Source of the DNA: Halarcobacter ebronensis
GTDB taxonomy: Bacteria > Campylobacterota > Campylobacteria > Campylobacterales > Arcobacteraceae
DNA: 64,000 nucleotides
Direction of reading: 5' to 3'
Assembly: GCF_013201825.1 (NCBI RefSeq)
Contig: NZ_CP053836.1
Coordinates: 806,001-870,000 of the forward strand
In this document: in pieces, positions 1 to 64,000 of the stretch
Layout of the letters: every line of letters begins with the position of its first letter
Position numbering within the stretch: position 1 is the stretch's first letter
Translations under genes and position numbers: made by a program
The notes under the pieces: model-generated
Databases searched by the model: none
What the model was told of the DNA's origin: nothing
What the model saw: the letters and a program-made list of their open reading frames with translations, nothing else

Positions 1-516
1 GTTACCCATGACCAAGAAGAAGCATTATCAATGTCTGATAGAATTGTTGTTATGAATAAAGGTAAAATTGAACAAATAGGGACACCAAAAGAGATATATG
101 AGGAGCCAAAAAATCTCTTTGTTGCACAATTTATTGGACAAGCAAATTGTTTTGAATCAAAAGTTTTGCAAGAGAGTGATAACAGTGTTTCTTTGGCTTA
201 TGGTGATAAAACTTTTAGCCTTAAATCAAAAAAATCATTTAAAACAGAATATTGCACTATTTTAATAAGACCAGAAGATTTTAGAGTTGAAAAAAATCTT
301 GAAGATGTAAAGAGTAATAACTTTTTTATAGGAGAGTTAGAGAATATTATCTACAAAGGAACTACTATTGATCTTTTAGTTAAATTAGAAGATGGTAAAG
401 AGGTTATTGCAAGTGAGTTTTACAACGAGGATAGTGATGCTTTAGGTTATGAAGTTGGAATTAAACTATTCTTGTATTGGGTAGAGGGTTGGGAGGTTTT
501 ATTGCCTCATGAATAG
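1..516 (+). CDS. potA: Polyamine ABC transporter ATP-binding protein PotA (5' part missing)
   Basis: This is the C-terminal 171 residues of the ATPase that powers spermidine/putrescine import. The frame is open from base 1, so the Walker A, signature and Walker B motifs lie upstream of the window. The first visible residues, VTHDQEEAL, are the H-loop (switch His) of an ABC ATPase. A beta-rich TOBE-type regulatory domain follows, typical of the PotA/CysA/MalK class. It overlaps the permease gene potB by 8 bases and heads a tightly coupled potABCD operon. The assignment rests on the H-loop plus the unmistakable permease and binding-protein genes downstream. Confidence 0.9.
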
Positions 517-1363
517 ACTCTCATTGTTTGCTAAACTCTCAATCTCTTTGGTTGTTTTTTGGTTAATACTTTTTGCACTTTTCCCTAATCTTCTTGTAAT
601 AGGAATTAGTTTTTTAACAAAAAGCGAAAGTGATTTTTTTACCTTTGCTTTTTCAACTGAGAGTTATACAAAACTTTTAAATCCAGTCTATTTGTCTGTA
701 TTTTTAGACTCTTTATATTTGGCTTTTATTACAACAGTTATGACTTTGATTTTAGCTTATCCTTTTGCATATATAATAGCAACTGTTCCAAAAAAGTATA
801 AGTTTTTACTACTACTTCTTGTAATAATTCCTTTTTGGACAAGTTCATTAGTTAGAACCTATGCTTTAATTGCAATACTAAAAACAAAAGGTCTTTTAAA
901 CGCTTTTTTACTTAGCCTTGGACTTATAAATGAACCCTTACAGATAATGTACACAGAAGTTGCAGTTTTTATTGGTATGGTATATACTCTTTTACCTTTT
1001 ATGATACTTCCACTTTATGTTTCAATAGAAAAAATAGATTTTAAACTTGTAGAAGCAGCAAAAGATTTGGGAGCTTCAAAACTAAATATTTTTAAAACAA
1101 TTATTATTCCTCTTTCACTTCCTGGAATTATAGCAGGAAGTACTTTGGTCTTTTTACCAGCACTTGGAATGTTCTTTATTCCTGATATTTTAGGTGGTGC
1201 AAAAGAGCTTATAGTTGGAAGTTTTATCAGAAATCAATTTTTACTATTTAGGGATTGGCCGTTTGGTTCAGCAGCATCAGTTATTTTGCTTATTATTATG
1301 TTTATAATGTTGGCATTTTTAGCAAAATCACAAAAAATAGAGTCTTCAAGGGATAAAGCATGA
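509..1363 (+). CDS. potB: Spermidine/putrescine ABC transporter permease PotB
   Basis: Inner-membrane permease of 284 residues with about six hydrophobic helices. The cytoplasmic EAA loop, which docks on the ATPase, is visible as [20 protein letters not shown] near residue 180. The length and helix pattern fit PotB rather than PotC, which comes next. It starts inside the end of potA (8-base overlap) and its stop overlaps the potC start (ATGA). That arrangement implies translational coupling and equal amounts of the two permease subunits. The polyamine specificity comes from the operon context, chiefly the binding protein. Confidence 0.92.
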
Positions 1364-2115
1364 GAAAATTTTATGCAAGTTTTATCTATACTCTTTTATA
1401 TTTGCCAATAGCAGTACTTATTGTTTACTCTTTTAATGCTTCAAAATATACAATAGGATGGAAAGGTTTCTCATTTATGTGGTATGAGAAATTATTGGAA
1501 CACGGCTCTTTACTTGATGCTGCTTGGCACTCAGTTAGTGTAGCTTTTTCATCGGCTGTTTTAGCAACAACTTTGGGAACTTTGGGAGCTTTGGCTCTTT
1601 TTAGATATGACTTTTTTGGGAAAAAGATTTTTAATACTTTAGTTTACGTTCTTATAATGTCCCCTGAGATTGTAATGGGTATCTCTTTACTTATGCTTTT
1701 TGTTTTTATTTCTCTTCCTTTGGGATTTACTACTTTGCTTATTGCTCATATTACTTTTTGTATGCCTTTTGTAATTGTTACAGTTTTAGCAAGATTAAAT
1801 GGTTTTGACAAAAATATAATAGAGGCTGCCAAAGATTTGGGAGCTAGTGAATTTAAAACTTTTGTTAATATTATTTTGCCAAATATTATTCCTGCTATTG
1901 TTGCGGGATTTTTGCTTAGTTTAACTCTATCATTTGATGATGTGATTATAAGCTTTTTTGTAACAGGTCCTGATTATGAAATTTTACCTTTGAAAATATA
2001 TTCTATGGTAAAACTTGGTGTTAAACCTGAGATAAATGCCTTGTGTACAATCATGTTTGTTTTCACATTAGTTATGGTATTATTTTCGCAATTTTTAATT
2101 AAGGAGAAGAAGTGA
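1360..2115 (+). CDS. potC: Spermidine/putrescine ABC transporter permease PotC
   Basis: Second permease subunit, 251 residues, about six membrane helices, and an EAA loop reading [20 protein letters not shown] near residue 155. It pairs with PotB to form the channel. The start ATG overlaps the potB stop and the gene ends in an overlap with the potD GTG start. A ribosome-binding site for the next gene (AAGGAG at 2101-2106) lies within the last codons of potC. PotC is usually the shorter of the two permeases, as here. Confidence 0.92.
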   Translation: MRKFYASFIYTLLYLPIAVLIVYSFNASKYTIGWKGFSFMWYEKLLEHGSLLDAAWHSVSVAFSSAVLATTLGTLGALALFRYDFFGKKIFNTLVYVLIMSPEIVMGISLLMLFVFISLPLGFTTLLIAHITFCMPFVIVTVLARLNGFDKNIIEAAKDLGASEFKTFVNIILPNIIPAIVAGFLLSLTLSFDDVIISFFVTGPDYEILPLKIYSMVKLGVKPEINALCTIMFVFTLVMVLFSQFLIKEKK

Positions 2116-3128
2116 AAACTCTTTTTATTTGTGCTGCCTTAGTACTCTCTTTATTTGCAAAAGAGAAAGTACTCTATGTTTATAACTGGTCAGAATATAT
2201 GCCTGATTCTGTATTGCAAGATTTTACAAAAGAGACAGGTATTGAAGTTAAGTATTCAACTTATGATTCAAATGAAGCTATGTATGCAAAAGTGAAGACT
2301 ACTGGTACCTCAAGCTATGATATTCTTGTTCCTTCTACATATTTTGTAAATAAAATGAGTAGAGAAGGGTTGCTTGCAAAAATTGATAAAACAAAAATTC
2401 CAAACTATAAAAATCTTGATAGTAAGCTCTTATCAAAACCTTTTGATCCAAATAATGAGTACTCAATTCCATATTTATGGGGAAGTACAGGGATTAGCTA
2501 CAATGCCTCTTTAGTAAAAGGTAAAGTTGATTCTTGGGCAGATTTATGGAATCCAACTTATAAAAACAGTGTACTTTTAAATGATGATATGAGAGAAGTT
2601 TTTGGAATGGCTCTTAAAATTTTAGGATACTCTGCAAACTCAACAAATCCAAAAGAGATTGAAAAGGCTTATGTAAAACTAAAAGAACTTTTACCAAATG
2701 TAAAGATGTTCTACTCTGAATCTCAAAAACAAGTTTACTTAAATGAAGAAGTAAAACTTGGAATGAACTTTAATGGTGAAGGGTTTATGGCAAATGAAGA
2801 GAATCCAGAGATTAAATATATCTATCCAAAAGAGGGTGCTTTGGTTTGGATTGACTCTTTAGTTATTCCTAAAGGTGCAAAAAATATTGATAATGCACAC
2901 ATTTTTATAAACTACCTTTTAAAACCTGAGGTTTCAAAAGTTATTAGTGAAGAGATTGGTTATGCTTCTCCAAATGCTAAAACAGTTGAACTTTTGGAAG
3001 ATACAGTTAGAAATAATAGAATGATATATCCAATCGATGAAGATTTAAAAAATAGTGAATTCCAAACTGATGTTGGTAAAGCTCTTCCTGTATATGAAAA
3101 ATATTGGGAAATGTTAAAAACAAATTAA
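2112..3128 (+). CDS. potD: Polyamine-binding periplasmic protein PotD
   Basis: Periplasmic solute-binding protein of 338 residues. A short signal peptide (MKTLFICAALVLSLFA) is followed by VLYVYNWSEYMPD, the typical start of mature PotD/PotF proteins, where W and the acidic residues contribute to the polyamine pocket. The start is GTG, 5 bases after a strong AAGGAG, and overlaps the potC stop. It is the last gene of the operon and is followed 7 bases later by a 12-bp stem-loop. Whether the ligand is spermidine, putrescine or both cannot be read from the sequence alone. Confidence 0.92.
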   Translation: MKTLFICAALVLSLFAKEKVLYVYNWSEYMPDSVLQDFTKETGIEVKYSTYDSNEAMYAKVKTTGTSSYDILVPSTYFVNKMSREGLLAKIDKTKIPNYKNLDSKLLSKPFDPNNEYSIPYLWGSTGISYNASLVKGKVDSWADLWNPTYKNSVLLNDDMREVFGMALKILGYSANSTNPKEIEKAYVKLKELLPNVKMFYSESQKQVYLNEEVKLGMNFNGEGFMANEENPEIKYIYPKEGALVWIDSLVIPKGAKNIDNAHIFINYLLKPEVSKVISEEIGYASPNAKTVELLEDTVRNNRMIYPIDEDLKNSEFQTDVGKALPVYEKYWEMLKTN

Positions 3129-3135
3129 AAAATAG

Positions 3136-3164
3136 ATAGTATCTTCATTTTTTGAAGATACTAT
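3136..3164. terminator. Bidirectional stem-loop terminator between potD and the DUF155 gene
   Basis: Perfect 12-bp inverted repeat (ATAGTATCTTCA at 3136-3147 and its complement at 3153-3164) around a T5 loop. It lies 7 bases after the potD stop and includes the stop codon of the leftward DUF155 gene, so it can serve both convergent genes. The flanking T tracts are weak. Confidence 0.7.
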
Positions 3165-3940
3165 TTAAAGATATGCTCCCAAAGTCCCATTACAATCTCA
3201 ACTCCAATTAGAATAATAATAATCCACTCCAAAAAAGATGAGTATCTATGGTTTTGCTCATTACTTAACATATCAAGAAGCTCTTGAATAATCTCAACCT
3301 TTTTATTTAAAACCTCTATTCTAGATTTAATATCCAAATATCTTGAAATTTTGTCATAGTAGTGTTCATATTGTGGATATTCCCAGAAAAATTCAGGTGT
3401 ATCAAGCAAATCATAGTGAAGATTTACTCTACTTTTTACTAAAAATAGTTTACCTATTTTTTTTGCGGTCTCTTTTTTGTTTAGGTTGATTTTCCCATAT
3501 TGAGCTAATTGAGTAGGAATTTTAGAGTTTTTATCTATTGTTGACTCAATCTTTTCTTCAAACTCTATTAGTTTTATATTTTGAGCTAAAGAGGTAGATA
3601 CTGCAATCTTTGCAAAAATAGAGTCATCTCCTAAAATAACTTGGTCAAAATTAATATTAAATTGATCTTTTATCTCGTAGCTAAATTGTTCAACAATAGG
3701 TTGTTTAAACGGCTCTAAACAAAAATCTCCAAGAAAGTCTTGGAAAAATTTTGTATTTTCAAAATTTACACTCCAACAAACATATACTCCATACTGAAAA
3801 AGAATTATTGTTTGTTCTTTATCTATATTTACAACCAAAATATCTTTGTGAAGAGTTGTTTTATATCTTTGTGAAACTTGTTCAAAAGTCTCCGTTTTGA
3901 AGCGGCTACAAATGGCATAACTGATTAGATTTTTATCCAT
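3161..3940 (-). CDS. DUF155 (RMD1/YagE family) membrane-anchored protein
   Basis: Protein of 259 residues whose body matches the DUF155 family, known in eukaryotes as Rmd1/Sif3-type mitochondrial proteins and widespread but uncharacterised in bacteria. Recognisable family features are the early GVYVCW segment, the LHYDLLDTPEFFWEYPQYE stretch near residue 175 and one C-terminal membrane helix (about 238-257) ending WEHIFK. The N-terminal domain would face the cytoplasm, anchored at its tail. It is monocistronic, convergent with potD, and preceded by a long inverted repeat containing its likely promoter. The molecular function in bacteria is not known. Confidence 0.8.
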   Translation of the reverse strand: MDKNLISYAICSRFKTETFEQVSQRYKTTLHKDILVVNIDKEQTIILFQYGVYVCWSVNFENTKFFQDFLGDFCLEPFKQPIVEQFSYEIKDQFNINFDQVILGDDSIFAKIAVSTSLAQNIKLIEFEEKIESTIDKNSKIPTQLAQYGKINLNKKETAKKIGKLFLVKSRVNLHYDLLDTPEFFWEYPQYEHYYDKISRYLDIKSRIEVLNKKVEIIQELLDMLSNEQNHRYSSFLEWIIIILIGVEIVMGLWEHIFK

Positions 3941-3950
3941 AGGATTTTCC

Positions 3951-3986
3951 TAGTTTGGTATAATTGAAATAATTATACCAAAACTA
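3951..3986. promoter_or_regulatory. Inverted repeat carrying two opposed extended -10 elements
   Basis: Arms TAGTTTGGTATAATT (3951-3965) and AATTATACCAAAACTA (3971-3986) are complementary except for one extra A, around the loop GAAAT. Each arm contains TGGTATAAT, an extended -10 hexamer, one reading right and one reading left. The leftward one is well placed for the DUF155 gene, whose start is at 3940. The structure could also act as a hairpin downstream of the glycosyltransferase gene ending at 4021. Confidence 0.55.
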
Positions 3987-4020
3987 CGGTTTCAGCTTGT
4001 AATCATAAAAAACTAGATTT

Positions 4021-6552
4021 TTATATCTCTTGTTTTTTTATAGAATAAAGTTCCAAAAATCTCATAATTACAGCTGAAAGATATGGAATACTTTGAATAA
4101 ATATTGTTGCAGCAAAGACATAGATCTCTACAATTCTTGTATTGTTTGTAAAAATTAGTGCAAAAAATGAGATTAAAAGTAGAAGACAAAGTGTAGTCTC
4201 ATATTTTATTGGGTTATCACTTTTTTTCTTAGCTTTCCCTCCACCTTTATCTGTTCTTTTAAAAGGTAGCCCATCTTTTACAAAACCATCCCAAACTGCT
4301 TTGAAGATAATTAATTGCAAACTCATAGAAGCAATTGAGCTTAAAAAAGTCTCAAGTATACTAGCTTTTACTCTGATTCTATAGAGAATAAAAGTGTGTA
4401 ATATATTTACTAAAAAAGCAGTAATAATTGGAACTGTAAGTGGAATAGTTGGTATTGTAACTCCAACAAAAATAATTACAGGAACCCAAATAAGGTTCAT
4501 TATTGTCATAACAGGCCCAATAGCATCACTTAACCAAAAAATCCAACCTGTTATAAACTTTTTCTTTTGGTTAGGAGTCAGTTTTTTTGCACTTGGTTTA
4601 AACTCTCTGTAGTGTTTTTTTAGAATTTGTATTGCTCCATAAGCCCATCTGTGTCTTTGGGTTTTAAAAGCTTCAAAAGTATCAGGAAGAAGTCCATAAC
4701 CATATCTTTTATTTGTATAATGCGCTATATATCCTGCTTCAAACAGTCTAAGTCCTAACTCACTATCTTCAACTATTGTATCTGTTCCCCAGCCTCCAAC
4801 TTCCATCATTGAACTAAGTCTTACCATAACCATTGTTCCATGAACAACTATTGCATTCTCTTCATTTCTTTCGACCATTCCAATATCAAAGAAACCTGCA
4901 TATTCTGCATTCATAGCAGTTTTAATTATAGATTCATCCCCATCTCTATGATCTTGCGGTGCTTGTACAATTGCAACTTTTGGATCATCAAATAGTGGAA
5001 CTAAATCAAGTAGCCATGTTGGTTCTACAACATAATCTGCATCAATTACAGCAACAATTTCAGCTTCTTTATTTGTTTGTTCTAAGGCTCTGTTTAGAGC
5101 TCCTGCTTTAAAACCTGTACAAGTTATATTCATAAATATAAATTTCTCTCCCAACTCAACACATAGCTTTTCTATTGGTTTCCAATAAAACTCTTCAGGG
5201 GTATTATTGATAATAACTAAAACTTCATAGTTTGGATACTCTAGTTTTGAAAGAGCTTGTAAAGTCTGTGCTAAAGCTGTTGGTTGCTCTTTATATGCTG
5301 GTACATGAATAGATACAAATGGAGCAGTTTCTAGTTTTTGGTTAAGAGAAGGTACTCTTGTTGGCGGTGTCCCAATTGATGATTTAAAGAGTTCATTTGC
5401 TTTTGCCAAAGTCATAATAACAAGTGGAAACATTAGAAGAGTTCCAATTGTCCACATTCCCCATACTCCAAGGTTCATATAATTTGTAAAAGGATAAGTA
5501 AAGTCCATAACTAAACCAAAAGCCATACCTTGAGCTACTATTGAATAAGCTAATGCATGATTAAAGTTTAATTTTCTATTTCTAAGACTAAAAATTGTTA
5601 AGAGTGCTCCAATTATAATTGAGGCAATCATTTGATAGAACCAAAATTGATTTAGTTCAATGTCTCCAATTAGATTAAACTTTAGATCTCTATTTGCATC
5701 AAAAATTCCCCAATATTGCCCAACATTTCCTTCCAATGCCCCTTTCCAAGGTTGATCAAAGGCTTCAATTATATTGTAAGACCAACTGTTATTTTTAGCA
5801 AGATTTATAAACTCTCTAATTGCAGTTGCTTGGTTTTTTAGATTTGGTACAGAGTTTACGTTGTTGTATCCATTACTTGGCCAACCAATCTCACCAATAA
5901 ATATTTTTTTATCAGGGTATAGATTGTGAATTGCATTATATTTATCTAAAACATAACTATTAAATTGTTTAATAGTTATTTTATCCCAGTAGGGCAAAAT
6001 GTGCACGGTAATAAAATCAACATGTTTGATTAAATCTTTATTTTTTTCCCATATATCCCATGTTTCTGCTGTTGAAATAGGCTTGTCTGTAAACTCTTTT
6101 AGATAATCAATATAGGCATAAAGTTCAGCCTCTTTTAAATCAGATCTTAATAGAACCTCATTCCCTACTATTACATTTTCAATTCTATCAGGGTACTTTT
6201 TTAGGAGCATTAAAGCTCTTTGTAACTCTAAATCATTTTGTTTATAATCGCCACTTAACCAAATACCTAAGTCCATAGGTAATATTTTATGAGCTGTTGC
6301 ATCTAAAATTAGCTCTGCTTCTATTGATGAGTAGGTTCTTATTTTTCTTGTAATGGGTGCTAATACATCTAAGTCTCTCTCTATTTGTTTGTGAGACAAA
6401 GTTTTTTTATCATAACCATAATATGGAGTATATGATAGAGATTCAACTCTATTTGAAGGAGATTCAATTAATGAAACTAAATTATTATGTGTAATCCAAA
6501 AAAATACTTGAATTAATCCTGCAATGATAATACTAGATATAATATATCTCAA
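4021..6552 (-). CDS. GH17-GT2 fusion membrane glycosyltransferase (NdvB-like beta-glucan synthase/remodelling enzyme)
   Basis: Inner-membrane enzyme of 843 residues with two catalytic modules. After an N-terminal helix (about 4-22), residues about 38-300 form a glycoside hydrolase family 17 domain with the acid/base Glu in VGNEV (E132) and the nucleophile Glu in GEIGWPS (E221). Three helices (about 303-385) lead to a family 2 glycosyltransferase domain with DAD (504-506), VEDSELG (about 594-600) and QRHRW (632-636), the D,D,D,QxxRW set of processive synthases. Four or more C-terminal helices would form the export channel. Pseudomonas NdvB has the same architecture, and its GH17 domain is a beta-1,3-glucosyltransferase. 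No PilZ-type RxxxR is visible. It is monocistronic. Product is inferred: a beta-glucan, possibly cyclic or branched. Confidence 0.85.
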   Translation of the reverse strand: MRYIISSIIIAGLIQVFFWITHNNLVSLIESPSNRVESLSYTPYYGYDKKTLSHKQIERDLDVLAPITRKIRTYSSIEAELILDATAHKILPMDLGIWLSGDYKQNDLELQRALMLLKKYPDRIENVIVGNEVLLRSDLKEAELYAYIDYLKEFTDKPISTAETWDIWEKNKDLIKHVDFITVHILPYWDKITIKQFNSYVLDKYNAIHNLYPDKKIFIGEIGWPSNGYNNVNSVPNLKNQATAIREFINLAKNNSWSYNIIEAFDQPWKGALEGNVGQYWGIFDANRDLKFNLIGDIELNQFWFYQMIASIIIGALLTIFSLRNRKLNFNHALAYSIVAQGMAFGLVMDFTYPFTNYMNLGVWGMWTIGTLLMFPLVIMTLAKANELFKSSIGTPPTRVPSLNQKLETAPFVSIHVPAYKEQPTALAQTLQALSKLEYPNYEVLVIINNTPEEFYWKPIEKLCVELGEKFIFMNITCTGFKAGALNRALEQTNKEAEIVAVIDADYVVEPTWLLDLVPLFDDPKVAIVQAPQDHRDGDESIIKTAMNAEYAGFFDIGMVERNEENAIVVHGTMVMVRLSSMMEVGGWGTDTIVEDSELGLRLFEAGYIAHYTNKRYGYGLLPDTFEAFKTQRHRWAYGAIQILKKHYREFKPSAKKLTPNQKKKFITGWIFWLSDAIGPVMTIMNLIWVPVIIFVGVTIPTIPLTVPIITAFLVNILHTFILYRIRVKASILETFLSSIASMSLQLIIFKAVWDGFVKDGLPFKRTDKGGGKAKKKSDNPIKYETTLCLLLLISFFALIFTNNTRIVEIYVFAATIFIQSIPYLSAVIMRFLELYSIKKQEI

Positions 6553-6687
6553 ATAGATTCCTTTATATTGTCATAATCATTGATAAAATGGTGACAACAG
6601 TCCTTTAGTGAAAGGTAATTGTATATAAATATCACTACTTATTAGCTTATAAAATGGATTTATAATAATAAATGGTTAATCAATATT

Positions 6688-6696
6688 TGCTATAAT
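6688..6696 (+). promoter_or_regulatory. Extended -10 promoter of the PEGA/DUF1566 lipoprotein gene
   Basis: TGCTATAAT is an exact extended -10 (TGn-TATAAT). Transcription would begin near 6703, giving a 5' leader of about 50 bases before the GTG start at 6754. There is no clear -35. Confidence 0.6.
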
Positions 6697-6753
6697 TTCA
6701 ACTTGAATTTTTTAAAAGCATATTGTGTTAAAAATATGTATGGAGATTTTATC

Positions 6754-7758
6754 GTGCGAAAAACAAAAAGTATAGTACAACTTTTTTTAGCAATTTTTAT
6801 AATGTTTTCTTTAAGTGGCTGTTTACCTAATAATGAAAAATTACAAGTGATGTTAGATCAAAATAGTATTACAAAAAAGTTTTATATTAGAAATGATACA
6901 AATGTGTATGATGGGTATGGAAAAGATAAAAAAGTTTTAGATACTCTTAAAAGAGGAAAACAATATGAGACAGCAGATATAAAAGATAACTACGTAAAAG
7001 TTGCAAAATCAGATAGTAATGGGTTAAAAAGTGATGTGTGGGTTAGTATGGATGAGATAGAGGAGGAACCAACATATTTTGTAACATTAATAGTAGATGT
7101 CCCAAATGCAAATATATTGATAAATGGTGAAAATTATGAACCTAATATGAGATTGCCAAAAGGAAAATATATAATAAATATAAGTGCTGAACAATTTTTA
7201 GATAAAAGTTTAGAGATTGATGTGCAAGAAGATACTAAAGAGAGTATTACTTTAGAGTTTGATGTGGAAGCTCAAAAAGAGAGATTAGCTAAAGAGAAGA
7301 TTGAAAAAGAGAAGATTGAGAGAAAAAAACGAGAAAAAGAGAGATTAGCTAAAGAGATAAAAGATAGTATCTATATTGATAATACACAAAAACTTATGTG
7401 GCAAGATAATATTATAGTAAGTGTGGCTAAAAAACCTTGGTTATCAAAAAAGAATTTTGATGCTAAAAAAGATAATGATACTTCTGGAGATACAGCTGCA
7501 AGCTATTGTAAAAATATAGTTATTGCTAACTTAAAAGATTGGAGACTCCCTACAAAAGATGAATTAAAAAATCTTTTTGCACAAAAAGGAAGATTAAAAC
7601 ATGTGGCTGCAGATTGGTATTGGAGTAGTACTTCAAATACAAATAATGGAGAAAGAGCTTGGACTATACACTTTAATAATGGTGATGGATATAGTGATTT
7701 AAAAGATGCAAATAACTTTGTTAGATGTGTTAGAGATGGAATAAAATTACCAAAATAG
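6754..7758 (+). CDS. Lipoprotein with SH3-like, PEGA and DUF1566 domains
   Basis: Predicted outer-surface or periplasmic lipoprotein of 334 residues. The GTG at 6754 is chosen because GGAG lies 8 bases upstream and it gives a clean lipoprotein signal (RKTKSIVQLFLA... LSGC). Upstream starts would add residues before the signal and fall at the predicted transcription start. Domains in order: an SH3-like segment (about 35-95, TNVYDGYGKDKKVLDTLKRG), a PEGA domain (about 103-168, with ANILINGE), a charged lysine/glutamate coiled segment (about 170-200), and a DUF1566/Lcl C-terminal domain (about 205-330) with DWRLPTKDEL and WYWSST. PEGA and SH3 modules usually bind cell wall or surface partners. 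It stands alone, divergent from the GH17-GT2 gene; the function is unknown. Confidence 0.8.
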   Translation: MRKTKSIVQLFLAIFIMFSLSGCLPNNEKLQVMLDQNSITKKFYIRNDTNVYDGYGKDKKVLDTLKRGKQYETADIKDNYVKVAKSDSNGLKSDVWVSMDEIEEEPTYFVTLIVDVPNANILINGENYEPNMRLPKGKYIINISAEQFLDKSLEIDVQEDTKESITLEFDVEAQKERLAKEKIEKEKIERKKREKERLAKEIKDSIYIDNTQKLMWQDNIIVSVAKKPWLSKKNFDAKKDNDTSGDTAASYCKNIVIANLKDWRLPTKDELKNLFAQKGRLKHVAADWYWSSTSNTNNGERAWTIHFNNGDGYSDLKDANNFVRCVRDGIKLPK

Positions 7759-7894
7759 GTCCAAATATACATAAGACCTAAAATAATTAAGTTATTTATT
7801 AGAGCAATAAATGTAAAAATAGCTTTTTAAAAATTATTATTAAGTTCAGACTTATATATATATTAAAAAAATTAATTTAATATATGGGCATTAA

Positions 7895-9043
7895 ATGAAT
7901 AAATTTAGTTTAGCTATTGTACCTTTTTTTGCTATTTCTAGCTTAGGTGCATCAAGTTTAAAAGATGCAATCATAAATGGTAAAGTAAGTGGAGCCTTTC
8001 AGTCTTACTATTTTTCAAGATACAAAGACTCTAAAAAAGATAATGATATCTTAACTTTAGGTCTTGATATTAGTTATATGAGCGCAAGTTACAAAGGGTT
8101 TGGTGTAAAAACTACTGTACAAACAGCAACTTCTCCTTGGGTTGATGAACATAGTAAAATAGCTAGAAAGAATAATATGTGGGGTTCAGGAGCTCAGCTA
8201 TCTGAAGCATATCTCTCTTACTCCTTTTTAAAAACTATAGCTAACATAGGACGGATCTATTTTAGTTCTCCTGTAATGGGAGCAAGTGCTTCAAGAATAA
8301 ATAAAGAGTCTTTTGAAGGTATTTCAATAATAAATAGTGATATTTCTGATACCATTGTGACTTTGGGGTTTATGAATAAGTTTCAAGCAAGAACCGATGA
8401 AAATGGTAAAATCGGTAAATTCCGTAAAACTTTTAAATCAGCCGCTTCTCCATGGGTCTTTAGACTTGATAATGGTGCCTACACTCTAGCTTTAAAAAAT
8501 AAATCTATTGAAAACCTAACACTAGTTGCAGCATATCTTGATGCCGTTGATGCTTTTAAAACTGCATATTTCCAAGTAGATTATAAAATTTCAAACTATA
8601 CAATTTCATCACAATACTATAGCAGTAAAGAAGAGGGCAAAGATAGGGGATATCTATTGGGATTTCAAGGAAAAGTAAGCTTTGGAGCATTAGATTTAAT
8701 AGCTGCATTTACATCAACAGGAAAAGATGCTGATGTAATTCCTGGACTTGGTAATGGAGCCGATTTAGCATATACATGGTCAGAAGTTTTTGCATACCAA
8801 TATGAAAAAGATCAAAATGCATATAAATTGACAGCAAAATATAATATTAATCCTAATCTATATCTAGGAACTAGTTATTTAGATGAGAATGGTGCAGGTT
8901 ATAATAGAGCATATACAGCAATAAAGAGTGGATATAACTTTGCAGGTAAGTTAAAAGGTCTTAATATTGTAGCTGCTTATGAGATGGGAAGTAAAGATGC
9001 CAAAGATGATGAATTAAGGATTAGGTTAAATTACAAATTTTAG
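7895..9043 (+). CDS. Outer-membrane porin, OprD/Campylobacter porin type
   Basis: 382-residue outer-membrane protein with a signal peptide (MNKFSLAIVPFFAISSLGAS) and alternating-residue beta strands throughout. It ends in an aromatic beta-signal, RIRLNYKF, with terminal Phe as needed for BAM-dependent insertion. Length and the SLKDAIINGKVSGAFQSYY start fit the OprD-like porins common in Campylobacterota, which often carry organic acids, peptides or amino acids. The substrate cannot be inferred here. It is monocistronic, with an AT-rich leader (TATATATA just upstream), and lies convergent with the tRNA gene. Confidence 0.82.
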   Translation: MNKFSLAIVPFFAISSLGASSLKDAIINGKVSGAFQSYYFSRYKDSKKDNDILTLGLDISYMSASYKGFGVKTTVQTATSPWVDEHSKIARKNNMWGSGAQLSEAYLSYSFLKTIANIGRIYFSSPVMGASASRINKESFEGISIINSDISDTIVTLGFMNKFQARTDENGKIGKFRKTFKSAASPWVFRLDNGAYTLALKNKSIENLTLVAAYLDAVDAFKTAYFQVDYKISNYTISSQYYSSKEEGKDRGYLLGFQGKVSFGALDLIAAFTSTGKDADVIPGLGNGADLAYTWSEVFAYQYEKDQNAYKLTAKYNINPNLYLGTSYLDENGAGYNRAYTAIKSGYNFAGKLKGLNIVAAYEMGSKDAKDDELRIRLNYKF

Positions 9044-9056
9044 ATAGTTTATAAAA

Positions 9057-9142
9057 TGGTGCGTCCGACGAGATTTGAACTCGTACACCCGGAAGGCACT
9101 ACCCCCTCAAGATAGCGTGTCTACCAATTCCACCACGGACGC
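9057..9142 (-). tRNA. tRNA-Leu (anticodon GAG)
   Basis: The reverse strand folds as an 86-nt class II tRNA. The acceptor stem GCGTCCG pairs with CGGACGC, followed by discriminator A and an encoded CCA. The D-arm contains GGTGGAATTGGTAGACAC. The anticodon stem CTATC/GGTAG holds the loop TTGAGGG with anticodon GAG. A long variable arm is present, and the T-arm reads GTTCAAATC. The GAG anticodon reads CUC/CUU leucine codons. Confidence 0.95.
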
Positions 9143-9167
9143 TTTTTTTTAAGATTGAAATTATATC

Positions 9168-10258
9168 TTTTTAGATTTATAAATTTGCTTAATAAGAAGA
9201 GGAGTAATAGAGAGAAATCAATTCTCTCTAAAAACCTTTTTGTTAACTTCTTCCAATATAGTAAAAGCAATTTTAGAAGTATTTTCTGCGATTTGGTGAG
9301 CCTGATTAGCAACAGAAGCATTGTTTTGAGATTGTCTGTCAAGTCTAGTAACAACATCGTTGATTTGTTCAATACTGGTTTTTTGTTCTTTTGAGGCTTC
9401 TGAAATATCATTGATTGCCTCAGTGGCTTTTTTGATATTATTATTTAGCTTTTTATAACCTTCAATCATCTTATCAGCAATTTTTTTACCATTGTCAGTT
9501 TTTAATGTAGCATTTTCAACTAAATCTTTAATCTCTTTTGCAGCTTCAGCAGATCTACTTGCAAGATTTCTAACCTCTTGGGCAACAACAGCAAAACCTT
9601 TTCCAGCTTCACCAGCAGTTGCAGCTTCAACAGCAGCATTAAGTGAAAGAATATTTGTTTGAAATGCAATTTGGTCAATTACTGTAATAGCTTCTGCAAT
9701 TGCTTGTGTTTGTTCATTTATTTCATCCATAGAGGTTACAGTAGAATTGGCTAATTCTTGACCTTCCTTAATAGATAGGGATAATTCATTAGAGTGATTT
9801 GACATCTCTTGAATTCTATTTGTATTATTTATAACTGTACTTGTAATCTCTTCTAAAGCAGCAGCAGTTTCTTCCAATGATACAGCTGTATCATTTGAAG
9901 ATTTATTTAGAACATCAACATTTTCAAGAAGTAGTTTTGAACTCTCTTCAAGAGTAAGACCATTGGATTTATTTGCTTGAAGCATTTGATTAATAATAAG
10001 ACAAAGGTTATTTAATCCTTTTGCTATATTACCATTAGCATTTGGGATATCCTCTTTAAAGTTTAATTTTGCATAATCTTCAAGTTTAGATAAAATGGGA
10101 TTAATATCACTGTTTACATTGTTGTTAATTGTGATAATCATATCATTTAAGATATCTTTTAATTCATTTAGAGATTTATTAGAAGTTGATTTTTTTACTT
10201 CAACATTAAGCAATCCATTTTTTACATCTGAAACTACTTTTTTTACATCATCTATTAA
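9168..10258. repeat. Long direct repeat, copy A (receptor signalling half plus 3' flank)
   Basis: About 1.09 kb that is almost identical to 11446-12535. It covers the last ~350 codons of the chemoreceptor and about 50 bases beyond its stop. I count roughly ten substitutions and one A-run indel, and most of the substitutions fall at about 10090-10190. The 9-bp hairpin at 9208-9230, with the stop codon in its loop, is part of the repeat. Confidence 0.95.
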
Positions 10259-11356
10259 CTCTTTGTCTTTCTCAAATTGTTTCGAAATTTCTTCAATCTC
10301 TTTGTCAATAGCTTTCCCCATACTTCCAAATTCATCAACAGTTTTAATATTTAATTTTTGAGCTTCTTCAATCTCCCCTTTTAAATATTTGAAAAAGTTT
10401 TCAAGTCCATCTTCAACACTTTTTAAAGGAGCAAGTAACTTTATCATAGAGAAAAAGAGTAGAAGTAAAATCATAACTAAAAGAATCACATATATTATTG
10501 CTTCATCTATCATAGCAGCTATTATCTCATCTACAATCTCTTTTTTATCCAATTGCACTACAGAGTACCAGCTAGTTAAGTTTATTGGAGAAAATGCTAA
10601 AAACAACTCTTTGCCGTTATTATCATTTATCTCTCCAAAATTAGTTGTATTATTTTGTTTTAACTTGATAAAAGATTCACTCTTTTTATGTTCATTTACA
10701 AGTTTTTTATTTTTATGAATAAGGATATCTCCTTTTTCATTTACCAAATAAGCAAAACCACTCTCTTTGAATTTAATATTTTTAATTGAATTTGTTATGG
10801 TATCAATAAAAATATCTGATGAAACTACACCTGCTATTTTTCCTTCTCTTTTTAAAGGATAATAGATACTTACTACAAGTTTTCCTGTACTATAATCAAT
10901 ATATGGTTCAGTAACTCCTCCAGCATCTTTTTTTACAGCTTCTATATACCAGCCTCTTTTTCTTGGATCATAATCTGTAGTTTGGGGTGTTCTTTTCTCT
11001 TTATCAGATTTTACAAAATAGCCATTTTTTTCAAAACCAACAAATACTGCAAAAAAGTTTCCTGCTTTTGAGGCTAAAATAAGTTCTTTTAAGATCTCTG
11101 GATTGTCAATATTTAGTTTCTCTTCTTCTTGAGGTAGTTCATCTGCAACAGCTTTTAAAATATCTATTTTTGATTGTAAATAGTTATATATAAATTGTGA
11201 ACTCTCTTTTGATATTGCAATCTCTTTATCTTTCAGAGTTGAAAAATGCATATCGTATTTTGATTTTATACTATTAAACCCTAATACAAAAAATGAGATT
11301 GAAATAGAGATAAACAGTAGAACTAATATTTTTGTTTTTATTCCACGTTTTTTCAT
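9218..11356 (-). CDS. Methyl-accepting chemotaxis protein with dCache_1 amino-acid-type sensor (tandem copy 2)
   Basis: Membrane chemoreceptor of 712 residues that signals to CheA/CheW. TM1 is at about 9-27, a periplasmic dCache domain at about 30-275, TM2 at about 285-310, then a HAMP-like segment and the signalling hairpin with tip [12 protein letters not shown]. The sensor holds every position of the published amino-acid-binding dCache motif at exact spacing: Y129, R134, W136, Y137, Y152, D154, D181. The ligand is therefore probably an L-amino acid. It ends in VNKKVFREN with no CheR-tethering pentapeptide. The gene lies just downstream of a close paralogue (11495-13618), in the same direction. 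The sensor half differs from the paralogue while the signalling half is almost identical. Confidence 0.93.
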
Positions 11357-11445
11357 AGCAACGCCTTTAAAGTTTAGATAATTCCTATCACTTAAATTAT
11401 TTTAGTAGTTAAAAATGAACTAAAAGTGACCTTTTAAAAAAGAAT

Positions 11446-12535
11446 TTTTAGATTTATAAATTTGCTTAATAAGAAGAGGAGTAATAGAGAGAAATCAATT
11501 CTCTCTAAAAACCTTTTTGTTAACTTCTTCCAATATAGTAAAAGCAATTTTAGAAGTATTTTCTGCGATTTGGTGAGCCTGATTAGCAACAGAAGCATTA
11601 CTTTGAGATTGTCTGTCAAGTCTAGTAACAACATCGTTGATTTGTTCAATACTGGTTTTTTGTTCTTTTGAGGCTTCTGAAATATCATTGATTGCCTCAG
11701 TGGCTTTTTTGATATTATTATTTAGCTTTTTATAACCTTCAATCATCTTATCAGCAATTTTTTTACCATTGTCAGTTTTTAATGTAGCATTTTCAACTAA
11801 ATCTTTAATCTCTTTTGCAGCTTCAGCAGATCTACTTGCAAGATTTCTAACCTCTTGGGCAACAACAGCAAAACCTTTTCCAGCTTCACCAGCAGTTGCA
11901 GCTTCAACAGCAGCATTAAGTGAAAGAATATTTGTTTGAAATGCAATTTGGTCAATTACTGTAATAGCTTCTGCAATTGCTTGTGTTTGTTCATTTATTT
12001 CATCCATAGAGGTTACAGTAGAATTGGCTAATTCTTGACCTTCCTTAATAGATAGGGATAATTCATTAGAGTGATTTGACATCTCTTGAATTCTATTTGT
12101 ATTATTTATAACTGTACTTGTAATCTCTTCTAAAGCAGCAGCAGTTTCTTCCAATGATACAGCTGTATCATTGGAAGATTTATTTAGAACATCAACATTT
12201 TCAAGAAGTAGTTTTGAACTCTCTTCAAGAGTAAGACCATTGGATTTATTTGCTTGAAGCATTTGATTAATAATAAGACAAAGGTTATTTAATCCTTTTG
12301 CTATATTACCATTAGCATTTGGGATATCCTCTTTAAAGTTTAATTTTGCATAATCTTCAAGTTTTGATAAAATAGGATTTATATCACTGTTTACATTGTT
12401 GTTAATTGTGATAATCATATCATTTAAGATATTTTTTAGTTCATTTAAAGATTTATTAGAGGTTGATTTTTTTACTTCAACATTAAGCAATCCATTTTTT
12501 ACATCTGAAACTACTTTTTTTACATCATCTATTAA
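11446..12535. repeat. Long direct repeat, copy B (receptor signalling half plus 3' flank)
   Basis: Partner of 9168-10258 at an offset of 2277 bases, in the same orientation. Identity stops abruptly just past the codons for LIDDVKK on one side and at a T5 run about 50 bases after the stop codon on the other. The matching hairpin lies at 11485-11507. Confidence 0.95.
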
Positions 12536-13618
12536 ATCTTGATCCTTTTCCATATTGGTTGCAATGGTTTGCATCTCAGCATTGATAACCTTTGCCATAG
12601 TTCCAAACTCATCATCTGTAGATATATTAATTGTTTTTATATGGCTCTCTTCCCCTTTTAGATATCTAAAAAAGTAGTGAAAACCATTTTCAACAATTTT
12701 TATTGGAGCTAAAATTTTTAAAAGTGCATAAAAAATAAATAGAAGTACAATTATAAGAAGTGCCATATATAAGAGTATTTCATTTATTACTTTACTCTTT
12801 ATATCTTTATAGATTTCATGTTTATTTAATTGTAAAACCAATTTCCAATTAGTAGTATGAATTGTGCTATATGCAGCAAGTTTTTCAATATTTTTTGTAA
12901 CTCCTTCACCAAAATCAACATCATTTTTTGTTTTTATTTGAGGAAAAAGTTCATCTTTCTTATTTAATATATCTTTGTCTTTATGAATTAAAATAATACT
13001 CTCTTGGTCGATTAAATAAGCTAATCCCATCTCATCTAGTTTTATATTTAATATAGTATTAACAATAGTATCAATAAAAATATCTGAACCTACAACACCT
13101 ATTAATTTCCCATCTTGTATCAAAGGAGCACATATGGATACAACAATTTTATTTGTAAGTTTATCTAAATAAGGTTTTGTAACAATTGTCTTATTTGCTT
13201 CTACACTATCTATATACCAGGGTCTTTTCCTTGCATCATATTTATTTTTTTCCATATTAAGAATATCTTTATTTGCTAAAAGAAGAGAACCGTCACTATT
13301 CAAACCTATATAGACATCAACAAAATCACCAGCTTTTTTACTTAAAGTAAATTTTTCATAAAGCTTTTCATTATCAACTGTTATTGTTTCTTTTTTTAAT
13401 TCATCCACTGTTGCAGTTATAATGTCAATCTTTGATTTGAAAAATGCATCAATAAACTTTGAATTTTCTTGAACAAGATTTATCTCTTGTTGTTTAATAA
13501 GATTATATTGAGCCTCATAATTGCTTCTTGTATTATAAAAACCAAGAATTGAAAAAGAGACAAAAATACCCACTAATACAAGAAGCAAAAGTTTTGTTTT
13601 AATACTTTTTATTTTCAT
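11495..13618 (-). CDS. Methyl-accepting chemotaxis protein with dCache_1 amino-acid-type sensor (tandem copy 1)
   Basis: Membrane chemoreceptor of 707 residues with the same plan as its neighbour: TM1 at about 9-27, periplasmic dCache at about 30-270, TM2 at about 280-300, a HAMP-like segment, then the cytoplasmic hairpin. The amino-acid dCache motif is complete at the same spacing: Y127, R132, W134, Y135, Y150, D152, D179. The sensor is clearly diverged from that of 9218-11356, so the two probably recognise different amino acids through one signalling module. It also ends in VNKKVFREN without a CheR tether. The signalling halves differ at only two residues (D/N and N/S). Confidence 0.93.
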
Positions 13619-13716
13619 GTTAATTCCAAATGTTTTAATATGGCATGAACTATATCATAGAAAAGTAGCAGAAAAGTTTCAACAAATATAAAAATTTAAT
13701 AGAGTTATATGGGCAT

Positions 13717-13752
13717 AAAAAAAGGTCAAGAGAAAAATCTCTTGACCTTTTA
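13717..13752 (-). terminator. Rho-independent terminator of atpE
   Basis: A 12-bp stem (AAAGGTCAAGAG at 13721-13732 with its complement at 13739-13750) around a six-base loop. Read leftward, it is followed by a run of seven T. It lies about 35 bases past the atpE stop and is the clearest terminator in the window. Confidence 0.88.
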
Positions 13753-13784
13753 AGATTTATTAATATCTGTAGTTAAATCAGATC

Positions 13785-14093
13785 TTACATAAATGGGTTT
13801 GCATATAGTGCGATCATCGCAATAACTAATGCATAAATAACTTGAGCTTCGATCATCGCTAATGCAATGAACATAGTAGTCATTAATTTTCCACCAAGAC
13901 CTGGGTTTCTAGCAGTTCCAGCAATTGTTGCAGCAGCAGTGTTACCCATACCAATAGCACCACCAAGTGCAGCAAGACCAAGACCAATACCTGCAGCAAC
14001 TACAGAGTAAGCTTTTAACATTTCTCCAGCTTCAGCTTCAGCAGCAAAAGCAAAACCAGCAAACGCTAGCATTAAAAGAACGATTTTTTTCAT
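13785..14093 (-). CDS. atpE: F0F1 ATP synthase subunit c
   Basis: Proton-carrying ring subunit of F-type ATP synthase, 102 residues, longer than the usual ~80 because of an N-terminal signal-like segment (MKKIVLLMLAFAGFAFAAEA). Two glycine-rich helices follow (about 27-52 and 70-98), joined by the polar loop ARNPG (61-65) that contacts F1. The essential ion-binding carboxylate is E82 in ALAMIEAQV. The N-terminal extension and the gene's separation from other atp genes are typical of Campylobacterota. The gene is monocistronic, with a likely leftward -10 (TATAAA) around 14175-14180 and a strong terminator. Residues around E82 do not show an obvious sodium-binding set, so proton coupling is more likely. 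Confidence 0.95.
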   Translation of the reverse strand: MKKIVLLMLAFAGFAFAAEAEAGEMLKAYSVVAAGIGLGLAALGGAIGMGNTAAATIAGTARNPGLGGKLMTTMFIALAMIEAQVIYALVIAMIALYANPFM

Positions 14094-14312
14094 TCCATAT
14101 TCCTTAATATATATTTTTTTACAAAGTCTGTTCGGCTTGCGTATCCCTACTTATCACTTTGCAATGGTCAGCATTTTATATCAAAAAATATTAAAATTTG
14201 ATTAGAAATTATTCAAAATTACCAATTAATATCAATTTGCATAAAATAAACTTAAATTAATCTTCTTGGAGTATAATCAAAAATATTTAATGAGACTCTT
14301 TAAAGGTTAGGT

Positions 14313-15926
14313 ATGAAAAAACTATTCTTCGGTTTAATTGTATTGATTGTCATTGTTTTAGGTGCTGTTTATGCACTTCTTTTTACTTCACCTGGAAACT
14401 CTTTTGTAGCTTCAATTATTGAAAAAAAGGTTAATGAGGGGCAAAAAGATGTAAATATGAAAGTTAATGATTTTAAATTAACTACAAGTTCAATTGCTTT
14501 TAAAGCAACTTTAGATGAAAATTCAATTATAAATATCGAAGGGAAACTGGATCTATTTGCCAAAAGTGTTGATTTAGCTTATGATATAAATGTTAAAGAC
14601 CTTTCAAAATTACAAAATATTACAAAACAAAAATTTAATGGTTCTTTTTCAACAAAAGGTACAATAAAAGGGGATCAAAATTTAGCGATTGTTGAAGGAA
14701 AAAGCCTTTTAGCTTCAGGTGATACAATATACAATTTAAAACTTGTAAACTTTGAACCTTCAAATATTAAATTTAGTATCAAAAATGCAAAAATCCAAGA
14801 ACTTCTTTATTTAGTAGATCAACCAATATATGCTTCAGGATTATTGTCAATTAATGGAGATATTAAAAATGCTATGTTGCCAACATTAGATGGGACTATT
14901 TTAACAAAAATCTCTGATGGTTTAATAAACAATAGTGTAATAAATAAAAACTTTAATCAGAAACTGCAACAACAAATTACATATAAAAGTGATGTAACAA
15001 CAAACCTAAAAGGTGCTCAAGCAATATCAGTAGTTAAATTGGATACAAGTCTAGCTACACTTGTTATGAATAGTTTAGTATATGATATCAACAACTCTAA
15101 ACTTACAAGTGATTACTCTTTAAATGTTGCAGATTTAACAAAACTTTATGATGTGACTCAACAAAATATGAGAGGAAAATTAAAAGTTGATGGGAATATT
15201 GCCCAATCAAAAGATTCTCTTAGTGTAGATGGAAAAACAGCACTATTTGATGGAACAGTTAATTTTAATCTTTTAAATAATCAATTTAGCTCAAAAATAG
15301 ATGCTGTAGAGATAAAACCACTTCTTCATATGCTCTATTATCCAGAGATTTTCAACTCTAAATCAAATATTGATATCAAATATAATCTAGCTTCAAAAGA
15401 GGGAACTGTTGTAGGTGAACTTCTAAATGGACAGTTTGTGAAAAATGAGTTTTCAACTATCATAAATACCTTTGCAAAATTTGATTTAACAAGAGAAATT
15501 TATGAAAAAACAGAATTAAAAAGTGATATAAAAGAGAATATTATAAACTCATATATAAATATGAAAAGTGAAAATACTACTATTACAGTTCCTAGTTCTA
15601 CATTAGATACAAAAGCAAATACTATTAATGCCTTAATTCAATCAAAAATAAAAGAGTATAGTTTTGATACAACAGTTAAAGGGGAGTTGTCAAGTCCAAA
15701 AGTATCTGTTGATACCTCTGCTTTTGTAAAACAAAAAATAGAGAAGAAAATAGATAAATATAAAGAGAAACTTGAAGAGAAGCTTGGTGGAAAAATTAAA
15801 TTAAATCAACTCTTTAATGAGAATAATAAAACAATAGAAGTTGCACCAAAAAGTGTAAAAATTCAAAGAATTCATACAGATCAAGAGATAGCTGAAGCTT
15901 TTAAAAAAATGTTTGGACAAGATTAA
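14313..15926 (+). CDS. AsmA-like membrane-anchored periplasmic protein
   Basis: 537-residue protein with one N-terminal helix (about 3-25) and a long periplasmic region made of repeating beta-strand segments. Examples are the twice-occurring patterns FNGSFSTKGTIKGD and MRGKLKVDGNIAQSKD, which resemble AsmA/DUF748-type repeats. A charged helix near 465-490 (KQKIEKKIDKYKEKLEEKLG) precedes the C-terminus. AsmA-family proteins are thought to bridge the periplasm and influence lipid or envelope transport. A TATAAT lies at 14272-14277 and TAAAGG at 14301-14306 is the ribosome-binding site. The gene stands alone, convergent with the rhodanese gene. The family call is from pattern only. Confidence 0.6.
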   Translation: MKKLFFGLIVLIVIVLGAVYALLFTSPGNSFVASIIEKKVNEGQKDVNMKVNDFKLTTSSIAFKATLDENSIINIEGKLDLFAKSVDLAYDINVKDLSKLQNITKQKFNGSFSTKGTIKGDQNLAIVEGKSLLASGDTIYNLKLVNFEPSNIKFSIKNAKIQELLYLVDQPIYASGLLSINGDIKNAMLPTLDGTILTKISDGLINNSVINKNFNQKLQQQITYKSDVTTNLKGAQAISVVKLDTSLATLVMNSLVYDINNSKLTSDYSLNVADLTKLYDVTQQNMRGKLKVDGNIAQSKDSLSVDGKTALFDGTVNFNLLNNQFSSKIDAVEIKPLLHMLYYPEIFNSKSNIDIKYNLASKEGTVVGELLNGQFVKNEFSTIINTFAKFDLTREIYEKTELKSDIKENIINSYINMKSENTTITVPSSTLDTKANTINALIQSKIKEYSFDTTVKGELSSPKVSVDTSAFVKQKIEKKIDKYKEKLEEKLGGKIKLNQLFNENNKTIEVAPKSVKIQRIHTDQEIAEAFKKMFGQD

Positions 15927-15946
15927 GAGACTATTTTAAAGTCTCT
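15926..15946. terminator. Stem-loop between convergent AsmA-like and rhodanese genes
   Basis: AGAGACT (15926-15932) pairs with AGTCTCT (15940-15946) around ATTTTAA. The stem contains the rhodanese stop codon and directly follows the AsmA-like stop. There is no strong T tract, so termination strength is uncertain. Confidence 0.5.
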
Positions 15947-16635
15947 AAATCCTCTGTCAAGGTTAAACTAACTCCTGCCCAAGCTGCAATACCACCTCTG
16001 TACCACAAAATTTTATCTTTTGGATAACCAATTTTAATAAGCTCTTTTATAGCTCTAGGAGATTGAGCACACCAAGAACCATTACAAAAAAGAAGAGCAG
16101 TTTTAGCCTTTGAAAAATCATATTTTCCTTTGTTTATAATCTCTACACCCAGGAGTTTAAAGGCTCTATGAAACTCTTCTAAAAAGTCTTCATCAAAAGT
16201 TAGTTCATCGTATGGAATATTAGTTGAACTTGGAATTGTACCTTTGTCAAACCAATCTCTTTTTCTACTATCAACTAAGATATATTTTGAAGGTTCTTTT
16301 TTTACTTTGTTTTCAATGAAATCCAAAACCTCTAACTCCGCAACTGTTGTTACTCCTTCAATTAGAACCAAAGGTTGTATAACTCCTTTTGTAGTTACAA
16401 AACTTTTTTTACAACTATTTGAAATTTTATTTGAGGCTAAGTTTTCACTTTGGAAATTTTCAACACTTACTGCTATATTTATGCACTCTGTAGGAACTTC
16501 TCTTTGAATGGTATAATTTTTTGTTAAACCATTTCTAAAAGTATGGCTTACTTCAACTCCTTTTAGTGGAAGCATAATAGAGTCAACAGCAAAAAGGTTT
16601 ATAACAAGAAATAGAGATACTAAAAAACTTTTCAT
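15931..16635 (-). CDS. Periplasmic rhodanese-domain protein
   Basis: 234-residue secreted protein with signal peptide MKSFLVSLFLVINLFAVDS. The first ~100 residues are not recognised and contain two Cys (near 52 and 73). The rest (about 105-230) is a rhodanese fold: LVDSRKRDWFDKGTIPSSTN is the DxR substrate-entry region, and FCNGSWCAQSPRA is the active-site loop, with the first Cys the likely persulfide carrier. WYRGGIAAW is the conserved C-terminal signature. It may transfer or bind sulfur or take part in thiol redox in the periplasm. It is monocistronic and divergent from the tetR-like gene. Confidence 0.82.
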   Translation of the reverse strand: MKSFLVSLFLVINLFAVDSIMLPLKGVEVSHTFRNGLTKNYTIQREVPTECINIAVSVENFQSENLASNKISNSCKKSFVTTKGVIQPLVLIEGVTTVAELEVLDFIENKVKKEPSKYILVDSRKRDWFDKGTIPSSTNIPYDELTFDEDFLEEFHRAFKLLGVEIINKGKYDFSKAKTALLFCNGSWCAQSPRAIKELIKIGYPKDKILWYRGGIAAWAGVSLTLTEDLETLK

Positions 16636-16714
16636 TTAATCTCCTTTTTTATAAAAAGTATATTTTAAAAATAATAAAAAAATGCAATATAAAAATTTTT
16701 TAAATATTTTTAAC

Positions 16715-16743
16715 TTGACAATAAATCTTTTTTGATATATTAT
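16715..16743 (+). promoter_or_regulatory. Sigma-70-type promoter of the efflux operon
   Basis: TTGACA at 16715-16720, a 17-base spacer, and TATTAT at 16738-16743. This is near consensus and rare in this window, where a -35 is seldom visible. Transcription would start near 16750, directly upstream of the operator at 16757. Confidence 0.75.
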
Positions 16744-16756
16744 TTTATAAAAATTT

Positions 16757-16768
16757 AACCGAACGGTT
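16757..16768. promoter_or_regulatory. Probable TetR-family operator (AACCG-AA-CGGTT)
   Basis: An inverted repeat AACCGAACGGTT sits between the predicted transcription start and the ATG at 16778. It is unusually GC-rich for the region. Such AACCG/CGGTT palindromes are common targets of TetR-type efflux repressors. Binding here would block transcription of the regulator itself and of the efflux genes behind it. Confidence 0.72.
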
Positions 16769-16777
16769 GGTATAAAA

Positions 16778-17380
16778 ATGAAAACAAAAGATTTAATATT
16801 AAATATTGCAGCACAAGAGTTCTCTAAAGTTGGTTATGATGCTTTAAGCATGAATAATCTAGTAAAAAAACTTGAGATAAATAAAGCAACAATTTATTAT
16901 CACTTTAAAGATAAAAAGAGTTTATATAATGAAGTTATTAAAAATGAGATAATAAGAGGTAATAACAATATTAAAAAAATATTTGATAAGAAAAAAGACC
17001 CAATAACTCTTTTTAGAGATTACTTCAAAGCAATAGTTTTAACCATAAAAGAGAATCCATATCTAGTAGCATTAGCTTTAAGGGAAAAAGCAAATTTTGG
17101 AGTAAATGTAGATGAAAGTTTTATTCCATATATTGAAGAGGAGATTAAATATTTACAAGAAATTATCAATAATTTAACTTTAAAAGAGAAATATAAAAAT
17201 ATGGATATCTATGCTATTCATTGCCTTATTTATGGAACAATAGAATCTTTTTATGCCATAAAAATGTGTAATTTACCTTTTGCAAATGACAATGAATTAA
17301 AATTAAATGCTGATAAAACATTAGATTATATTGTAGATTTTATATCAAATATTATATTAGATGCAATGTACGAAAAATAG
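16778..17380 (+). CDS. TetR/AcrR family transcriptional repressor of the RND efflux operon
   Basis: 200-residue regulator. An N-terminal helix-turn-helix domain (about 5-50) contains ILNIAAQEFSKVGYDALSMN and the recognition part NKATIYYHFKDKKSLYNEV, the classic TetR signature. The C-terminal helical domain (about 60-195) would bind an inducer and dimerise. It is the first gene of a three-gene operon with the membrane-fusion protein 10 bases downstream and the RND pump after that. The operator overlapping its own leader implies autoregulation. No Shine-Dalgarno is evident between operator and ATG. The inducer is unknown; comparable systems respond to bile salts, dyes or antimicrobials. Confidence 0.9.
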   Translation: MKTKDLILNIAAQEFSKVGYDALSMNNLVKKLEINKATIYYHFKDKKSLYNEVIKNEIIRGNNNIKKIFDKKKDPITLFRDYFKAIVLTIKENPYLVALALREKANFGVNVDESFIPYIEEEIKYLQEIINNLTLKEKYKNMDIYAIHCLIYGTIESFYAIKMCNLPFANDNELKLNADKTLDYIVDFISNIILDAMYEK

Positions 17381-17390
17381 GAGTTCATAG

Positions 17391-18464
17391 ATGAATATAA
17401 ATATAATAATAGGTTTTTTAATTTCAATTTTTATTTTTACTGGATGTTTAGATAATAAAGGGGAAAAAATTGAAAAAGAAAAAATTAAAGTAGTTAAGAT
17501 TTTAAATTTAAGTGATAGTAAAAATATAGAAAAATCTTTTGAATATCCAGCACAAATTGAAGCTTTTCAAGACACTGTAATGGCCTTTGAAGTTAATGGT
17601 AAAATTGTAGACTTTTATTATAAAGAGGGACAAAAAGTAAAAAAAGGTTCTGTAATAGCAAAACTTGATGATGAGATTTATAAAGCCAATTATAATTCAG
17701 CCAAAGCAGATTATATAAAAGCAAATAAAGATTATGAAAGATACAAAAAATTGTATGGGGATAAGTATATTTCAAAAGCTGACTTTGAAAAGCAAAAACA
17801 AAATAATGAGGTTACAAAAGCAGCATTACAAGTTGCAAAAAAGAATCTGGAAGAAACTAAACTTATAGCTGAATTTGATGGAGTTATGGCAAAAAAATTA
17901 GTAGATGATTTTGCAAGAATCACAGCTAAACAAGCTATAGTTAGATTGCAAGATAATTCTTCATATAAAGTAAAGTTTTTTATTCCTGAAAGTGATATTT
18001 TTCAATTTAAAGGGGATTTGTCTCCTGAATACATATCATCTTTAGTAAAATTTTATGTAACTTTAGGGAATAAAAAATATGAAGCTAAACTAATGGATAT
18101 CTCAACTACTGCTGAAAAAGTTACAAGAACCTTTGAAACTACATTACAAATGGATCACCAAAATGGCGTTACAATCCTTCCTGGGATGACAGCTCAAGTT
18201 GAAGCGGTTTTAAAAGAATCAAAAAATAATAGGACCTTTATCCCTTATAAAGCACTCTTCTCAGATGAATCAAAAAATGATTATATCTGGATGGTAAATA
18301 AAGATAATAAAGTAGAAAAACAAAAAATAATAATAGGTGAAGTTTCAGGTGATTCTGTTGAAGTTTTAGAAGGACTTAAAAATGTTTCAAGAGTTGTTAT
18401 TTCAGGCGTTAGATTTTTAAAAGCTAATGATGAAGTAAAAGAGTACGAAAAACTGGATAAGTAA
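17391..18464 (+). CDS. RND efflux periplasmic adaptor (membrane-fusion) lipoprotein
   Basis: 357-residue adaptor that links the inner-membrane pump to an outer-membrane channel. It has a lipoprotein signal with lipobox FTGC (Cys 19). The barrel-sandwich (lipoyl) half-motif VNGKIVDFYYKEGQKVKKG (about 66-85) is followed by an alpha-hairpin (about 95-155) and the second lipoyl half (LIAEFDGVMAKKLVDD). Beta-barrel and membrane-proximal domains complete it. It starts after a GGAG site, follows the repressor by 10 bases, and is separated from the pump gene by 1 base. No outer-membrane TolC-like gene is in the operon, so the channel must be encoded elsewhere. Confidence 0.92.
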   Translation: MNINIIIGFLISIFIFTGCLDNKGEKIEKEKIKVVKILNLSDSKNIEKSFEYPAQIEAFQDTVMAFEVNGKIVDFYYKEGQKVKKGSVIAKLDDEIYKANYNSAKADYIKANKDYERYKKLYGDKYISKADFEKQKQNNEVTKAALQVAKKNLEETKLIAEFDGVMAKKLVDDFARITAKQAIVRLQDNSSYKVKFFIPESDIFQFKGDLSPEYISSLVKFYVTLGNKKYEAKLMDISTTAEKVTRTFETTLQMDHQNGVTILPGMTAQVEAVLKESKNNRTFIPYKALFSDESKNDYIWMVNKDNKVEKQKIIIGEVSGDSVEVLEGLKNVSRVVISGVRFLKANDEVKEYEKLDK

Positions 18465-18465
18465 A

Positions 18466-21400
18466 ATGGATTTTGCAAAATTTAGTTTAAAGAATAAACT
18501 TTTAGTTTATATGCTTACAATCTTAGGCGTTGCATATGGATTAATAGTATATGAAAGAATAGGAAAACTACAAGATCCTGAGTTTACAATCAAAGATGCT
18601 TTAGTAATTACAAACTATCCAGGGGCAAGTGCAGTTGAAGTTGAAAAAGAGGTTTCAAATAGACTTGAAGAGACTATTCAAACTTTGCCATATGTAAAAA
18701 AGATTATTACAAAAAATAGTGCAGGGCAATCTTTTATTCAAGTTACTATGAAAGATAAATACAAATCAAAAGAGCTTCAACAAATCTGGGATGAACTTAG
18801 AAAAAAAATAAATGAAACATATCTACCTCCAAGGGTTGAAACCCCTTATATAAATGATGATTTTGGTGATGTTTATGGGATAGTGTTATCAATATATGGG
18901 GATGATTATACCTATGAGGAATTAAAAGATTATGTGGATTATTTAAAAAAAGAGCTTATTTTAGTTGAAGGGGTTGGAAAAGTTGATACTTTCGGGGAGC
19001 AACAAAGAGCTTTAATCGTGGAGATTAATAAAGAGAAACTATCCCAACTTGGAATTAGTAAAGAGCAAATAGCAAATGAGCTTTATTTAAAAAATCTTAT
19101 TCCAAATTTTGGTAGGATTAATGTAGGAACTGAGTTTATTAGAGTAAATGCAGATGGTTTTACTAATGTAAAAGAATTAGAAAATATTGTTATAAAAGGT
19201 AATGGAAGTAATTCTCAAATTTTCCTAAAAGATATAGCTACAATAAAAGATTCTTATAAAGAACCTAGTAGTGAGCTTTTAAAATATGATGGGCATAACT
19301 CAATTGCAATAGGTATCTCTACTGCAAAGGGTGGAAATGTAGTAAAGATGGGGGAGTTACTTGATCAAAAATTAGAAGAGTTGGAAAAAGATAAACCTTT
19401 AGGTATAAAAATAGGTGTAATATCCCATCAAGGCAAAGATGTGGAAGAAGCAATTAACTCTTTTATGGTAAATCTAATTGAAGCAGTTGCCATTGTAATT
19501 ATAGTCTTATTAATTTTTATGGGTTTACGTTCAGGTTTAATCATAGGAGCAGTTTTATTAGTAACAATTATTGTAAGTTTTATATTTATGCCAATGTTGG
19601 GGATTTTACTCGAAAGAGTCTCATTAGGTGCTTTAATAATTGCTTTAGGGATGTTGGTTGATAATGCAATTGTTGTTGTTGATGGGATTTTAGTTCGTAT
19701 AAATAGAGGAATAAATGCAAAAGAGGCAGCTTCAACAGTTGTAAAACAAACAGCTTTTCCTTTATTTGGAGCAACAATAATTGCAATTTTAGCCTTTGGT
19801 GCTATAGGTTTATCTGATGATTCAACAGGAGAATTTACAAGATCTTTATTTTATGTTGTAATGATCTCTTTAGGTTTATCTTGGGTTACTGCAATGACTT
19901 TAACTCCAATTTTGGCTGTACAATTTTTAAAACAAAATAAAAAGAAAAGAAACAATAAAGAAGCAGATGAAGATGAATATAAATCTTTTCTTTACAAAGC
20001 TTATGGCACCTCTTTAAAATTTGCTTTAAATCATAGATTTTTAATTGTAGCAATCGCTCTTGTGGTATTTGTTTTATCTTTGATGAATTTTAAGCATGTA
20101 AAACAAAGCTTTTTCCCTGATTCCTCTAGACCTCAAATTATTGTTGATTATTTCCTTCCCCAAGGAACTGCAATTGAAACAACAACAAAATACCTTGATA
20201 GCTTAAATGATGATATATTAAAACTAGAAGGTGTGGAGCATATTTCAACTTTTATTGGAAGTGGAAGTTTAAGATTTATATTAACTTATGATCCAGAAAA
20301 ACCAAATCCAGCCTTTGCACAAATGTTAATTGATGTAAAAGATTATAAAGAATCTGGACAAATAATTAAAAAGATTGAAAATTTAGCAAAAAGAAAATAT
20401 CCAGATCTAAATGTATATGGGAAAAAATTTATTTTAGGACCTGGTGATGGGGGAAAAGTTCAAGCAAAAATATTTGGAAAAGATTTAGATAAAATCAGAT
20501 TTTATGAGCAAAAAATTTATAAAATATTTGAAGAATCACCATACTCAAAAGGGATAAGAAGTGATTGGAGAAATAGAGTTAAAGTATTAAAACCTATAAT
20601 CTCTTATGAAAAAGCAAATCTAAATGGTATTACTAAAGATGATATAGCTCAAGCTATTTTAGATACATTTCAAGGAAGAACCATAGGTGTTTATAGGGAT
20701 GGAACTGAACTTCTACCAATAATTTTAAGATCTCCAAAAAGTGAGAGGGAAGATGTTAAAAATTTAGAAAATATACAAATATTTTCTCCTGTGGCAAACA
20801 AAATGATCCCTTTAAAACAGCTAATAACTTCATATAAAACAGTGTTTGAAGATGATATTATCTATAAATATAATAGAAAAAGAGCCTTAACAATCCATGC
20901 TGATCCAATTTTGGGTAAACTTCCAAATGATTTATTATTTGATATAAAAGATAAAGTTGAAAATATAGATTTTGAAGATGGGTATCATGTAGAATGGTTT
21001 GGAGAATATAAAAGTTCAAATGATGCACAAAAACCAATCATGCAATCGCTTCCTTTGTTTTTTATTTTAATGGTTTTAATAATGATTGCATTATTTAACT
21101 CTCTTAAAAAAACAATTATAATCTGGCTTGCTGTTCCTTTTGCTCTAATAGGTGTGGTTATAGGTCTTTTAGTGATGGATCTACCTTTTGGTTTTATGTC
21201 TTTACTTGGTTTCTTATCCCTTTCAGGGATGCTAATTAAAAATGCAATTGTTTTAATAGATGAGATTACTTTGGAAAATGAAATAAATAAGTTGCCTTTA
21301 AATGAAGCGATACACCATTCGGGGATAAGTAGATTAAGGGCTGTATCTATGGCAGCACTTACCACAGCTTTGGGTATGATTCCTCTTGTTAGTGATCCCT

Positions 21401-21516
21401 TTTTTGCTTCTATGGCTGTTGTTATTATTTTTGGTTTAGTTGTAGCAACTATACTTACAATGATTTTGGTTCCTGTTTTTTATGCAATATTTTTTAAAGC
21501 AGAGAGATTAAACTAA
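18466..21516 (+). CDS. RND multidrug efflux transporter (HAE1/AcrB-like)
   Basis: 1016-residue inner-membrane proton-driven pump with the expected duplicated layout: TM1 (about 12-30), a large periplasmic loop (about 35-330), TM2-6, a second loop (about 560-855), and TM8-12. The TM4 motif reads GMLVDNAIVVVDG: the first Asp of the proton relay is present and the second is Asn, a variant common in non-AcrB members. The TM10 Lys is present in GMLIKNAIVLIDE. The two-domain sequence and lack of heavy-metal (CzcA/CusA) signatures point to organic substrates. It is the last gene of the tetR-adaptor-pump operon. Confidence 0.92.
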   Translation: MDFAKFSLKNKLLVYMLTILGVAYGLIVYERIGKLQDPEFTIKDALVITNYPGASAVEVEKEVSNRLEETIQTLPYVKKIITKNSAGQSFIQVTMKDKYKSKELQQIWDELRKKINETYLPPRVETPYINDDFGDVYGIVLSIYGDDYTYEELKDYVDYLKKELILVEGVGKVDTFGEQQRALIVEINKEKLSQLGISKEQIANELYLKNLIPNFGRINVGTEFIRVNADGFTNVKELENIVIKGNGSNSQIFLKDIATIKDSYKEPSSELLKYDGHNSIAIGISTAKGGNVVKMGELLDQKLEELEKDKPLGIKIGVISHQGKDVEEAINSFMVNLIEAVAIVIIVLLIFMGLRSGLIIGAVLLVTIIVSFIFMPMLGILLERVSLGALIIALGMLVDNAIVVVDGILVRINRGINAKEAASTVVKQTAFPLFGATIIAILAFGAIGLSDDSTGEFTRSLFYVVMISLGLSWVTAMTLTPILAVQFLKQNKKKRNNKEADEDEYKSFLYKAYGTSLKFALNHRFLIVAIALVVFVLSLMNFKHVKQSFFPDSSRPQIIVDYFLPQGTAIETTTKYLDSLNDDILKLEGVEHISTFIGSGSLRFILTYDPEKPNPAFAQMLIDVKDYKESGQIIKKIENLAKRKYPDLNVYGKKFILGPGDGGKVQAKIFGKDLDKIRFYEQKIYKIFEESPYSKGIRSDWRNRVKVLKPIISYEKANLNGITKDDIAQAILDTFQGRTIGVYRDGTELLPIILRSPKSEREDVKNLENIQIFSPVANKMIPLKQLITSYKTVFEDDIIYKYNRKRALTIHADPILGKLPNDLLFDIKDKVENIDFEDGYHVEWFGEYKSSNDAQKPIMQSLPLFFILMVLIMIALFNSLKKTIIIWLAVPFALIGVVIGLLVMDLPFGFMSLLGFLSLSGMLIKNAIVLIDEITLENEINKLPLNEAIHHSGISRLRAVSMAALTTALGMIPLVSDPFFASMAVVIIFGLVVATILTMILVPVFYAIFFKAERLN

Positions 21517-21622
21517 AGAGAGATACTTATGCTTGATAAACAATTTGATTTAATTAATATTTGAAAAATAATAAAAATTTTACTAAACTCTATTTTACTA
21601 AACAAATTTAAAAGGATAATGC

Positions 21623-22327
21623 ATGTTAAATAGAGTATTAGTAACTGGTGGAAATAAAGGGATAGGATTAGAAGTTGTAAAAAAGTTTTTAGAAGTAGAT
21701 TTTGAGGTTATTGCAGTAGCAAGGGATTTCTCAAATTTTCCATTAAAAGATAATCCAAAAGTAAAAACAATTGAGTATGATTTATCAAATATGCAAGGGC
21801 TTAAAGCTTTAGCAAAAGAGGTTGGAGAGATTGATGTTTTAATAAATAATGCAGGTTATATGCAACCCAAATATACTTATGACAACTACCCTTTAGAGGC
21901 AAAAGAACATATTATGAATGTGGATCTATATGCTCCTGTTGAATTAATCACAATTTTTAGTGAAGATATGAAAAAAAGAGGTTACGGAAGAGTTGTAAAT
22001 ACAGCTTCTATAGCAGGGCAAATAGGGCATCCTGATATTTGGTATGGAATTGCAAAAGCAGGACTTATAAATGCCACAAAAATTTTTGCAAAACTTTTAG
22101 GAAGCCATGGAATTATTGTAAATTGTATAGCTCCAAGTCCAGTTGAAACTGATATGCAAAAAGATAACTCAGAGGAGAGAAAAGCAGAGTTTAAAAAAGC
22201 AGTTCCAAGTGGAAGATTTGCCCAACCTGATGAAGCAGCTGAAGTGATCTTTTGGTTGGCAACAGATTGTCCAGAGTATGTAAATGGAACAACAATCGAT
22301 TTTAATAATGGTTCGTATGTAAGATAA
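21623..22327 (+). CDS. Short-chain dehydrogenase/reductase (FabG-like)
   Basis: 234-residue classical SDR. It has the cofactor motif TGGNKGIG near residue 8, the NNAG motif (about 73-76), catalytic Ser in NTASIAGQIG, and YxxxK as YGIAK near 145. The C-terminal IDFNNGSYVR is the usual family end. The first acidic/basic position after the second strand (AVARD) suggests NADP(H). It could be a 3-oxoacyl-ACP reductase or a reductase for another carbonyl. A good ribosome-binding site (AAAAGGA) precedes it. It begins 106 bases after the RND gene and ends 20 bases before the patatin lipoprotein gene, so the last two may be cotranscribed. Confidence 0.87.
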   Translation: MLNRVLVTGGNKGIGLEVVKKFLEVDFEVIAVARDFSNFPLKDNPKVKTIEYDLSNMQGLKALAKEVGEIDVLINNAGYMQPKYTYDNYPLEAKEHIMNVDLYAPVELITIFSEDMKKRGYGRVVNTASIAGQIGHPDIWYGIAKAGLINATKIFAKLLGSHGIIVNCIAPSPVETDMQKDNSEERKAEFKKAVPSGRFAQPDEAAEVIFWLATDCPEYVNGTTIDFNNGSYVR

Positions 22328-22347
22328 TTTATCAATTAAGGGTTTTT

Positions 22348-23658
22348 TTGAAGAGTTTTATAAAGAGTATATTTTTAATAGTACCAATTCTATTTTTTTC
22401 AGCTTGTGCTTCAAAAAAGCCAATTTTAAATGAACCAATAACAAAAGAGAAGTTTGAAAAGTTAAAGGTTGATAAACTACTTAATCCAAAAGATGACCTC
22501 TCTTTAATCTTAACTTTTTCTGGTGGTGGGACTAGGGCGGCATCTCTTTCATATGGAGTATTAAAAGAGCTTAAAAACTTAAATCTATTAGATGAAGTTG
22601 ATGTTATCTCTTCAGTTTCAGGTGGAAGTTTTACTTCTGCTTATTATGGACTTTATGGGGATGAAATATTTGAAGATTTTGAAGATAAATTTTTAAAAAA
22701 ACCAATACAAACTACACTAATAGATACTTTTTTAAACCCTTTTAACTGGTTTTATCTCTCTTTTTCTGGAAGAAGTGATTATGTTGCTGATTATTATGAA
22801 GAGGAGATATTTGGTAAGAAAACCTTTAAAGACTTAAGAAAAGATTCACCAAAAATCATAATAAATGCAACTGATATCTCAACAGGAAATCCCTTTGCTT
22901 TTAGCCCAGAAAATTTCAGAAGAATCTGTTCTGATTGGGAAGTCTATCCAATTGGAAGGGCAGTAACTGCATCTTCAGCTATACCCATACTTTTTTCTCC
23001 TATTACTCTTAAAAACTATAAAGGGTGTAGTGATTTTAAAGTTGAAGATAAAAAAGATATTGAACTCTCATATAATGATGAACAGAGTTTAGGAATTAGA
23101 AAATATTATGATAAAGAGAATTATGAGTATCTACATTTAGTTGATGGAGGTATTGCTGATAATTTGGGAATCAGATCTCTTTTATACATAGTAACAGAAC
23201 ATGATAATAATTTTCTAAAAGTCTTAGAAGAGTTTGGAATTCCAAATAGTAAAAGAGTTGCCTTAATAGTTGTAAATGCAGCAGATACTTTAAATCCAAA
23301 AATAGCAAAAGAGGAGTTACCTCCTGATATCTCTACAACTATGGGTGCAGTAAGTACCATACAATTAACAAGATACAACAGTGATACCCTTGATTTGATG
23401 AAGTACAATTTTAATATCTGGAAAAAGCAAGTTGATAAGGTAAGATGCAAAGATAAAGAGGATTGTAATAGTATTGAGTTTTATCTAATTGAGCTAAACT
23501 TTAAACAGTTACCAAAAAAAGAGGCTAAAAAATTTTTATTAACCCAAACCTCTTTGGAGTTGTCTCCTAAAAGAGTTGATGAGATTATTCTTGCTGGACA
23601 AAAGCTTTTAAAAGAGTCTAAAGAGTTTCAAAAACTTTTAAAAGATTTGGGAAGATAG
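22348..23658 (+). CDS. Patatin-like phospholipase, lipoprotein
   Basis: 436-residue lipoprotein lipase of the patatin fold. The TTG start at 22348 follows AAGGG by 6-7 bases and gives the lipobox FSAC (Cys about 19). The oxyanion-hole motif SGGGTRAAS (about 57-65), the nucleophile GxSxG-like VSGGS (near 93) and the catalytic Asp in LVDGGIADN (near 262) are all present. The roughly 100 residues after the patatin domain are not recognised. Membrane anchoring through lipid suggests it acts on periplasmic or outer-membrane phospholipids. It ends 1 base from the end of the convergent permease gene. Confidence 0.86.
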   Translation: MKSFIKSIFLIVPILFFSACASKKPILNEPITKEKFEKLKVDKLLNPKDDLSLILTFSGGGTRAASLSYGVLKELKNLNLLDEVDVISSVSGGSFTSAYYGLYGDEIFEDFEDKFLKKPIQTTLIDTFLNPFNWFYLSFSGRSDYVADYYEEEIFGKKTFKDLRKDSPKIIINATDISTGNPFAFSPENFRRICSDWEVYPIGRAVTASSAIPILFSPITLKNYKGCSDFKVEDKKDIELSYNDEQSLGIRKYYDKENYEYLHLVDGGIADNLGIRSLLYIVTEHDNNFLKVLEEFGIPNSKRVALIVVNAADTLNPKIAKEELPPDISTTMGAVSTIQLTRYNSDTLDLMKYNFNIWKKQVDKVRCKDKEDCNSIEFYLIELNFKQLPKKEAKKFLLTQTSLELSPKRVDEIILAGQKLLKESKEFQKLLKDLGR

Positions 23659-23659
23659 A

Positions 23660-24856
23660 CTATTTTTTTAAATAGGTAAAAGCCAAAAGTGCAAAAATAG
23701 TAATAAGTATAAAAATATTAGAGAATAAAAGTATTGCAAAAAATAGCAAGGTAAGAAAAATTGCACCATATTTTAAAATGCCTCTATCAAATAAAACAAT
23801 AGCTGTAATAAGTCCAATAATAGCGTTTGCTATAAAAAAACCATCTGCAAATGCAACAAGATTATCAAGGGTTAAATAGTCAATATATACTAAAAATAGT
23901 GTAATTATATATATAATAGATAAGATATTTAAAGCTCCAATTGGTACACCATTTTTTGAGACTTTTGAAGATATTTTTGTAAGTTGTAAAGAGGTTATAA
24001 GTCTAGATACTCCTCCAACAAATAGAATCAAAGTTCCAATACATAAGATATTTGAGATTGTTGATAAGATAATATTTGAATATTTGCCAAATATTGGTTC
24101 AATTAAAAAGAGAAGTTTAAACTCTTCATCTTTTGGGAACTCTCCAAAACATATTGCAAGGGTCATTAAAATATAAACAAGAGATACTACAATAGCTGAA
24201 AAAACAACAGCTTTTGTCAAGGTAATACTATTTTCTACTTCATTTGAGTAGTTTCCAATAACTTCCCATCCTACAATTGCCCAAAAAACTAAAATAAAAG
24301 AGTAACCAAACTCTTCAAAACTTATATTATGAATATTTAATGAAAAGTGATCTGTTGTAAAAAGAATATTTATACTTGAAAAAAGAAAAATAATTGTTAT
24401 TGCAGAGGTTACAATAAGCATTAATTTCCCTAAAAAACTTATTCTAATAAGAAGCAAAAAATAGGTTATTACATATACAAAAAAGGCTAAAACTTCTAAA
24501 GAAGTATTAGGAAAATACTCTTGAATAAACTTTGCAGCAATTAATAAAACAGCAACTGGACCAAAAAAAACTGCGCAAATAAGATAAAACGAGGTTAAAA
24601 GTTGATACTTTTTACCTAAAGCTGCTTTTGTAGCCAAACTAACTCCCCCATCACCTGGATACAAAGTTGCAAGTTTACCAAATACAAGAGCAAAAATAAA
24701 TCCAAGAAGAAGGATAATTGCCCAAATTATAAGGGAGTAGTTTCCAATCATATTATAAAGCATTGGAGGAAGGAGTATAACTCCAGAACCTAAAATTGGT
24801 CCAATAATTAAACCAGATAGAGTTAATGCATTTAGTTTTTTATGCTGTTTGCTCAC
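23660..24856 (-). CDS. APC-superfamily amino-acid permease/exporter
   Basis: 398-residue inner-membrane transporter with about 12 helices. The first helix carries GLIIGPILGSGVILLPPML, the broken-helix glycine motif of the amino acid/polyamine/organocation superfamily. Its length and GDGGVSLATKAALG segment resemble YjeH-type exporters of methionine and branched-chain amino acids, but the substrate is inferred only. Its start overlaps the end of the upstream DMT transporter gene by 17 bases, so the two are cotranscribed leftward. Confidence 0.8.
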   Translation of the reverse strand: MSKQHKKLNALTLSGLIIGPILGSGVILLPPMLYNMIGNYSLIIWAIILLLGFIFALVFGKLATLYPGDGGVSLATKAALGKKYQLLTSFYLICAVFFGPVAVLLIAAKFIQEYFPNTSLEVLAFFVYVITYFLLLIRISFLGKLMLIVTSAITIIFLFSSINILFTTDHFSLNIHNISFEEFGYSFILVFWAIVGWEVIGNYSNEVENSITLTKAVVFSAIVVSLVYILMTLAICFGEFPKDEEFKLLFLIEPIFGKYSNIILSTISNILCIGTLILFVGGVSRLITSLQLTKISSKVSKNGVPIGALNILSIIYIITLFLVYIDYLTLDNLVAFADGFFIANAIIGLITAIVLFDRGILKYGAIFLTLLFFAILLFSNIFILITIFALLAFTYLKK

Positions 24857-25754
24857 TAGATATTTTCTTCTTTCTAAAAATTTTTATATTATTTAAAATT
24901 GTGATGGCAATTATAGTTAATAGTGTCCCAAGAATAATTGAAAAATCTATTTTTTCTTTTAAAAAAATTGCACTTAAGACAATCGCGGCAAAGGGAACAA
25001 AAAAGATAAAAGAGCTAACCTCTCTTGCTCCAAGTTTTTCAATACCCAAAAAGTATACTGTATTTGCAAAAGTTGAGGCAAATATTGTCAAAAAGAAGAT
25101 ATTTAGCCAAAAAATATAATCAAAATGTTCATAAGGTAGTTTTGTTATGTCAATAAAAAAGAGTATATTGATAATAGAAGTTGAAACATATAAGTAAAAA
25201 GTAAAAACTACAGGTGAAATCTTTGTTGACTTTGAACTAAGTATTGTTACAACTGGCCAAAGAATTGAAGCTAAAATAAAATATAGATTATGAATTGTAA
25301 ATATTTTTTCAATATCAAAAGACCAAACATGTAACATTGTCATAACTCCAATTGCTCCTATAAAAAGGGCAAAAGCATCTTTTCTTACAATTTTTTTTGT
25401 TCCCAAAAGTGCCAAAATTAAAAAAGTATTTATTGGAATAAGTGTAGTTACAAAAGCTCCACCCAAACTTGCTGTTCCATATTTTGTTCCTAAGAAAAAA
25501 TATTTCATATACAAAATAAAAGCAATTGAGGTAATAATAACAAGAGCCAAACTTTTAAGATCTATTTTAAAAGATTTGTTTAAAATTATAATTATAGGAA
25601 TCATAGTAAGAGCAGTTATAAAAAATCTTAAAAACATAGTTTCAAATTCATTTATGTATGCACTTAAAACTTTTACATTTACCCATGACCCACCCCAAGC
25701 TAGCATAGATAAGAAAAGTAAGATATAGAAAATATTTTTGTTTTTTTCAGTCAT
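24840..25754 (-). CDS. EamA/DMT-family transporter
   Basis: 304-residue protein with ten predicted helices in two EamA repeats. The first begins with AWGGSWVNVKVL and the second contains LGAREVSSFIFFVPFAAIVLS, with the typical ILxxxxLxE-like FLKEKIDFSIILGT end. DMT transporters of this kind usually export amino acids or other small metabolites. It is first in a two-gene unit with the APC permease, with which it overlaps by 17 bases. A short hairpin-like TAACTCTTTTTTTGC...AAAAAAAGAGTTA surrounds the promoter side at about 25747-25795. Confidence 0.85.
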   Translation of the reverse strand: MTEKNKNIFYILLFLSMLAWGGSWVNVKVLSAYINEFETMFLRFFITALTMIPIIIILNKSFKIDLKSLALVIITSIAFILYMKYFFLGTKYGTASLGGAFVTTLIPINTFLILALLGTKKIVRKDAFALFIGAIGVMTMLHVWSFDIEKIFTIHNLYFILASILWPVVTILSSKSTKISPVVFTFYLYVSTSIINILFFIDITKLPYEHFDYIFWLNIFFLTIFASTFANTVYFLGIEKLGAREVSSFIFFVPFAAIVLSAIFLKEKIDFSIILGTLLTIIAITILNNIKIFRKKKISSEQTA

Positions 25755-25828
25755 AATAACTCTTTTTTTGCTGGGAGTTTAACAAAAAAAGAGTTATTTG
25801 TATAGTACAAAATTGCTATTGAATTTTT

Positions 25829-26395
25829 CTATAAATCTAATTTAATAGATTCTTTAATTCTATTATATTCTTCTAAATCTCTATCGTAATAATATTGATT
25901 TGGTGCAATATAATTAATTGAATATAGTTTTTCATCATAAATAAAATAAGTTGCGTTTCTTTTAATTATATTATTATATTGATCATTAAATTGATAGATA
26001 ATTTTAACACCATCTTTAGTGTCTATTTTCTCAGGGCTATTGTTTAAAATTTTAAATGAATTCATTTCATTTGCAACCTTTAAATCTTCTATTATCAGTT
26101 GAGCTAACTCATGATTTAAAATATCTTTTGGTATTTTTACTTTACTGAATTTTAAGGCATCATCAAGTGAATTACTTCTAATATCAATATCTTGTAATGC
26201 CGTTCCATCTTTTGTAAGAATATATAGTTCACTAGTATCAATTTTAAGTGCATGCCATTTTTCGTCTTTTAGATCAAGTGTAAGTTTTTGAGTATTCAGT
26301 TTTTGAATTCCTGTTACATTTTGCCAACTAGCACATCCTGAGAAGATTACTGTTGATATGAGAGTTAAAAATAGACTTTTTTTAATATTTTTCAT
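25829..26395 (-). CDS. Small lipoprotein of unknown function (end of the M48 operon)
   Basis: 188-residue lipoprotein with signal ...LTLISTVIFSGC and Cys about 21. The mature part is mixed alpha/beta and contains IIYQFNDQYNNIIKRNATYFIYDEKLYSINYIAP, split here at YNN as a strand-turn-strand; I recognise no family. Its start overlaps the last base of the M48 peptidase stop, and it is the last of three lipoprotein genes. The context suggests that it works with the peptidase in envelope maintenance, which is inference only. Confidence 0.75.
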   Translation of the reverse strand: MKNIKKSLFLTLISTVIFSGCASWQNVTGIQKLNTQKLTLDLKDEKWHALKIDTSELYILTKDGTALQDIDIRSNSLDDALKFSKVKIPKDILNHELAQLIIEDLKVANEMNSFKILNNSPEKIDTKDGVKIIYQFNDQYNNIIKRNATYFIYDEKLYSINYIAPNQYYYDRDLEEYNRIKESIKLDL

Positions 26396-27579
26396 TATTT
26401 TCCTTTTGTGTTACATTGATTTATATAGTAGGCAATATAATTTTTATCTTTAGCTTCTTCATTTAAAGATAGATATTTTTTAAATGCCTCTTTAGCTTCA
26501 TCTTTTTTATCATTTTGATAATATAAATATCCTAATCCCTTATAGATTTTATAATTTGAACTATTTTTCTCCAAAGCAAGGTTATAGTTTTTTAGAGCCT
26601 CTTCAAAACTATTTTTGTCTTTTTTTAGTCTTATTAGTTCAGCTTGCAGATAATTTACATCTCCTAAATTATTACCATACTCTTTTTCTAAAGTTTTAAT
26701 AGAGTATTCTGCTGATTTATATCTTCTAAGATTTAAATCAGTTTCAATATTTTCCATTAATATTGATTTTACATAGCTTAGATACTCTTTTTTATTAGTT
26801 TCACCTTTTATTCCTTTATATGAGGACTCAATTATAGACGTAGAACTTTTTATTCTATCAACAACTTTTGGGTGAGTACTAAAAAAGTAAGCCTCTTTTT
26901 TGTCATTTAACTCTATATCTTTTAGCATAATATTAAATAGTTTAGATGCATCAAGTGGATCATACCCTGCTTTTACTATCTGTTCATAACCAAGTCTATC
27001 TGCTTCATTTTCACTCTCTATCGAATATCCTGATATAGATGAATTTAAAAGTAAAAGGGAGGTTAGTCCTCCATCAAAAGGCATTGTAAAAATTGAAAAT
27101 ACTTGTGCTACTGCAGCACTGCTTTTAAGATTCTCTTTTTTCTTTAAGCTGTGTTTGTAAATAATATGGGTCATTTCATGTCCAAGTAACAGAGCAAGTT
27201 GAGCTTCATTTTCAAGTTTTGCTAAAATCCCAGAGTGAATATAGATATTTCCATTTGGTAGAGCAAAAGCATTTAATGTAGGGCTTTTTATTACTTTTAC
27301 ATTAAAGTTTATTTCAGATTTTTCATAAAATTTATCATCTTTAAGCAGTTTTTTCAAAACTAAATTAGGATATTCATTATACTCTTTACTGTGCATAGTA
27401 TTTTCATTTTTATCTATTGTTTTAGAGAGTTCATTTGATGCCTTAAGTAAATTTTTTTCATTTGAATCAAATAGATTGCTTTTTTGATACATATTTACAT
27501 TTTCATATGAGCCACATCCTGAATACAGTAATATTAATATTACTAGAAAAATTGAATTAGATTTTACTTTGTAATCCAT
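26395..27579 (-). CDS. M48-family metalloprotease lipoprotein with TPR tail
   Basis: 394-residue zinc protease predicted to be lipid-anchored (lipobox YSGC, Cys 22). The catalytic motif is HEMTH (134-138), the third zinc ligand is E192 in ESENEADRLG, and the STHPKVVDRI motif near 235 is typical of the BepA/LoiP/HtpX-like group. Residues about 290-394 form tetratricopeptide-like helices (NYKIYKGLGYLYYQNDKKDE), as in BepA, an outer-membrane assembly chaperone/protease. It overlaps the upstream lipoprotein gene by 23 bases and is followed directly by another lipoprotein gene. A BepA-like role in outer-membrane quality control is plausible. Confidence 0.88.
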   Translation of the reverse strand: MDYKVKSNSIFLVILILLYSGCGSYENVNMYQKSNLFDSNEKNLLKASNELSKTIDKNENTMHSKEYNEYPNLVLKKLLKDDKFYEKSEINFNVKVIKSPTLNAFALPNGNIYIHSGILAKLENEAQLALLLGHEMTHIIYKHSLKKKENLKSSAAVAQVFSIFTMPFDGGLTSLLLLNSSISGYSIESENEADRLGYEQIVKAGYDPLDASKLFNIMLKDIELNDKKEAYFFSTHPKVVDRIKSSTSIIESSYKGIKGETNKKEYLSYVKSILMENIETDLNLRRYKSAEYSIKTLEKEYGNNLGDVNYLQAELIRLKKDKNSFEEALKNYNLALEKNSSNYKIYKGLGYLYYQNDKKDEAKEAFKKYLSLNEEAKDKNYIAYYINQCNTKGK

Positions 27580-28294
27580 TAAATAGAACCTTTACAACTT
27601 CATCAGTACCTTTTTCTTCTCTTAAATCAACTGCTCCTTTTGAAATATAGTAGTTATACCACATCAATTTCCCTGTTTTTGCGTCAACCATAGCTACAGA
27701 TGAGAATGTGATACCACCAATATCTCCTACACCTACGCCAAATAGTAGTGCACCTATTATAGCTTTTGTAACTTCAGCAGCTTTTTTGCCACTTGTTTGG
27801 ACTCTATCTTCTGCATTAAGAAAAAGATAAATATCTCCAGTTTCAGAAATATTAGATAAAACATCTCCTATTGTATAGTCAAAATTTTCTATTTTTTCAT
27901 CGAATTTCGCTACTGAAATTTTTAATGCATGTTGGTGAATGCTTGGAGATATTCTAAATAATAGATTATTACTATTTGTTATTAGTTCTTTTTCAAACTC
28001 TGGTAGAGTAGAATAATTTATAACTTCATATTTCAATTGTTGTTCTTTTGGAAGATTATTTATTATACTTTTCTGCATATTTTCCATTGCAAGTTTTGAC
28101 CAATCACTAATTTCTTCTTCAACTCCACCTGTACTTATTTCATACATTTTTACAGAAGGTGGAACAATAACTATTCTTTTTTTTGTTTGATATTCTTGTT
28201 TAAAGTTTGGAATGGAAGCTGTGTAATCAATGCTACAACCTGTGATAAATAATGCCATAAATGAAAAAAGAATAGGAACTAATATCTTTTTCAT
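27557..28294 (-). CDS. Lipoprotein of unknown function (first gene of the M48 operon)
   Basis: 245-residue lipoprotein with lipobox ITGC (Cys 20). The mature part includes KRIVIVPPSVKMYEISTGGVEE and ends in a segment, VAMVDAKTGKLMWYNYYISKG, that resembles outer-membrane accessory lipoproteins of the CsgG/YajG type, although I cannot assign a family. A glycine-rich hydrophobic stretch (AIIGALLFGVGVGDIGGITF, about 178-197) could insert in or contact membrane. It opens a three-gene unit (this gene, M48 protease, small lipoprotein) with overlapping reading frames. The ribosome-binding site is AAGGAG just upstream. Confidence 0.72.
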   Translation of the reverse strand: MKKILVPILFSFMALFITGCSIDYTASIPNFKQEYQTKKRIVIVPPSVKMYEISTGGVEEEISDWSKLAMENMQKSIINNLPKEQQLKYEVINYSTLPEFEKELITNSNNLLFRISPSIHQHALKISVAKFDEKIENFDYTIGDVLSNISETGDIYLFLNAEDRVQTSGKKAAEVTKAIIGALLFGVGVGDIGGITFSSVAMVDAKTGKLMWYNYYISKGAVDLREEKGTDEVVKVLFNGLQSKI

Positions 28295-28377
28295 AATTCT
28301 CCTTGATAATTAAATTTAATTATTATATATGATATATGTTTTATGATTATTAAAAAAATTATTAAATTTCTATATAT

Positions 28378-29178
28378 CTATTTATAAATTATAAAATTAT
28401 CTTTATTTTTTAATTCACTTGGAACATAACCATATATTCTTTTAAAATTTTTTATAAAGTGTGATTGGTCACTAAATCCAACTGTTGAAGCAACTTGATT
28501 TAGCTGTTCCCCTTTTACAATAAGTTCCCTTGCTTTTTGAACCCTTTGGGAAAGTATAAATTGGTGGGGAGTTATTCCAATACTATTTTTAAACACTCTT
28601 AAAAAGTGGTATTTACTAAGATTTGAATTAAGTGCCAAGTCATCTAAAGAGATATTTGTATCTAAACAATCTTTCATAAACTCTACACTATCTTTAATGA
28701 TTTTTTTATCATCAAATAATGGGGAATATTTTTTTGTAGAATCTGTATAGTTTTTTATTAGATATGAAACAGCAATAATTAAATTTGATTCTATTTCTAA
28801 CTTATCTTCATTTGAATAGGCACTAATAAAAAACTTCAATAAAAGGTTATAAAGATTTATATCTTCAAGTATATGTTTAGTAAAACAAGGTAATGCTTTT
28901 TCAAAATATATTTGCTCATAAATTTCACTAATTAGTTCAAGGGGTGGATAAAAATTGGTATATTTCCAAGAGTTTGAATCTCCACAATGAATTTCACCAG
29001 GGTTTAAAACTCTAGTTGAATTTTTATATAAAAGTGTAGCTCTATTTTGATTTATTGATTTAAACATTCCATCATGGGTTATACCTATTATATAAGTATC
29101 ATGGAAATGTTTTACAAAATTGTCATTTGAATTTTTTATATTTTCAAAAAAAACTTCATTAAGTGTTTCTAGTTTCAT
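28378..29178 (-). CDS. AraC-family transcriptional regulator
   Basis: 266-residue regulator with an N-terminal cupin-like effector domain (about 10-110, with KHFHDTYIIG and NPGEIHCGD, matching the AraC_binding pattern). Two C-terminal helix-turn-helix motifs follow: ISLDDLALNSNLSKYHFLRV and QVASTVGFSDQSHFIKNFKR, then YGYVPSEL. The family is often an activator of a neighbouring transporter. Nearby candidate targets on the same strand are the lipoprotein/M48 operon just downstream and the DMT-APC transporter pair beyond it. The N-terminal family occurs with amino-acid exporters, so the DMT-APC unit is the more attractive guess. Confidence 0.88.
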   Translation of the reverse strand: MKLETLNEVFFENIKNSNDNFVKHFHDTYIIGITHDGMFKSINQNRATLLYKNSTRVLNPGEIHCGDSNSWKYTNFYPPLELISEIYEQIYFEKALPCFTKHILEDINLYNLLLKFFISAYSNEDKLEIESNLIIAVSYLIKNYTDSTKKYSPLFDDKKIIKDSVEFMKDCLDTNISLDDLALNSNLSKYHFLRVFKNSIGITPHQFILSQRVQKARELIVKGEQLNQVASTVGFSDQSHFIKNFKRIYGYVPSELKNKDNFIIYK

Positions 29179-29227
29179 TTATCTATTATATCCAAACATA
29201 GGAAATAAAAATAGAATAAAATTGCTA

Positions 29228-29800
29228 TTAAAAAACTTTTTCTAGTGTTTCTTGAATTTTTTTAGGGGCTGAAAAATGGTCAATTTTTGTTACAAAATCA
29301 CCCTTCTTATCAAAAATATAGATAAACGAAGTATGTGAAACAGAGTAGTTCATAGCAGAACCTTCTAACTCAACTTTTTTATAAAAAGTTCCATATCTTT
29401 TTGTAATATCATCAATATTCTCTTTTGTTGAGGTTGCTCCAATAAAATTTGGATGAAAGTATTTTGCATATTCCTCTAAATTTTCAAGGGAATCTCTATT
29501 TGGATCAACACTTATAAATAAGCCTCTAAAATCTGCAATCTCTTTTTTGTCAAAACTTTTTAGAGCAAAGGCAAGTGAACTAAGAGAAGTTGGGCAAACA
29601 TCAGGACAAGAGGTATATCCAAAATAGATAGCCAAAACTTTACCTTTGAAATCATCTTTTGAAATTTTGCCATTTATTGTATCAAGGGTAAAATCATACT
29701 TTTTATGCTCTTTATATTTATCCACATAAGGAGAGATTATTACTATTAGTAAAGCAGCAACCAAAAAGCTAAGAGTAAGTTTTAAAAAAGTTTTCATCAT
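29228..29800 (-). CDS. SCO1/SenC-family copper chaperone
   Basis: 190-residue membrane-anchored thioredoxin-fold protein with an N-terminal helix (about 6-24). The copper ligands are present: CPDVC (C65, C69) and the distal His in SVSHTSF near 155. SCO proteins deliver copper to, or reduce thiols of, cytochrome oxidase. It is the third gene of a copper cassette after PCu(A)C and a small membrane protein, with a 4-base overlap to the latter. No oxidase subunits are in the window; in Campylobacterota the expected client is the cbb3 oxidase, which is inference. Confidence 0.92.
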   Translation of the reverse strand: MMKTFLKLTLSFLVAALLIVIISPYVDKYKEHKKYDFTLDTINGKISKDDFKGKVLAIYFGYTSCPDVCPTSLSSLAFALKSFDKKEIADFRGLFISVDPNRDSLENLEEYAKYFHPNFIGATSTKENIDDITKRYGTFYKKVELEGSAMNYSVSHTSFIYIFDKKGDFVTKIDHFSAPKKIQETLEKVF

Positions 29801-30282
29801 TTATCCGTTTTAAATTGAAACCTTGCTCCAAGTGTTTCTAAACCTTTTTCTACTCTTATTTCAGCATTCCATTGCATATTTCCCATTGGACAAGTTGGAA
29901 GTGTTCCTTTAGCTTCATAAAGGTTGTTTCCTAAGTTTTTAATTGGAAGGTCAAACTCTCCCATAAACATATTTGTTGCATAGATATTAAGAGTTAAATC
30001 TTTTAAATCCTTTTTATTACTTTTTATTGTAAAAGTAAGCTCTTTCATTAAAGGAATCTCTTTTGGAGTAACTTCTAATTCAAAGCTTGTTCCATCTTGA
30101 ATTGTAATAAGGCAAGAGGTTTTATGTAAATCACAATTTGTATCTTGATTTACAAAACTTGCTTCTGGTTTAAAAGATTGATAAAGTGAGTTAAAATCAA
30201 TTGAAAAATAGCCAATTATAAGAAAAAGAACAATACCTACTTGAAGTATTGCACTTTTTATAATACTCTTCTTTTTATCCAT
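29797..30282 (-). CDS. Membrane-anchored periplasmic protein of a copper cassette, function unknown
   Basis: 161-residue protein with one N-terminal helix (about 11-28) and a periplasmic beta-sandwich-like domain. It carries a cluster of potential soft-metal ligands: CDLHKTSC (about 49-56), NMFMGEFD (near 107) and CPMGNMQWNAEI (near 131). It sits between PCu(A)C and SCO genes with 1-base and 4-base overlaps, so it is surely coexpressed with them. The layout resembles FixH/YtkA-like or other small Cu proteins, but I do not recognise the family. Copper transfer between the two chaperones is a testable idea. Confidence 0.75.
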   Translation of the reverse strand: MDKKKSIIKSAILQVGIVLFLIIGYFSIDFNSLYQSFKPEASFVNQDTNCDLHKTSCLITIQDGTSFELEVTPKEIPLMKELTFTIKSNKKDLKDLTLNIYATNMFMGEFDLPIKNLGNNLYEAKGTLPTCPMGNMQWNAEIRVEKGLETLGARFQFKTDK

Positions 30283-30743
30283 TAGTTGTGGTTCATCATT
30301 TTGTGATTTTGATGATTCATCCCATCCATTATAGTTCTAACAGGAACTGTAATCTCTTTAGTACTATTGTCTGAAAAAACAAGTTTAAGAGTTATTGTGT
30401 CATTAGTTTTAAGCGCTTTGTTAAGTTCAATTAGCATTATATGGTATCCCCCTGGATTTAGCGATACTTCTTTATTTGCTAAGATCTCAATTGATGGAAC
30501 TTGATACATCTTCATAACTCCATTTTTCATCTCATGGGTATGTAGTTCTACTACTTTTGCAACATCACTTGAAGCTTTTACAAGTAAAATATTTTTTGAT
30601 GAACTATTTCTAATTGTCATAAATGCGGCAGAATTTTGAACTGCTGGAGGTGTTGCTCTAACATAAGCATCTTCTATCTCTATTTGAGAAGCAAAACTAA
30701 AAGTGCTTGCTAGCAACATAGTTAAAAACAGTTTTTTCATCAT
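30282..30743 (-). CDS. PCu(A)C-family periplasmic copper chaperone
   Basis: 153-residue secreted protein with signal peptide MMKKLFLTMLLASTFSFA. The copper site typical of the family is visible: VVELHTHEMKNGVMKMYQV supplies His and Met ligands, and GGYHIMLI supplies the downstream HxM. The C-terminus (NHQNHKMMNHN) is an extra His/Met-rich tail that could bind further copper. PCu(A)C passes Cu(I) to cytochrome oxidase, often with SCO, whose gene lies two positions downstream. It is the first gene of the three-gene copper cassette. Confidence 0.92.
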   Translation of the reverse strand: MMKKLFLTMLLASTFSFASQIEIEDAYVRATPPAVQNSAAFMTIRNSSSKNILLVKASSDVAKVVELHTHEMKNGVMKMYQVPSIEILANKEVSLNPGGYHIMLIELNKALKTNDTITLKLVFSDNSTKEITVPVRTIMDGMNHQNHKMMNHN

Positions 30744-30777
30744 TTTAATCCTTTTTGCGAATATTACTAAATTTATG

Positions 30778-32067
30778 TTAATTATTAATTAATTTTTTTA
30801 CATTTAAAAGTAAAATTACACCAATAGTAGCCGCAATAAAAGAGGCTGCAAAAACTCCAAGTTTAACAGCTGCAATAATATTTTCATCGGCAAATGCTAA
30901 GTGGGTAATAAAAATTGACATGGTAAAACCAATTCCTGCAATAAAACCAACTGCTAATATCTCTGCCCAAGATATATCTTCAGGTTTTTTTATAAGTTTT
31001 AATTTATCTGCTAAATATGTAAGACCTAAAATACCAATAGGTTTTCCAATTACAAGACCTAAAACAACACCTAATACAATCATAAAGTGTTCATTTACAC
31101 TTGAAAAATCTATTAACACCCCAGCATTTGAAAATGCAAATAGTGGCATAATAAAAAATGCTGACAATCCATGTAAATTGTGTTCTAATCTAACTAGTGG
31201 ATTTTGAACCTTATCATAGTTGTAAGCGATATTTTCCAAAGAGTCTATTTGATGGTGATTAAGTATTAAAGTATTATCAATATGATTTTCAAAATCATCT
31301 AAATCTTTTCTTGATTCATCTAAAAACTTTTTCTCCTCAATTTTAGAGCCAATAGGTATTGCAAAGGCAAGTAATACTCCGGCAATTGTTGCATGAATTC
31401 CAATTGCGTGGATATATATCCAAAGAGCAACTCCCAATATCAAATAAGGAGTAATTTTTGTAACACCTTTAAAGTTTAATACCCAAATAATTGCATAAAT
31501 AATAGCTGCATGTAAAAAGTATTGAGTGTGTATTTCATTTGTATATACTGTTGCCACAACAATAACTGCACCTAAATCATCAACAACTGCAAGAGCTACT
31601 AAGAAGAGCTTTAATGCAGGGTTTACTCTTGTTCCCATTAACATTAAAATACCAAGAGCAAAAGCAATATCTGTTGCCATAGGAATACCAAAACCATAAG
31701 GATTTTCACTATTAAACGCCACATAAATTAAAGCAGGTACAACCATTCCTCCTATTGCTGCAACAATAGGAAACGATGCCTTTGAAATTGATGAAAGTTC
31801 ACCAATTAACATCTCTCTTTTTATCTCTAATCCAACCATTAGAAAAAATAGTGCCATTAAGGCATCATCTATCCAATATGTAAGAGTCATTGATATTTCA
31901 TATTCGCCTAGTTTTATGCCAAGGGGAGTATGCCATAAATCATAATAGGCTTGACCTAATGAAGAGTTTGCAACAATTACTGCCGCAACTGTGGCAATAA
32001 AAAGTAGAATACCACTTAATGCCTCTTTATTTATAAACTTATCTAAAGTTATTAATTTTTGAATCAT
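30778..32067 (-). CDS. nhaA: Na+/H+ antiporter NhaA
   Basis: 429-residue inner-membrane antiporter with about 12 helices. It contains the family signature DDALMALFFLMVGLEIKREM and the adjacent ion-binding Asp pair in ALAVVDDLGAVIVV (TM5; equivalent to D163/D164 in Escherichia coli). An extended cytoplasmic stretch (about 240-290) separates the two halves. NhaA exports sodium in exchange for protons, which is useful in saline or alkaline conditions. It follows the Fur-family gene by 11 bases on the same strand, so the two may be cotranscribed. Confidence 0.95.
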   Translation of the reverse strand: MIQKLITLDKFINKEALSGILLFIATVAAVIVANSSLGQAYYDLWHTPLGIKLGEYEISMTLTYWIDDALMALFFLMVGLEIKREMLIGELSSISKASFPIVAAIGGMVVPALIYVAFNSENPYGFGIPMATDIAFALGILMLMGTRVNPALKLFLVALAVVDDLGAVIVVATVYTNEIHTQYFLHAAIIYAIIWVLNFKGVTKITPYLILGVALWIYIHAIGIHATIAGVLLAFAIPIGSKIEEKKFLDESRKDLDDFENHIDNTLILNHHQIDSLENIAYNYDKVQNPLVRLEHNLHGLSAFFIMPLFAFSNAGVLIDFSSVNEHFMIVLGVVLGLVIGKPIGILGLTYLADKLKLIKKPEDISWAEILAVGFIAGIGFTMSIFITHLAFADENIIAAVKLGVFAASFIAATIGVILLLNVKKLINN

Positions 32068-32078
32068 TGATTATTTCC

Positions 32079-32441
32079 CTATTTTTTTAGACACTCAGGA
32101 CAGATGCCTTTTATTACAATGTTATCAATTTGATGACCTTCAATATTTACATTAACTTTTTCATGAATACACTCAATTTTTGAACAAATATTACAAATGA
32201 AGTGAGAGTGTTTGACTTTTGGTATCTCAAAATACCTTTTTTTGTCATTTGACTCAAAAGAGTGGATTATTTTCTCCTCTTCAAATTTTGTAATATTTCT
32301 ATAAAATGTTGCTTTATCCATATGAAGATTATCTTTAATATCTTCATAACACAATGGTCTGCTAGACTCAATAAAAGTCTCTAAAATAGCCTTTCTAGCA
32401 GTTGTTAATTTGATTGTTTTTGATATATTTTCTAAGTTCAT
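32079..32441 (-). CDS. Fur-family metalloregulator (Zur candidate)
   Basis: 120-residue protein, shorter than typical Fur (~150). The winged helix has recognition segment MDKATFYRNITKFEEEKII. The dimerisation part has HFICNICSKIEC and a final CPEC, i.e. two CxxC pairs that form the structural zinc site, with further His residues (HSHF, GHQIDN) for regulatory metal. It is divergent from znuA, with two TGCAA-N5-TTGCA boxes in the shared region, so a zinc-uptake repressor is the best guess. A TATAAT at 32447-32452 sits only 5 bases from the ATG, and no Shine-Dalgarno is visible, so the mRNA may be leaderless. Confidence 0.85.
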   Translation of the reverse strand: MNLENISKTIKLTTARKAILETFIESSRPLCYEDIKDNLHMDKATFYRNITKFEEEKIIHSFESNDKKRYFEIPKVKHSHFICNICSKIECIHEKVNVNIEGHQIDNIVIKGICPECLKK

Positions 32442-32446
32442 AAATT

Positions 32447-32452
32447 ATTATA
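32447..32452 (-). promoter_or_regulatory. -10 element of the Fur-family gene
   Basis: Leftward TATAAT. Transcription from it would start at or within a base or two of the ATG (32441). Confidence 0.5.
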
Positions 32453-32496
32453 TCCGTATAATTTTAAAGTTAGATTTTATTTGAAATTTATAGTAA

Positions 32497-32511
32497 TGCA
32501 ATTCAGTTGCA
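32497..32511. promoter_or_regulatory. Zur-like operator box 1
   Basis: TGCAATTCAGTTGCA, a TGCAA-N5-TTGCA inverted repeat extended to 6 bp by the flanking A and T. It lies between the divergent Fur-family gene and znuA. It shares its pattern with box 2, whose centre is 46 bases away. Confidence 0.65.
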
Positions 32512-32542
32512 TCAAAGTTTTTATTTATTAGAATTCGAAAAA

Positions 32543-32557
32543 TGCAACTTCATTGCA
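32543..32557. promoter_or_regulatory. Zur-like operator box 2
   Basis: TGCAACTTCATTGCA, a second TGCAA-N5-TTGCA inverted repeat that ends just before the znuA ribosome-binding site. A potential upstream ATG (32542) lies in this box, which supports placing the znuA start at 32572. Confidence 0.65.
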
Positions 32558-32571
32558 AAAAGGATATTGAT

Positions 32572-33474
32572 ATGAAATTAATTTTAACACTACTAGTTAT
32601 ATTCTCAACATTTGCTTTTGCAAATGAAGTAACTGTTTCAATTCTTCCTCAAAAATATTTTGTAGAGAAGATTGCAAAAGATAAAATGAAAGTAAATGTA
32701 ATGGTTCAACCAGGTTCTTCTCCTGCAACTTATGAACCAAAAACTTCTCAAATGAAGAATTTGTCTAAATCTTTGGCATACTTTTCGATTGGAGTGCCAT
32801 TTGAAAAAGCTTGGCTTGACAGATTTGAAAATGCAAATAAAACAATGCTAATGGTTGATACTTCAAAAGGAATTGAAAAACTTGCTATGGCAGCACATCA
32901 TCATGAAGATGAGCATGAACATGAACACGAACACGAAAAAGAGCATCATGAAAAGGATGAGCCTAATCATGATGAGCATGAACATTCAGGGCTTGATCCA
33001 CACGTATGGTTAGATCCAATTTTGGTAAAAACACAAGCACAAAATATATATGAAACATTAGTAAAAATTGATGCAAAAAATAGTGATTTTTATAAAAAAA
33101 ATCTAGATAGTTTTCTACTTGAATTAGATAATTTAAATGAAAAAATTGCATCAATCTTAAAAGATTATGATGACAAAGCTTTTATGGTATTTCACCCATC
33201 GTGGGGATATTTTTCAAAAAGATATCATTTGGAACAAATTTCAATTGAGATTCAAGGAAAAGAGCCAAAACCTGCACAACTTATTGAGTTAGTTGAAGAG
33301 GCACAAAAACATAATATAAAAATTGTTTTTGTTGCACCACAGTTTTCACAAAAAGGTGCAAAAACTATATCTAAGAGTATAAATGGTAATGTTGCAGTAA
33401 TTGATCCTTTATCAGAAAAATGGGATGAAAATTTAATAAAGGTAGCAAACGAGATTGCAAAATCGTATAAATAG
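32572..33474 (+). CDS. znuA: Zinc ABC-type substrate-binding protein ZnuA
   Basis: 300-residue periplasmic metal-binding protein of cluster A-I. The ATG at 32572 follows AAAGG by 8 bases and opens a signal peptide (MKLILTLLVIFSTFAFA); a longer start at 32542 would put codons through an operator. A His/Glu-rich loop (AAHHHEDEHEHEHEHEKE and onward, near 105-140) is typical of zinc-specific members. Ligand positions LDPHVW, VFHPSWGYF and VIDPL are present. The first His, normally in a PHxYEP motif, is Ala here (SPATYEP). No znuB/znuC follow; instead a DUF1007-NicO gene overlaps its end by 20 bases. Confidence 0.9.
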   Translation: MKLILTLLVIFSTFAFANEVTVSILPQKYFVEKIAKDKMKVNVMVQPGSSPATYEPKTSQMKNLSKSLAYFSIGVPFEKAWLDRFENANKTMLMVDTSKGIEKLAMAAHHHEDEHEHEHEHEKEHHEKDEPNHDEHEHSGLDPHVWLDPILVKTQAQNIYETLVKIDAKNSDFYKKNLDSFLLELDNLNEKIASILKDYDDKAFMVFHPSWGYFSKRYHLEQISIEIQGKEPKPAQLIELVEEAQKHNIKIVFVAPQFSQKGAKTISKSINGNVAVIDPLSEKWDENLIKVANEIAKSYK

Positions 33475-34852
33475 ATATATATTACTACTACTTCTTTTTT
33501 CGCACACTCTTTTTGGGTGTGCACTTTGTACTTTGTATTCTCCTGAGACAAGAGTTTCAATAAAGATTGATTCCTCAGATACTAAAATTAAAAGTGCAAA
33601 AATTCTTTGGGTATTAACCAAAGAGTTTACTGATCAGCTAAATGAAGTTTATGACCAAAACCAAAGTGGATATTTGGATAAAGAGGAGTTGGTTCCAGTT
33701 CAAGATGCTCTTTTAAAATATATAGAACCCAAAAATTTTTTAACCCATATCTCTTATGATAAAGTTATAGATAAAGAGAACTCTAAACCAATTGTTGTTA
33801 GCTCATATAAATCATATATAAAAAATGGACTTTTACACTTTGAGTATGTTCTTGAATTAAATTATGATGTTATAAAAGATAATATTTTATATATAAATAT
33901 TAATGATGATGAAAATTACTTTATTCTTTTATTAGTAGAAAATATGATAAATTTTGAAGCCCCTTATAGTGTTGAAAAGGAGGTAAACAAACAAAGTGTT
34001 GCTTTTTATATAGATTCGAATCCTACAAAAGAGGTATCACAAAATACTCAAGTAGAAAAAAAAGATGAGATTAAAAAAGAGCAAACACCTACACTTTTAG
34101 CTAAATATACAAAAAATATAAAAGAGTATCTAGTGAAAATTGAAAAGGGCGATAATATAGCTCTGTTTTTTCTTTTGCTTATCTCTTTTTTATATGGAAT
34201 AATTCATGCTTTGGGTCCAGGACATGGAAAATCTTTGGCATTTTCATATTTTGTATCAAACAAAAGTTCATATACAAAGGCCTTTTTTATCTCACAAGCA
34301 AGTGCTTTTGTGCATATAATTGGCGCTCTTATTTTAGTATTAGTCTCTGTATTTCTATTGGAATCAATATTAAATAATTTTGTAAAAGATTCAGTTGAAA
34401 TTTTAACAAAACTTTCATCTATACTAATTATGATATTAGCAATCTATATTTTATATAATAAATTAAATAATAAAACCTGTTCATGTGCTAGTTGTTCATC
34501 AATAAGACCAACTTGGAGTGCAGTTGCCCCAAATAGAAGTACAAAACTAAAACCAAATTTTATGAAAAAAGATTTGTATTTTGTTTTAACAGCAGGATTG
34601 ATACCTTGCCCTGGAACAGTTATACTCTTTATCTATGCTTTTGTTCTAAAAACCTATTTTGCAGTACTTTTAGCGTCAATTTTTATTAGTCTTGGAATGG
34701 GGATTGTAATTTTTGGTTCATCTTTTTTAGGACTAAGTCTACAAAAAATCTCTTCAAAATCACACGCTTTAACAAACTTTTTGCAGATAGCTTCTCCTGT
34801 AATTATGTTTGTTTTAGGGATTTTACTTTTTCTAAATGCTTCTTTAGTGTAA
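33455..34852 (+). CDS. DUF1007-NicO fusion: membrane metal transporter
   Basis: 465-residue protein. A signal peptide (about 1-23) is followed by a DUF1007 periplasmic domain (about 25-190) containing an EF-hand-like DQNQSGYLDKEE (67-78). A linker leads to six or so helices of the NicO/RcnA type, with HALGPGHGK (H251, H257) and GLIPCPGTV. A cytoplasmic CSCASCSS cluster near 345 could bind metal. The start is TTG at 33455, after AAAGG about 12 bases upstream, overlapping znuA; no better start exists in frame. NicO proteins move Ni2+/Co2+, but the operon and Zur-like boxes suggest zinc import or handling here. The metal and direction are inference. Confidence 0.82.
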   Translation: MQNRINRYILLLLLFSHTLFGCALCTLYSPETRVSIKIDSSDTKIKSAKILWVLTKEFTDQLNEVYDQNQSGYLDKEELVPVQDALLKYIEPKNFLTHISYDKVIDKENSKPIVVSSYKSYIKNGLLHFEYVLELNYDVIKDNILYININDDENYFILLLVENMINFEAPYSVEKEVNKQSVAFYIDSNPTKEVSQNTQVEKKDEIKKEQTPTLLAKYTKNIKEYLVKIEKGDNIALFFLLLISFLYGIIHALGPGHGKSLAFSYFVSNKSSYTKAFFISQASAFVHIIGALILVLVSVFLLESILNNFVKDSVEILTKLSSILIMILAIYILYNKLNNKTCSCASCSSIRPTWSAVAPNRSTKLKPNFMKKDLYFVLTAGLIPCPGTVILFIYAFVLKTYFAVLLASIFISLGMGIVIFGSSFLGLSLQKISSKSHALTNFLQIASPVIMFVLGILLFLNASLV

Positions 34853-34861
34853 GGGGAAAGC

Positions 34862-36895
34862 TTAAAAGCTCTCCCACTCATCATCATCTTTATTATTAGC
34901 TGTAATTGTTCTATTTTTTTCTTCAACTTTAGGTTTTTCAACTTTTTTTGTTAAAGGTTTAGTTTCAGATTTAGTTGTGACTTTTGTCAAAGTTTCAGTT
35001 CTAGAACTATTTTTTTTGGTAATTTTTGATGCAGATAATGAGTCTTTACCTATGAATTCTTTTTCATCAGCCTCTTTTACAATTGTGTTTGCAATCTCTT
35101 GGGTTTGATCTGCTATATCTTTTGTTTCATTTGCAACAGCAGCATTTTGTTGAGTTTGTCTATCTAAAAGATTTATTGCATCATTAATTTGAACAATACC
35201 TGTTTGTTGCTCTTTACTTGCAACTTCAACATCACTAATTAATTCTAAAGTTTTGTTAATATTATTATTTAATCCTTCGTAGCCTTTAATCATTATGTCA
35301 GCGATATTTTTACCATCATTAGCTTTAACTGTAGCATTTTCAACTAAATCCTTAATCTCTTTTGCTGCTTCAGCAGATCTACTTGCAAGATTTCTAACCT
35401 CTTGTGCAACAACTGCAAAACCTTTTCCTGCTTCACCAGCAGTTGCAGCTTCAACAGCAGCATTAAGTGAAAGAATATTTGTTTGAAATGCAATTTGATC
35501 AATTACACTAATCGCATCATTAATAGCTGTAACTTGTTCATTTATACTATCCATTGCAGAAGTAGTTTGATTGGCAAGTTTCTCTCCCTCATTTGATGAG
35601 GCTTTTAACTCATTAGCAGTTTGTGCCATTTTTACTACATTTTCTGTATTGTGAGAGATATTTGAGGTAATCTCTTCAAGTGCTGCTGCTGTTTCCTCTA
35701 AAGAGGCTGCTGCTTCATTTGATGATTGGCTTAATTTATCCACATTTCTTAATAAAGTAAAAGAGCTTTCTTGAAGAGTCAATCCTATTGATTTATTATC
35801 AACAAGCATTTTATTGATGATCTCAGCTAAAGTATTTAAACCCTCTGCTGTGTCACCTTTTGCATCTTTTATTCTAAATGTAAAGTTTAGTTTTTGGAAC
35901 TCTTTTAGAGATTTTTTCATCTCATTTAAATCATCAGCAACGCTTTTTGAAATAGTAATCAACATGTCATTGAATATTGTTTTAAGCTCCTCAAGTGATT
36001 CATTTTTCGTTGATTTATTGATTTTCTCTTTAATATTTCCATCTTTAACTAAAGCAACAACTCTTTTTACATCTTCAATTAGAGCAATATCTTGTTCTAT
36101 AAGAAGTTTAGTATTTTTGATATTATCATTTACTACAGTTGCTATTTTTGCTATCTCATCTTTTGAACTATCATCCAGTAAATCAACATTTGAATTCTCT
36201 TTATTTAAATATGCAAAAAAACCAAGAATTCCATCTCTGAATTTTGTAAGAGAGTTATTAATACTTTTACTAAGCATAATTGTAAGTAATATGCCAATTA
36301 CTATTACTAAAACTGCAATTACAACAAAAGTTGTTAAAGAGTCAGTTATTAGTGAACTTGTATGATTTTTATTAGATTCAACAATATGATATGTTTCTTG
36401 ACTAAAAAAATCAATCAAGTCTCTCATTATTTCATAATCTTTTACATAAGTATTAAAATAATATGCCCTTGCAGTATCTATCTCTCCTTTATCAATCAGT
36501 TCCAAAATCTTTTGTGTATGTTGTGCAACTAGAGAATACGCGGTGTCAAACTCTGCAAATTTTTCTTTATGTTCTGGCATATCCTTTTGAACAAAACCTT
36601 TAAATTTATAAAATCTCTGTTTGACTTGGTCTAGATTATCTTTTACTCCTTTATCAATTAGCTTCTTGATTTTTTCCATATTTGAGATATTAAAAATCTG
36701 TGCGATTGCTACATTTGATTGATAAGAGTCTCTATCAGCCTCTAATAAAACAGTGATACCTGCAAAATCTTTTTCTGTTAATTTAGAAAAGTTTGCCTCT
36801 ACTTTTGTAATGTTATACGAAATATAAATATTTGATAATATTGATATCCCAATTAGTATCAAAAAAGAGATTACTATTTTTTGTTTAATTCCCAT
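34862..36895 (-). CDS. Methyl-accepting chemotaxis protein with helical-bundle sensor and WESF tether
   Basis: 677-residue membrane chemoreceptor. TM1 is at about 8-28, and an all-helical periplasmic domain at about 30-180 contains [17 protein letters not shown] once. TM2 (about 188-212) is followed by a HAMP-like region and the signalling hairpin with [13 protein letters not shown] lysine-rich unstructured tail (about 600-668) ends in [13 protein letters not shown] fits the xWxxF pentapeptide that tethers CheR and CheB. It is monocistronic, with a 266-bp AT-rich gap to the related gene at 37162-39276; the final ~30 bases of the two genes are identical. The ligand is unknown. Confidence 0.93.
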
Positions 36896-37161
36896 GTTTC
36901 ACCTCAAAAAGTTAGTATACTATCCATTCTAAGGCTTATTGTCTTAAAACAATTTTAAGTTAAACTTATAATTATTTTGTATATTTTATAAGGTATAATT
37001 ATTTTTTTAAAAGTTAAAAATGATTTTGAAATCAATATTTGTGAGACGATTATATTAGTTATTTTTATAAAATAATTACTTTTTTTATGCAAAAAAAATG
37101 TAAAAAAAATTTGTGAATTTTGTAAAAATATAATATTTATACTATTTTTGAGTAAAAGAGC

Positions 37162-39276
37162 TTAAAAGCTCTCCCACTCATCATCATCTTTTGTATTTGA
37201 AGTTATGGTCTTAGAAGCTTGGTTTTTTTGATTTTGTACTTTTGGTTTCTCATCTTTTGGTTTGACTTGAGTTTTTACCTCTTTTGTTGTTTGACTATTT
37301 TTAGAAGAATTAGAGTGTGTTTTTGTATTTGAATTTTCAGTTACTTTATCTTTTCCAATAAACTCTTTCTCATCAGCCTCTTTTACAATCTCATTTGCAA
37401 TCTCTTGGGTTTGATTTGCTATATCTTTTGTTTCATTTGCAACAGCAGCATTTTGTTGAGTTTGTCTATCCAAAAGATTTATTGCATCATTAATTTGAAC
37501 AATACCTGTTTGTTGCTCTTTACTTGCAACTTCAACATCACTAATTAACTCTAAAGTTCTAGTAATATTTTCATTTAGCCCAACATAACCTTTAATCATT
37601 GTATCAGCGATATTTTTACCATCATTAGCTTTTATTGTAGCATTTTCAACTAAATCTTTAATCTCTTTTGCTGCTTCAGCACTTCTTGAAGCAAGATTTC
37701 TAACCTCTTGTGCAACAACAGCAAAACCTTTTCCAGCTTCACCAGCAGTTGCAGCTTCAACAGCAGCATTAAGTGAAAGAATATTTGTTTGGAAAGCTAT
37801 TTGATCAATTACACTAATTGCATCATTAATAGCTGTAACTTGTTCATTTATACTATCCATTGCAGAAGTAGTTTGATTTGCAAGTTTTTCACCCTCTGAA
37901 GATGAGCGTCTAAGCTCATTAGCATTTTGTGCCATTTTTACTACATTTTCTGTATTATGAGAGATATTTGAGGTAATCTCTTCAAGTGCTGCTGCTGTCT
38001 GTTCTAAAGAGGCTGCTGCTTCATTTGATGATTGGCTAAGTTTATCTACATTTTTTAAAAGTGTATAAGCACTATTTTGTAATGTTATACCATTTGATTT
38101 ATTATCAACAAGCATTTCATTGATAATATCTGCTAAAGTGTTAAGTCCTTCTACTGTGTCACCTTTTGCATCTTTTATTCTAAATGTAAAGTTCAGTTTT
38201 TGATACTCTTTTAGAGATTTTTTTATCTCATTTAAATTATCAGCGACTGTTTTAGAGATGGTCTCTAACATATCATTAAAAATTGTTTTTAACTCTTCTA
38301 AAGATTGATTGTGTGTTTGTCTTTCAATTCTTTTTTTGATATCACCATCTTTAACTAAAGCAACAACTCTTTTTACATCATCGATTAATGAAATATCTTC
38401 TTCTAACAATATTTTCGTCTTATTTATATTTTCATTTACAACAGTTGCAATTTCGGCAATTTCATCATTGGAACTATTATCAAGTAAATTAACCGTTGTA
38501 CTATCTTTGTTTAAATATGCAAAAAATCCCAAAAGACCATCTTTGAATTTTGTAATTGACTTGTTAATTGTTTTGCTTAAATAAATTGAGAAAAATATTG
38601 TAAGTGCAATACTAATCAAAGTCATAATTATAAAAGTTGTAAAAGAGCTACTTATAGCGGCATCTGTATCTTTTTGATTATTTTCAATTACTTTATAAGA
38701 TGCTTCTGTAAAAAAGTCCATTGCTCCTCTCATCTTTTCATAATCTGATAAATATTGGTCAAAATAGAATCTATTTGCATCATTAAACTTTTCCGCATTT
38801 ATCATCTCAATTAGTTTGTTTGTATTTTCTGTTGTTTTTTGATAGTAGGTGTCAAATTCATCAAATTTTGCCTTGTGCTCAGGCATTTCATGGGCCAAAA
38901 GAGCAGAAAACTTATCAAATCTTTGTCTTACCTGATTTAGATTATTTAACACTTCATCTTTTATTATTTTGTTTGCTTTCTCTTTATCATGACTTGCCAA
39001 TGATTTAGAAATAGCTGCATTTGATTGATAAGAGTCCCTATCTGCTTCCAAAAGAAAAGTCATTCCAAAATTGATTATTTGAGATATTGCAACATTTGAT
39101 TGATAAGAATCTCTATCTGATTCTAAAAGATAATCAACACCTGCATAATCTTTTGTTACAAGATTTTTAACATTTGTTTTAATATCACGGATATTATTTG
39201 CAACATAAAGGCTGGCCAAAATTGTAGTAATAATAAGTACCATAAAAGCACCTATGATTTTTTTCTTAATAGACAT
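37162..39276 (-). CDS. Methyl-accepting chemotaxis protein with duplicated sensor helix and WESF tether
   Basis: 704-residue membrane receptor closely related to 34862-36895. TM1 is at about 8-28, a helical sensor follows, TM2 is at about 212-237, and the hairpin carries a long Ser/Lys/Asn-rich tail ending DDDEWESF, a CheR/CheB tether. The sensor is longer because its first helix carries a tandem duplication: [17 protein letters not shown] (49-65) recurs as [17 protein letters not shown] (74-90). The 25-residue period equals about seven helical turns, so helix phase is kept. The 266 bases before the next receptor (36896-37161) are AT-rich with no gene. Ligand unknown. Confidence 0.93.
39007..39132. 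repeat. In-frame tandem duplication inside a chemoreceptor sensor
   Basis: Two 51-base units (39007-39057 and 39082-39132) with a 75-base period, sharing long identical runs such as CATTTGATTGATAAGA. They encode 17-residue segments that differ at three positions. Confidence 0.85.
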
Positions 39277-39430
39277 GTTAACTCCTAGTTCATTTCTTGA
39301 AATGATATTATCAAAGCTGATTTAGTAATAAATTAATTTTCGTTTCTATTTAGATAATATATACAAAAATTAATTATTTATAGATATTTATAACATATGT
39401 TTGATTTAAAAATTATTATAAGGTTTAGTA

Positions 39431-40921
39431 TTATATTTTTTTAAATTCTTTTATAATCTCTTCTATTGGTTCAATTCCAACAGAGATTCTTAAAATATCG
39501 ATTGGAAGTTCAATCTTTTGTAAAAACTTTTTTCCTTCTTCTGTTTTGATTAAATCATAGTGAGCCAAATAGGTGTAAGGCATAAGAAGAGTAAACTCTG
39601 TACCCAAACTTGGACCCTTTGCAAAGTTTAGTCTGTCATAAACTTCCCTAAAAGGTTTTGTAAAAGTTACTGAGATAATGCCAGTGTAGCAGTTGTCATC
39701 TATCATAGCTTGAGAGTAGTTCTCTTTGTTTGTTTCATCAAGGCAATAATAGAGTTTGTCTATTAGAGGTGAAGTTTTAAAATACTCAACTAATGCTTTG
39801 GTATTTGAAGAGATTTTTTTAACTCTTTTTTCATAATCTTTTATTTCATATGCTAATCTTTGGATATCTTTTATATATACTTTTTCACAGTGTTTAAAAA
39901 ACTCACCACTCATATGAGATAGTCTATTTTTTTTATTTAAAATCAAAGCTCCCATTAAAACATCTGCATTTCCACAAGCAAATTTAGTTAAAGACTCCAC
40001 AAAAATATCTGCATAATCTGTTAAATCAAGATTATAAGGAGTTGCAAAAGTTGTATCTATTACAAGGGGAATATTATACTTATCACAAAGCGCTCTTAAT
40101 CTTTTTATATCAACACATTTTAGAAGTGGATTTGTTGGCATTTCAGTTATAATTGCAGTTACTTTAAACCCATCTTGTTTTAAAAAATCTTCTAGCAAAT
40201 CAAGGTTGGCAATATCAGAAAATACCTTTTGTCTTTGGAAGTGATGGTTTACTATATTCATAGTATCTAAATATAGCCATCCAAATTGAACTAAAATATC
40301 TCTTCCATTGTGGGTTTGGATTGTATTAAGAGCTCTAACCACAGAATATATGGCATTCATTCCAGAGGGCGTTAGAGCTATATTTTCTAAGGGCTGTTTA
40401 TACGCTTTTGCCAAAGTAGTTTTTACAATAGTTTGGGCATTTTTACTATCTTCTAACTTCTCTTTATGAAGTGAATCAATAAGCTTGTGTTTATAAAGAT
40501 AATCTTCAGCTAATCTTGAAGAGAGGTTACATCCCACGTGTTGAATATAACTTAATACTTTTTGTAGTTGTGAAGTCCCATTTTGAACTAAAATTACACC
40601 AAAAGGTTCATTTATATCAATTTTATTGTAGATGTAGTATTTATCACTTACAAGTTCAACAGCTTTTTTTGAGCTTAGAATTACAACCTCATAATTATCA
40701 CTTATTTGATACTTTTTCTTAATATATTTAGCTAGTAATTTTAGATATGGATGTAAAATAAATCTTGGATATCCACTTTTTATAACTTCTAAGGTCTTTT
40801 TATCTTGTTCTTCATATCCAATTACATCATCTAGCGTTGGCATAGATACGGAAACAGCATGGATATTTTTAATTGGCAGGGTTTCTCCTGCAACTATAGG
40901 CTTAAAAAAACTCTCATTCAT
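39431..40921 (-). CDS. Cys/Met-metabolism PLP enzyme with fungal STR2-like N-terminal extension
   Basis: 496-residue enzyme of the cystathionine gamma-synthase fold. The PLP-binding Lys is in VESLTKFACGNADVLMG (near 315). NPL/MPTNPLLKCVDI and VIDTTFATPYNLD are conserved in the family. About 150 extra residues precede the catalytic domain and begin with AVSVSMPTLDDVIGYEE, a pattern shared with fungal cystathionine gamma-synthases (Str2/Met-7 type), which are also long. It follows the 383-residue paralogue with zero spacing, so the two may act in sequence or as a complex in transsulfuration or methionine synthesis. Confidence 0.82.
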   Translation of the reverse strand: MNESFFKPIVAGETLPIKNIHAVSVSMPTLDDVIGYEEQDKKTLEVIKSGYPRFILHPYLKLLAKYIKKKYQISDNYEVVILSSKKAVELVSDKYYIYNKIDINEPFGVILVQNGTSQLQKVLSYIQHVGCNLSSRLAEDYLYKHKLIDSLHKEKLEDSKNAQTIVKTTLAKAYKQPLENIALTPSGMNAIYSVVRALNTIQTHNGRDILVQFGWLYLDTMNIVNHHFQRQKVFSDIANLDLLEDFLKQDGFKVTAIITEMPTNPLLKCVDIKRLRALCDKYNIPLVIDTTFATPYNLDLTDYADIFVESLTKFACGNADVLMGALILNKKNRLSHMSGEFFKHCEKVYIKDIQRLAYEIKDYEKRVKKISSNTKALVEYFKTSPLIDKLYYCLDETNKENYSQAMIDDNCYTGIISVTFTKPFREVYDRLNFAKGPSLGTEFTLLMPYTYLAHYDLIKTEEGKKFLQKIELPIDILRISVGIEPIEEIIKEFKKI

Positions 40922-42073
40922 CTATATTACAGCCTGTTTTATATCTTCTATTAGATCTTCAACATTCTCTAAACCAATAGAGAATCTAACTGTTCCCTCC
41001 GCTATTCCAATAGCTTCAAGCTCCTCTTTAGAAAAAGAGGCGTGGGAGATTTTTGCAGGGATTTCTACTCTTGAATCAGGGCTTCCAAAAGAGCACTTCT
41101 CCCCAAAGATTTTTGTATTTTCAATAAATTTTTCAGCTAAATCAAGAGATCTAAAATCTGCACAAAAAACACCTGGAATATATTTCATTTGTTTTTTTGC
41201 CAATTCATATTGGGGATGAGTTTTTAATCCTGGGTGAGTAACTTTTGTAATATAGCTTTGCTCTTCCAAAAATTTTGCAATTTCTAGGGAGCTATTTTGA
41301 TGCTCTATCATTCGCACCTTTAAAGTAGGAACACCTAGGGAAATTAGATATACATCCATTGGATTTTGACTTCTTCCATGGGCATTTGCATAGTAGTGAA
41401 TCTGTTCTGAAAGTTCTTGCGTTTTTGCAACTATTGCACCTGCAACAACTGCTCCATGTCCTGATACATATTTTGTAGTTGAAAATAGTGAGAAATCAGC
41501 TCCAAGATCTAAAGGCTTTTGAGAGATAAAAGTTGCAAGTGAGTTATCAACTGCAAATAGACTTTCATATTTGTGAACTATTTTTGCTACTTTTTCTAAG
41601 TCAATTATTTTAAGTCCAGGATTTGTTGGAGATTCACAAAGAACCAAATCTATTGGGTTGTTTTTTAAAATCTCTTCAAGCTTTTCAAAATCTAAAAAGT
41701 TTGCAAAATGTACTGTTATATTGTATTTCTCTTTAAATACTTTTAGAAGTCTAAAGGTTCCCCCATAACAATCAGCTTCTACAAGTATATGAGAGTTTGC
41801 TTTTAAAACTGTCTCAAAAAGTAAGGCAACTGAAGCAATACCTGTGTGTGTACACACGCAACCTTTTCCACCTTCAACATGGGCAAATAGGTTTTCTAAA
41901 ACTTCCCTTGTTGGGTTATCACTTCTTGTATAGTCATATATTTTTTCACCTTTTTGTTTCTTTAAATCAAAGGTTCCTGTGTTATAAATTGGAAAGTGTG
42001 AAGCTCCTGCACTATCCTCAAAGGGTGCAAATTTAGTCATATGACTTAAAACTGTCTCAATATTTTTGTACAT
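40922..42073 (-). CDS. Cystathionine gamma-synthase/lyase-like PLP enzyme
   Basis: 383-residue PLP enzyme of the Cys/Met metabolism family at normal length. Family signatures are YTRSDNPTREVLE (about 44-56), the PLP Asp in LFAVDNSLAT, and the Schiff-base Lys in FSTTKYVSGH (near 205). ESPTNPGLKI and VRFSIGLENVEDLI are also typical. Members include MetB, MetC, MetZ and methionine gamma-lyase, and the sequence alone does not settle which. It is directly followed by a second, longer family member; their coexpression points to two steps of one pathway, for example sulfur transfer between cysteine and homocysteine. Confidence 0.87.
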   Translation of the reverse strand: MYKNIETVLSHMTKFAPFEDSAGASHFPIYNTGTFDLKKQKGEKIYDYTRSDNPTREVLENLFAHVEGGKGCVCTHTGIASVALLFETVLKANSHILVEADCYGGTFRLLKVFKEKYNITVHFANFLDFEKLEEILKNNPIDLVLCESPTNPGLKIIDLEKVAKIVHKYESLFAVDNSLATFISQKPLDLGADFSLFSTTKYVSGHGAVVAGAIVAKTQELSEQIHYYANAHGRSQNPMDVYLISLGVPTLKVRMIEHQNSSLEIAKFLEEQSYITKVTHPGLKTHPQYELAKKQMKYIPGVFCADFRSLDLAEKFIENTKIFGEKCSFGSPDSRVEIPAKISHASFSKEELEAIGIAEGTVRFSIGLENVEDLIEDIKQAVI

Positions 42074-42142
42074 AATAATCCCTGCATATCTAATATATAA
42101 TATTTTACAATAAGTTTAATTAGACAAACTTATATATCTTCC

Positions 42143-43807
42143 CTATGCTTTTTGTTCGGCATTTGTAACTATCTGTTTTTCTCTGAATATAAGATGTGGA
42201 TCTTCGTAGTATTGCCCCCAATCTTTAGAGTTATTCTTTTCTCCAAGCGTTAAAACTAAGCCTTTTATATCGCTTCTTTCTATCTCAAACTCTTTTAAAG
42301 AAAACATAGCTTTACTAAAAGCATTTCTTACCATTGGGTTATTCTGGGAAGTAATAACTATCCCATCATCTTTTAAAACCTCTTTTATTAGCTTTGCAAA
42401 CTCGAAAGTAACCAGAGAAGGGTTTAAATTTGGTAAAAAACTATCTAAAAAAACTATATCATATTTTTTTGTCAATTTTGTGATTGAGTATCTTGCATCA
42501 TCAATAATTAGTTTTAGATGATTCTTTTCATCCTTATACTCTAACTTTTTAAAGATTTTTTCTAAAATCTCTTTTTCGTCTTTTTCTTTTATTAAACTAA
42601 CTGCCTGTTTTATAATAACTCTATTTTTATCTAAAGCTGTAATATTTAGGGCATTTTTCTTTTTTAGTTTCATTGCACAAAGAGTATTGTAACCCATACC
42701 AAAACCAATATCTAAAAGTTCAACATCTCCTTTTTCCAATCTTTGCTCTAGGTTTGATTGTTTTATAAAAAGCTCCTTAGCCTCTTTATAGGCTCCAGCT
42801 TTTGCATGGTAGTAATCTTTATAGCTTTTATCCCAAATTGTAATACTTCCATCTTCAAGATTAAAACTATTTTGCTTTTGTATTGGAACTTCTATTTTTT
42901 CAAGGAAATCCCCTTGAAAGAAACCGCCATTTAGCATGGCTTCATTTATATACTCTATAAACTCACCCTTTTGCATATTCCACAAAGGGGCTATTAAATC
43001 AGTTGTAGGAGTATCTGTTGAGACTCTAATTATTGGGATATTTTTTGGAGTATTACGTATTAGAAAAATCAGCTCATTTGCATATTCATACTCCATCAAA
43101 GTTTTAAAAGGTTTTTTTTCATACTCTTTTTGAAGGGCTGTATTTTTTATAATATGGAGATTATGTATTTTTATTCCATCAACGCCAGCTTTTACCGCCC
43201 CATTTAAAGTATTTAGCCAATCTTCTCTACTCTCCCCTTGAAAACCCACAATTATATGGGCAAAGATTTTTATACCATACTCTTTTAATTTTTTAATAGC
43301 CTCTAAAGAGGTTTTAGAGTCGTGTCCTCTATTGATATTTACTAAAGTTTTATCATTTAGGGTTTGAACGCCCAAATCAACATATACATCAATATCTTCA
43401 TTTAGCTCTTTTAGATACTCCAAGGTACTTTTACTTAAGCAATCTGGTCTTGTTCCAATGCTAATAGCTTTAAAGTTATAAAAACTAAGAAGCTCTTTAT
43501 AGCTTTTTTTTTGATTTATTACAGAGGTAAAAGTTCCTGTATAGGCTTGAATATAGAGCATAAACTCTTTTGCCTTGTATCTTTTTTGGGAAAAATCTAT
43601 TGCTTTTTCTATTTGCTCTTTTACACTTTGTGCATCTAAAGTTTGAGCTGCTCTAGCTCCATTTGAGGGACAAAAGGTACAACCACCTAGATTGTTTTCA
43701 TCTCTATTTGGGCAACCTAAATCCAAATCAACTGGAATTGAGTGTAGAGTTGTGCCATATTTGTCTTTTAGAAATTTTTTAAAAGTGAAGTAGGGGGCAA
43801 TTTGCAT
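42143..43807 (-). CDS. Radical SAM (TIGR01212/YtqA-MnmL type) fused to MnmC-type tRNA methyltransferase
   Basis: 554-residue two-domain enzyme. Residues about 1-300 form a radical SAM domain of the YhcC/YtqA group, with the 4Fe-4S cysteines in the family's CPNRD...GGCTFC pattern (C32, C43, C46). Residues about 310-554 match the MnmC N-terminal methyltransferase: a YYHAKAGAYKEAKELF entry motif, SAM motif LDIGFGMGYNTL (near 365), VFLDSFLPNLNP and SQNNPMVRNAFSKAMF. In Bacillus subtilis, YtqA (MnmL) trims cmnm5U to nm5U in tRNA and a separate methyltransferase (MnmM) makes mnm5U; MnmC2 does that last step in enterobacteria. The fusion would do both. Monocistronic. Confidence 0.86.
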   Translation of the reverse strand: MQIAPYFTFKKFLKDKYGTTLHSIPVDLDLGCPNRDENNLGGCTFCPSNGARAAQTLDAQSVKEQIEKAIDFSQKRYKAKEFMLYIQAYTGTFTSVINQKKSYKELLSFYNFKAISIGTRPDCLSKSTLEYLKELNEDIDVYVDLGVQTLNDKTLVNINRGHDSKTSLEAIKKLKEYGIKIFAHIIVGFQGESREDWLNTLNGAVKAGVDGIKIHNLHIIKNTALQKEYEKKPFKTLMEYEYANELIFLIRNTPKNIPIIRVSTDTPTTDLIAPLWNMQKGEFIEYINEAMLNGGFFQGDFLEKIEVPIQKQNSFNLEDGSITIWDKSYKDYYHAKAGAYKEAKELFIKQSNLEQRLEKGDVELLDIGFGMGYNTLCAMKLKKKNALNITALDKNRVIIKQAVSLIKEKDEKEILEKIFKKLEYKDEKNHLKLIIDDARYSITKLTKKYDIVFLDSFLPNLNPSLVTFEFAKLIKEVLKDDGIVITSQNNPMVRNAFSKAMFSLKEFEIERSDIKGLVLTLGEKNNSKDWGQYYEDPHLIFREKQIVTNAEQKA

Positions 43808-43915
43808 TTTTTTCCTTTTGCGAATTATATTTGTTTTTCTATTAAAAATTAAAGGAGTAATAAAGTTGAACAGAACTTATCTATTTTGTTAGGTTAAATA
43901 TAGATTATTTTAATT

Positions 43916-43924
43916 TGCTATAAT
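43916..43924 (+). promoter_or_regulatory. Extended -10 promoter of the RssA-like patatin gene
   Basis: TGCTATAAT, identical to the element at 6688-6696. The start codon is 29 bases downstream. Confidence 0.55.
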
Positions 43925-43953
43925 AGATGAAAATTTATTATTAAAGTTAAAAA

Positions 43954-44805
43954 ATGGATAAAAAAAGAGTATCTTTGGTATTAGGAAGTGGAGGGGCTAG
44001 AGGTTATGCCCATATTGGAGTAATTGAGGAATTAGAAAAAAGAGGCTATGAAATAGTGAGTGTTTCAGGCTCTTCAATGGGAGCACTAATTGGTGGACTT
44101 TATGCAAGTGGTAAACTTGAAGAGTATAAAAAATGGGTTTTGGAGTTTAATGTATTTGATGTTCTTAAACTTGTAGATTTTGCCTTTAAAAAGAGTGGAA
44201 TGATTAATGGACAAAAGGTTTTTGAAAAACTTGAAGAGTTTATAAAAGATATAAATATCGAGGATTTAGATATTAAGTTTACAGCTGTTGCAAGTGATAT
44301 CAATAGTAGGGAAGAGGTTGTTATAAATAGTGGATCTCTAAAAGATGCAATTAGAGCTTCAATAGCAATACCAACACTTTTTACTCCACAAAAAATTGAA
44401 AAGAGATTACTCTTTGATGGTGGACTTTGTAATCCTTTACCAATATCATGTGTAGATAAAAATAGTGATTTAATAATAGCAGTAAACTTAAATGATAATA
44501 GCGAAATCAAAGAGGAATACAGCGATATTTTTACAAAAACAGATTCTCTTTTAGCCCTTAAAATTTCAGAATTTATCACTAATAAATCTAAAAAAGGTAA
44601 AATTAGTTACTTTGAAATAATTAGTAACTCAATAGAGACCATGCAAGAAGTTATTACAAAACAACAGTTAAAAGAGAACTCTCCAGATATTATGATAAAT
44701 ATCTCTAGCAAAGTTTGCAAGTTTTATGAGTTTCATAAAGCAAATGAGTTAATAGAATATGGAAGAAGAGTCGCAAAAGAGTATTTAGAAAAGGAGAAAA
44801 ATTGA
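43954..44805 (+). CDS. Patatin-like phospholipase, RssA type (cytoplasmic)
   Basis: 283-residue patatin with no signal peptide. The oxyanion hole GSGGARGYAHIGV (about 10-22), nucleophile Ser in GSSMGALIGG (near 43) and catalytic Asp in FDGGLCNPLP (near 153) are all present. This short form resembles RssA/YchK and NTE-like esterases, acting on lysophospholipids or acyl groups at the inner membrane. It is distinct from the lipoprotein patatin at 22348-23658. Its stop overlaps the TTG start of the DUF2798 gene, so the two are translationally coupled. Confidence 0.87.
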   Translation: MDKKRVSLVLGSGGARGYAHIGVIEELEKRGYEIVSVSGSSMGALIGGLYASGKLEEYKKWVLEFNVFDVLKLVDFAFKKSGMINGQKVFEKLEEFIKDINIEDLDIKFTAVASDINSREEVVINSGSLKDAIRASIAIPTLFTPQKIEKRLLFDGGLCNPLPISCVDKNSDLIIAVNLNDNSEIKEEYSDIFTKTDSLLALKISEFITNKSKKGKISYFEIISNSIETMQEVITKQQLKENSPDIMINISSKVCKFYEFHKANELIEYGRRVAKEYLEKEKN

Positions 44806-45029
44806 TACCACCAAGATACAGAAGAGTTGTCTTTGCATTTTTCATGTCACTTTTTATGAGTTTTATAATGAGTTTTGTGATTACGTTTATAAATCTGGGT
44901 TTTATAGATGGTTTTATCTTAAAGTGGTTAGAGGCATTTTTAAAAGCATTTGTATGTGCTTTCCCTATAGTTTTTTTTGTTGCACCTGCTGTAAATAGAC
45001 TTACAAATAAGATTGTAAAAGAGCTTTAG
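44802..45029 (+). CDS. DUF2798 small membrane protein
   Basis: 75-residue protein with two membrane helices (about 10-30 and 45-64). The opening PPRYRRVVFAFFMSLFMSF and the central WLEAFLKAFVCAFPIVFF fit the DUF2798 family of unknown function. The TTG start follows AAGGAG by 5-6 bases and overlaps the patatin stop. It converges with a 50-codon gene on the other strand, with a 4-base overlap at their ends. Confidence 0.75.
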   Translation: MIPPRYRRVVFAFFMSLFMSFIMSFVITFINLGFIDGFILKWLEAFLKAFVCAFPIVFFVAPAVNRLTNKIVKEL

Positions 45030-45178
45030 TCAAAATATTTAAAATCATCATCTTCACTTCCATCTTTTTTTCTATTTTTAAATTTCCACATAGTAATAAA
45101 GTATTTGAGTGAAGAGTAGAGAATAAAACAAGTAATTATACCCAATAGCAAAAAACTTACTATGTAGAATATTTCCAT
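45026..45178 (-). CDS. Small single-pass membrane protein (50 residues)
   Basis: Open frame of 50 codons encoding MEIFYIVSFLLLGIITCFIL followed by a basic, then acidic tail (WKFKNRKKDG, SEDDDFKYFD). One helix with positive residues after it predicts N-out, C-in. It starts 8 bases after the end of the gene at 45187-45498 on the same strand, and it fills an otherwise empty gap. No strong ribosome-binding site is visible. I do not recognise the family. Coding is supported by the coherent membrane-protein composition and tight packing only. Confidence 0.5.
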   Translation of the reverse strand: MEIFYIVSFLLLGIITCFILYSSLKYFITMWKFKNRKKDGSEDDDFKYFD

Positions 45179-45186
45179 ATTATCAA

Positions 45187-45498
45187 CTATTTTTTATTTT
45201 TATCAGATTGGTATTGTAAAAAGTTTTTTGGCTCGTCAGAATCATCTTTTTGATTTTTATCAGGAACATTTTCAATACCTTTGAAATCATCAAACCACTT
45301 TAATTCAGAGGGCATATTAGGCTCAGTTTTACTTTTATTTGTACTAGAAAAATCAAATCCTTGTGTATTAAAATCAAATTTTTGATACATTACTAAAGTA
45401 AATATTATAATAGCAAGCACTAATAATATTTTGAATAATAGCTCAAGAACCATATGTAAGGTAGTTTTTTTCTTTTGTATCTTCTTTTCTTTTTCCAT
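45187..45498 (-). CDS. Small membrane protein of unknown function
   Basis: 103-residue protein with a lysine-rich start (MEKEKKIQKKKTT), one membrane helix (about 15-40) and a hydrophilic periplasmic or cytoplasmic tail rich in Asp, Lys and Asn ending in QYQSDKNKK. No family is recognised. It is cotranscribed with the 50-codon membrane protein downstream and divergent from the yjbQ-like gene; about 45 bases separate the two starts. Confidence 0.65.
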   Translation of the reverse strand: MEKEKKIQKKKTTLHMVLELLFKILLVLAIIIFTLVMYQKFDFNTQGFDFSSTNKSKTEPNMPSELKWFDDFKGIENVPDKNQKDDSDEPKNFLQYQSDKNKK

Positions 45499-45530
45499 AT
45501 AATCATTGTACAGTAAAATAAATTATTTTT

Positions 45531-45539
45531 TGCTATGAT
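45531..45539 (+). promoter_or_regulatory. Extended -10 promoter placing transcription start at the YjbQ-family ATG
   Basis: TGCTATGAT. Normal spacing puts +1 at about 45545-45547, and the ATG is at 45546. No ribosome-binding site fits between them. Confidence 0.5.
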
Positions 45540-45545
45540 TTGATT

Positions 45546-45968
45546 ATGAAAATGTTACAAAAAGAGTTTAAATTAAAATTACACCCTCGCGGTTTTCACT
45601 TAATAACTAATGATATTATGAAAAATATTGAAGATGAGATTAAAGATTTTCATATTGGAACTTTGAATCTTTTTATAAAACATACAAGTGCAAGTCTAAG
45701 TATAAATGAAAATTGCGATAGCAGTGTAAGAAGTGATATGGAAGTTTTTTTTAATGATGTTGTCTCAAATAAAAGTTATTTTGAACACACATATGAGGGT
45801 GATGATGATATGCCTGCACATATTAAAAGTTCAATATTGGGTTGTTCTTTGACAATCCCAATTACGAATAGAAAACTAAATCTTGGAACTTGGCAAGGAA
45901 TCTATTTAGGAGAACATAGAAATTTTGGTGGAGCAAGAACTATTGTTGCAACTATAATTGGTGAATAA
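45546..45968 (+). CDS. YjbQ/UPF0047 family protein
   Basis: 140-residue protein of the YjbQ family. The conserved stretches are present: HTSASLSINENCDSSVRSDM (about 47-66), HIKSSILGCSLTIPI and WQGIYLGEHRNFGG. Members have weak thiamine-phosphate-synthase-like activity reported, but the physiological role is unclear. The ATG at 45546 is chosen over the one at 45552 because it coincides with the predicted transcription start; a TTG six bases upstream is less likely. It is monocistronic. Confidence 0.85.
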   Translation: MKMLQKEFKLKLHPRGFHLITNDIMKNIEDEIKDFHIGTLNLFIKHTSASLSINENCDSSVRSDMEVFFNDVVSNKSYFEHTYEGDDDMPAHIKSSILGCSLTIPITNRKLNLGTWQGIYLGEHRNFGGARTIVATIIGE

Positions 45969-46077
45969 AAACTCTTTAATAGCTTTTTCATACCAATTTC
46001 TATAAACTTTCACAATTAATTAAAAATTAAAATACAATTAATCTACAATTTATAAATAATTTTTTAAAGGAATAATA

Positions 46078-47403
46078 TTGAATTCTGTAATTATTGCAGT
46101 AAGCATAATGGTTTTATTAACTCTTGTTAGAGTTAATATTGTAATTGCTCTTATTGTTGGAGCAATTATTGGTGGACTAACAGGAGGCTTATCTCTAAAT
46201 GAGACTATGGAAGCTTTTAATGGTGGCTTGGGAAATGGGGCGACAATAGCATTAAGTTATGTAATGCTTGGAACCTTTGCCGTTGCCATTTCAAAATCTG
46301 GAATTACAGATTTGCTTTCAAATATGATAATAAAAAAAGTAAATATGCAAGAGAGCACTTTTCATGTTTTATATCTAAAATATTTAATTCTAACACTTAT
46401 TTTATTAGCTGCTATCTCTTCACAAAATTTAGTTCCTGTTCATATTGCTTTTATCCCTATTTTAATCCCTCCACTTCTTCACTCAATGGCAAAGTTGGAG
46501 CTAGATAGAAGGGCTGTTGCCTGTGTTATTACTTTTGGACTTGTTGCTACATATATGTTTTTACCAGTTGGTTTTGGTGGAATATTTTTAAATGAAATTT
46601 TATTGAAAAATTTAGTGGAAAATGGAGTAAAGGCTAGTTCAGAACAACTTCCAATTGCTATGGCAATTCCAGTTTTAGGGATGTTTTTGGGACTTTTAAT
46701 TGCCATATTTTTTACCTATAGAAAAAAAAGACACTATGATTTTAAAAAGATTTTAGAGTTAGAAACAAAGAAAAAAGAGATAAACTCATTTTTTATTTTT
46801 ATTGCTGCACTCTCTGTGTTAACTGCTCTTGGATTGCAACTCTACACAGATTCTATTATTTTAGGTTCACTTGCTGGTTTTCTAATTTTTATTTTGGCTG
46901 GAGTTGTAAAGGCTGATCAAACTCAAGATTTCTTTACAAAAGGTATTAAAATGATGGGAATGATTGGTTTTATTATGATTGCTGCAAATGGTTTTGCAAA
47001 TGTTATAAATAGTACTGGTTCTGTTCAAACTTTGGTTAACTCTGTTGTTGAAATTATTGGAGATAATGGATCACTAGCAGTTTTACTAATGTTAGTTGTT
47101 GGGCTATTTATCACAATGGGAATTGGTTCATCTTTTTCAACTATTCCAATTATTGCTACAATATATGTGCCTCTTTGTTTGCAACTAAATTTTTCACCAA
47201 TGGCAATTATTTGTATCGTTGGAACAGCTGCAGCTCTAGGAGATGCTGGAAGCCCAGCTTCTGATAGTACATTAGGTCCAACATCTGGACTAAATGTTGA
47301 TGGGCAACATGATCACATTTGGGATACAGTTGTACCTACATTTTTACACTACAATATTCCACTAATACTTTTTGGCTGGTTTGCCGCAGTTTATATCTTC
47401 TAA
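46078..47403 (+). CDS. Na+/H+ antiporter family protein (NhaC-like, Na_H_antiport_2 N-terminus)
   Basis: 441-residue inner-membrane transporter with about 11-12 helices. The N-terminal [25 protein letters not shown] and the late [19 protein letters not shown] match sodium/proton antiporters with the Na_H_antiport_2 plus NhaC-type layout. The TTG start at 46078 has AAAGGA 6-8 bases upstream. Its substrate could instead be an organic anion, because related folds include gluconate and lactate carriers. It converges with the MFS gene through a stem-loop. Confidence 0.78.
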
Positions 47404-47422
47404 AAGAGTTTTTCTCTTTTAG
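47400..47422. terminator. Stem-loop containing both convergent stop codons
   Basis: CTAAAAGAG (47400-47408) and CTCTTTTAG (47414-47422) pair perfectly around T5. The TAA of the antiporter gene lies in one arm and the TAA of the leftward MFS gene in the other, so one structure ends both genes. Confidence 0.65.
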
Positions 47423-48567
47423 TTGTAATCTTTAAATAACCCTCTACTAAAAAATATAAAAATGCAGATAAGCAGAAGTAAGAAAATAAACATAAAAATA
47501 GTTGTATCCCAACCAAAAGTGCTATAGATTATTGAAGGAATTATTGAACCAACTGCACCTCCAATATAGTAAAAACTAAGATACATCCCTGAGGTTAATC
47601 CTCTTTGTGAAACTTTTAGGGAGTTTGCAACTCTTGTTGAAACCGTATGAATAGTAAACATTCCAACACAAAATACAAATACACTTAAAAATAGTATTGT
47701 TCCATTTTCATTTAAAAAAAGCAGAGTTGCAAGAACAAAAACAAAAAGTCCTGCAAAAATTGTTGGAATCTCTTTTTTAAAAAATTTAATTATTTTATGA
47801 ATAGTTAGTGAAATCAAAATCCCCATACCATATCCTAAATACAGAAGTCCTATTTTTGTTTCACTTGTATCTGGCAAAAGCTCTTTTATTCTAAAAGGCA
47901 GAATATTTAAAAGTCCTGCAAAAACAAAAAAAACTATAAACATAAGTGCATAGATGGTGCTAAATCGTCTATCTTTTAAGATATCTGATATGTCTTTAAA
48001 GTTTGGTTTCATTAAGTCTGCATCACCTTTAAACTCAATTTTATTTATAAAATAAAATGCCACAACTAAAGCAAGGGAAAGGGATACAAACACAACTCTC
48101 CAACCAAACTCTTCTGCAATAAAACCAGAGAAAACCCTACCAATCATTCCTCCAAATACTGTTGCAGCCACATAAATAGACATATTTAGTTTTGTATTCT
48201 CTTTATCTTTTGCTAAAACTGTCATTGCTCCTGTTAATATTGCAGGAATTATTATTGCTTCAATTGTTCTAATAGTTAAAAACATCTCATAACTATTTGA
48301 TAAAGAGAGACAGAAGTTGGTTATAAGAAGAATTATAAGGGCTATTTTTAAAACAGTTTTTGTTTTTACTGACTCTAAAATATATCCATATATAATAGGA
48401 GAGATTGCTAAAAATAGCATAATCACAGCTGTAAATGAAGAGGCTTTTGTCATTGAAATATCAAACTCTTTTGCTAAAAGTGGTTGCAAAGGTTGGGTTG
48501 CATACATTACAGATAACAAAATTGTAATTGTATAAACAATAATAAAAAGTTTGTCTCTTCTACTCAA
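47419..48567 (-). CDS. Major facilitator superfamily exporter
   Basis: 382-residue transporter with 12 predicted helices in two six-helix halves. The first helix region VMYATQPLQPLLAKEF and IYVAATVFGGMIGRVFSGF (near 130) are usual for the drug/arabinose efflux (AraJ/YnfM-like) group of DHA1. Its start immediately follows the sufT stop, with no spacing, so it is probably the last gene of the suf transcript. That is unusual company and may mean it exports a sulfur- or metal-linked compound, or simply shares transcription. Confidence 0.85.
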   Translation of the reverse strand: MSRRDKLFIIVYTITILLSVMYATQPLQPLLAKEFDISMTKASSFTAVIMLFLAISPIIYGYILESVKTKTVLKIALIILLITNFCLSLSNSYEMFLTIRTIEAIIIPAILTGAMTVLAKDKENTKLNMSIYVAATVFGGMIGRVFSGFIAEEFGWRVVFVSLSLALVVAFYFINKIEFKGDADLMKPNFKDISDILKDRRFSTIYALMFIVFFVFAGLLNILPFRIKELLPDTSETKIGLLYLGYGMGILISLTIHKIIKFFKKEIPTIFAGLFVFVLATLLFLNENGTILFLSVFVFCVGMFTIHTVSTRVANSLKVSQRGLTSGMYLSFYYIGGAVGSIIPSIIYSTFGWDTTIFMFIFLLLLICIFIFFSRGLFKDYN

Positions 48568-48900
48568 CTAAATAGCCGCTCCTGACACAGACATAATCTC
48601 TCTTGCCTCTTCACTCATCATAGATGGTTGCCACATAGGTTCAAAAACCAAATGAACATAAGCTTCATCTATTTCATCAACACTTTGTGTGTAGTATTTT
48701 ACTTGTTCAACTAAGCTATCACTAACTGGACATGAAGGGGAAGTTAGAGTCATTTCTACTGTGCAGTAAGTATAATTATTTTTTACTTCAAATTCAATAG
48801 AATAAACTAATCCTAAATCATAAATATTTACAGGTATCTCTGGATCATATACGCTTTTTAACTTTTCAATTACTTTCTCTTTTAACTCTTCATTTTTCAT
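48568..48900 (-). CDS. sufT: SufT/MIP18-family Fe-S assembly factor
   Basis: 110-residue DUF59 protein. The signature DPEIPVNIYDLGLVY (about 19-33) and the conserved Cys in TSPSCPVSD (near 55) are present. SufT/PaaD-like proteins help mature Fe-S proteins under high demand and bind target or carrier proteins. It is the sixth gene of the suf operon, one base after sufE, and is followed without a gap by the MFS gene. Confidence 0.9.
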   Translation of the reverse strand: MKNEELKEKVIEKLKSVYDPEIPVNIYDLGLVYSIEFEVKNNYTYCTVEMTLTSPSCPVSDSLVEQVKYYTQSVDEIDEAYVHLVFEPMWQPSMMSEEAREIMSVSGAAI

Positions 48901-48901
48901 T

Positions 48902-49309
48902 TTAAGCCTTTTGTGCCAACTCTTTAATCTTTTTTATCATCCCTATAACACCACTTTGTCTATTTGGAGTTATAACTTCAGATAAACCTAACTCATAAAC
49001 AATATCCATATTTACACTTTTTAGTGTCTCAATTTTTTCCCCTGAAAAAATCTCTAAAATTATATAGATAAGCCCTTTTACAATAATTGCATCAGAAGTT
49101 CCTTTGAAGTAAAGATTCCCCTCTTTTTCTTCACTTATTAACCAAACTTGAGAAGTACAACCATGCACAATATTTTCAGGAGTTTTGTACTCATCCTCTA
49201 AAGAATCTAATTTTTTACCTAAATCAATAATATATTCATATTTTTGTAGTTCGTCCTCAAAAAAATCCAGATCCTCTTTTATCTTTGCTATTTTCTCTTC
49301 TATTGTCAC
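48902..49309 (-). CDS. sufE: SufE sulfur-acceptor protein
   Basis: 135-residue SufE. The sulfur-accepting Cys is in VHGCTSQVWL (near 50), within the usual loop. It takes persulfide sulfur from SufS and passes it to SufB. It starts 9 bases after sufS and ends 1 base before sufT, in the suf transcript. Length and sequence are normal for the family. Confidence 0.93.
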   Translation of the reverse strand: MTIEEKIAKIKEDLDFFEDELQKYEYIIDLGKKLDSLEDEYKTPENIVHGCTSQVWLISEEKEGNLYFKGTSDAIIVKGLIYIILEIFSGEKIETLKSVNMDIVYELGLSEVITPNRQSGVIGMIKKIKELAQKA

Positions 49310-49318
49310 AAACTCTCC

Positions 49319-50500
49319 TTAACTTAGCATATCCAAAGCTTTTTTCAGTGCTTTTATTAATCTATTTACATCTTCATAATCATTATAAAAAGATGTTGAT
49401 ACTCTAATAGTTCCTTTTATACCCAATTTTTTCATAATAGGTTGTGCACAATGGTGTCCAACTCTTACAGCTATTCCCATTTTATCAAGCAAAATTCCTA
49501 TATCATCATGGGAAATATTTTTAATATTAAAACTTCTACTTCCTATACAATCTTTTGTATCATTATAAAAAATGATATTTGGAATCTTTTCAAGTTCACT
49601 ATTTAAGTAGTTGTATACATCTTTTTCAACAGTTTTAATATTTTCATAACCAATACGGTTTATATATTTTAAAGCTTCACCAAAACCAATAACACCAGCA
49701 ATATTTTGAGTTCCTGCTTCAAATTTGTAAGGGGAATTCAAAAGTGTAGAACTATTAAAATCTACTTCATTAATTGTTGCTCCACCTGTTTGATATGGTT
49801 TCATATTTTCTAAATGTTTCTCTTTTACATAAAGTGCACCAACTCCTGTTGGTCCAAAGGTCTTGTGTGAAGATAGAGCTAAAAAATCAACATCAAGTTT
49901 TTGCACATCAATTTTTGCATGAGCCAAAGATTGTGCACCATCAACTAAAACAACACTTTCATATTTGTGAGCTAAGTCGCAAACTCTTTTAATATCATGA
50001 ATTTTTCCAAAAGCATTTGAGATATGAGTAACACTAACAAAAGAGTTTGGATTTTTTTTCAAAATATTTTCATACTCTTCAAAGTCGAAGTTTAGGTTAT
50101 TATCACACCCTACAACTTTTAAACCATTGGTTAAGTCTCTTCCTTGCATATGCCACGGAACGATATTTGAATGGTGCTCCAATGAAGAGATAATGACACT
50201 CTTATAATCCCTTGTAAAAGTATCAGCAATCATATTGATTGCTTCAGTCACTCCCTTGGTAAAGATTATCTCTTCACTCTTTTTTGCATTTATAAACTCT
50301 TTTAAAAGTTCTCTACTATTTTCATATTTTCTAGTTGCCATATTTGCATCACCATAACTACTTCTATGGGTGTTTGCGCAATATTTTTCATAATACTCAA
50401 TTTGAGAATCTATTACATTTTTTGGCTTTTGTGTTGTTGCTGCATTGTCTAGATATACTGTTTTAGAGTTTGCAAAATAGGGAAAATCTCTTTTAAACAT
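49319..50500 (-). CDS. sufS: Cysteine desulfurase SufS
   Basis: 393-residue group II cysteine desulfurase, PLP-dependent, releasing sulfur from cysteine. The PLP Lys is in SSHKTFGPTG (near 221), LDNAATTQKP starts the fold, and the catalytic Cys is in RVGHHCAQP (near 354), in the short loop that makes SufS depend on SufE. It overlaps the sufD end by 8 bases and is followed by sufE. It is distinct from the NifS-type enzyme at 53979-55175, which has the longer group I loop. Confidence 0.95.
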   Translation of the reverse strand: MFKRDFPYFANSKTVYLDNAATTQKPKNVIDSQIEYYEKYCANTHRSSYGDANMATRKYENSRELLKEFINAKKSEEIIFTKGVTEAINMIADTFTRDYKSVIISSLEHHSNIVPWHMQGRDLTNGLKVVGCDNNLNFDFEEYENILKKNPNSFVSVTHISNAFGKIHDIKRVCDLAHKYESVVLVDGAQSLAHAKIDVQKLDVDFLALSSHKTFGPTGVGALYVKEKHLENMKPYQTGGATINEVDFNSSTLLNSPYKFEAGTQNIAGVIGFGEALKYINRIGYENIKTVEKDVYNYLNSELEKIPNIIFYNDTKDCIGSRSFNIKNISHDDIGILLDKMGIAVRVGHHCAQPIMKKLGIKGTIRVSTSFYNDYEDVNRLIKALKKALDMLS

Positions 50501-51329
50501 TGTTATCTCCTTTAAGAGTTTCTAAAAAGTCAACTATTTTTGAGTCCTCTATCTTACTGTATATTTCATTCTCAAAAGCTTTTAAAAGCATCTCTTTTGC
50601 TTTTCTCTCTTCTATTCCCCTTGATTGAAGATATAGAAGTTGATCTTTGTCTAAACTTCCTGTTGTTGCCCCATGACTAGCCTCTAATTCATCAATATTT
50701 ATTAGAAGATGAGGTTGGGCAAATATTGCTGCATCATCACTTAATAAGATTGTATTTGAGCTTTGAAATACTTTTGAATAAAGAGCAGATTCATTAACTT
50801 CACTTAAAGCATCAAAAGTAGCCTTTGAACTATCATCTAAAATGTGTTTATAGGCAATATTACTAATACAATTTGAACCATTATGAACAGTTCTAAAAAT
50901 TGATTTTGAGTCAGTATCTTGTGAAAGTTTGACTAACCCATTAATATTTAATATTGAGCCTTTTTCATTCAAATCTATAGTGTAGTTACTTTTATTTGAA
51001 CCAAAACCTAACTCTAAATTTGTCATATTCAGTTTAGCATCTTCTTTTAAATTAATACTATAGTTCATATCAAGAATAGAGTTTTCCCCTACATTTTGGA
51101 ATTTTAGATACTCTAATTTAGCTCCTGTTTCAACAATAAACTCCCTATCAAACTCAACTATTAAATCATTTCCTGCAAAAACTTCAACTATTGAAGCAGA
51201 AACATTCTCTTTTATTCTTATTTTCAGTCTATTTTTTTTCTCTTTTTTAGGATAATAGATAATTTTAATAGGTTCTGTTGTTGGTTCATCAATTAAAAGT
51301 TCTTCATTTTTAAGATTTATTAGTCTCAT
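50493..51329 (-). CDS. sufD: SufD scaffold component (short form)
   Basis: 278-residue SufD, much shorter than the ~420 residues of Escherichia coli SufD because the N-terminal helical part is small. The beta-helix core is intact, and the conserved INIDELEASHGATTGSLDKD (near 218-237) contains the His implicated in cluster assembly. It forms the SufBC2D scaffold. It overlaps sufC by 20 bases and sufS by 8, so expression is tightly coupled. Confidence 0.9.
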   Translation of the reverse strand: MRLINLKNEELLIDEPTTEPIKIIYYPKKEKKNRLKIRIKENVSASIVEVFAGNDLIVEFDREFIVETGAKLEYLKFQNVGENSILDMNYSINLKEDAKLNMTNLELGFGSNKSNYTIDLNEKGSILNINGLVKLSQDTDSKSIFRTVHNGSNCISNIAYKHILDDSSKATFDALSEVNESALYSKVFQSSNTILLSDDAAIFAQPHLLINIDELEASHGATTGSLDKDQLLYLQSRGIEERKAKEMLLKAFENEIYSKIEDSKIVDFLETLKGDNNV

Positions 51330-52065
51330 TTCCTATTCCCTCATAACCTTTACTATCAATTTCAAGTGCAAGATTGTAATCTCCTGTTTTTACAATTTTA
51401 CCATCTTGCATAATATGTACAAAATCTGGTTTAATATATGACATTAGTTTATCATAGTGAGTTATCATCAATACTGATCTATTCCCATCAAGAAGATTGT
51501 TTATAACATTTGCAACAGTTTTAATTGCATCCACATCAAGTCCAGAGTCAATCTCATCTAAAAGAATTAAATCAGGTTTTAATAAAAGAAGTTGAATAAG
51601 TTCATTTCTCTTTTTTTCTCCTCCACTAAATCCATCATTTAAATCCCTTTGAAGAAGCTTTTTATCAATTCCAAACTTTCCTAACTCCTCTTTTGTTAGT
51701 TTTAAAAACTCTATGGCATCAAGCTCTTTTTCACTATTATATTTTCTTTTTTCATTAAGTGCTGTTTTTAGAAAGTAGCTATTATTTACCCCTGGAATTT
51801 CAACAGGATTTTGAAAACTCATAAAAATACCTTCATTTGCCCTGTCACTAACACTTAAATCTAAAAGGTTTTTATCTTTATATTGTAGTTCCCCTTGGGT
51901 TACTTTACAATCATAATGATCACTTAGAGTTTTAACCAAAGTTGATTTTCCTGCACCATTTTGTCCCATTAGAACATGCACTTCACCTTTTTTTATCTCT
52001 AAATCTAAACCTTTTAAAATCTCTTTATCATCTATATTTACTTTTAAATTTTTAATATTTAACAT
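51310..52065 (-). CDS. sufC: SufC ATPase
   Basis: 251-residue ABC-type ATPase that drives conformational change of the SufBCD scaffold. Walker A is GQNGAGKST (about 34-42), the signature is FSGGEKKRNE, Walker B is LILLDEIDSGLD, and the switch His is in MITHYDK. There are no membrane helices. It is separated from sufB by a 170-bp structured spacer, the only large gap in the operon, and preceded by AAGGA as ribosome-binding site. Confidence 0.95.
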   Translation of the reverse strand: MLNIKNLKVNIDDKEILKGLDLEIKKGEVHVLMGQNGAGKSTLVKTLSDHYDCKVTQGELQYKDKNLLDLSVSDRANEGIFMSFQNPVEIPGVNNSYFLKTALNEKRKYNSEKELDAIEFLKLTKEELGKFGIDKKLLQRDLNDGFSGGEKKRNELIQLLLLKPDLILLDEIDSGLDVDAIKTVANVINNLLDGNRSVLMITHYDKLMSYIKPDFVHIMQDGKIVKTGDYNLALEIDSKGYEGIGNETNKS

Positions 52066-52083
52066 AAAATATCCTTAAAATTA

Positions 52084-52206
52084 GTCCCCAATTTTAAGGG
52101 ACCTTTTTATTTATGACTTCTTTTAACGGTATGGCTAAGCCACACCTAAAGAAGCCTGTGTTTACACTCTCTTCGAGAAACTCTAAAGGAGACAACGAGT
52201 TGTCTC
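52084..52206 (-). other. Structured non-coding spacer between sufB and sufC (three hairpins)
   Basis: The 170-bp gap 52066-52235 holds three inverted repeats. GAGACAAC/GTTGTCTC is at 52189-52206. A long hairpin at 52117-52154 combines CTTCTTTT/AAAGAAG (outer) with GGTATGG/CCACACC (inner, G-U paired in the leftward transcript). GTCCC/GGGAC is at 52084-52102. Base composition is clearly more GC-rich than the flanks. No frame encodes a plausible peptide. It may be an mRNA processing or stability element, an attenuator, a small RNA, or a mobile intergenic repeat. Confidence 0.6.
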
Positions 52207-52235
52207 TTAACGTTTTTTTGTTCTTATCTGAGTTT

Positions 52236-53672
52236 TTATCCTACGCTTCCCTCTAAAGAGATACTAAGTAACTCTTTAGCTTCTGCTGCAAACTCCATAG
52301 GAAGCTCTTTTAAAACCTCTTTACAAAAACCATTTACAATCATGGCAATGGCATCCTCTTCATCAATTCCCCTTTGATTTAAATAAAACAGTTGTTCATC
52401 GGAAATCTTTGAAGTTGTTGCTTCATGCTCTATTTTTGCACTGCTATTTTTTATCTCATGGTATGGAAAAGTATGAGCTTTACACCTATTACCAATTAAA
52501 AGAGAATCACACTCAGAGATATTTCTTGCATTTTTAGCATTTTTACCAACTCTAACTAGACCTCTATATGCATTAACACCTTTCATAGCTGAGATACCTT
52601 TTGAGATAATAGTAGATTTTGTATTCTCTCCTATATGTATCATTTTAGTACCTGTGTCAGCTTGTTGGGCATGGCTTGAAATTGCCACAGAATAAAACTC
52701 TCCAACAGAGTTTTTCCCTTTTAAAATACATGAAGGGTATTTCCAAGTAATTGCTGAACCCGTTTCAACTTGAGTCCAAGAAATTTTTGAGTTTTCCCCT
52801 TTGCAAATTCCTCTTTTTGTAACAAAATTTAAAATACCACCTTTTCCATCTTGATCTCCTGGATACCAGTTTTGTATAGTTGAGTATTTAATTTGTGCAT
52901 TATCCAAAGCAATTAGTTCTACAACCGCTGCATGAAGTTGTCTTTCATCTCTACTTGGTGCTGAACACCCTTCATTATAAGAGACATAAGAGCCTTCATC
53001 ACAGATTATTAAAGTTCTCTCAAATTGTCCTGTATTTAAAGCATTTATCCTAAAGTAAGTTGATAATTCCATTGGACATCTAGTATTTGGTGGAATATAT
53101 ACAAAACTTCCATCAGTGAAAACTGCACTATTTAGCGCAGCAAAATAGTTGTCAGCTTTTCCAACAACTGACGCTAGATATTTTTTTAAAAGCTCAGGAT
53201 GTTTATGTGCAACTTCTGAGATTGAGCAAAATATAATTCCGAGTTTTTCAAGCTCACTTTGAAAAGTTGTTTTTACCGACACTGAGTCAAACACAGCATC
53301 AACTGCAACACCTGCTAAAACTTTTTGTTCCTCTAAAGGAATTCCAAGTTTTTCATAAGTTTTTAAAATCTCTGGATCAACTTCTTCTAAAGAATCAAGC
53401 TTTTTTTTAGGAGCTGAAAAGTATGAGATGTCTTGGTAATCTATTTTTGGATATTTTAGATTTGCCCAGTTTGGTTCTTCCATTTTTAACCATTTGCTAT
53501 AAGCACTTAATCTAAATTCAAGAAGCCATTGTGGTTCATCTTTCTTTTTTGATATAGCTTTTATAACATCTTCATTTAGTCCCTTAGGGAAAGTATCACT
53601 CTCAATAAGGGTTTCAAAGCCCAATTTATAGTCTCTGTTTAAAATCTCTTTTATCTGTTTATTATCACTCAT
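52236..53672 (-). CDS. sufB: SufB scaffold protein
   Basis: 478-residue SufB, the subunit on which the cluster is built. The conserved [20 protein letters not shown] and IQNWYPGD segments (about 232-275), the late [20 protein letters not shown] with the sulfur-accepting Cys, and [20 protein letters not shown] are present. The length is normal. It is the first gene of sufBCDSET, transcribed leftward from a control region carrying an AAATAGGA-N9-TCCTATTT repeat 17-41 bases before its ATG. Confidence 0.96.
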
Positions 53673-53688
53673 TTTAAACCCCTTTTAT

Positions 53689-53713
53689 AAATAGGATATA
53701 AATTGTCCTATTT
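53689..53713. promoter_or_regulatory. Inverted repeat operator candidate of the suf operon
   Basis: AAATAGGA and TCCTATTT, perfect 8-bp arms separated by 9 bases. The repeat lies 17 bases upstream of the sufB ATG and probably overlaps the leftward -10 (TTATAT within the spacer). The geometry suits a dimeric repressor such as an Rrf2-type Fe-S sensor, but the regulator is not in the window. Confidence 0.6.
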
Positions 53714-53927
53714 CATAAATGTAATGTAACATATGTTCATTAAAATACAATTAAATAATTAGTCTAAATTCAAAAGATTAAGAATTGTTGTAATAATATA
53801 TAATTTTAAAAAAATGAAAAAAATTAGTTTTGTAATAGAATAAAATAGCTAATCAATTTAATTAAGACTATTTTTATCCTATTTAAAATATAATTTCGAA
53901 ATTTTAATTAAAAATGGCAAATTTTTG

Positions 53928-53943
53928 TGGAACGCTTCTTGCA
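53928..53943 (+). promoter_or_regulatory. Sigma-54 (RpoN) promoter of nifSU
   Basis: TGGAACGCTTCTTGCA has GG and GC at the exact -24/-12 spacing and follows the GGAAC-N5-TTGC form used by RpoN in Campylobacter. Transcription would begin near 53954, about 25 bases before the nifS ATG. Confidence 0.7.
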
Positions 53944-53963
53944 TTAAGTTTGCTAAAGAATGA

Positions 53964-55175
<1,212 letters not shown>

Positions 55176-55198
55176 AAAATAGAGGAAGGAAATTAATA

Positions 55199-56179
55199 AT
55201 GGCAAAAAATGATTTAATTACAGGTTCAATTTGGGATGAATATTCAAATCAAGTTATAAGAAGAATGGACAATCCAGTATATCAAGGTGAGATTACAGAA
55301 GAGCAAGCAAAAGAGATGGGTGGAAAACTTATCGTTGCTGACTTTGGAGCAGAGTCTTGTGGAGATGCAGTTAGACTTTACTGGTGCGTAGAAGAGGGAA
55401 CAGATAAAATCTTAGATTCAAGATTTAAATCTTTTGGTTGTGGTACAGCTATTGCTTCATCAGATGCAATGGCAGAACTTTGTATTGGTAAAAGTGTTGA
55501 TGAAGCTGTAAAAATTACAAATATTGATGTTGAAAAAGCTTTAAGAGATCATCCAGATGTTCCTGCTGTTCCTCCTCAAAAAATGCACTGTTCTGTAATG
55601 GCTTATGATGTTATCAAAAAAGCAGCAGCTACATATAAAGGTGTAGATATGGAATCTTTTGAGGAAGAGTTCATTGTATGTGAGTGTGCAAGGGTATCTT
55701 TAGCAACACTGCAAGAGGTTATTAAAATAAATGACCTTAAAACTGTTGAAGAGATTACAGATTATACAAAAGCAGGGGCTTTTTGTAAATCGTGTATAAA
55801 ACCAGGTGGACATGAAGAAAAAGAGATGTATCTTGTAGATATTTTAGAAAATACAAGAAAAGAGATGGACCATGATAGAATGAAAACTGCTGCTGATGCA
55901 AGTGCTTCTGGAGAATCTTCATTTGATAAAATGACAATTGTACAAAGAATAAAACTAATTGATAGTATTTTAGATTCAGATATTAGACCAATGCTTATGA
56001 TGGATGGTGGGAATATGGAAATTATTGATATAAAAGAGAATATTCCACACTATGATATTTATATTAGATATTTAGGTGCTTGTTCAGGTTGTGCTTCTGG
56101 AGATACGGGAACGCTATATGCCATTGAATCAGTACTTAAACAAAGAGTAGATGAAAACATTAGAGTTTTACCTATATAA
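55199..56179 (+). CDS. nifU: Fe-S scaffold protein NifU
   Basis: 326-residue modular scaffold. An IscU-like N-terminal domain (about 1-130) has Cys in ESCGDAVR, SFGCGTAIAS and KMHCSV. A central Bfd-type [2Fe-2S] domain (about 155-210) has CECARVS and CKSCIKPGG. A C-terminal Nfu domain (about 245-326) has CSGCASGDTGT, the thioredoxin-like CxxC cluster site. All three modules are intact. It is cotranscribed with nifS, with a ribosome-binding site GAGGAAGGAAA, and ends before a GC-rich terminator. Confidence 0.95.
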   Translation: MAKNDLITGSIWDEYSNQVIRRMDNPVYQGEITEEQAKEMGGKLIVADFGAESCGDAVRLYWCVEEGTDKILDSRFKSFGCGTAIASSDAMAELCIGKSVDEAVKITNIDVEKALRDHPDVPAVPPQKMHCSVMAYDVIKKAAATYKGVDMESFEEEFIVCECARVSLATLQEVIKINDLKTVEEITDYTKAGAFCKSCIKPGGHEEKEMYLVDILENTRKEMDHDRMKTAADASASGESSFDKMTIVQRIKLIDSILDSDIRPMLMMDGGNMEIIDIKENIPHYDIYIRYLGACSGCASGDTGTLYAIESVLKQRVDENIRVLPI

Positions 56180-56202
56180 CTTATCTCTTCATATATTATT
56201 AA

Positions 56203-56240
56203 AATGCCCCTGTAGATACCAAAATAGGGGCATTCTCTTC
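56203..56240 (+). terminator. Rho-independent terminator of nifSU
   Basis: AATGCCCCT (56203-56211) pairs with AGGGGCATT (56226-56234) and is followed by a short T-rich stretch (CTCTTC). It lies 24 bases after the nifU stop. Confidence 0.75.
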
Positions 56241-56313
56241 AACTTACTTTAATTATAAATCATTAAAATTAACCTAAAATAATAATAAAAATTTTTAATA
56301 GAGGGGAGTATTT

Positions 56314-57885
56314 ATGTTTAATTTAGGGAAAAGTGAAGAGGAATCTGCAAGACTGATCGCAATGGAAGAAAATTATGCGATAATTTCATTTAAACCAGAA
56401 GGTACAATAATACATGCAAATAGTAATTTTCTAAATGCATTGGGTTACAATCTAAATGAAGTTGTAGGTAAACACCATAGAATGTTTTGTGAAAAATCAT
56501 ATACAAATACATCAGCTTATGAAACTTTTTGGAAAGATTTAGCAAACGGAAAATCGCAAATAAACGAGTTTGAGAGGATTAGAAAAGATGGCAGTTCTAT
56601 TTGGATTCAGGCTTCATATACTCCTGTAAAGGACAATAGAGGTAGAGTAATTAGAGTTGTTAAATTTGCACAAGATATAACTGATGCAAAAAAAGTTATA
56701 GATAATGTAAAAAAATCTATTGAATTAGCGAAAACTGGTTTTATGAAACAAAAAATTGTTGAATCTACTAAAAATGAAAATATTGAAGAACTTAAAAATG
56801 GTATAAATGAACTATTTGAAATAGTATCTTCAAAAATTGATAGTGATTTAAATAGAATATCAAATATCTTATCATCTTTTCAAAAACTAGATTTTACACA
56901 TAGATTAACAGGGGACGATTTAGGGGAAACAGCAATAGGTTTAAATAATTTTGCAAATATTATTAATGAAATGTTAGTGGAAAATAAACAAAATGGTTTA
57001 ACCCTTGATGAAAGTTCAAATATATTACTTACAAATGTGGATATTTTAAATAAAAATTCAAATGAAGCAGCAGCCTCTTTAGAGGAGACAGCAGCAGCTT
57101 TGGAAGAGATTACAGGTAATATCTCATCTAATACTCAAAATGTTGTGAAAATGTCTCAGTTTGCAAATCAAGTAACAAATTCTGTAAATGAGGGTAAAAA
57201 ATTGGCCCATGAGACTACAGAAGCAATGAATGAGATAGATGTGGAAGTAAACTCTATAAATGAAGCAATTACTGTTATTGACCAAATTGCATTTCAAACA
57301 AATATCCTTTCTCTTAATGCTGCTGTTGAAGCAGCAACTGCAGGTGAGGCAGGAAAAGGTTTTGCCGTTGTTGCCCAAGAGGTAAGAAACCTTGCAAATA
57401 GATCTGCTGAAGCTGCTAAAGAGATTAAAAATCTTGTTGAAAATGCAACTAGCAAAGCAAATAATGGTAAATCAATTTCAGATAAGATGATTGAAGGTTA
57501 TAATGAATTAAGTCTTAATATCTCAAAAACTATAGAGTTGATTTCTGATATAGAGGCAGCTTCAAAAGAACAATTAACTGGAATTGAACAGATAAATGAT
57601 GCTATAAATAGTTTAGATCAACAAACTCAACAAAATGCTTCAATAGCTAATCAAACCCATGATGTAGCAGTTCAAACAGATGAAATAGCAAAATTGATTG
57701 TATCAAGTGCAAATGAAAAAGAGTTTATAGGTAAAGATAGTGTAAAAGCAAAAAATTTTGGGAAAAAGAATTTAATAGCTAGTTCATCTATACAAAAAAA
57801 GAGTAAACCAAATCAAAAGCTAAAAGTAGAAAATAATAAAATTAAACCAAAAGTATCAGATGATAGTGAGTGGGAAAGTTTTTAG
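56314..57885 (+). CDS. Soluble PAS-domain chemoreceptor (Aer/energy-taxis type) with WESF tether
   Basis: 523-residue methyl-accepting protein with no membrane helix. An N-terminal PAS domain (about 18-130) has [16 protein letters not shown], the FCEKSY helix region and [16 protein letters not shown], as in PAS-heme or PAS-flavin sensors. A linker leads to the signalling hairpin with [14 protein letters not shown] near 370. The tail ends DDSEWESF, the CheR/CheB tether shared with the receptors at 34862 and 37162. It probably senses redox state or an internal metabolite. It is monocistronic, between two terminators. Confidence 0.92.
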
Positions 57886-57911
57886 TATTTAAGAATTTTT
57901 AATTGTGGTTA

Positions 57912-57946
57912 AAAGAGGGTCTATATTTAACATAGGCCTTTTTTTA
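57912..57946 (+). terminator. Rho-independent terminator of the PAS chemoreceptor gene
   Basis: GGGTCTAT and ATAGGCC(T) form a stem with one G-U pair, followed directly by a run of seven or more T. Confidence 0.82.
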
Positions 57947-57949
57947 TTA

Positions 57950-57958
57950 TGTTATAAT
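57950..57958 (+). promoter_or_regulatory. Extended -10 promoter of the 61-residue protein gene
   Basis: TGTTATAAT directly after the terminator T tract. The ATG is 24 bases downstream, with AAAGGAG between. Confidence 0.6.
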
Positions 57959-57981
57959 TTATTTTATTTAAAGGAGATATT

Positions 57982-58167
57982 ATGACAGCACAAGATAAAG
58001 AGTTAGAACAACTACATGATGATATTGTAGAGGATGTGGAAGGTTTAATTGAAAAATATATGAGTATTGTTGGTTGGGATGTCCCTGAAAATGATGAACC
58101 AGAAGCTAGAAAAAAGATCTTTAATATTATAAAAGAGACAATTAAAAAAATTGAAAATGAGAAGTGA
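57982..58167 (+). CDS. Small acidic helical protein of unknown function
   Basis: 61-residue cytoplasmic protein, acidic, probably two helices: MTAQDKELEQLHDDIVEDVE and the C-terminal EARKKIFNIIKETIKKIENE. A strong AAAGGAG ribosome-binding site and its own extended -10 promoter support expression. No family is recognised. It precedes argH by 63 bases, but argH has a promoter of its own. Confidence 0.75.
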   Translation: MTAQDKELEQLHDDIVEDVEGLIEKYMSIVGWDVPENDEPEARKKIFNIIKETIKKIENEK

Positions 58168-58195
58168 TTTCAACCCATTTAACTAAATATAGTTA

Positions 58196-58204
58196 TGATA
58201 TAAT
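58196..58204 (+). promoter_or_regulatory. Extended -10 promoter of argH
   Basis: TGATATAAT, 26 bases before the argH ATG. AGGA lies at the usual distance before the start. Confidence 0.6.
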
Positions 58205-58230
58205 TCCCCAATCACCAATTAGGATAATTT

Positions 58231-59622
58231 ATGCCAAATCAAAATAATCAAATATTAAAAAATACAAATGCACAAATATTAGATGAGTTTAATGCTTCAA
58301 TTATGTTTGATAAAGAGTTATATGCTCAAGATATTAGAGGTTCTATTGCTCACTCACAAATGTTATGTAAACAGGGAATCTTAACTAAAGAAGAACAAGA
58401 GGCGATAGAAAATGGTCTTTTACAAGTAAAAGATGAGATAGAGAGTGGAAAATTTGAGTTTTCATTAGCTTTTGAAGATATTCATATGGCTGTTGAGAGT
58501 AGATTAACTGAGATTGTTGGAGAACCGGGGAAAAGACTTCATACAGCAAGAAGTAGAAATGACCAAGTTGCAACAGATTTTAGACTCTATGTACAAGATA
58601 AAAATGAGAGCATAAAAGAACAATTAAAAGAGTTAATTTCTGTTTTTATTGATGTTGCAAATAAACATACAACTACACTAATTCCTGGAATGACTCATTT
58701 ACAACATGCACAACCACTAAACTTCGGTTATCATATGCTTGCATATGCAAATATGTTTAAAAGGGATTATGAGAGATTTGAGAGTTCTTATGAAAGAAAT
58801 AACTATTCTCCTCTTGGTAGTGCAGCACTAGCAGGAACTCCCCATAATATTGATAGATTTTTAACAAGTCAAACTCTAGGATTTATCTCTCCAACAGCAA
58901 ATGCAATGGATAGTGTAAGTGATAGAGATTTTGCTTTAGAGATACTTTTTAATATTTCAACTTCTATGATGCATGTAAGTAGAATAGCTGAAGAGCTTAT
59001 TTTATGGTCTTCATATGAGTTCCAATTTGTAAGAATGAGTGATGAATATGCAACAACAAGTTCTATTATGCCTCAAAAGAAAAATCCAGACGTCCCTGAA
59101 CTCTTAAGAGGAAAAACAGGAAGAGTTTATGGAAATCTTATCTCACTATTTACAGTAATGAAAGGACTTCCTTTAGCATATAACAAAGATACACAAGAGG
59201 ATAAAGAGGGTGTTTTTGATTCTGTTAAAACCATTGAAATCTCACTTAAAATTTTAACTGAAGTAATTAAAACAATGATAGTTAATGTAGATAAAATGGA
59301 AGCAGCTTGTAAAATTGGGCACTTAAGTGCTACAGACTTGGCCGATTTTTTAGTACAAAAACAGAATATGCCTTTTAGAACAGCTTACTATATTACAAAA
59401 GATGTTGTTAGCAAAGCTAACTCTTTAAACAAAGATATTAGTGAATTAAGTTTAGATGAGATTAGAAGTGCAAATGATGAGTTAAAAGATATTAGTGAAG
59501 ATATTGTTATGTATCTTGATTTAAGAAACTCAATGAATGCAAGAAACTCTTTTGGTGGAACTTCAACAATTCAAACCGTTGAACAAATTAAAGTGTTTGA
59601 GCAGTGGCTTAAAAAAGCCTAA
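58231..59622 (+). CDS. argH: Argininosuccinate lyase
   Basis: 463-residue enzyme that splits argininosuccinate to arginine and fumarate, the last step of arginine synthesis. The superfamily signature [14 protein letters not shown] (near 277-290) contains the catalytic Ser loop. [18 protein letters not shown] (about 106-123) and MTHLQHAQP (about 154-162) are the two other conserved regions. The length is normal. It has its own promoter and ends in a palindromic terminator shared with cheV. argC, from the same pathway, lies 2.2 kb downstream. Confidence 0.96.
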
Positions 59623-59624
59623 GT

Positions 59625-59654
59625 AGAAAAAGGAGAAGCGCTTCTCCTTTTTCT
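59625..59654. terminator. Bidirectional palindromic terminator between argH and cheV
   Basis: A perfect 30-base palindrome (AGAAAAAGGAGAAGC and its complement) flanked by A and T tracts on either side, placed between two convergent stop codons. Confidence 0.88.
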
Positions 59655-60556
59655 TATCTAAGATACTGTTTTACAGCTTGATATAAAGCTTGAATATCAG
59701 TTTTACCTATAAAACCTTCAACACCTATTTGAAGCATTTTATTTTTAACAGCATCTGTAGTCATAGATGAATTAACTACTATTGGAATATTACAATATTC
59801 ATCATTTCCTTTTATAAATGAAGCAACTTGGAAACCATCAGCTGCTGGCATCTCAATATCAGTAATAACTAGACCAATATCTTCAGGATCTAACTCTTCA
59901 AGTCTTTTTAAAAGTTGCGCTCCATCTGTATATACTTCATAATTTGCTTTTGCTTTTTTAAAGAATTTAATTAAAACTTCTCTAGCAACATTTGAATCTT
60001 CAGCTGCTAAAATTAGTCTTGAAGTATCAAAAGGTGATTCCACATATTTATTTAGTGTATCTTCACCATCATCAACCCAACCTAAATCTTTTAATAATTG
60101 CTCAGCATTAAATACAGTACATAGTTCATCTTTATTATGAACTCTTACATATGTAGTATAAGTTATTTTAGAGTTTGTCTCTTCTGAATGTCTAAGTTCA
60201 TCTGTTGTTTTTTCAACTATATCAAGCATATCTTTGATCAGAAAACCAACTTTTTTATGGTTAAATTCACAATAGATAATTAATTTATAATCTTGAATAG
60301 CATGTCCAGGATGTCCAAGCCAAGCATCTAGATTAACAAGTGTCACAGGCTCCCCTCTAATAGTTGCAATTCCTGCAATTACATTAGTGTTTGTTGGAGT
60401 GTCATTTATTGTAACTTCTTCAGTAATAATAAATGCTTTAACTTTAGCAATGTTAATTGCATAAATATTATTGTGACCCGTATAAAATACTGCTAACTGC
60501 TGAACATTTCTTAGGTGACCTTGTGTCATTTGTTCAACACTATTGATACCACTCAT
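59654..60556 (-). CDS. cheV: Chemotaxis coupling protein CheV
   Basis: 300-residue protein with a CheW domain (about 20-160, with VIAGIATIRGEPVTLVNLDA) that couples receptors to CheA. A response-regulator domain follows (about 175-300), whose phosphorylated Asp is in VITDIEMPAADGF (near 226), with the conserved Ser/Thr and Lys in VVNSSM and GFIGKTD. CheV buffers or adapts receptor signalling and is universal in Campylobacterota chemotaxis. It is near a PAS receptor but separately transcribed. Confidence 0.95.
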   Translation of the reverse strand: MSGINSVEQMTQGHLRNVQQLAVFYTGHNNIYAINIAKVKAFIITEEVTINDTPTNTNVIAGIATIRGEPVTLVNLDAWLGHPGHAIQDYKLIIYCEFNHKKVGFLIKDMLDIVEKTTDELRHSEETNSKITYTTYVRVHNKDELCTVFNAEQLLKDLGWVDDGEDTLNKYVESPFDTSRLILAAEDSNVAREVLIKFFKKAKANYEVYTDGAQLLKRLEELDPEDIGLVITDIEMPAADGFQVASFIKGNDEYCNIPIVVNSSMTTDAVKNKMLQIGVEGFIGKTDIQALYQAVKQYLR

Positions 60557-60627
60557 AAATACCCTTTGTATGGATTATTGTTAAATTATAATGCTTTTTT
60601 TCTTATACTTAACTTTAGAAAATTATT

Positions 60628-61278
60628 TTACTTTTTCTTATTAATTAGTTTTTTAATTGTAACTGAAGCCATCATAAAACCAAAAGAGCCAGTAACTGCT
60701 TCAAAGCTTCCTTTTTCCAAGCAATTAGGGTTTTCACTTGAAAAAACAACTTTAAATTTTCTTTTAAAGCCTAGTTTTTTTAATTCAGTTCTAATTTTTT
60801 TAATAAAAGGATCATTATATGTATCCCAAATTGATAAATACTCTATTTTGCTTGGATCTAGCCTTTTCGCACTTCCGCTTGTAGAGATTACTCTTGTATA
60901 ATATTTATTTATAAGGTGAACTTTTGGTTTAATATCATCAATAGCATCCAAAATATAATCATAAGATGAAAAATCAAAATTATCAATCCACTCTGGAGTT
61001 ATTTTTGCATGAATTGGTGTGATTTTTGGGTATCTCTCTTTTAAAGCTTCAACCTTTGTTCTTCCAATATTGCCATGACTTCCCAATTGTCTATTCATAT
61101 TTGATTCTTCATAGGTATCAAAATCAACAATTGTTATATTTGTAATTCCTGTATTGTAAAGAGAATCAAGGGCAAAACTTCCAACTCCTCCAACTCCTAG
61201 AAGAATTAGCTTTGCATTTTGAAATATTTTAAAATTCTCTTCACCAAATAGTTTCAGTGTTCTATCATATCTTTGCAT
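60628..61278 (-). CDS. tcdA: tRNA threonylcarbamoyladenosine dehydratase TcdA
   Basis: 216-residue E1-like ATP-dependent enzyme that cyclises t6A37 to ct6A37 in tRNAs. The nucleotide loop GVGGVGSFALDSL (about 29-41) and DFDTYEESNMNRQLGS (about 52-67) are typical, followed by YDYILDAIDDIKPKV. It is shorter than Escherichia coli TcdA (~268 residues) and lacks the membrane-associated C-terminal extension. It could instead be another ThiF/MoeB relative, but the RxxRTLxLFGEENF-like start (RYDRTLKLFGEENF) supports TcdA. Monocistronic, divergent from greA. Confidence 0.85.
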   Translation of the reverse strand: MQRYDRTLKLFGEENFKIFQNAKLILLGVGGVGSFALDSLYNTGITNITIVDFDTYEESNMNRQLGSHGNIGRTKVEALKERYPKITPIHAKITPEWIDNFDFSSYDYILDAIDDIKPKVHLINKYYTRVISTSGSAKRLDPSKIEYLSIWDTYNDPFIKKIRTELKKLGFKRKFKVVFSSENPNCLEKGSFEAVTGSFGFMMASVTIKKLINKKK

Positions 61279-61354
61279 ATCTACTCTTTTATAAAAATTT
61301 CGGTATTATACCAAAGAAAATCAAAACATAAATTTATAGAAATAGGAGGCTTAT

Positions 61355-61840
61355 ATGGATAAAGAGCCAATGACACGTGTCGGGTATGAAAAAATAACAA
61401 AAGAGTTAGAACTATTAAAAAGTAGAGAAAGACCTGATACAGTAATTGCATTAGATGAAGCTAGACAATTAGGTGATTTAAAAGAGAATGCAGAGTACCA
61501 TGCTGCAAAAGATAAATTAGCTTTAATTGATGCACAAATAGCGGAACTTGGTTCAATTATTTCAAAGGCTATAATTATAGATCCTGAAAGTTTGCCTCAC
61601 AATAAAGTTAGTTTTGGCTCAACTGTTGAGTTACTTGATGTTGATACAGAAGAGGAGTTTACCTATGCAATTGTTGGTGGAGTTGAGTCAAATGCAGATA
61701 AAGGAATGATATCTTTCAACTCTCCTTTAGCAAAACAACTATTAGGTAAAGAGGAAGGTGATGAGATAACTGCAAAACTTCCTGGTGGAGAGAGAACATA
61801 TGAGATTTTAAGTGTTACATATAAGGAGCTTAAATTATAA
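61355..61840 (+). CDS. greA: Transcription elongation factor GreA
   Basis: 161-residue GreA that rescues backtracked RNA polymerase by stimulating transcript cleavage. An N-terminal coiled coil (about 1-75) has the tip with acidic residues in EARQLGDLKENAEYHAAKD. An FKBP-like C-terminal domain (about 80-160) has VGGVESNADKGMISFNSPLA and GDEITAKLPGGER. A ribosome-binding site AGGAGG precedes the ATG. Its stop overlaps the argC start by one base. A TATTAT-like -10 near 61305 is a likely promoter. Confidence 0.96.
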   Translation: MDKEPMTRVGYEKITKELELLKSRERPDTVIALDEARQLGDLKENAEYHAAKDKLALIDAQIAELGSIISKAIIIDPESLPHNKVSFGSTVELLDVDTEEEFTYAIVGGVESNADKGMISFNSPLAKQLLGKEEGDEITAKLPGGERTYEILSVTYKELKL

Positions 61841-62844
61841 TGAATGTAGCAATTATTGGAGCTAGTGGATATACTGGTCTTGAATTAATTAAAATATTAA
61901 TAAACCATCCAAAATTTGATATTACTTATATAGCAAACTCAAGTGGAGAAGAGACTCTTGAAGAGTTGCACCCTTGCTTAAAAGATGTATTAAATGTAAA
62001 GGTGCAAAAAGCAGATGCAAAAGAGATTAGCAAAGTGGCAGATTTGGCATTTTTGGCGCTACCTCATAAGACTTCAATGGCTTTTGCAAAAGAGCTTTTA
62101 GAGCTTGGTGTAAAAGTTGTTGACTTAAGTGCTGATTATAGACTTGAACTTGAAACTTATGAAAAACACTATTGTCCCCATGAAGATAAAGAACATATAA
62201 ATGAGGCAGTATATGGTCTTCCAGAATACTATAAAAAAGAGTTAAAAGAGGCAAAGCTAGTTGCAAATCCAGGTTGTTATCCTACAGCTTCACTATTGGC
62301 ACTTCTTCCTTTTGTAGATTTTATAGAAGAGAAAACACCAATTTTTATAGATGCAAAATCAGGAGTTAGTGGTGCTGGGAAAAAATTAAGTGAAACTTCG
62401 CATTTTGTTCATTTAAATGAGAATATTCATGCATATAATCCTTTTAAACATAGACATATGCCAGAGATTCAAGAGAAAGTAAAATTAGTAAAATCAAAAG
62501 AGTTTCAAATAAATTTTGTACCCCACTTGTTACCTATAACAAGAGGAATGTTAGTGTCTGTTTATGCAACACTAAAAGATGAAATTGATGTTGAAAAAAT
62601 TCTTGAAGAGAGTTACAAAAATTCAAAATTTGTTAGAATTAGAAAAACTCCAGTTGATATAAAATCAACAGCAGGGACAAATTTTTGTGATATTTTTGTA
62701 GCAAGAAATGGTAAAGCACTATTTGTAAACTCATCAATAGATAATCTATTAAGAGGGGCTTCATCTCAAGCAGTTGTAAATGCAAACTTAATGTGTGGCT
62801 TTGAAGAAGATGAAGGGATTCCAAAAATAGCATATGTACCTTAA
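61840..62844 (+). CDS. argC: N-acetyl-gamma-glutamyl-phosphate reductase
   Basis: 334-residue NADPH-dependent reductase, third step of arginine synthesis. The nucleotide-binding start AIIGASGYTGLELIKIL (about 4-20), the active-site Cys in NPGCYPTASLLAL (near 148), and the catalytic His region FKHRHMPEI (near 206) are present. It is the long form used in bacteria. It overlaps greA by 1 base and the following metallophosphoesterase by 11 bases, so all belong to one transcript. Confidence 0.96.
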   Translation: MNVAIIGASGYTGLELIKILINHPKFDITYIANSSGEETLEELHPCLKDVLNVKVQKADAKEISKVADLAFLALPHKTSMAFAKELLELGVKVVDLSADYRLELETYEKHYCPHEDKEHINEAVYGLPEYYKKELKEAKLVANPGCYPTASLLALLPFVDFIEEKTPIFIDAKSGVSGAGKKLSETSHFVHLNENIHAYNPFKHRHMPEIQEKVKLVKSKEFQINFVPHLLPITRGMLVSVYATLKDEIDVEKILEESYKNSKFVRIRKTPVDIKSTAGTNFCDIFVARNGKALFVNSSIDNLLRGASSQAVVNANLMCGFEEDEGIPKIAYVP

Positions 62845-63529
62845 TATAAAAAGAGATGCTATTTTTGTAGCAGATTCACATTACAATGAAAAAAGATTGG
62901 AGTTTCGAATCTTTTTAGAGAAGTTGCAAAGTGGTGAAGTGAAGTGTTCTCAACTTTTTTTGATGGGAGATATTTTTGATTTTATTGCTGGGGAGATTGA
63001 TTTTTTCATTAAACAAAATCAAGATATTATTGATAAAATAAATGAGCTTTCAAATAATCTTGAAGTTGTTTATTTAGAGGGGAATCACGATTTTAATTTA
63101 AAAAAACTTTTTCCAAAAGTTTTAATAATTGAGAGAAAAAAGCAACCAGTATTTGCAAAATATGGAGAGAAAAGTGTAAAGATTGCCCATGGAGATATTT
63201 TTACTCCTTGGCATTATAATCTCTATTGTTCCATTATTAGAAATCACTATTTATTAAAAATTTTAAATTTTTTAGATTTTAATTATTTAATTTCAAAAAA
63301 AGTATATTATACTTTAATAGAAAAAAATATTTGTCGCAAAATGGAGGATTTTAACTCCTTTGCCAAGAATAGGGTGAAAAATTATAATTCGGATATTATC
63401 ATAGAAGGACACTACCATGAAGGTAAAAGTTATGAACATGATAAAAAGCTCTATGTAAATATTCCATCACTTTGTTGTGATAAAAAATATTTTAGACTTG
63501 CAGATAGGTTTATTGGGGAGAATTTATGA
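62834..63529 (+). CDS. LpxH-like metallophosphoesterase (UDP-diacylglucosamine hydrolase type)
   Basis: 231-residue calcineurin-like phosphoesterase. The dimetal motifs run in order: ADSHYNE (near 12), MGDIFDF (near 46), EGNHDF (near 80), AHGDIF (near 119) and GHYHEG (near 193). This is the LpxH/LpxI-like group that cleaves UDP-2,3-diacylglucosamine in lipid A synthesis, although Campylobacterota members can differ in substrate. It overlaps argC by 11 bases and is followed by a membrane-protein gene overlapping its stop. Confidence 0.82.
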   Translation: MYLNIKRDAIFVADSHYNEKRLEFRIFLEKLQSGEVKCSQLFLMGDIFDFIAGEIDFFIKQNQDIIDKINELSNNLEVVYLEGNHDFNLKKLFPKVLIIERKKQPVFAKYGEKSVKIAHGDIFTPWHYNLYCSIIRNHYLLKILNFLDFNYLISKKVYYTLIEKNICRKMEDFNSFAKNRVKNYNSDIIIEGHYHEGKSYEHDKKLYVNIPSLCCDKKYFRLADRFIGENL

Positions 63530-64000
63530 GTCATTTAGCTCTTGTTTTTTTATTAGTTGTAGGAGCAATTTTAATATTAGTTTTAGTTGCAATTGCAATT
63601 TTACTATCTAATGGTTCAACAAAGAGCAGCCCTGTTACAAAAAAAAGAACTAATTCAAAAACGTCTTTTCGTGTGCCTATGCCAAAAACATATAGTCTTT
63701 ATGTTCCCCCTGCAATTGAAAAGATGGGAACTTCACTGTTAAAAGAGATTAGTAGAAAAATTTTTGACTCATACAAAACCTTTAATTATAAAGATAAAAG
63801 AATTAGTGAACTTGATGCAAAAGAGTGGCACTCTTGGCAAGTATCTATTCTTTTGGCAATTTTTAAAAGATCTGATGATATTCTAATTTATGATCAAGAG
63901 ACAATTTTTCATAAATTTCTTCTTGATTCAAATGAAAATGATATAAAAAGTTTGATGACTGGAATTATAAAAAAGTATGAAGCATATGTGGACTTTCATG
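63526..64000 (+). CDS. Membrane-anchored protein of unknown function (3' end beyond window)
   Basis: Open frame of at least 158 codons running off the end. An N-terminal helix (about 4-27, LALVFLLVVGAILILVLVAI) is followed by a basic, Ser/Thr-rich linker and a mainly helical soluble region (FDSYKTFNYKDKRISELDAK, then WHSWQVSILLAIFK). No family is recognised from this part. The ATG overlaps the previous stop (ATGA), so it belongs to the greA-argC-phosphoesterase unit. Confidence 0.75.
   Translation, partial: MSHLALVFLLVVGAILILVLVAIAILLSNGSTKSSPVTKKRTNSKTSFRVPMPKTYSLYVPPAIEKMGTSLLKEISRKIFDSYKTFNYKDKRISELDAKEWHSWQVSILLAIFKRSDDILIYDQETIFHKFLLDSNENDIKSLMTGIIKKYEAYVDFH

Follow-up and report, generated by a model that had tools for sequence, protein, structure and literature searches.

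A fusion of an MnmL-like radical SAM half and an MnmC2-like methyltransferase half in Halarcobacter ebronensis and its putative role in wobble uridine modification

In E. coli the bifunctional MnmC (MnmC2-MnmC1) brings both finishing steps of the wobble uridine together in one protein, with an FAD oxidase as first-step domain located behind the MnmC2 domain. Asp178 of this enzyme has been proposed as the base, Glu101 anchors the SAM ribose, and the two sites of the enzyme are about 45 Å apart, with channelling being considered implausible (PMC3648344). In Bacilli the radical SAM protein MnmL/YtqA is paired with a methyltransferase encoded by a separate gene, which adjoins the MnmL gene in three Bacilli. 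The abstract of the 2024 paper in J. Bacteriol. naming MnmL reportedly mentions fusion proteins, and the architecture described below may already have been noted there. A stand-alone, unfused MnmC2 is known from Aquifex aeolicus (DUF752, 3VYW), and Elp3, which also has the radical SAM fold, acts at C5 of the wobble uridine, carries an acetyltransferase domain and yields cm5U. PMC12548931 cites the 2024 paper on MnmL.

A single protein with an MnmL-like and an MnmC2-like half

We analysed a window of 64,000 nucleotides (positions 806001-870000) of the one-contig genome of Halarcobacter ebronensis, which comprises 3,170,683 bases and is 99.99% complete. One of its genes encodes a single protein uniting a radical SAM half of the MnmL/YtqA family with a methyltransferase half of the MnmC2 type (Table 1). 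Its parts are known families and the joined form is a variant of these. The plus strand across the gene contains many stops and the coding strand is the minus strand. No RNA elements were found close to the gene, and promoter and terminator scans there gave counts no higher than those of shuffled sequences.

Table 1. Features of the fusion gene (positions within the window; residues numbered along the protein)
Feature	Position	Strand	Basis
Fusion gene, 554 aa, MnmL-like radical SAM half and MnmC2-like methyltransferase half	42143..43807	-	ORF, profile matches, model
Radical SAM half, residues 1-303 (TIGR01212, Radical_SAM, Radical_SAM_C)	42899..43807	-	profiles, alignment; Elp3-like fold, Z 23.3
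Cluster cysteines C32, C43 and C46	43712-43714, 43679-43681 and 43670-43672	-	alignment
MnmC2-like half, residues 310-554	42146..42880	-	profiles, alignment, fold
Sites of the MnmC2-like half: SAM loop GFGMG 368-372, ribose-binding acid D393, candidate base D455, tail motif Y-x-D-P 534-537			
Shine-Dalgarno-like AAAGGA ahead of the ATG at 43807	43813..43818	-	sequence reading

Both family assignments of a preliminary description, made from the sequence of the window, were borne out. In profile searches TIGR01212 (tRNA modification radical SAM protein MnmL/YtqA) matched residues 6-303 with 262.7 bits at a curated cut-off of 180 bits. The Pfam families Radical_SAM, Radical_SAM_C and Methyltransf_30 were all found above their cut-offs, with PF05430 reaching 55.8 versus a gathering score of 22. 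Only the MnmC2 profile NF033855 remained under its cut-off of 136 (residues 327-505, 87.5 bits), and as the stand-alone MnmC2 of the host also fails with 104.2 bits, this cut-off appears to be narrow. No MnmC1 domain or DAO match was detected in the fusion protein with the NCBIfam and Pfam profiles.

An AlphaFold2 model of the fusion, computed from an alignment of 19 fusion sequences, showed a mean pLDDT of 89.6 and a pTM of 0.89. Its C-terminal half matches the Aquifex MnmC2 3VYW with Z 27.8 and 2.0 Å over 231 residues up to the final residue, and thus has the same fold including the C-terminal tail, even if both share only 29% identity. Spermidine synthases and families beyond MnmC2/MnmC gave Z values of about 17 or less. 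For the N-terminal half the nearest solved structure is Elp3, the acetyltransferase domain of which has no counterpart in the fusion.

The cluster cysteines (CX10CX2C) are kept in all fusions long enough to include them, as in MnmL and YhcC. They are among 28 residues, out of 42 invariant across Bacilli MnmL, YhcC-like proteins and the stand-alone proteins of Campylobacterota, that do not vary among the fusions either. In contrast, the radical SAM half is changed at three positions invariant in Bacilli MnmL (F93, S167 and T264) and shares about 30% identity with Bacilli MnmL and likewise with YhcC. In the methyltransferase half LDIGFGMG (365-372) is invariant in all 24 aligned fusions. Alignment with E. 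coli MnmC assigns D178 to D455 (kept in 23/24 fusions), E101 to D393 (D or E in 24/24) and F180 to F457, with the GFGxG loop being kept as well. At W189, a position conserved between E. coli MnmC and stand-alone MnmC2, the fusions differ. The fusion resembles E. coli MnmC in its layout of two domains in one protein and in the active-site residues of MnmC2, and by analogy may share its two reactions, but a radical SAM domain before MnmC2 takes the position of the FAD oxidase behind it.

Origin and distribution of the fusion

In phylogenetic trees the radical SAM halves of the fusions group together (100/100), separately from Bacilli MnmL, YhcC and every stand-alone protein of Campylobacterota. 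The MnmC2 halves likewise constitute a single clade (99/97), to which neither stand-alone nor bifunctional MnmC2 belong. Between both trees the main groups agree, with Margulisbacteria and Planctomycetota being outermost. A single clade for each half and matching trees indicate that the fusion is old, and the simplest reading of these sequences is a single ancient fusion event, the product of which was then co-inherited and transferred. A local fusion of the host's own TIGR01212 and MnmC2 proteins was rejected, as the halves share only about 30-35% identity with them and fall into separate clades. The radical SAM clade joins neither Bacilli MnmL nor YhcC, and with its long branches the exact sister group is unsure. 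Given such a deep, separate lineage with about 30% identity, we infer rather than observe an activity equal to that of MnmL.

When GTDB species genomes were scanned with the C-terminal half, 18 loci were found, all of them fusions, in Sulfurospirillum, Sulfurovum, Arcobacter, Malaciobacter and further Campylobacterota as well as in one Margulisbacteria and one Planctomycetota record. No relative was found in viral contigs and phage carriage was therefore rejected, while plasmid records contained TIGR01212 matches only, none reaching 37% identity with the radical SAM half. On the 4.7 kb plasmid pSR1 of Selenomonas ruminantium (L242) a TIGR01212 protein located on a very long branch adjoins a B12-binding radical SAM protein, an unusual cargo for a plasmid of this size.

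In the host's family (f1) the fusion is present in 8 of 104 genomes, two from the host's genus (g1) and all six from genus g7. All eight lie near the same two PLP genes of Cys/Met metabolism, in G340 with an intervening kinase gene. The fusion gene of G340 and of the g7 genomes has SelO on one side and the PLP pair on the other; SelO directly adjoins the first PLP gene in five genomes of the host's genus that lack the fusion, pointing to a presence/absence difference of one gene at a single site. As the PLP pair occurs in 79 of the 104 family genomes, the neighbourhood looks inherited and not specific, and a functional link with the two downstream PLP genes was rejected. The PLP enzyme at 39431-40921 of the window, paired with a cystathionine gamma-synthase-like gene, has BesB as best NCBIfam match with 353 bits versus a cut-off of 800.

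Besides the fusion, the host genome encodes MnmE, a further TIGR01212 protein located near 391 kb (about 336 aa), a stand-alone MnmC2 near 256 kb (245 aa) and an MnmC1-type FAD oxidase near 1,792 kb (384 aa; 159 bits versus a cut-off of 174, with MnmC1 by far the best family). The fusion is thus additional in this strain, and losing its gene might leave mnm5U as it is. The preliminary description had named a bifunctional MnmC elsewhere in the genome as evidence against its pathway; none was found, but the split MnmC1-type and MnmC2 genes are its equivalent, which counts against the pathway in this organism and not in the fusion family as a whole.

In order to follow the enzymes across the phylum we tallied TIGR01212, MnmC1 (TIGR03197, E at most 1e-18) and the MnmC2 domain in 298 Campylobacterota genomes, a collection in which closely related genomes recur many times and independent events are few. 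No genome (0/298) has an MnmC2 domain while lacking both MnmC1 and MnmL. In family f10 (Sulfurospirillum and kin) the fusion is present in 15 of 17 genomes, in one of them (G195) as two pieces of one frame, and these 15 genomes, all at least 99% complete, contain neither MnmC1 (0/15) nor a second MnmC2 (0/15). MnmM was absent from all 28 genomes searched including all 17 of f10, although the same search was positive in B. subtilis and Lactococcus, and was therefore rejected as methyltransferase in these genomes. A stand-alone TIGR01212 protein is seemingly kept in most f10 genomes, but at least two fusion genomes of this family appear to be without one. In G383 (apparently identical to G240) and in the Margulisbacteria genome G395 the fusion was the sole TIGR01212 protein to exceed the cut-off, and MnmC1-like matches of more than 50 bits were absent. 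The one-contig genome G265 probably has no second TIGR01212 protein either, judged from its best TIGR01212 E-value of 1.2e-72, which implies about the 242.3 bits of the fusion itself. In G061, a complete f10 genome, MnmC1 is present and the MnmC2 domain, MnmL, MnmM and the fusion were not detected, so that either a very divergent methyltransferase is present or nm5U is the end product.

The other families show different combinations. In f3 MnmC1 is present in 97 of 101 genomes, mostly in ORFs of about 613 aa (bifunctional MnmC), and MnmL is absent in 100 of 101. In f2 MnmC1 is absent in 88 of 89 genomes, and MnmL and MnmC2 are both present in 64 and both absent in 21, with four exceptions. Ten f2 genomes from three genera (e.g. 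L012, L035 and L009) carry MnmL followed by MnmC2 on the same strand, with 17-34 bp between their matches; these adjoining genes, in the same order as in the fusion, look like the unfused counterpart of the same pathway. The 21 f2 genomes, mostly of genus g22, that are devoid of MnmL, MnmC1 and MnmC2 suggest cmnm5U as their end product. A stand-alone TIGR01212 protein is also encoded at L084:2664-3665, in a genome that carries MnmC1 and MnmC2, a situation comparable to that of YhcC beside the flavin oxidase in E. coli.

Proposed function and alternatives

We consider it fairly likely that the fusion is a bifunctional wobble-uridine enzyme with an MnmL-like step followed by an MnmC2-like step, standing in for MnmC1 plus MnmC2 in f10 and being accessory in the host. 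It probably performs both finishing steps on the wobble base alone, and the best reading is that a single protein leads from cmnm5U to mnm5U without a flavin oxidase. The reactions and their order, as predicted from the two families, would start with MnmEG supplying cmnm5(s2)U34. The MnmL-like half would then cleave SAM reductively and take the carboxymethyl group off to give nm5(s2)U34, and the MnmC2-like half would convert this into mnm5(s2)U34 by SAM-dependent N-methylation with D455 as base. In f10 the fusion would thereby replace two enzymes, and in H. ebronensis it may supplement the split MnmC1 and MnmC2 as a second, accessory route, plausibly at low oxygen. Radical SAM enzymes need no oxygen and MnmC1 is a relative of glycine oxidase, which makes an oxygen-free role of the fusion plausible also in a cell possessing MnmC1. 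The one-protein pathway of the preliminary description thus gained support from the 15 fusion genomes of f10, without MnmC1, other MnmC2 or MnmM, but could not be upheld as the pathway of the host, where the split set is present. Its idea that the substrate is carried directly between the sites is unsupported given the distance reported for E. coli MnmC, and we do not claim physical channelling between the two halves.

Several observations count against the two-step enzyme and have been used to weigh other explanations. The long branch of the radical SAM half, its altered residues and the stand-alone TIGR01212 protein that accompanies the fusion in most genomes and might perform the first step would all fit a protein whose methyltransferase half makes mnm5U from a product formed elsewhere, be it by the stand-alone TIGR01212 protein, by MnmC1 or by the bypass in which MnmEG makes nm5U directly with ammonium (PMC3648344), with the fused radical SAM half acting on another position or substrate. 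We regard this as unlikely, since both MnmC1 and any further TIGR01212 protein are missing from G383/G240, G395 and probably G265, the residues invariant in the whole family including those of the cluster are kept, and in f2 TIGR01212 proteins adjoin MnmC2 where MnmC1 is missing. Similarly doubtful is that the fused radical SAM half represents a third functional TIGR01212 lineage beside MnmL and YhcC, with the protein covering a wobble uridine modification, a tRNA subset or an oxygen condition beyond the split MnmC1/MnmC2.

The intact reading frame and catalytic residues in the host and the retention in 6/6 members of g7 argue against the fusion of the host being a redundant and dispensable duplicate of the split route that has no distinct role and may be on its way out. 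This explanation would account for the low share of fusions in the family, for the five genomes with SelO directly beside the PLP gene and for the full split set, but we find it improbable. The low share and the split set, together with the extra TIGR01212 protein of the host, also count against the two-step enzyme. That the whole fusion switched its function to a different U34 modification or a different tRNA subset, as the divergent clades of both halves and the loss of the W189 position might indicate, seems very improbable, as no other candidate for the mnm5 methylation was found in f10.

As a bifunctional wobble-uridine enzyme the fusion ties the recently named MnmL activity to an MnmC2 methyltransferase in bacteria without MnmM, and it offers a single protein for testing a flavin-oxidase-free path to mnm5U. 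Its distribution in Campylobacterota suggests that a flavin oxidase and a radical SAM enzyme swap places within one phylum: in f10 the fusion seems to have replaced the usual enzymes, and H. ebronensis carries it beside the full set.

Follow-up and report, generated by a model that had tools for sequence, protein, structure and literature searches.

The spacer between sufB and sufC of Halarcobacter ebronensis is, by sequence homology, one copy of a family of homologous copies. We consider it probable, though well short of certain, that this family represents a mobile, dispersed, cis-acting intercistronic RNA element with a bistable Shine-Dalgarno (SD) hairpin as its 3′ end and, probably, a processing or insulating 5′ half. 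In the mechanism that we propose from sequence comparison and structure prediction, a hairpin termed D1 would form first on the emerging RNA and leave the SD open for ribosomes to load, while refolding into an alternative hairpin, D2, later or under some condition, would close the SD. In this way the element would set or switch how the downstream gene is translated, whatever happens at the gene before it, and at the suf operon this would set SufC and the later genes apart from SufB.

Interspersed repeats of bacteria are mostly regarded as features of the DNA or as neutral. If a family extends from the stop codon to the SD, is transcribed in the same sense as the gene it precedes and keeps two competing SD hairpins by compensatory change, it would instead provide translational control in mobile form, and such elements would re-set the expression of single genes within operons. 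Natural copies are numerous and relatives offer empty sites, so that the question lends itself to direct testing.

The sufB-sufC spacer

The window (the whole stretch of 64,000 nucleotides analysed) corresponds to positions 806001-870000 of a 3.17 Mb single-contig genome. On its minus strand, sufC (51310-52065) and sufB (52236-53672) are separated by 170 bases, whereas between the remaining suf ORFs there are overlaps of 20 and 8 nt and gaps of 9 and 1 nt. The gap thus stands out in a tightly packed operon, as a prior reading of the sequence alone (the sequence-only reading) had remarked. The hairpins which that reading had seen in the spacer are real, given that the suf mRNA strand folds at -50.0 kcal/mol versus -32.3 +/- 3.7 kcal/mol for shuffled sequences (z -4.76, with 0 of 200 shuffles as low); the opposite strand folds less strongly (z -2.78).

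Its view of the spacer as one structured element of three hairpins needed adjustment in three respects. The element proper spans only 52209-52072 (leftward), with 52235-52210 being flank; an optional module B (52177-52156) comes in as a fourth part; and the hairpin placed at 52084-52110 exists as two alternative hairpins with common bases. The central hairpin of that reading corresponds to stem C (52155-52117), and the GAGACAAC/GTTGTCTC pairing is indeed a perfect palindrome (52206-52189). The parts of the sufB-sufC copy are as follows (the own-arm test is described below):

52072..52209 (-): whole element, a 138-nt match to covariance model R1, its 3′ end being the SD of sufC
52189..52206 (-): stem A, GAGACAA..TTGTCTC around CTCG; double changes in 7/7 pairs; own-arm z -18.5
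52178..52188 (-): conserved linker CTTTAGAGTTT (family form CUUUAGNNUUU), whose pairing with the SD is unsupported
52156..52177 (-): optional module B, CTCGAAGAGAGTGTAAACACAG, with two small hairpins; present in 10/84 distinct rows
52117..52155 (-): stem C, GCTTCTTTA, inner hairpin, TTAAAAGAAG; own-arm z -24.5 (inner) and -5.5 (outer)
52104..52116 (-): A-rich linker from stem C to D
52083..52103 (-): hairpin D1, GGTCCC..GGGACT, leaving the SD free; own-arm z -5.5, 0/2000
52073..52099 (-): hairpin D2, CCTTAAAATT-GGGGACT-AATTTTAAGG, pairing the SD and excluding D1; own-arm z -8.9, 0/2000
52072..52076 (-): AAGGA, the SD of sufC, with the ATG 6 nt further on
52210..52235 (-): flank, from the sufB stop codon to the start of the element

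Aligned on the coding strand, the copies have a common architecture of stem A, the conserved CUUUAGNNUUU (the main conserved unpaired stretch of the element), optional module B and stem C with a variable inner hairpin, followed by the A-rich linker, the GGUCCC/GGGAC hairpin (D1) and then AAUUUUAAGGA, the last bases of which are the SD. The GC content of the element is 0.38 (L044 row).

No Rfam 15 family matched the spacer, and the sole Rfam match across the 64-kb window was a tRNA, whose gene lies at 9060-9142 (-). Nothing near a gathering score was obtained with Rfam 15 for four loci with copies (E up to 5) or for four Campylobacter-like loci (E up to 3). A promoter scan of the element gave a chance-level result (2 versus 1.5), and a promoter inside it was rejected.

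A dispersed family of copies

BLAST with the spacer found eight additional places in the same genome and matches in all 16 genomes of the genus. Covariance model R1, built from 18 seed copies, matched 27 places in the own genome (E up to 0.1) and yielded at least 547 matches in 82 of 104 family genomes, representing 16 of 20 genera; this number is a lower bound because at most 35 candidates were scored per genome. Both a conserved RNA and an intergenic repeat had been suggested in the sequence-only reading, and both suggestions hold: a conserved, co-varying structure is found in relatives, and the R1 copies have the numbers just given. With many intergenic copies per genome and a presence that varies among relatives, the family qualifies as a small interspersed intergenic repeat, ERIC/BOX-like in the broad sense.

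The counts over distinct rows given below derive from alignment A3, for which 89 chosen loci returned 87 matches. It omits second copies of one place (e.g. L001, L037, L038, L046-L048, L058 and L067), as well as L018 (near-identical to L017), L007, L008 and the weak own-genome matches L059-L063. In the own genome, one copy, upstream of a glycerol-kinase-like gene, comprises nothing but the D hairpin (L062/L255).

Several copies are themselves interrupted or repeated. A second palindromic repeat (about CTTCATAGCGTAGTCTTGTGRCGAACRAAGTGAAG) is nested in D or stem C of L021, L023, L024, L131 and L132, with L021 carrying a diverged form of it, and further inserts are nested in L005/L051 and L054. 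Head-to-tail tandem copies occur at G000:C1:1061398-1061740 (L041, L047, L048), at G000:C1:1177504-1177654 (L056, L063) and at L186; their junctions are TAAAG-like, and one array comprises three copies with a period of 112 bp. L032 and L034, orthologous copies from two species, differ essentially by module B and offer a natural experiment on it.

Compensatory base pairing

In the seed alignment of 18 copies, double changes were present in 21 of the 32 pairs of stems A, C and D2, a number reached in 0 of 500 shuffles. Across 84 distinct rows, they were present in 30 of the 32 pairs, and 96.2% of cells could pair, versus 57.6-58.6% when the partners were slid by one column. Because A3 was fitted to the model, so that its pair counts are biased toward structure, we also ran a test independent of column counts, in which the binding between the arms of the same copy was compared with that between the arms of different copies (own-arm test). 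With arms cut by alignment columns, this gave z values of -18.5 for stem A, -24.5 for inner C and -5.5 for outer C. With arms cut by sequence motifs, D1 scored -5.5 and D2 -8.9 (each 0/2000); this motif-based version parsed 77 of 87 rows, as copies with nested inserts or an unreadable D were dropped. Stems A and C are, by these measures, maintained by compensatory changes.

The minimum-energy fold also contains a long-range helix, P0, in which CUUUAGNNUUU pairs with the flank of the SD. This helix was discarded: it displays no co-variation, and its own-arm z is -0.4 (697/2000). A pseudoknot of D1 and D2 was likewise set aside, as the covarying pair beside the GGGAC segment can form only with the D2 hairpin, and the connecting loops would be too short.

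Two alternative hairpins over the Shine-Dalgarno

Hairpins D1 and D2 overlap in bases and are mutually exclusive, with the SD being free in D1 and paired in the 10-11 bp hairpin of D2. The two states are predicted to be close in energy, the means for the local region being -9.13 kcal/mol (SD-open) and -9.35 kcal/mol (SD-closed) for the best folds of 84 windows. The SD-closed state is predicted to be favoured in 39/84 windows at 37 C and in 48/84 at 25 C. The predicted probability of an unpaired SD has a median of 0.43, a 10-90% range of 0.01-0.91 and extremes of 0.00 and 0.99, with one state dominating in some copies.

D1 is nearly invariant in the seed, where the column count gives it no support. 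Because it varies so little there, D1 draws its support from less common variants, with 33 distinct arm pairs in all; examples are GGUUCCC/GGGAACC, GAUCC/GGAUC and GGAUUCC/GGUUUCC. The switch is not universal: in L053, upstream of a dnaK-like gene, D1 has been lost and D2 kept, and L055, upstream of a thrC-like gene, has no D. Together, co-variation and folding prediction point to a 3′ end that is a bistable SD switch, which could turn translation of the next gene on or off.

Position, orientation and downstream genes

The position of the copies was examined for 80 distinct rows with long flanks, from many genomes. A start codon lies 3-19 nt past the element (median 7) in 77 of these 80 loci, versus 2/80 for the other end on the other strand and 330/3280 for random positions. 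The three loci without a start codon are one inner copy of a tandem, one alignment shortened by a nested insert, and L064. On the upstream side, 73/80 loci have an ORF on the same strand, the median distance being 7 nt; in the most frequent arrangement its stop codon falls within the first four bases of the element. The element thus fills the space between co-directional genes from stop codon to SD, and nearly all copies are sense to the next gene.

Within the own genome, the start codon of a long ORF follows within about 20 nt in 24 of the 27 matches, the other three being inner tandem members. The genes downstream of these copies have no common function; from their protein starts, we take them to include ureC, mnmG, prpF, ridA, a peroxiredoxin gene, gatC, dnaK, thrC, hypA, hemB, hemE, rpsB and mnmA.

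The A-C module outside the family and at rRNA genes

R1 matches were obtained in 49 of 298 order genomes, 22 of which belong to other families. In G145 and G158 (f10 g52), the A-linker-C part lies within longer noncoding repeats at 14 loci (L212-L225), with many near-identical A-C copies, some closely spaced. Another 28 matches, in 12 further order genomes, include 8 directly before 16S and 10 before 23S (some abutting, some about 125 nt off), as well as 2 in reverse complement just past 23S; the remainder mostly precede protein genes. Examples at rRNA are L232, L233 and L238 (16S), L234, L241, L243 and L248 (23S), and L226 and L227 (3′ side of 23S). The A-C parts of rRNA and mRNA copies are plainly alignable. 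The G164 family has copies in which A-C leads through an A-rich stretch to the SD and ATG, without D.

A-C is thus the wider module, to which D is largely a family-level addition. Two D hairpins precede a gene starting MAHKKGQ (presumably rpmA, judging from this protein start) in two f16 genomes, and another gene is preceded by one in f3 (L235, L236, L237); these D-type SD hairpins have different upstream hairpins. The G164 family weakens the idea of rRNA leaders as the native place of A-C: just 15 of its 41 genomes have an R2 match (E 0.01), and some of the weakest matches look like chance, although assembled rRNA may be missing from the drafts. In one order genome (G241), a trailer stretch past 23S is the exact complement of the linker GTGCTTTAGTATTTG.

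By analogy with its place at rRNA 5′ ends, the A-C half of the element is probably a processing or insulating module that marks or protects an RNA end, a role taken from position only; the same module at both sites would link the element to RNA maturation. The whole element could even act mainly in RNA processing or stability, with cleavage in the A-rich linker that follows stem C, C guarding the upstream 3′ end, D1 guarding the new 5′ end, and SD masking being secondary. We regard this as possible but doubtful. It agrees with A-C lying directly before the mature 16S 5′ end or in the 23S leader in 18 of the 28 matches above, with the two reverse-complement matches after 23S, and with the A-C, A-rich and SD arrangement without D in other families, but it leaves the compensatory SD pairing in D2 unexplained, and in the own genus no A-C was seen by eye in the rRNA leaders (11 loci, 6 genomes), which have an early boxA-like sequence instead.

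The preferred reading of a translational element with a processing or insulating 5′ half can be extended, tentatively, to the order as a whole. A portable RNA 5′-end cassette may have arisen when an old A-C module, common to mRNAs and pre-rRNAs, was joined in the Arcobacter family by the bistable SD hairpin; being mobile, it would copy onto the SDs of operon genes and equip every gene so captured with a translation switch or timer that acts apart from the neighbouring gene.

Gain, loss and mobility

The sufB-sufC copy is present in 7 of the 15 genus genomes having sufC, with two more showing apparent remnants. The genome collection contains 16 sufC loci from Campylobacterales, of which one (Arcobacter sp. 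EP1) has the complete element and one (UBA7394) part of it; the other 14, among them those of two Poseidonibacter species, lack it. The loci called hemB, hemE, thrC, hypA and MFI likewise carry the element sporadically. As judged from these comparisons, copies come and go between species.

At thrC, two relatives have the stop codon, TAAGGAAATATA and ATG, and the G008 element ends in ...TTTTAAGGAAATATA-ATG, joined exactly to the native SD. A TAAG-like sequence is found at both ends of the element and is common to the tandem junctions, and empty thrC-like sites read TAAGGA. The exact SD join at thrC, together with the TAAG-like 5′ edge and the tandem-junction sequence, suggests insertion at the SD. 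With regard to features of the MITE type, no clear terminal inverted repeat was seen at the element ends, and a target duplication was not demonstrated at the compared sites.

Searches turned up neither a carrier nor a mobiliser. REP-type mobilisation by a RAYT/Y1 transposase was rejected, as no R1 match better than E 0.073 was found in 4 transposase loci; Y1_Tnp occurs in 8 of 16 genus genomes, and the Y1-less G005 still has 21 copies. Carriage by phages or plasmids was rejected as well, with no match on phage or plasmid records; a 20-base pattern was matched exactly in 8 viral contigs, none of which (0/8) carries the element.

These data also bear on a purely selfish miniature repeat, which would transpose by an unknown route via single-stranded hairpins and of which the surviving copies would be those that keep operon expression, hence the sense orientation and the SD. 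Sporadic presence, tandem arrays, TAAG-like ends, unrelated neighbours and other repeats nested inside are all in keeping with such a repeat. We nevertheless think it rather unlikely, since old, diverged copies retain their base pairs, SD pairs included, the reverse control of the position test gave just 2/80, and there is neither a Y1 transposase link nor a phage or plasmid match.

Termination, antitermination and suf-specific sensing

The sequence-only reading had also proposed a processing or attenuation site. Processing stands as a possibility for the A-C half, whereas attenuation by sense termination is weakened by the replacement of the T-run with A's while pairing is kept. More broadly, the element might act as a terminator or attenuator, in the sense direction (D1 and the T-run) or in antisense (D1 and the A-rich stretch). 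A T-run follows D1 in 45/84 rows, an A-rich stretch precedes it in 68/81, and a scan of the window region returned two terminator-like matches versus 0.2 expected; as a pattern, the antisense terminator remarked on in the sequence-only reading is a fair candidate. Termination as the main role is nonetheless improbable, given that the T-run is changed to A's, with loop compensation, in L006, L033, L074 and L090, that the region is AT-rich, and that neither scan match is D1.

Still less credible is a NusB/NusE boxB-boxA antitermination site that would shield RNA polymerase from Rho termination along the untranslated gap. The notion draws on the presence of A-C in some rRNA leaders and on GGUUCUUUAA/GCUUCUUUA in stem C, which we take to resemble the boxA consensus. 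A boxA would be unpaired, whereas this sequence is buried in stem C, where it forms the 5′ strand and varies together with its partner. The leaders also contain boxes that are more boxA-like at other positions, namely GTTCTTTAACA or ATCTTTAA at an early point of the own-genus leaders and, in another genus, ATCTTTGAAA about 190 nt before 16S.

Finally, a suf-specific device, such as the iron-sulphur sensing riboswitch or attenuator that the position between sufB and sufC might bring to mind, deserves almost no credence, as the copy distribution already contradicts it: the same element precedes ureC-, mnmG-, hemB-, hemE-, thrC-, dnaK-like and other unrelated genes, and the suf locus lacks it in many relatives.

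Relation to known systems

In translational riboswitches, too, two hairpins exclude each other and one of them covers the SD. The element has two such exclusive structures, according to co-variation and prediction only, but it differs from riboswitches in having many copies per genome and neither an aptamer-like conserved core for ligand binding nor a common metabolic gene set, the downstream genes being unrelated. ERIC/IRU and NEMIS/Correia elements are structured intergenic repeats of ~100-150 bp, often transcribed within operons, and NEMIS hairpins are cut by RNase III. Their sequence differs from that of our element, and we know of none that ends in an SD in a fixed sense orientation. BOX elements are modular, which is comparable to module B.

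Stav et al. 2019 (PMC6429828) included Arcobacter sp. L in a screen for structured intergenic motifs, which in the main text are described as mostly confined to Arcobacter and most of which were left unnamed. These motifs and HRC-4 come from the same bacterial group as our element and, compared by that main-text description without motif sequences, might be identical with it. Among the listed open-access journal articles on Arcobacter with intergenic or palindromic repeats, SD or noncoding RNA, and on mobile intergenic repeats with ribosome-binding sites, none was seen to describe the element.

Among the published systems considered, the closest in behaviour are the TAACTGA direct repeats of Beggiatoaceae and the BOX/RUP elements of Streptococcus pneumoniae. 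The TAACTGA repeats (PMC4679880) are dispersed, mostly forward and located just upstream of the start codons of unrelated genes, and a post-transcriptional role has been suggested for them; each is a directly repeated heptamer overlapping the place where the ribosome-binding site is expected, mostly without an SD, whereas our element is a folded unit of ~115-140 nt that ends in one. BOX/RUP (PMC3049150) are, like the element, small interspersed intergenic repeats, but in the element every part is compensatorily paired and sense-bound, and a bistable 3′ hairpin holds the SD.
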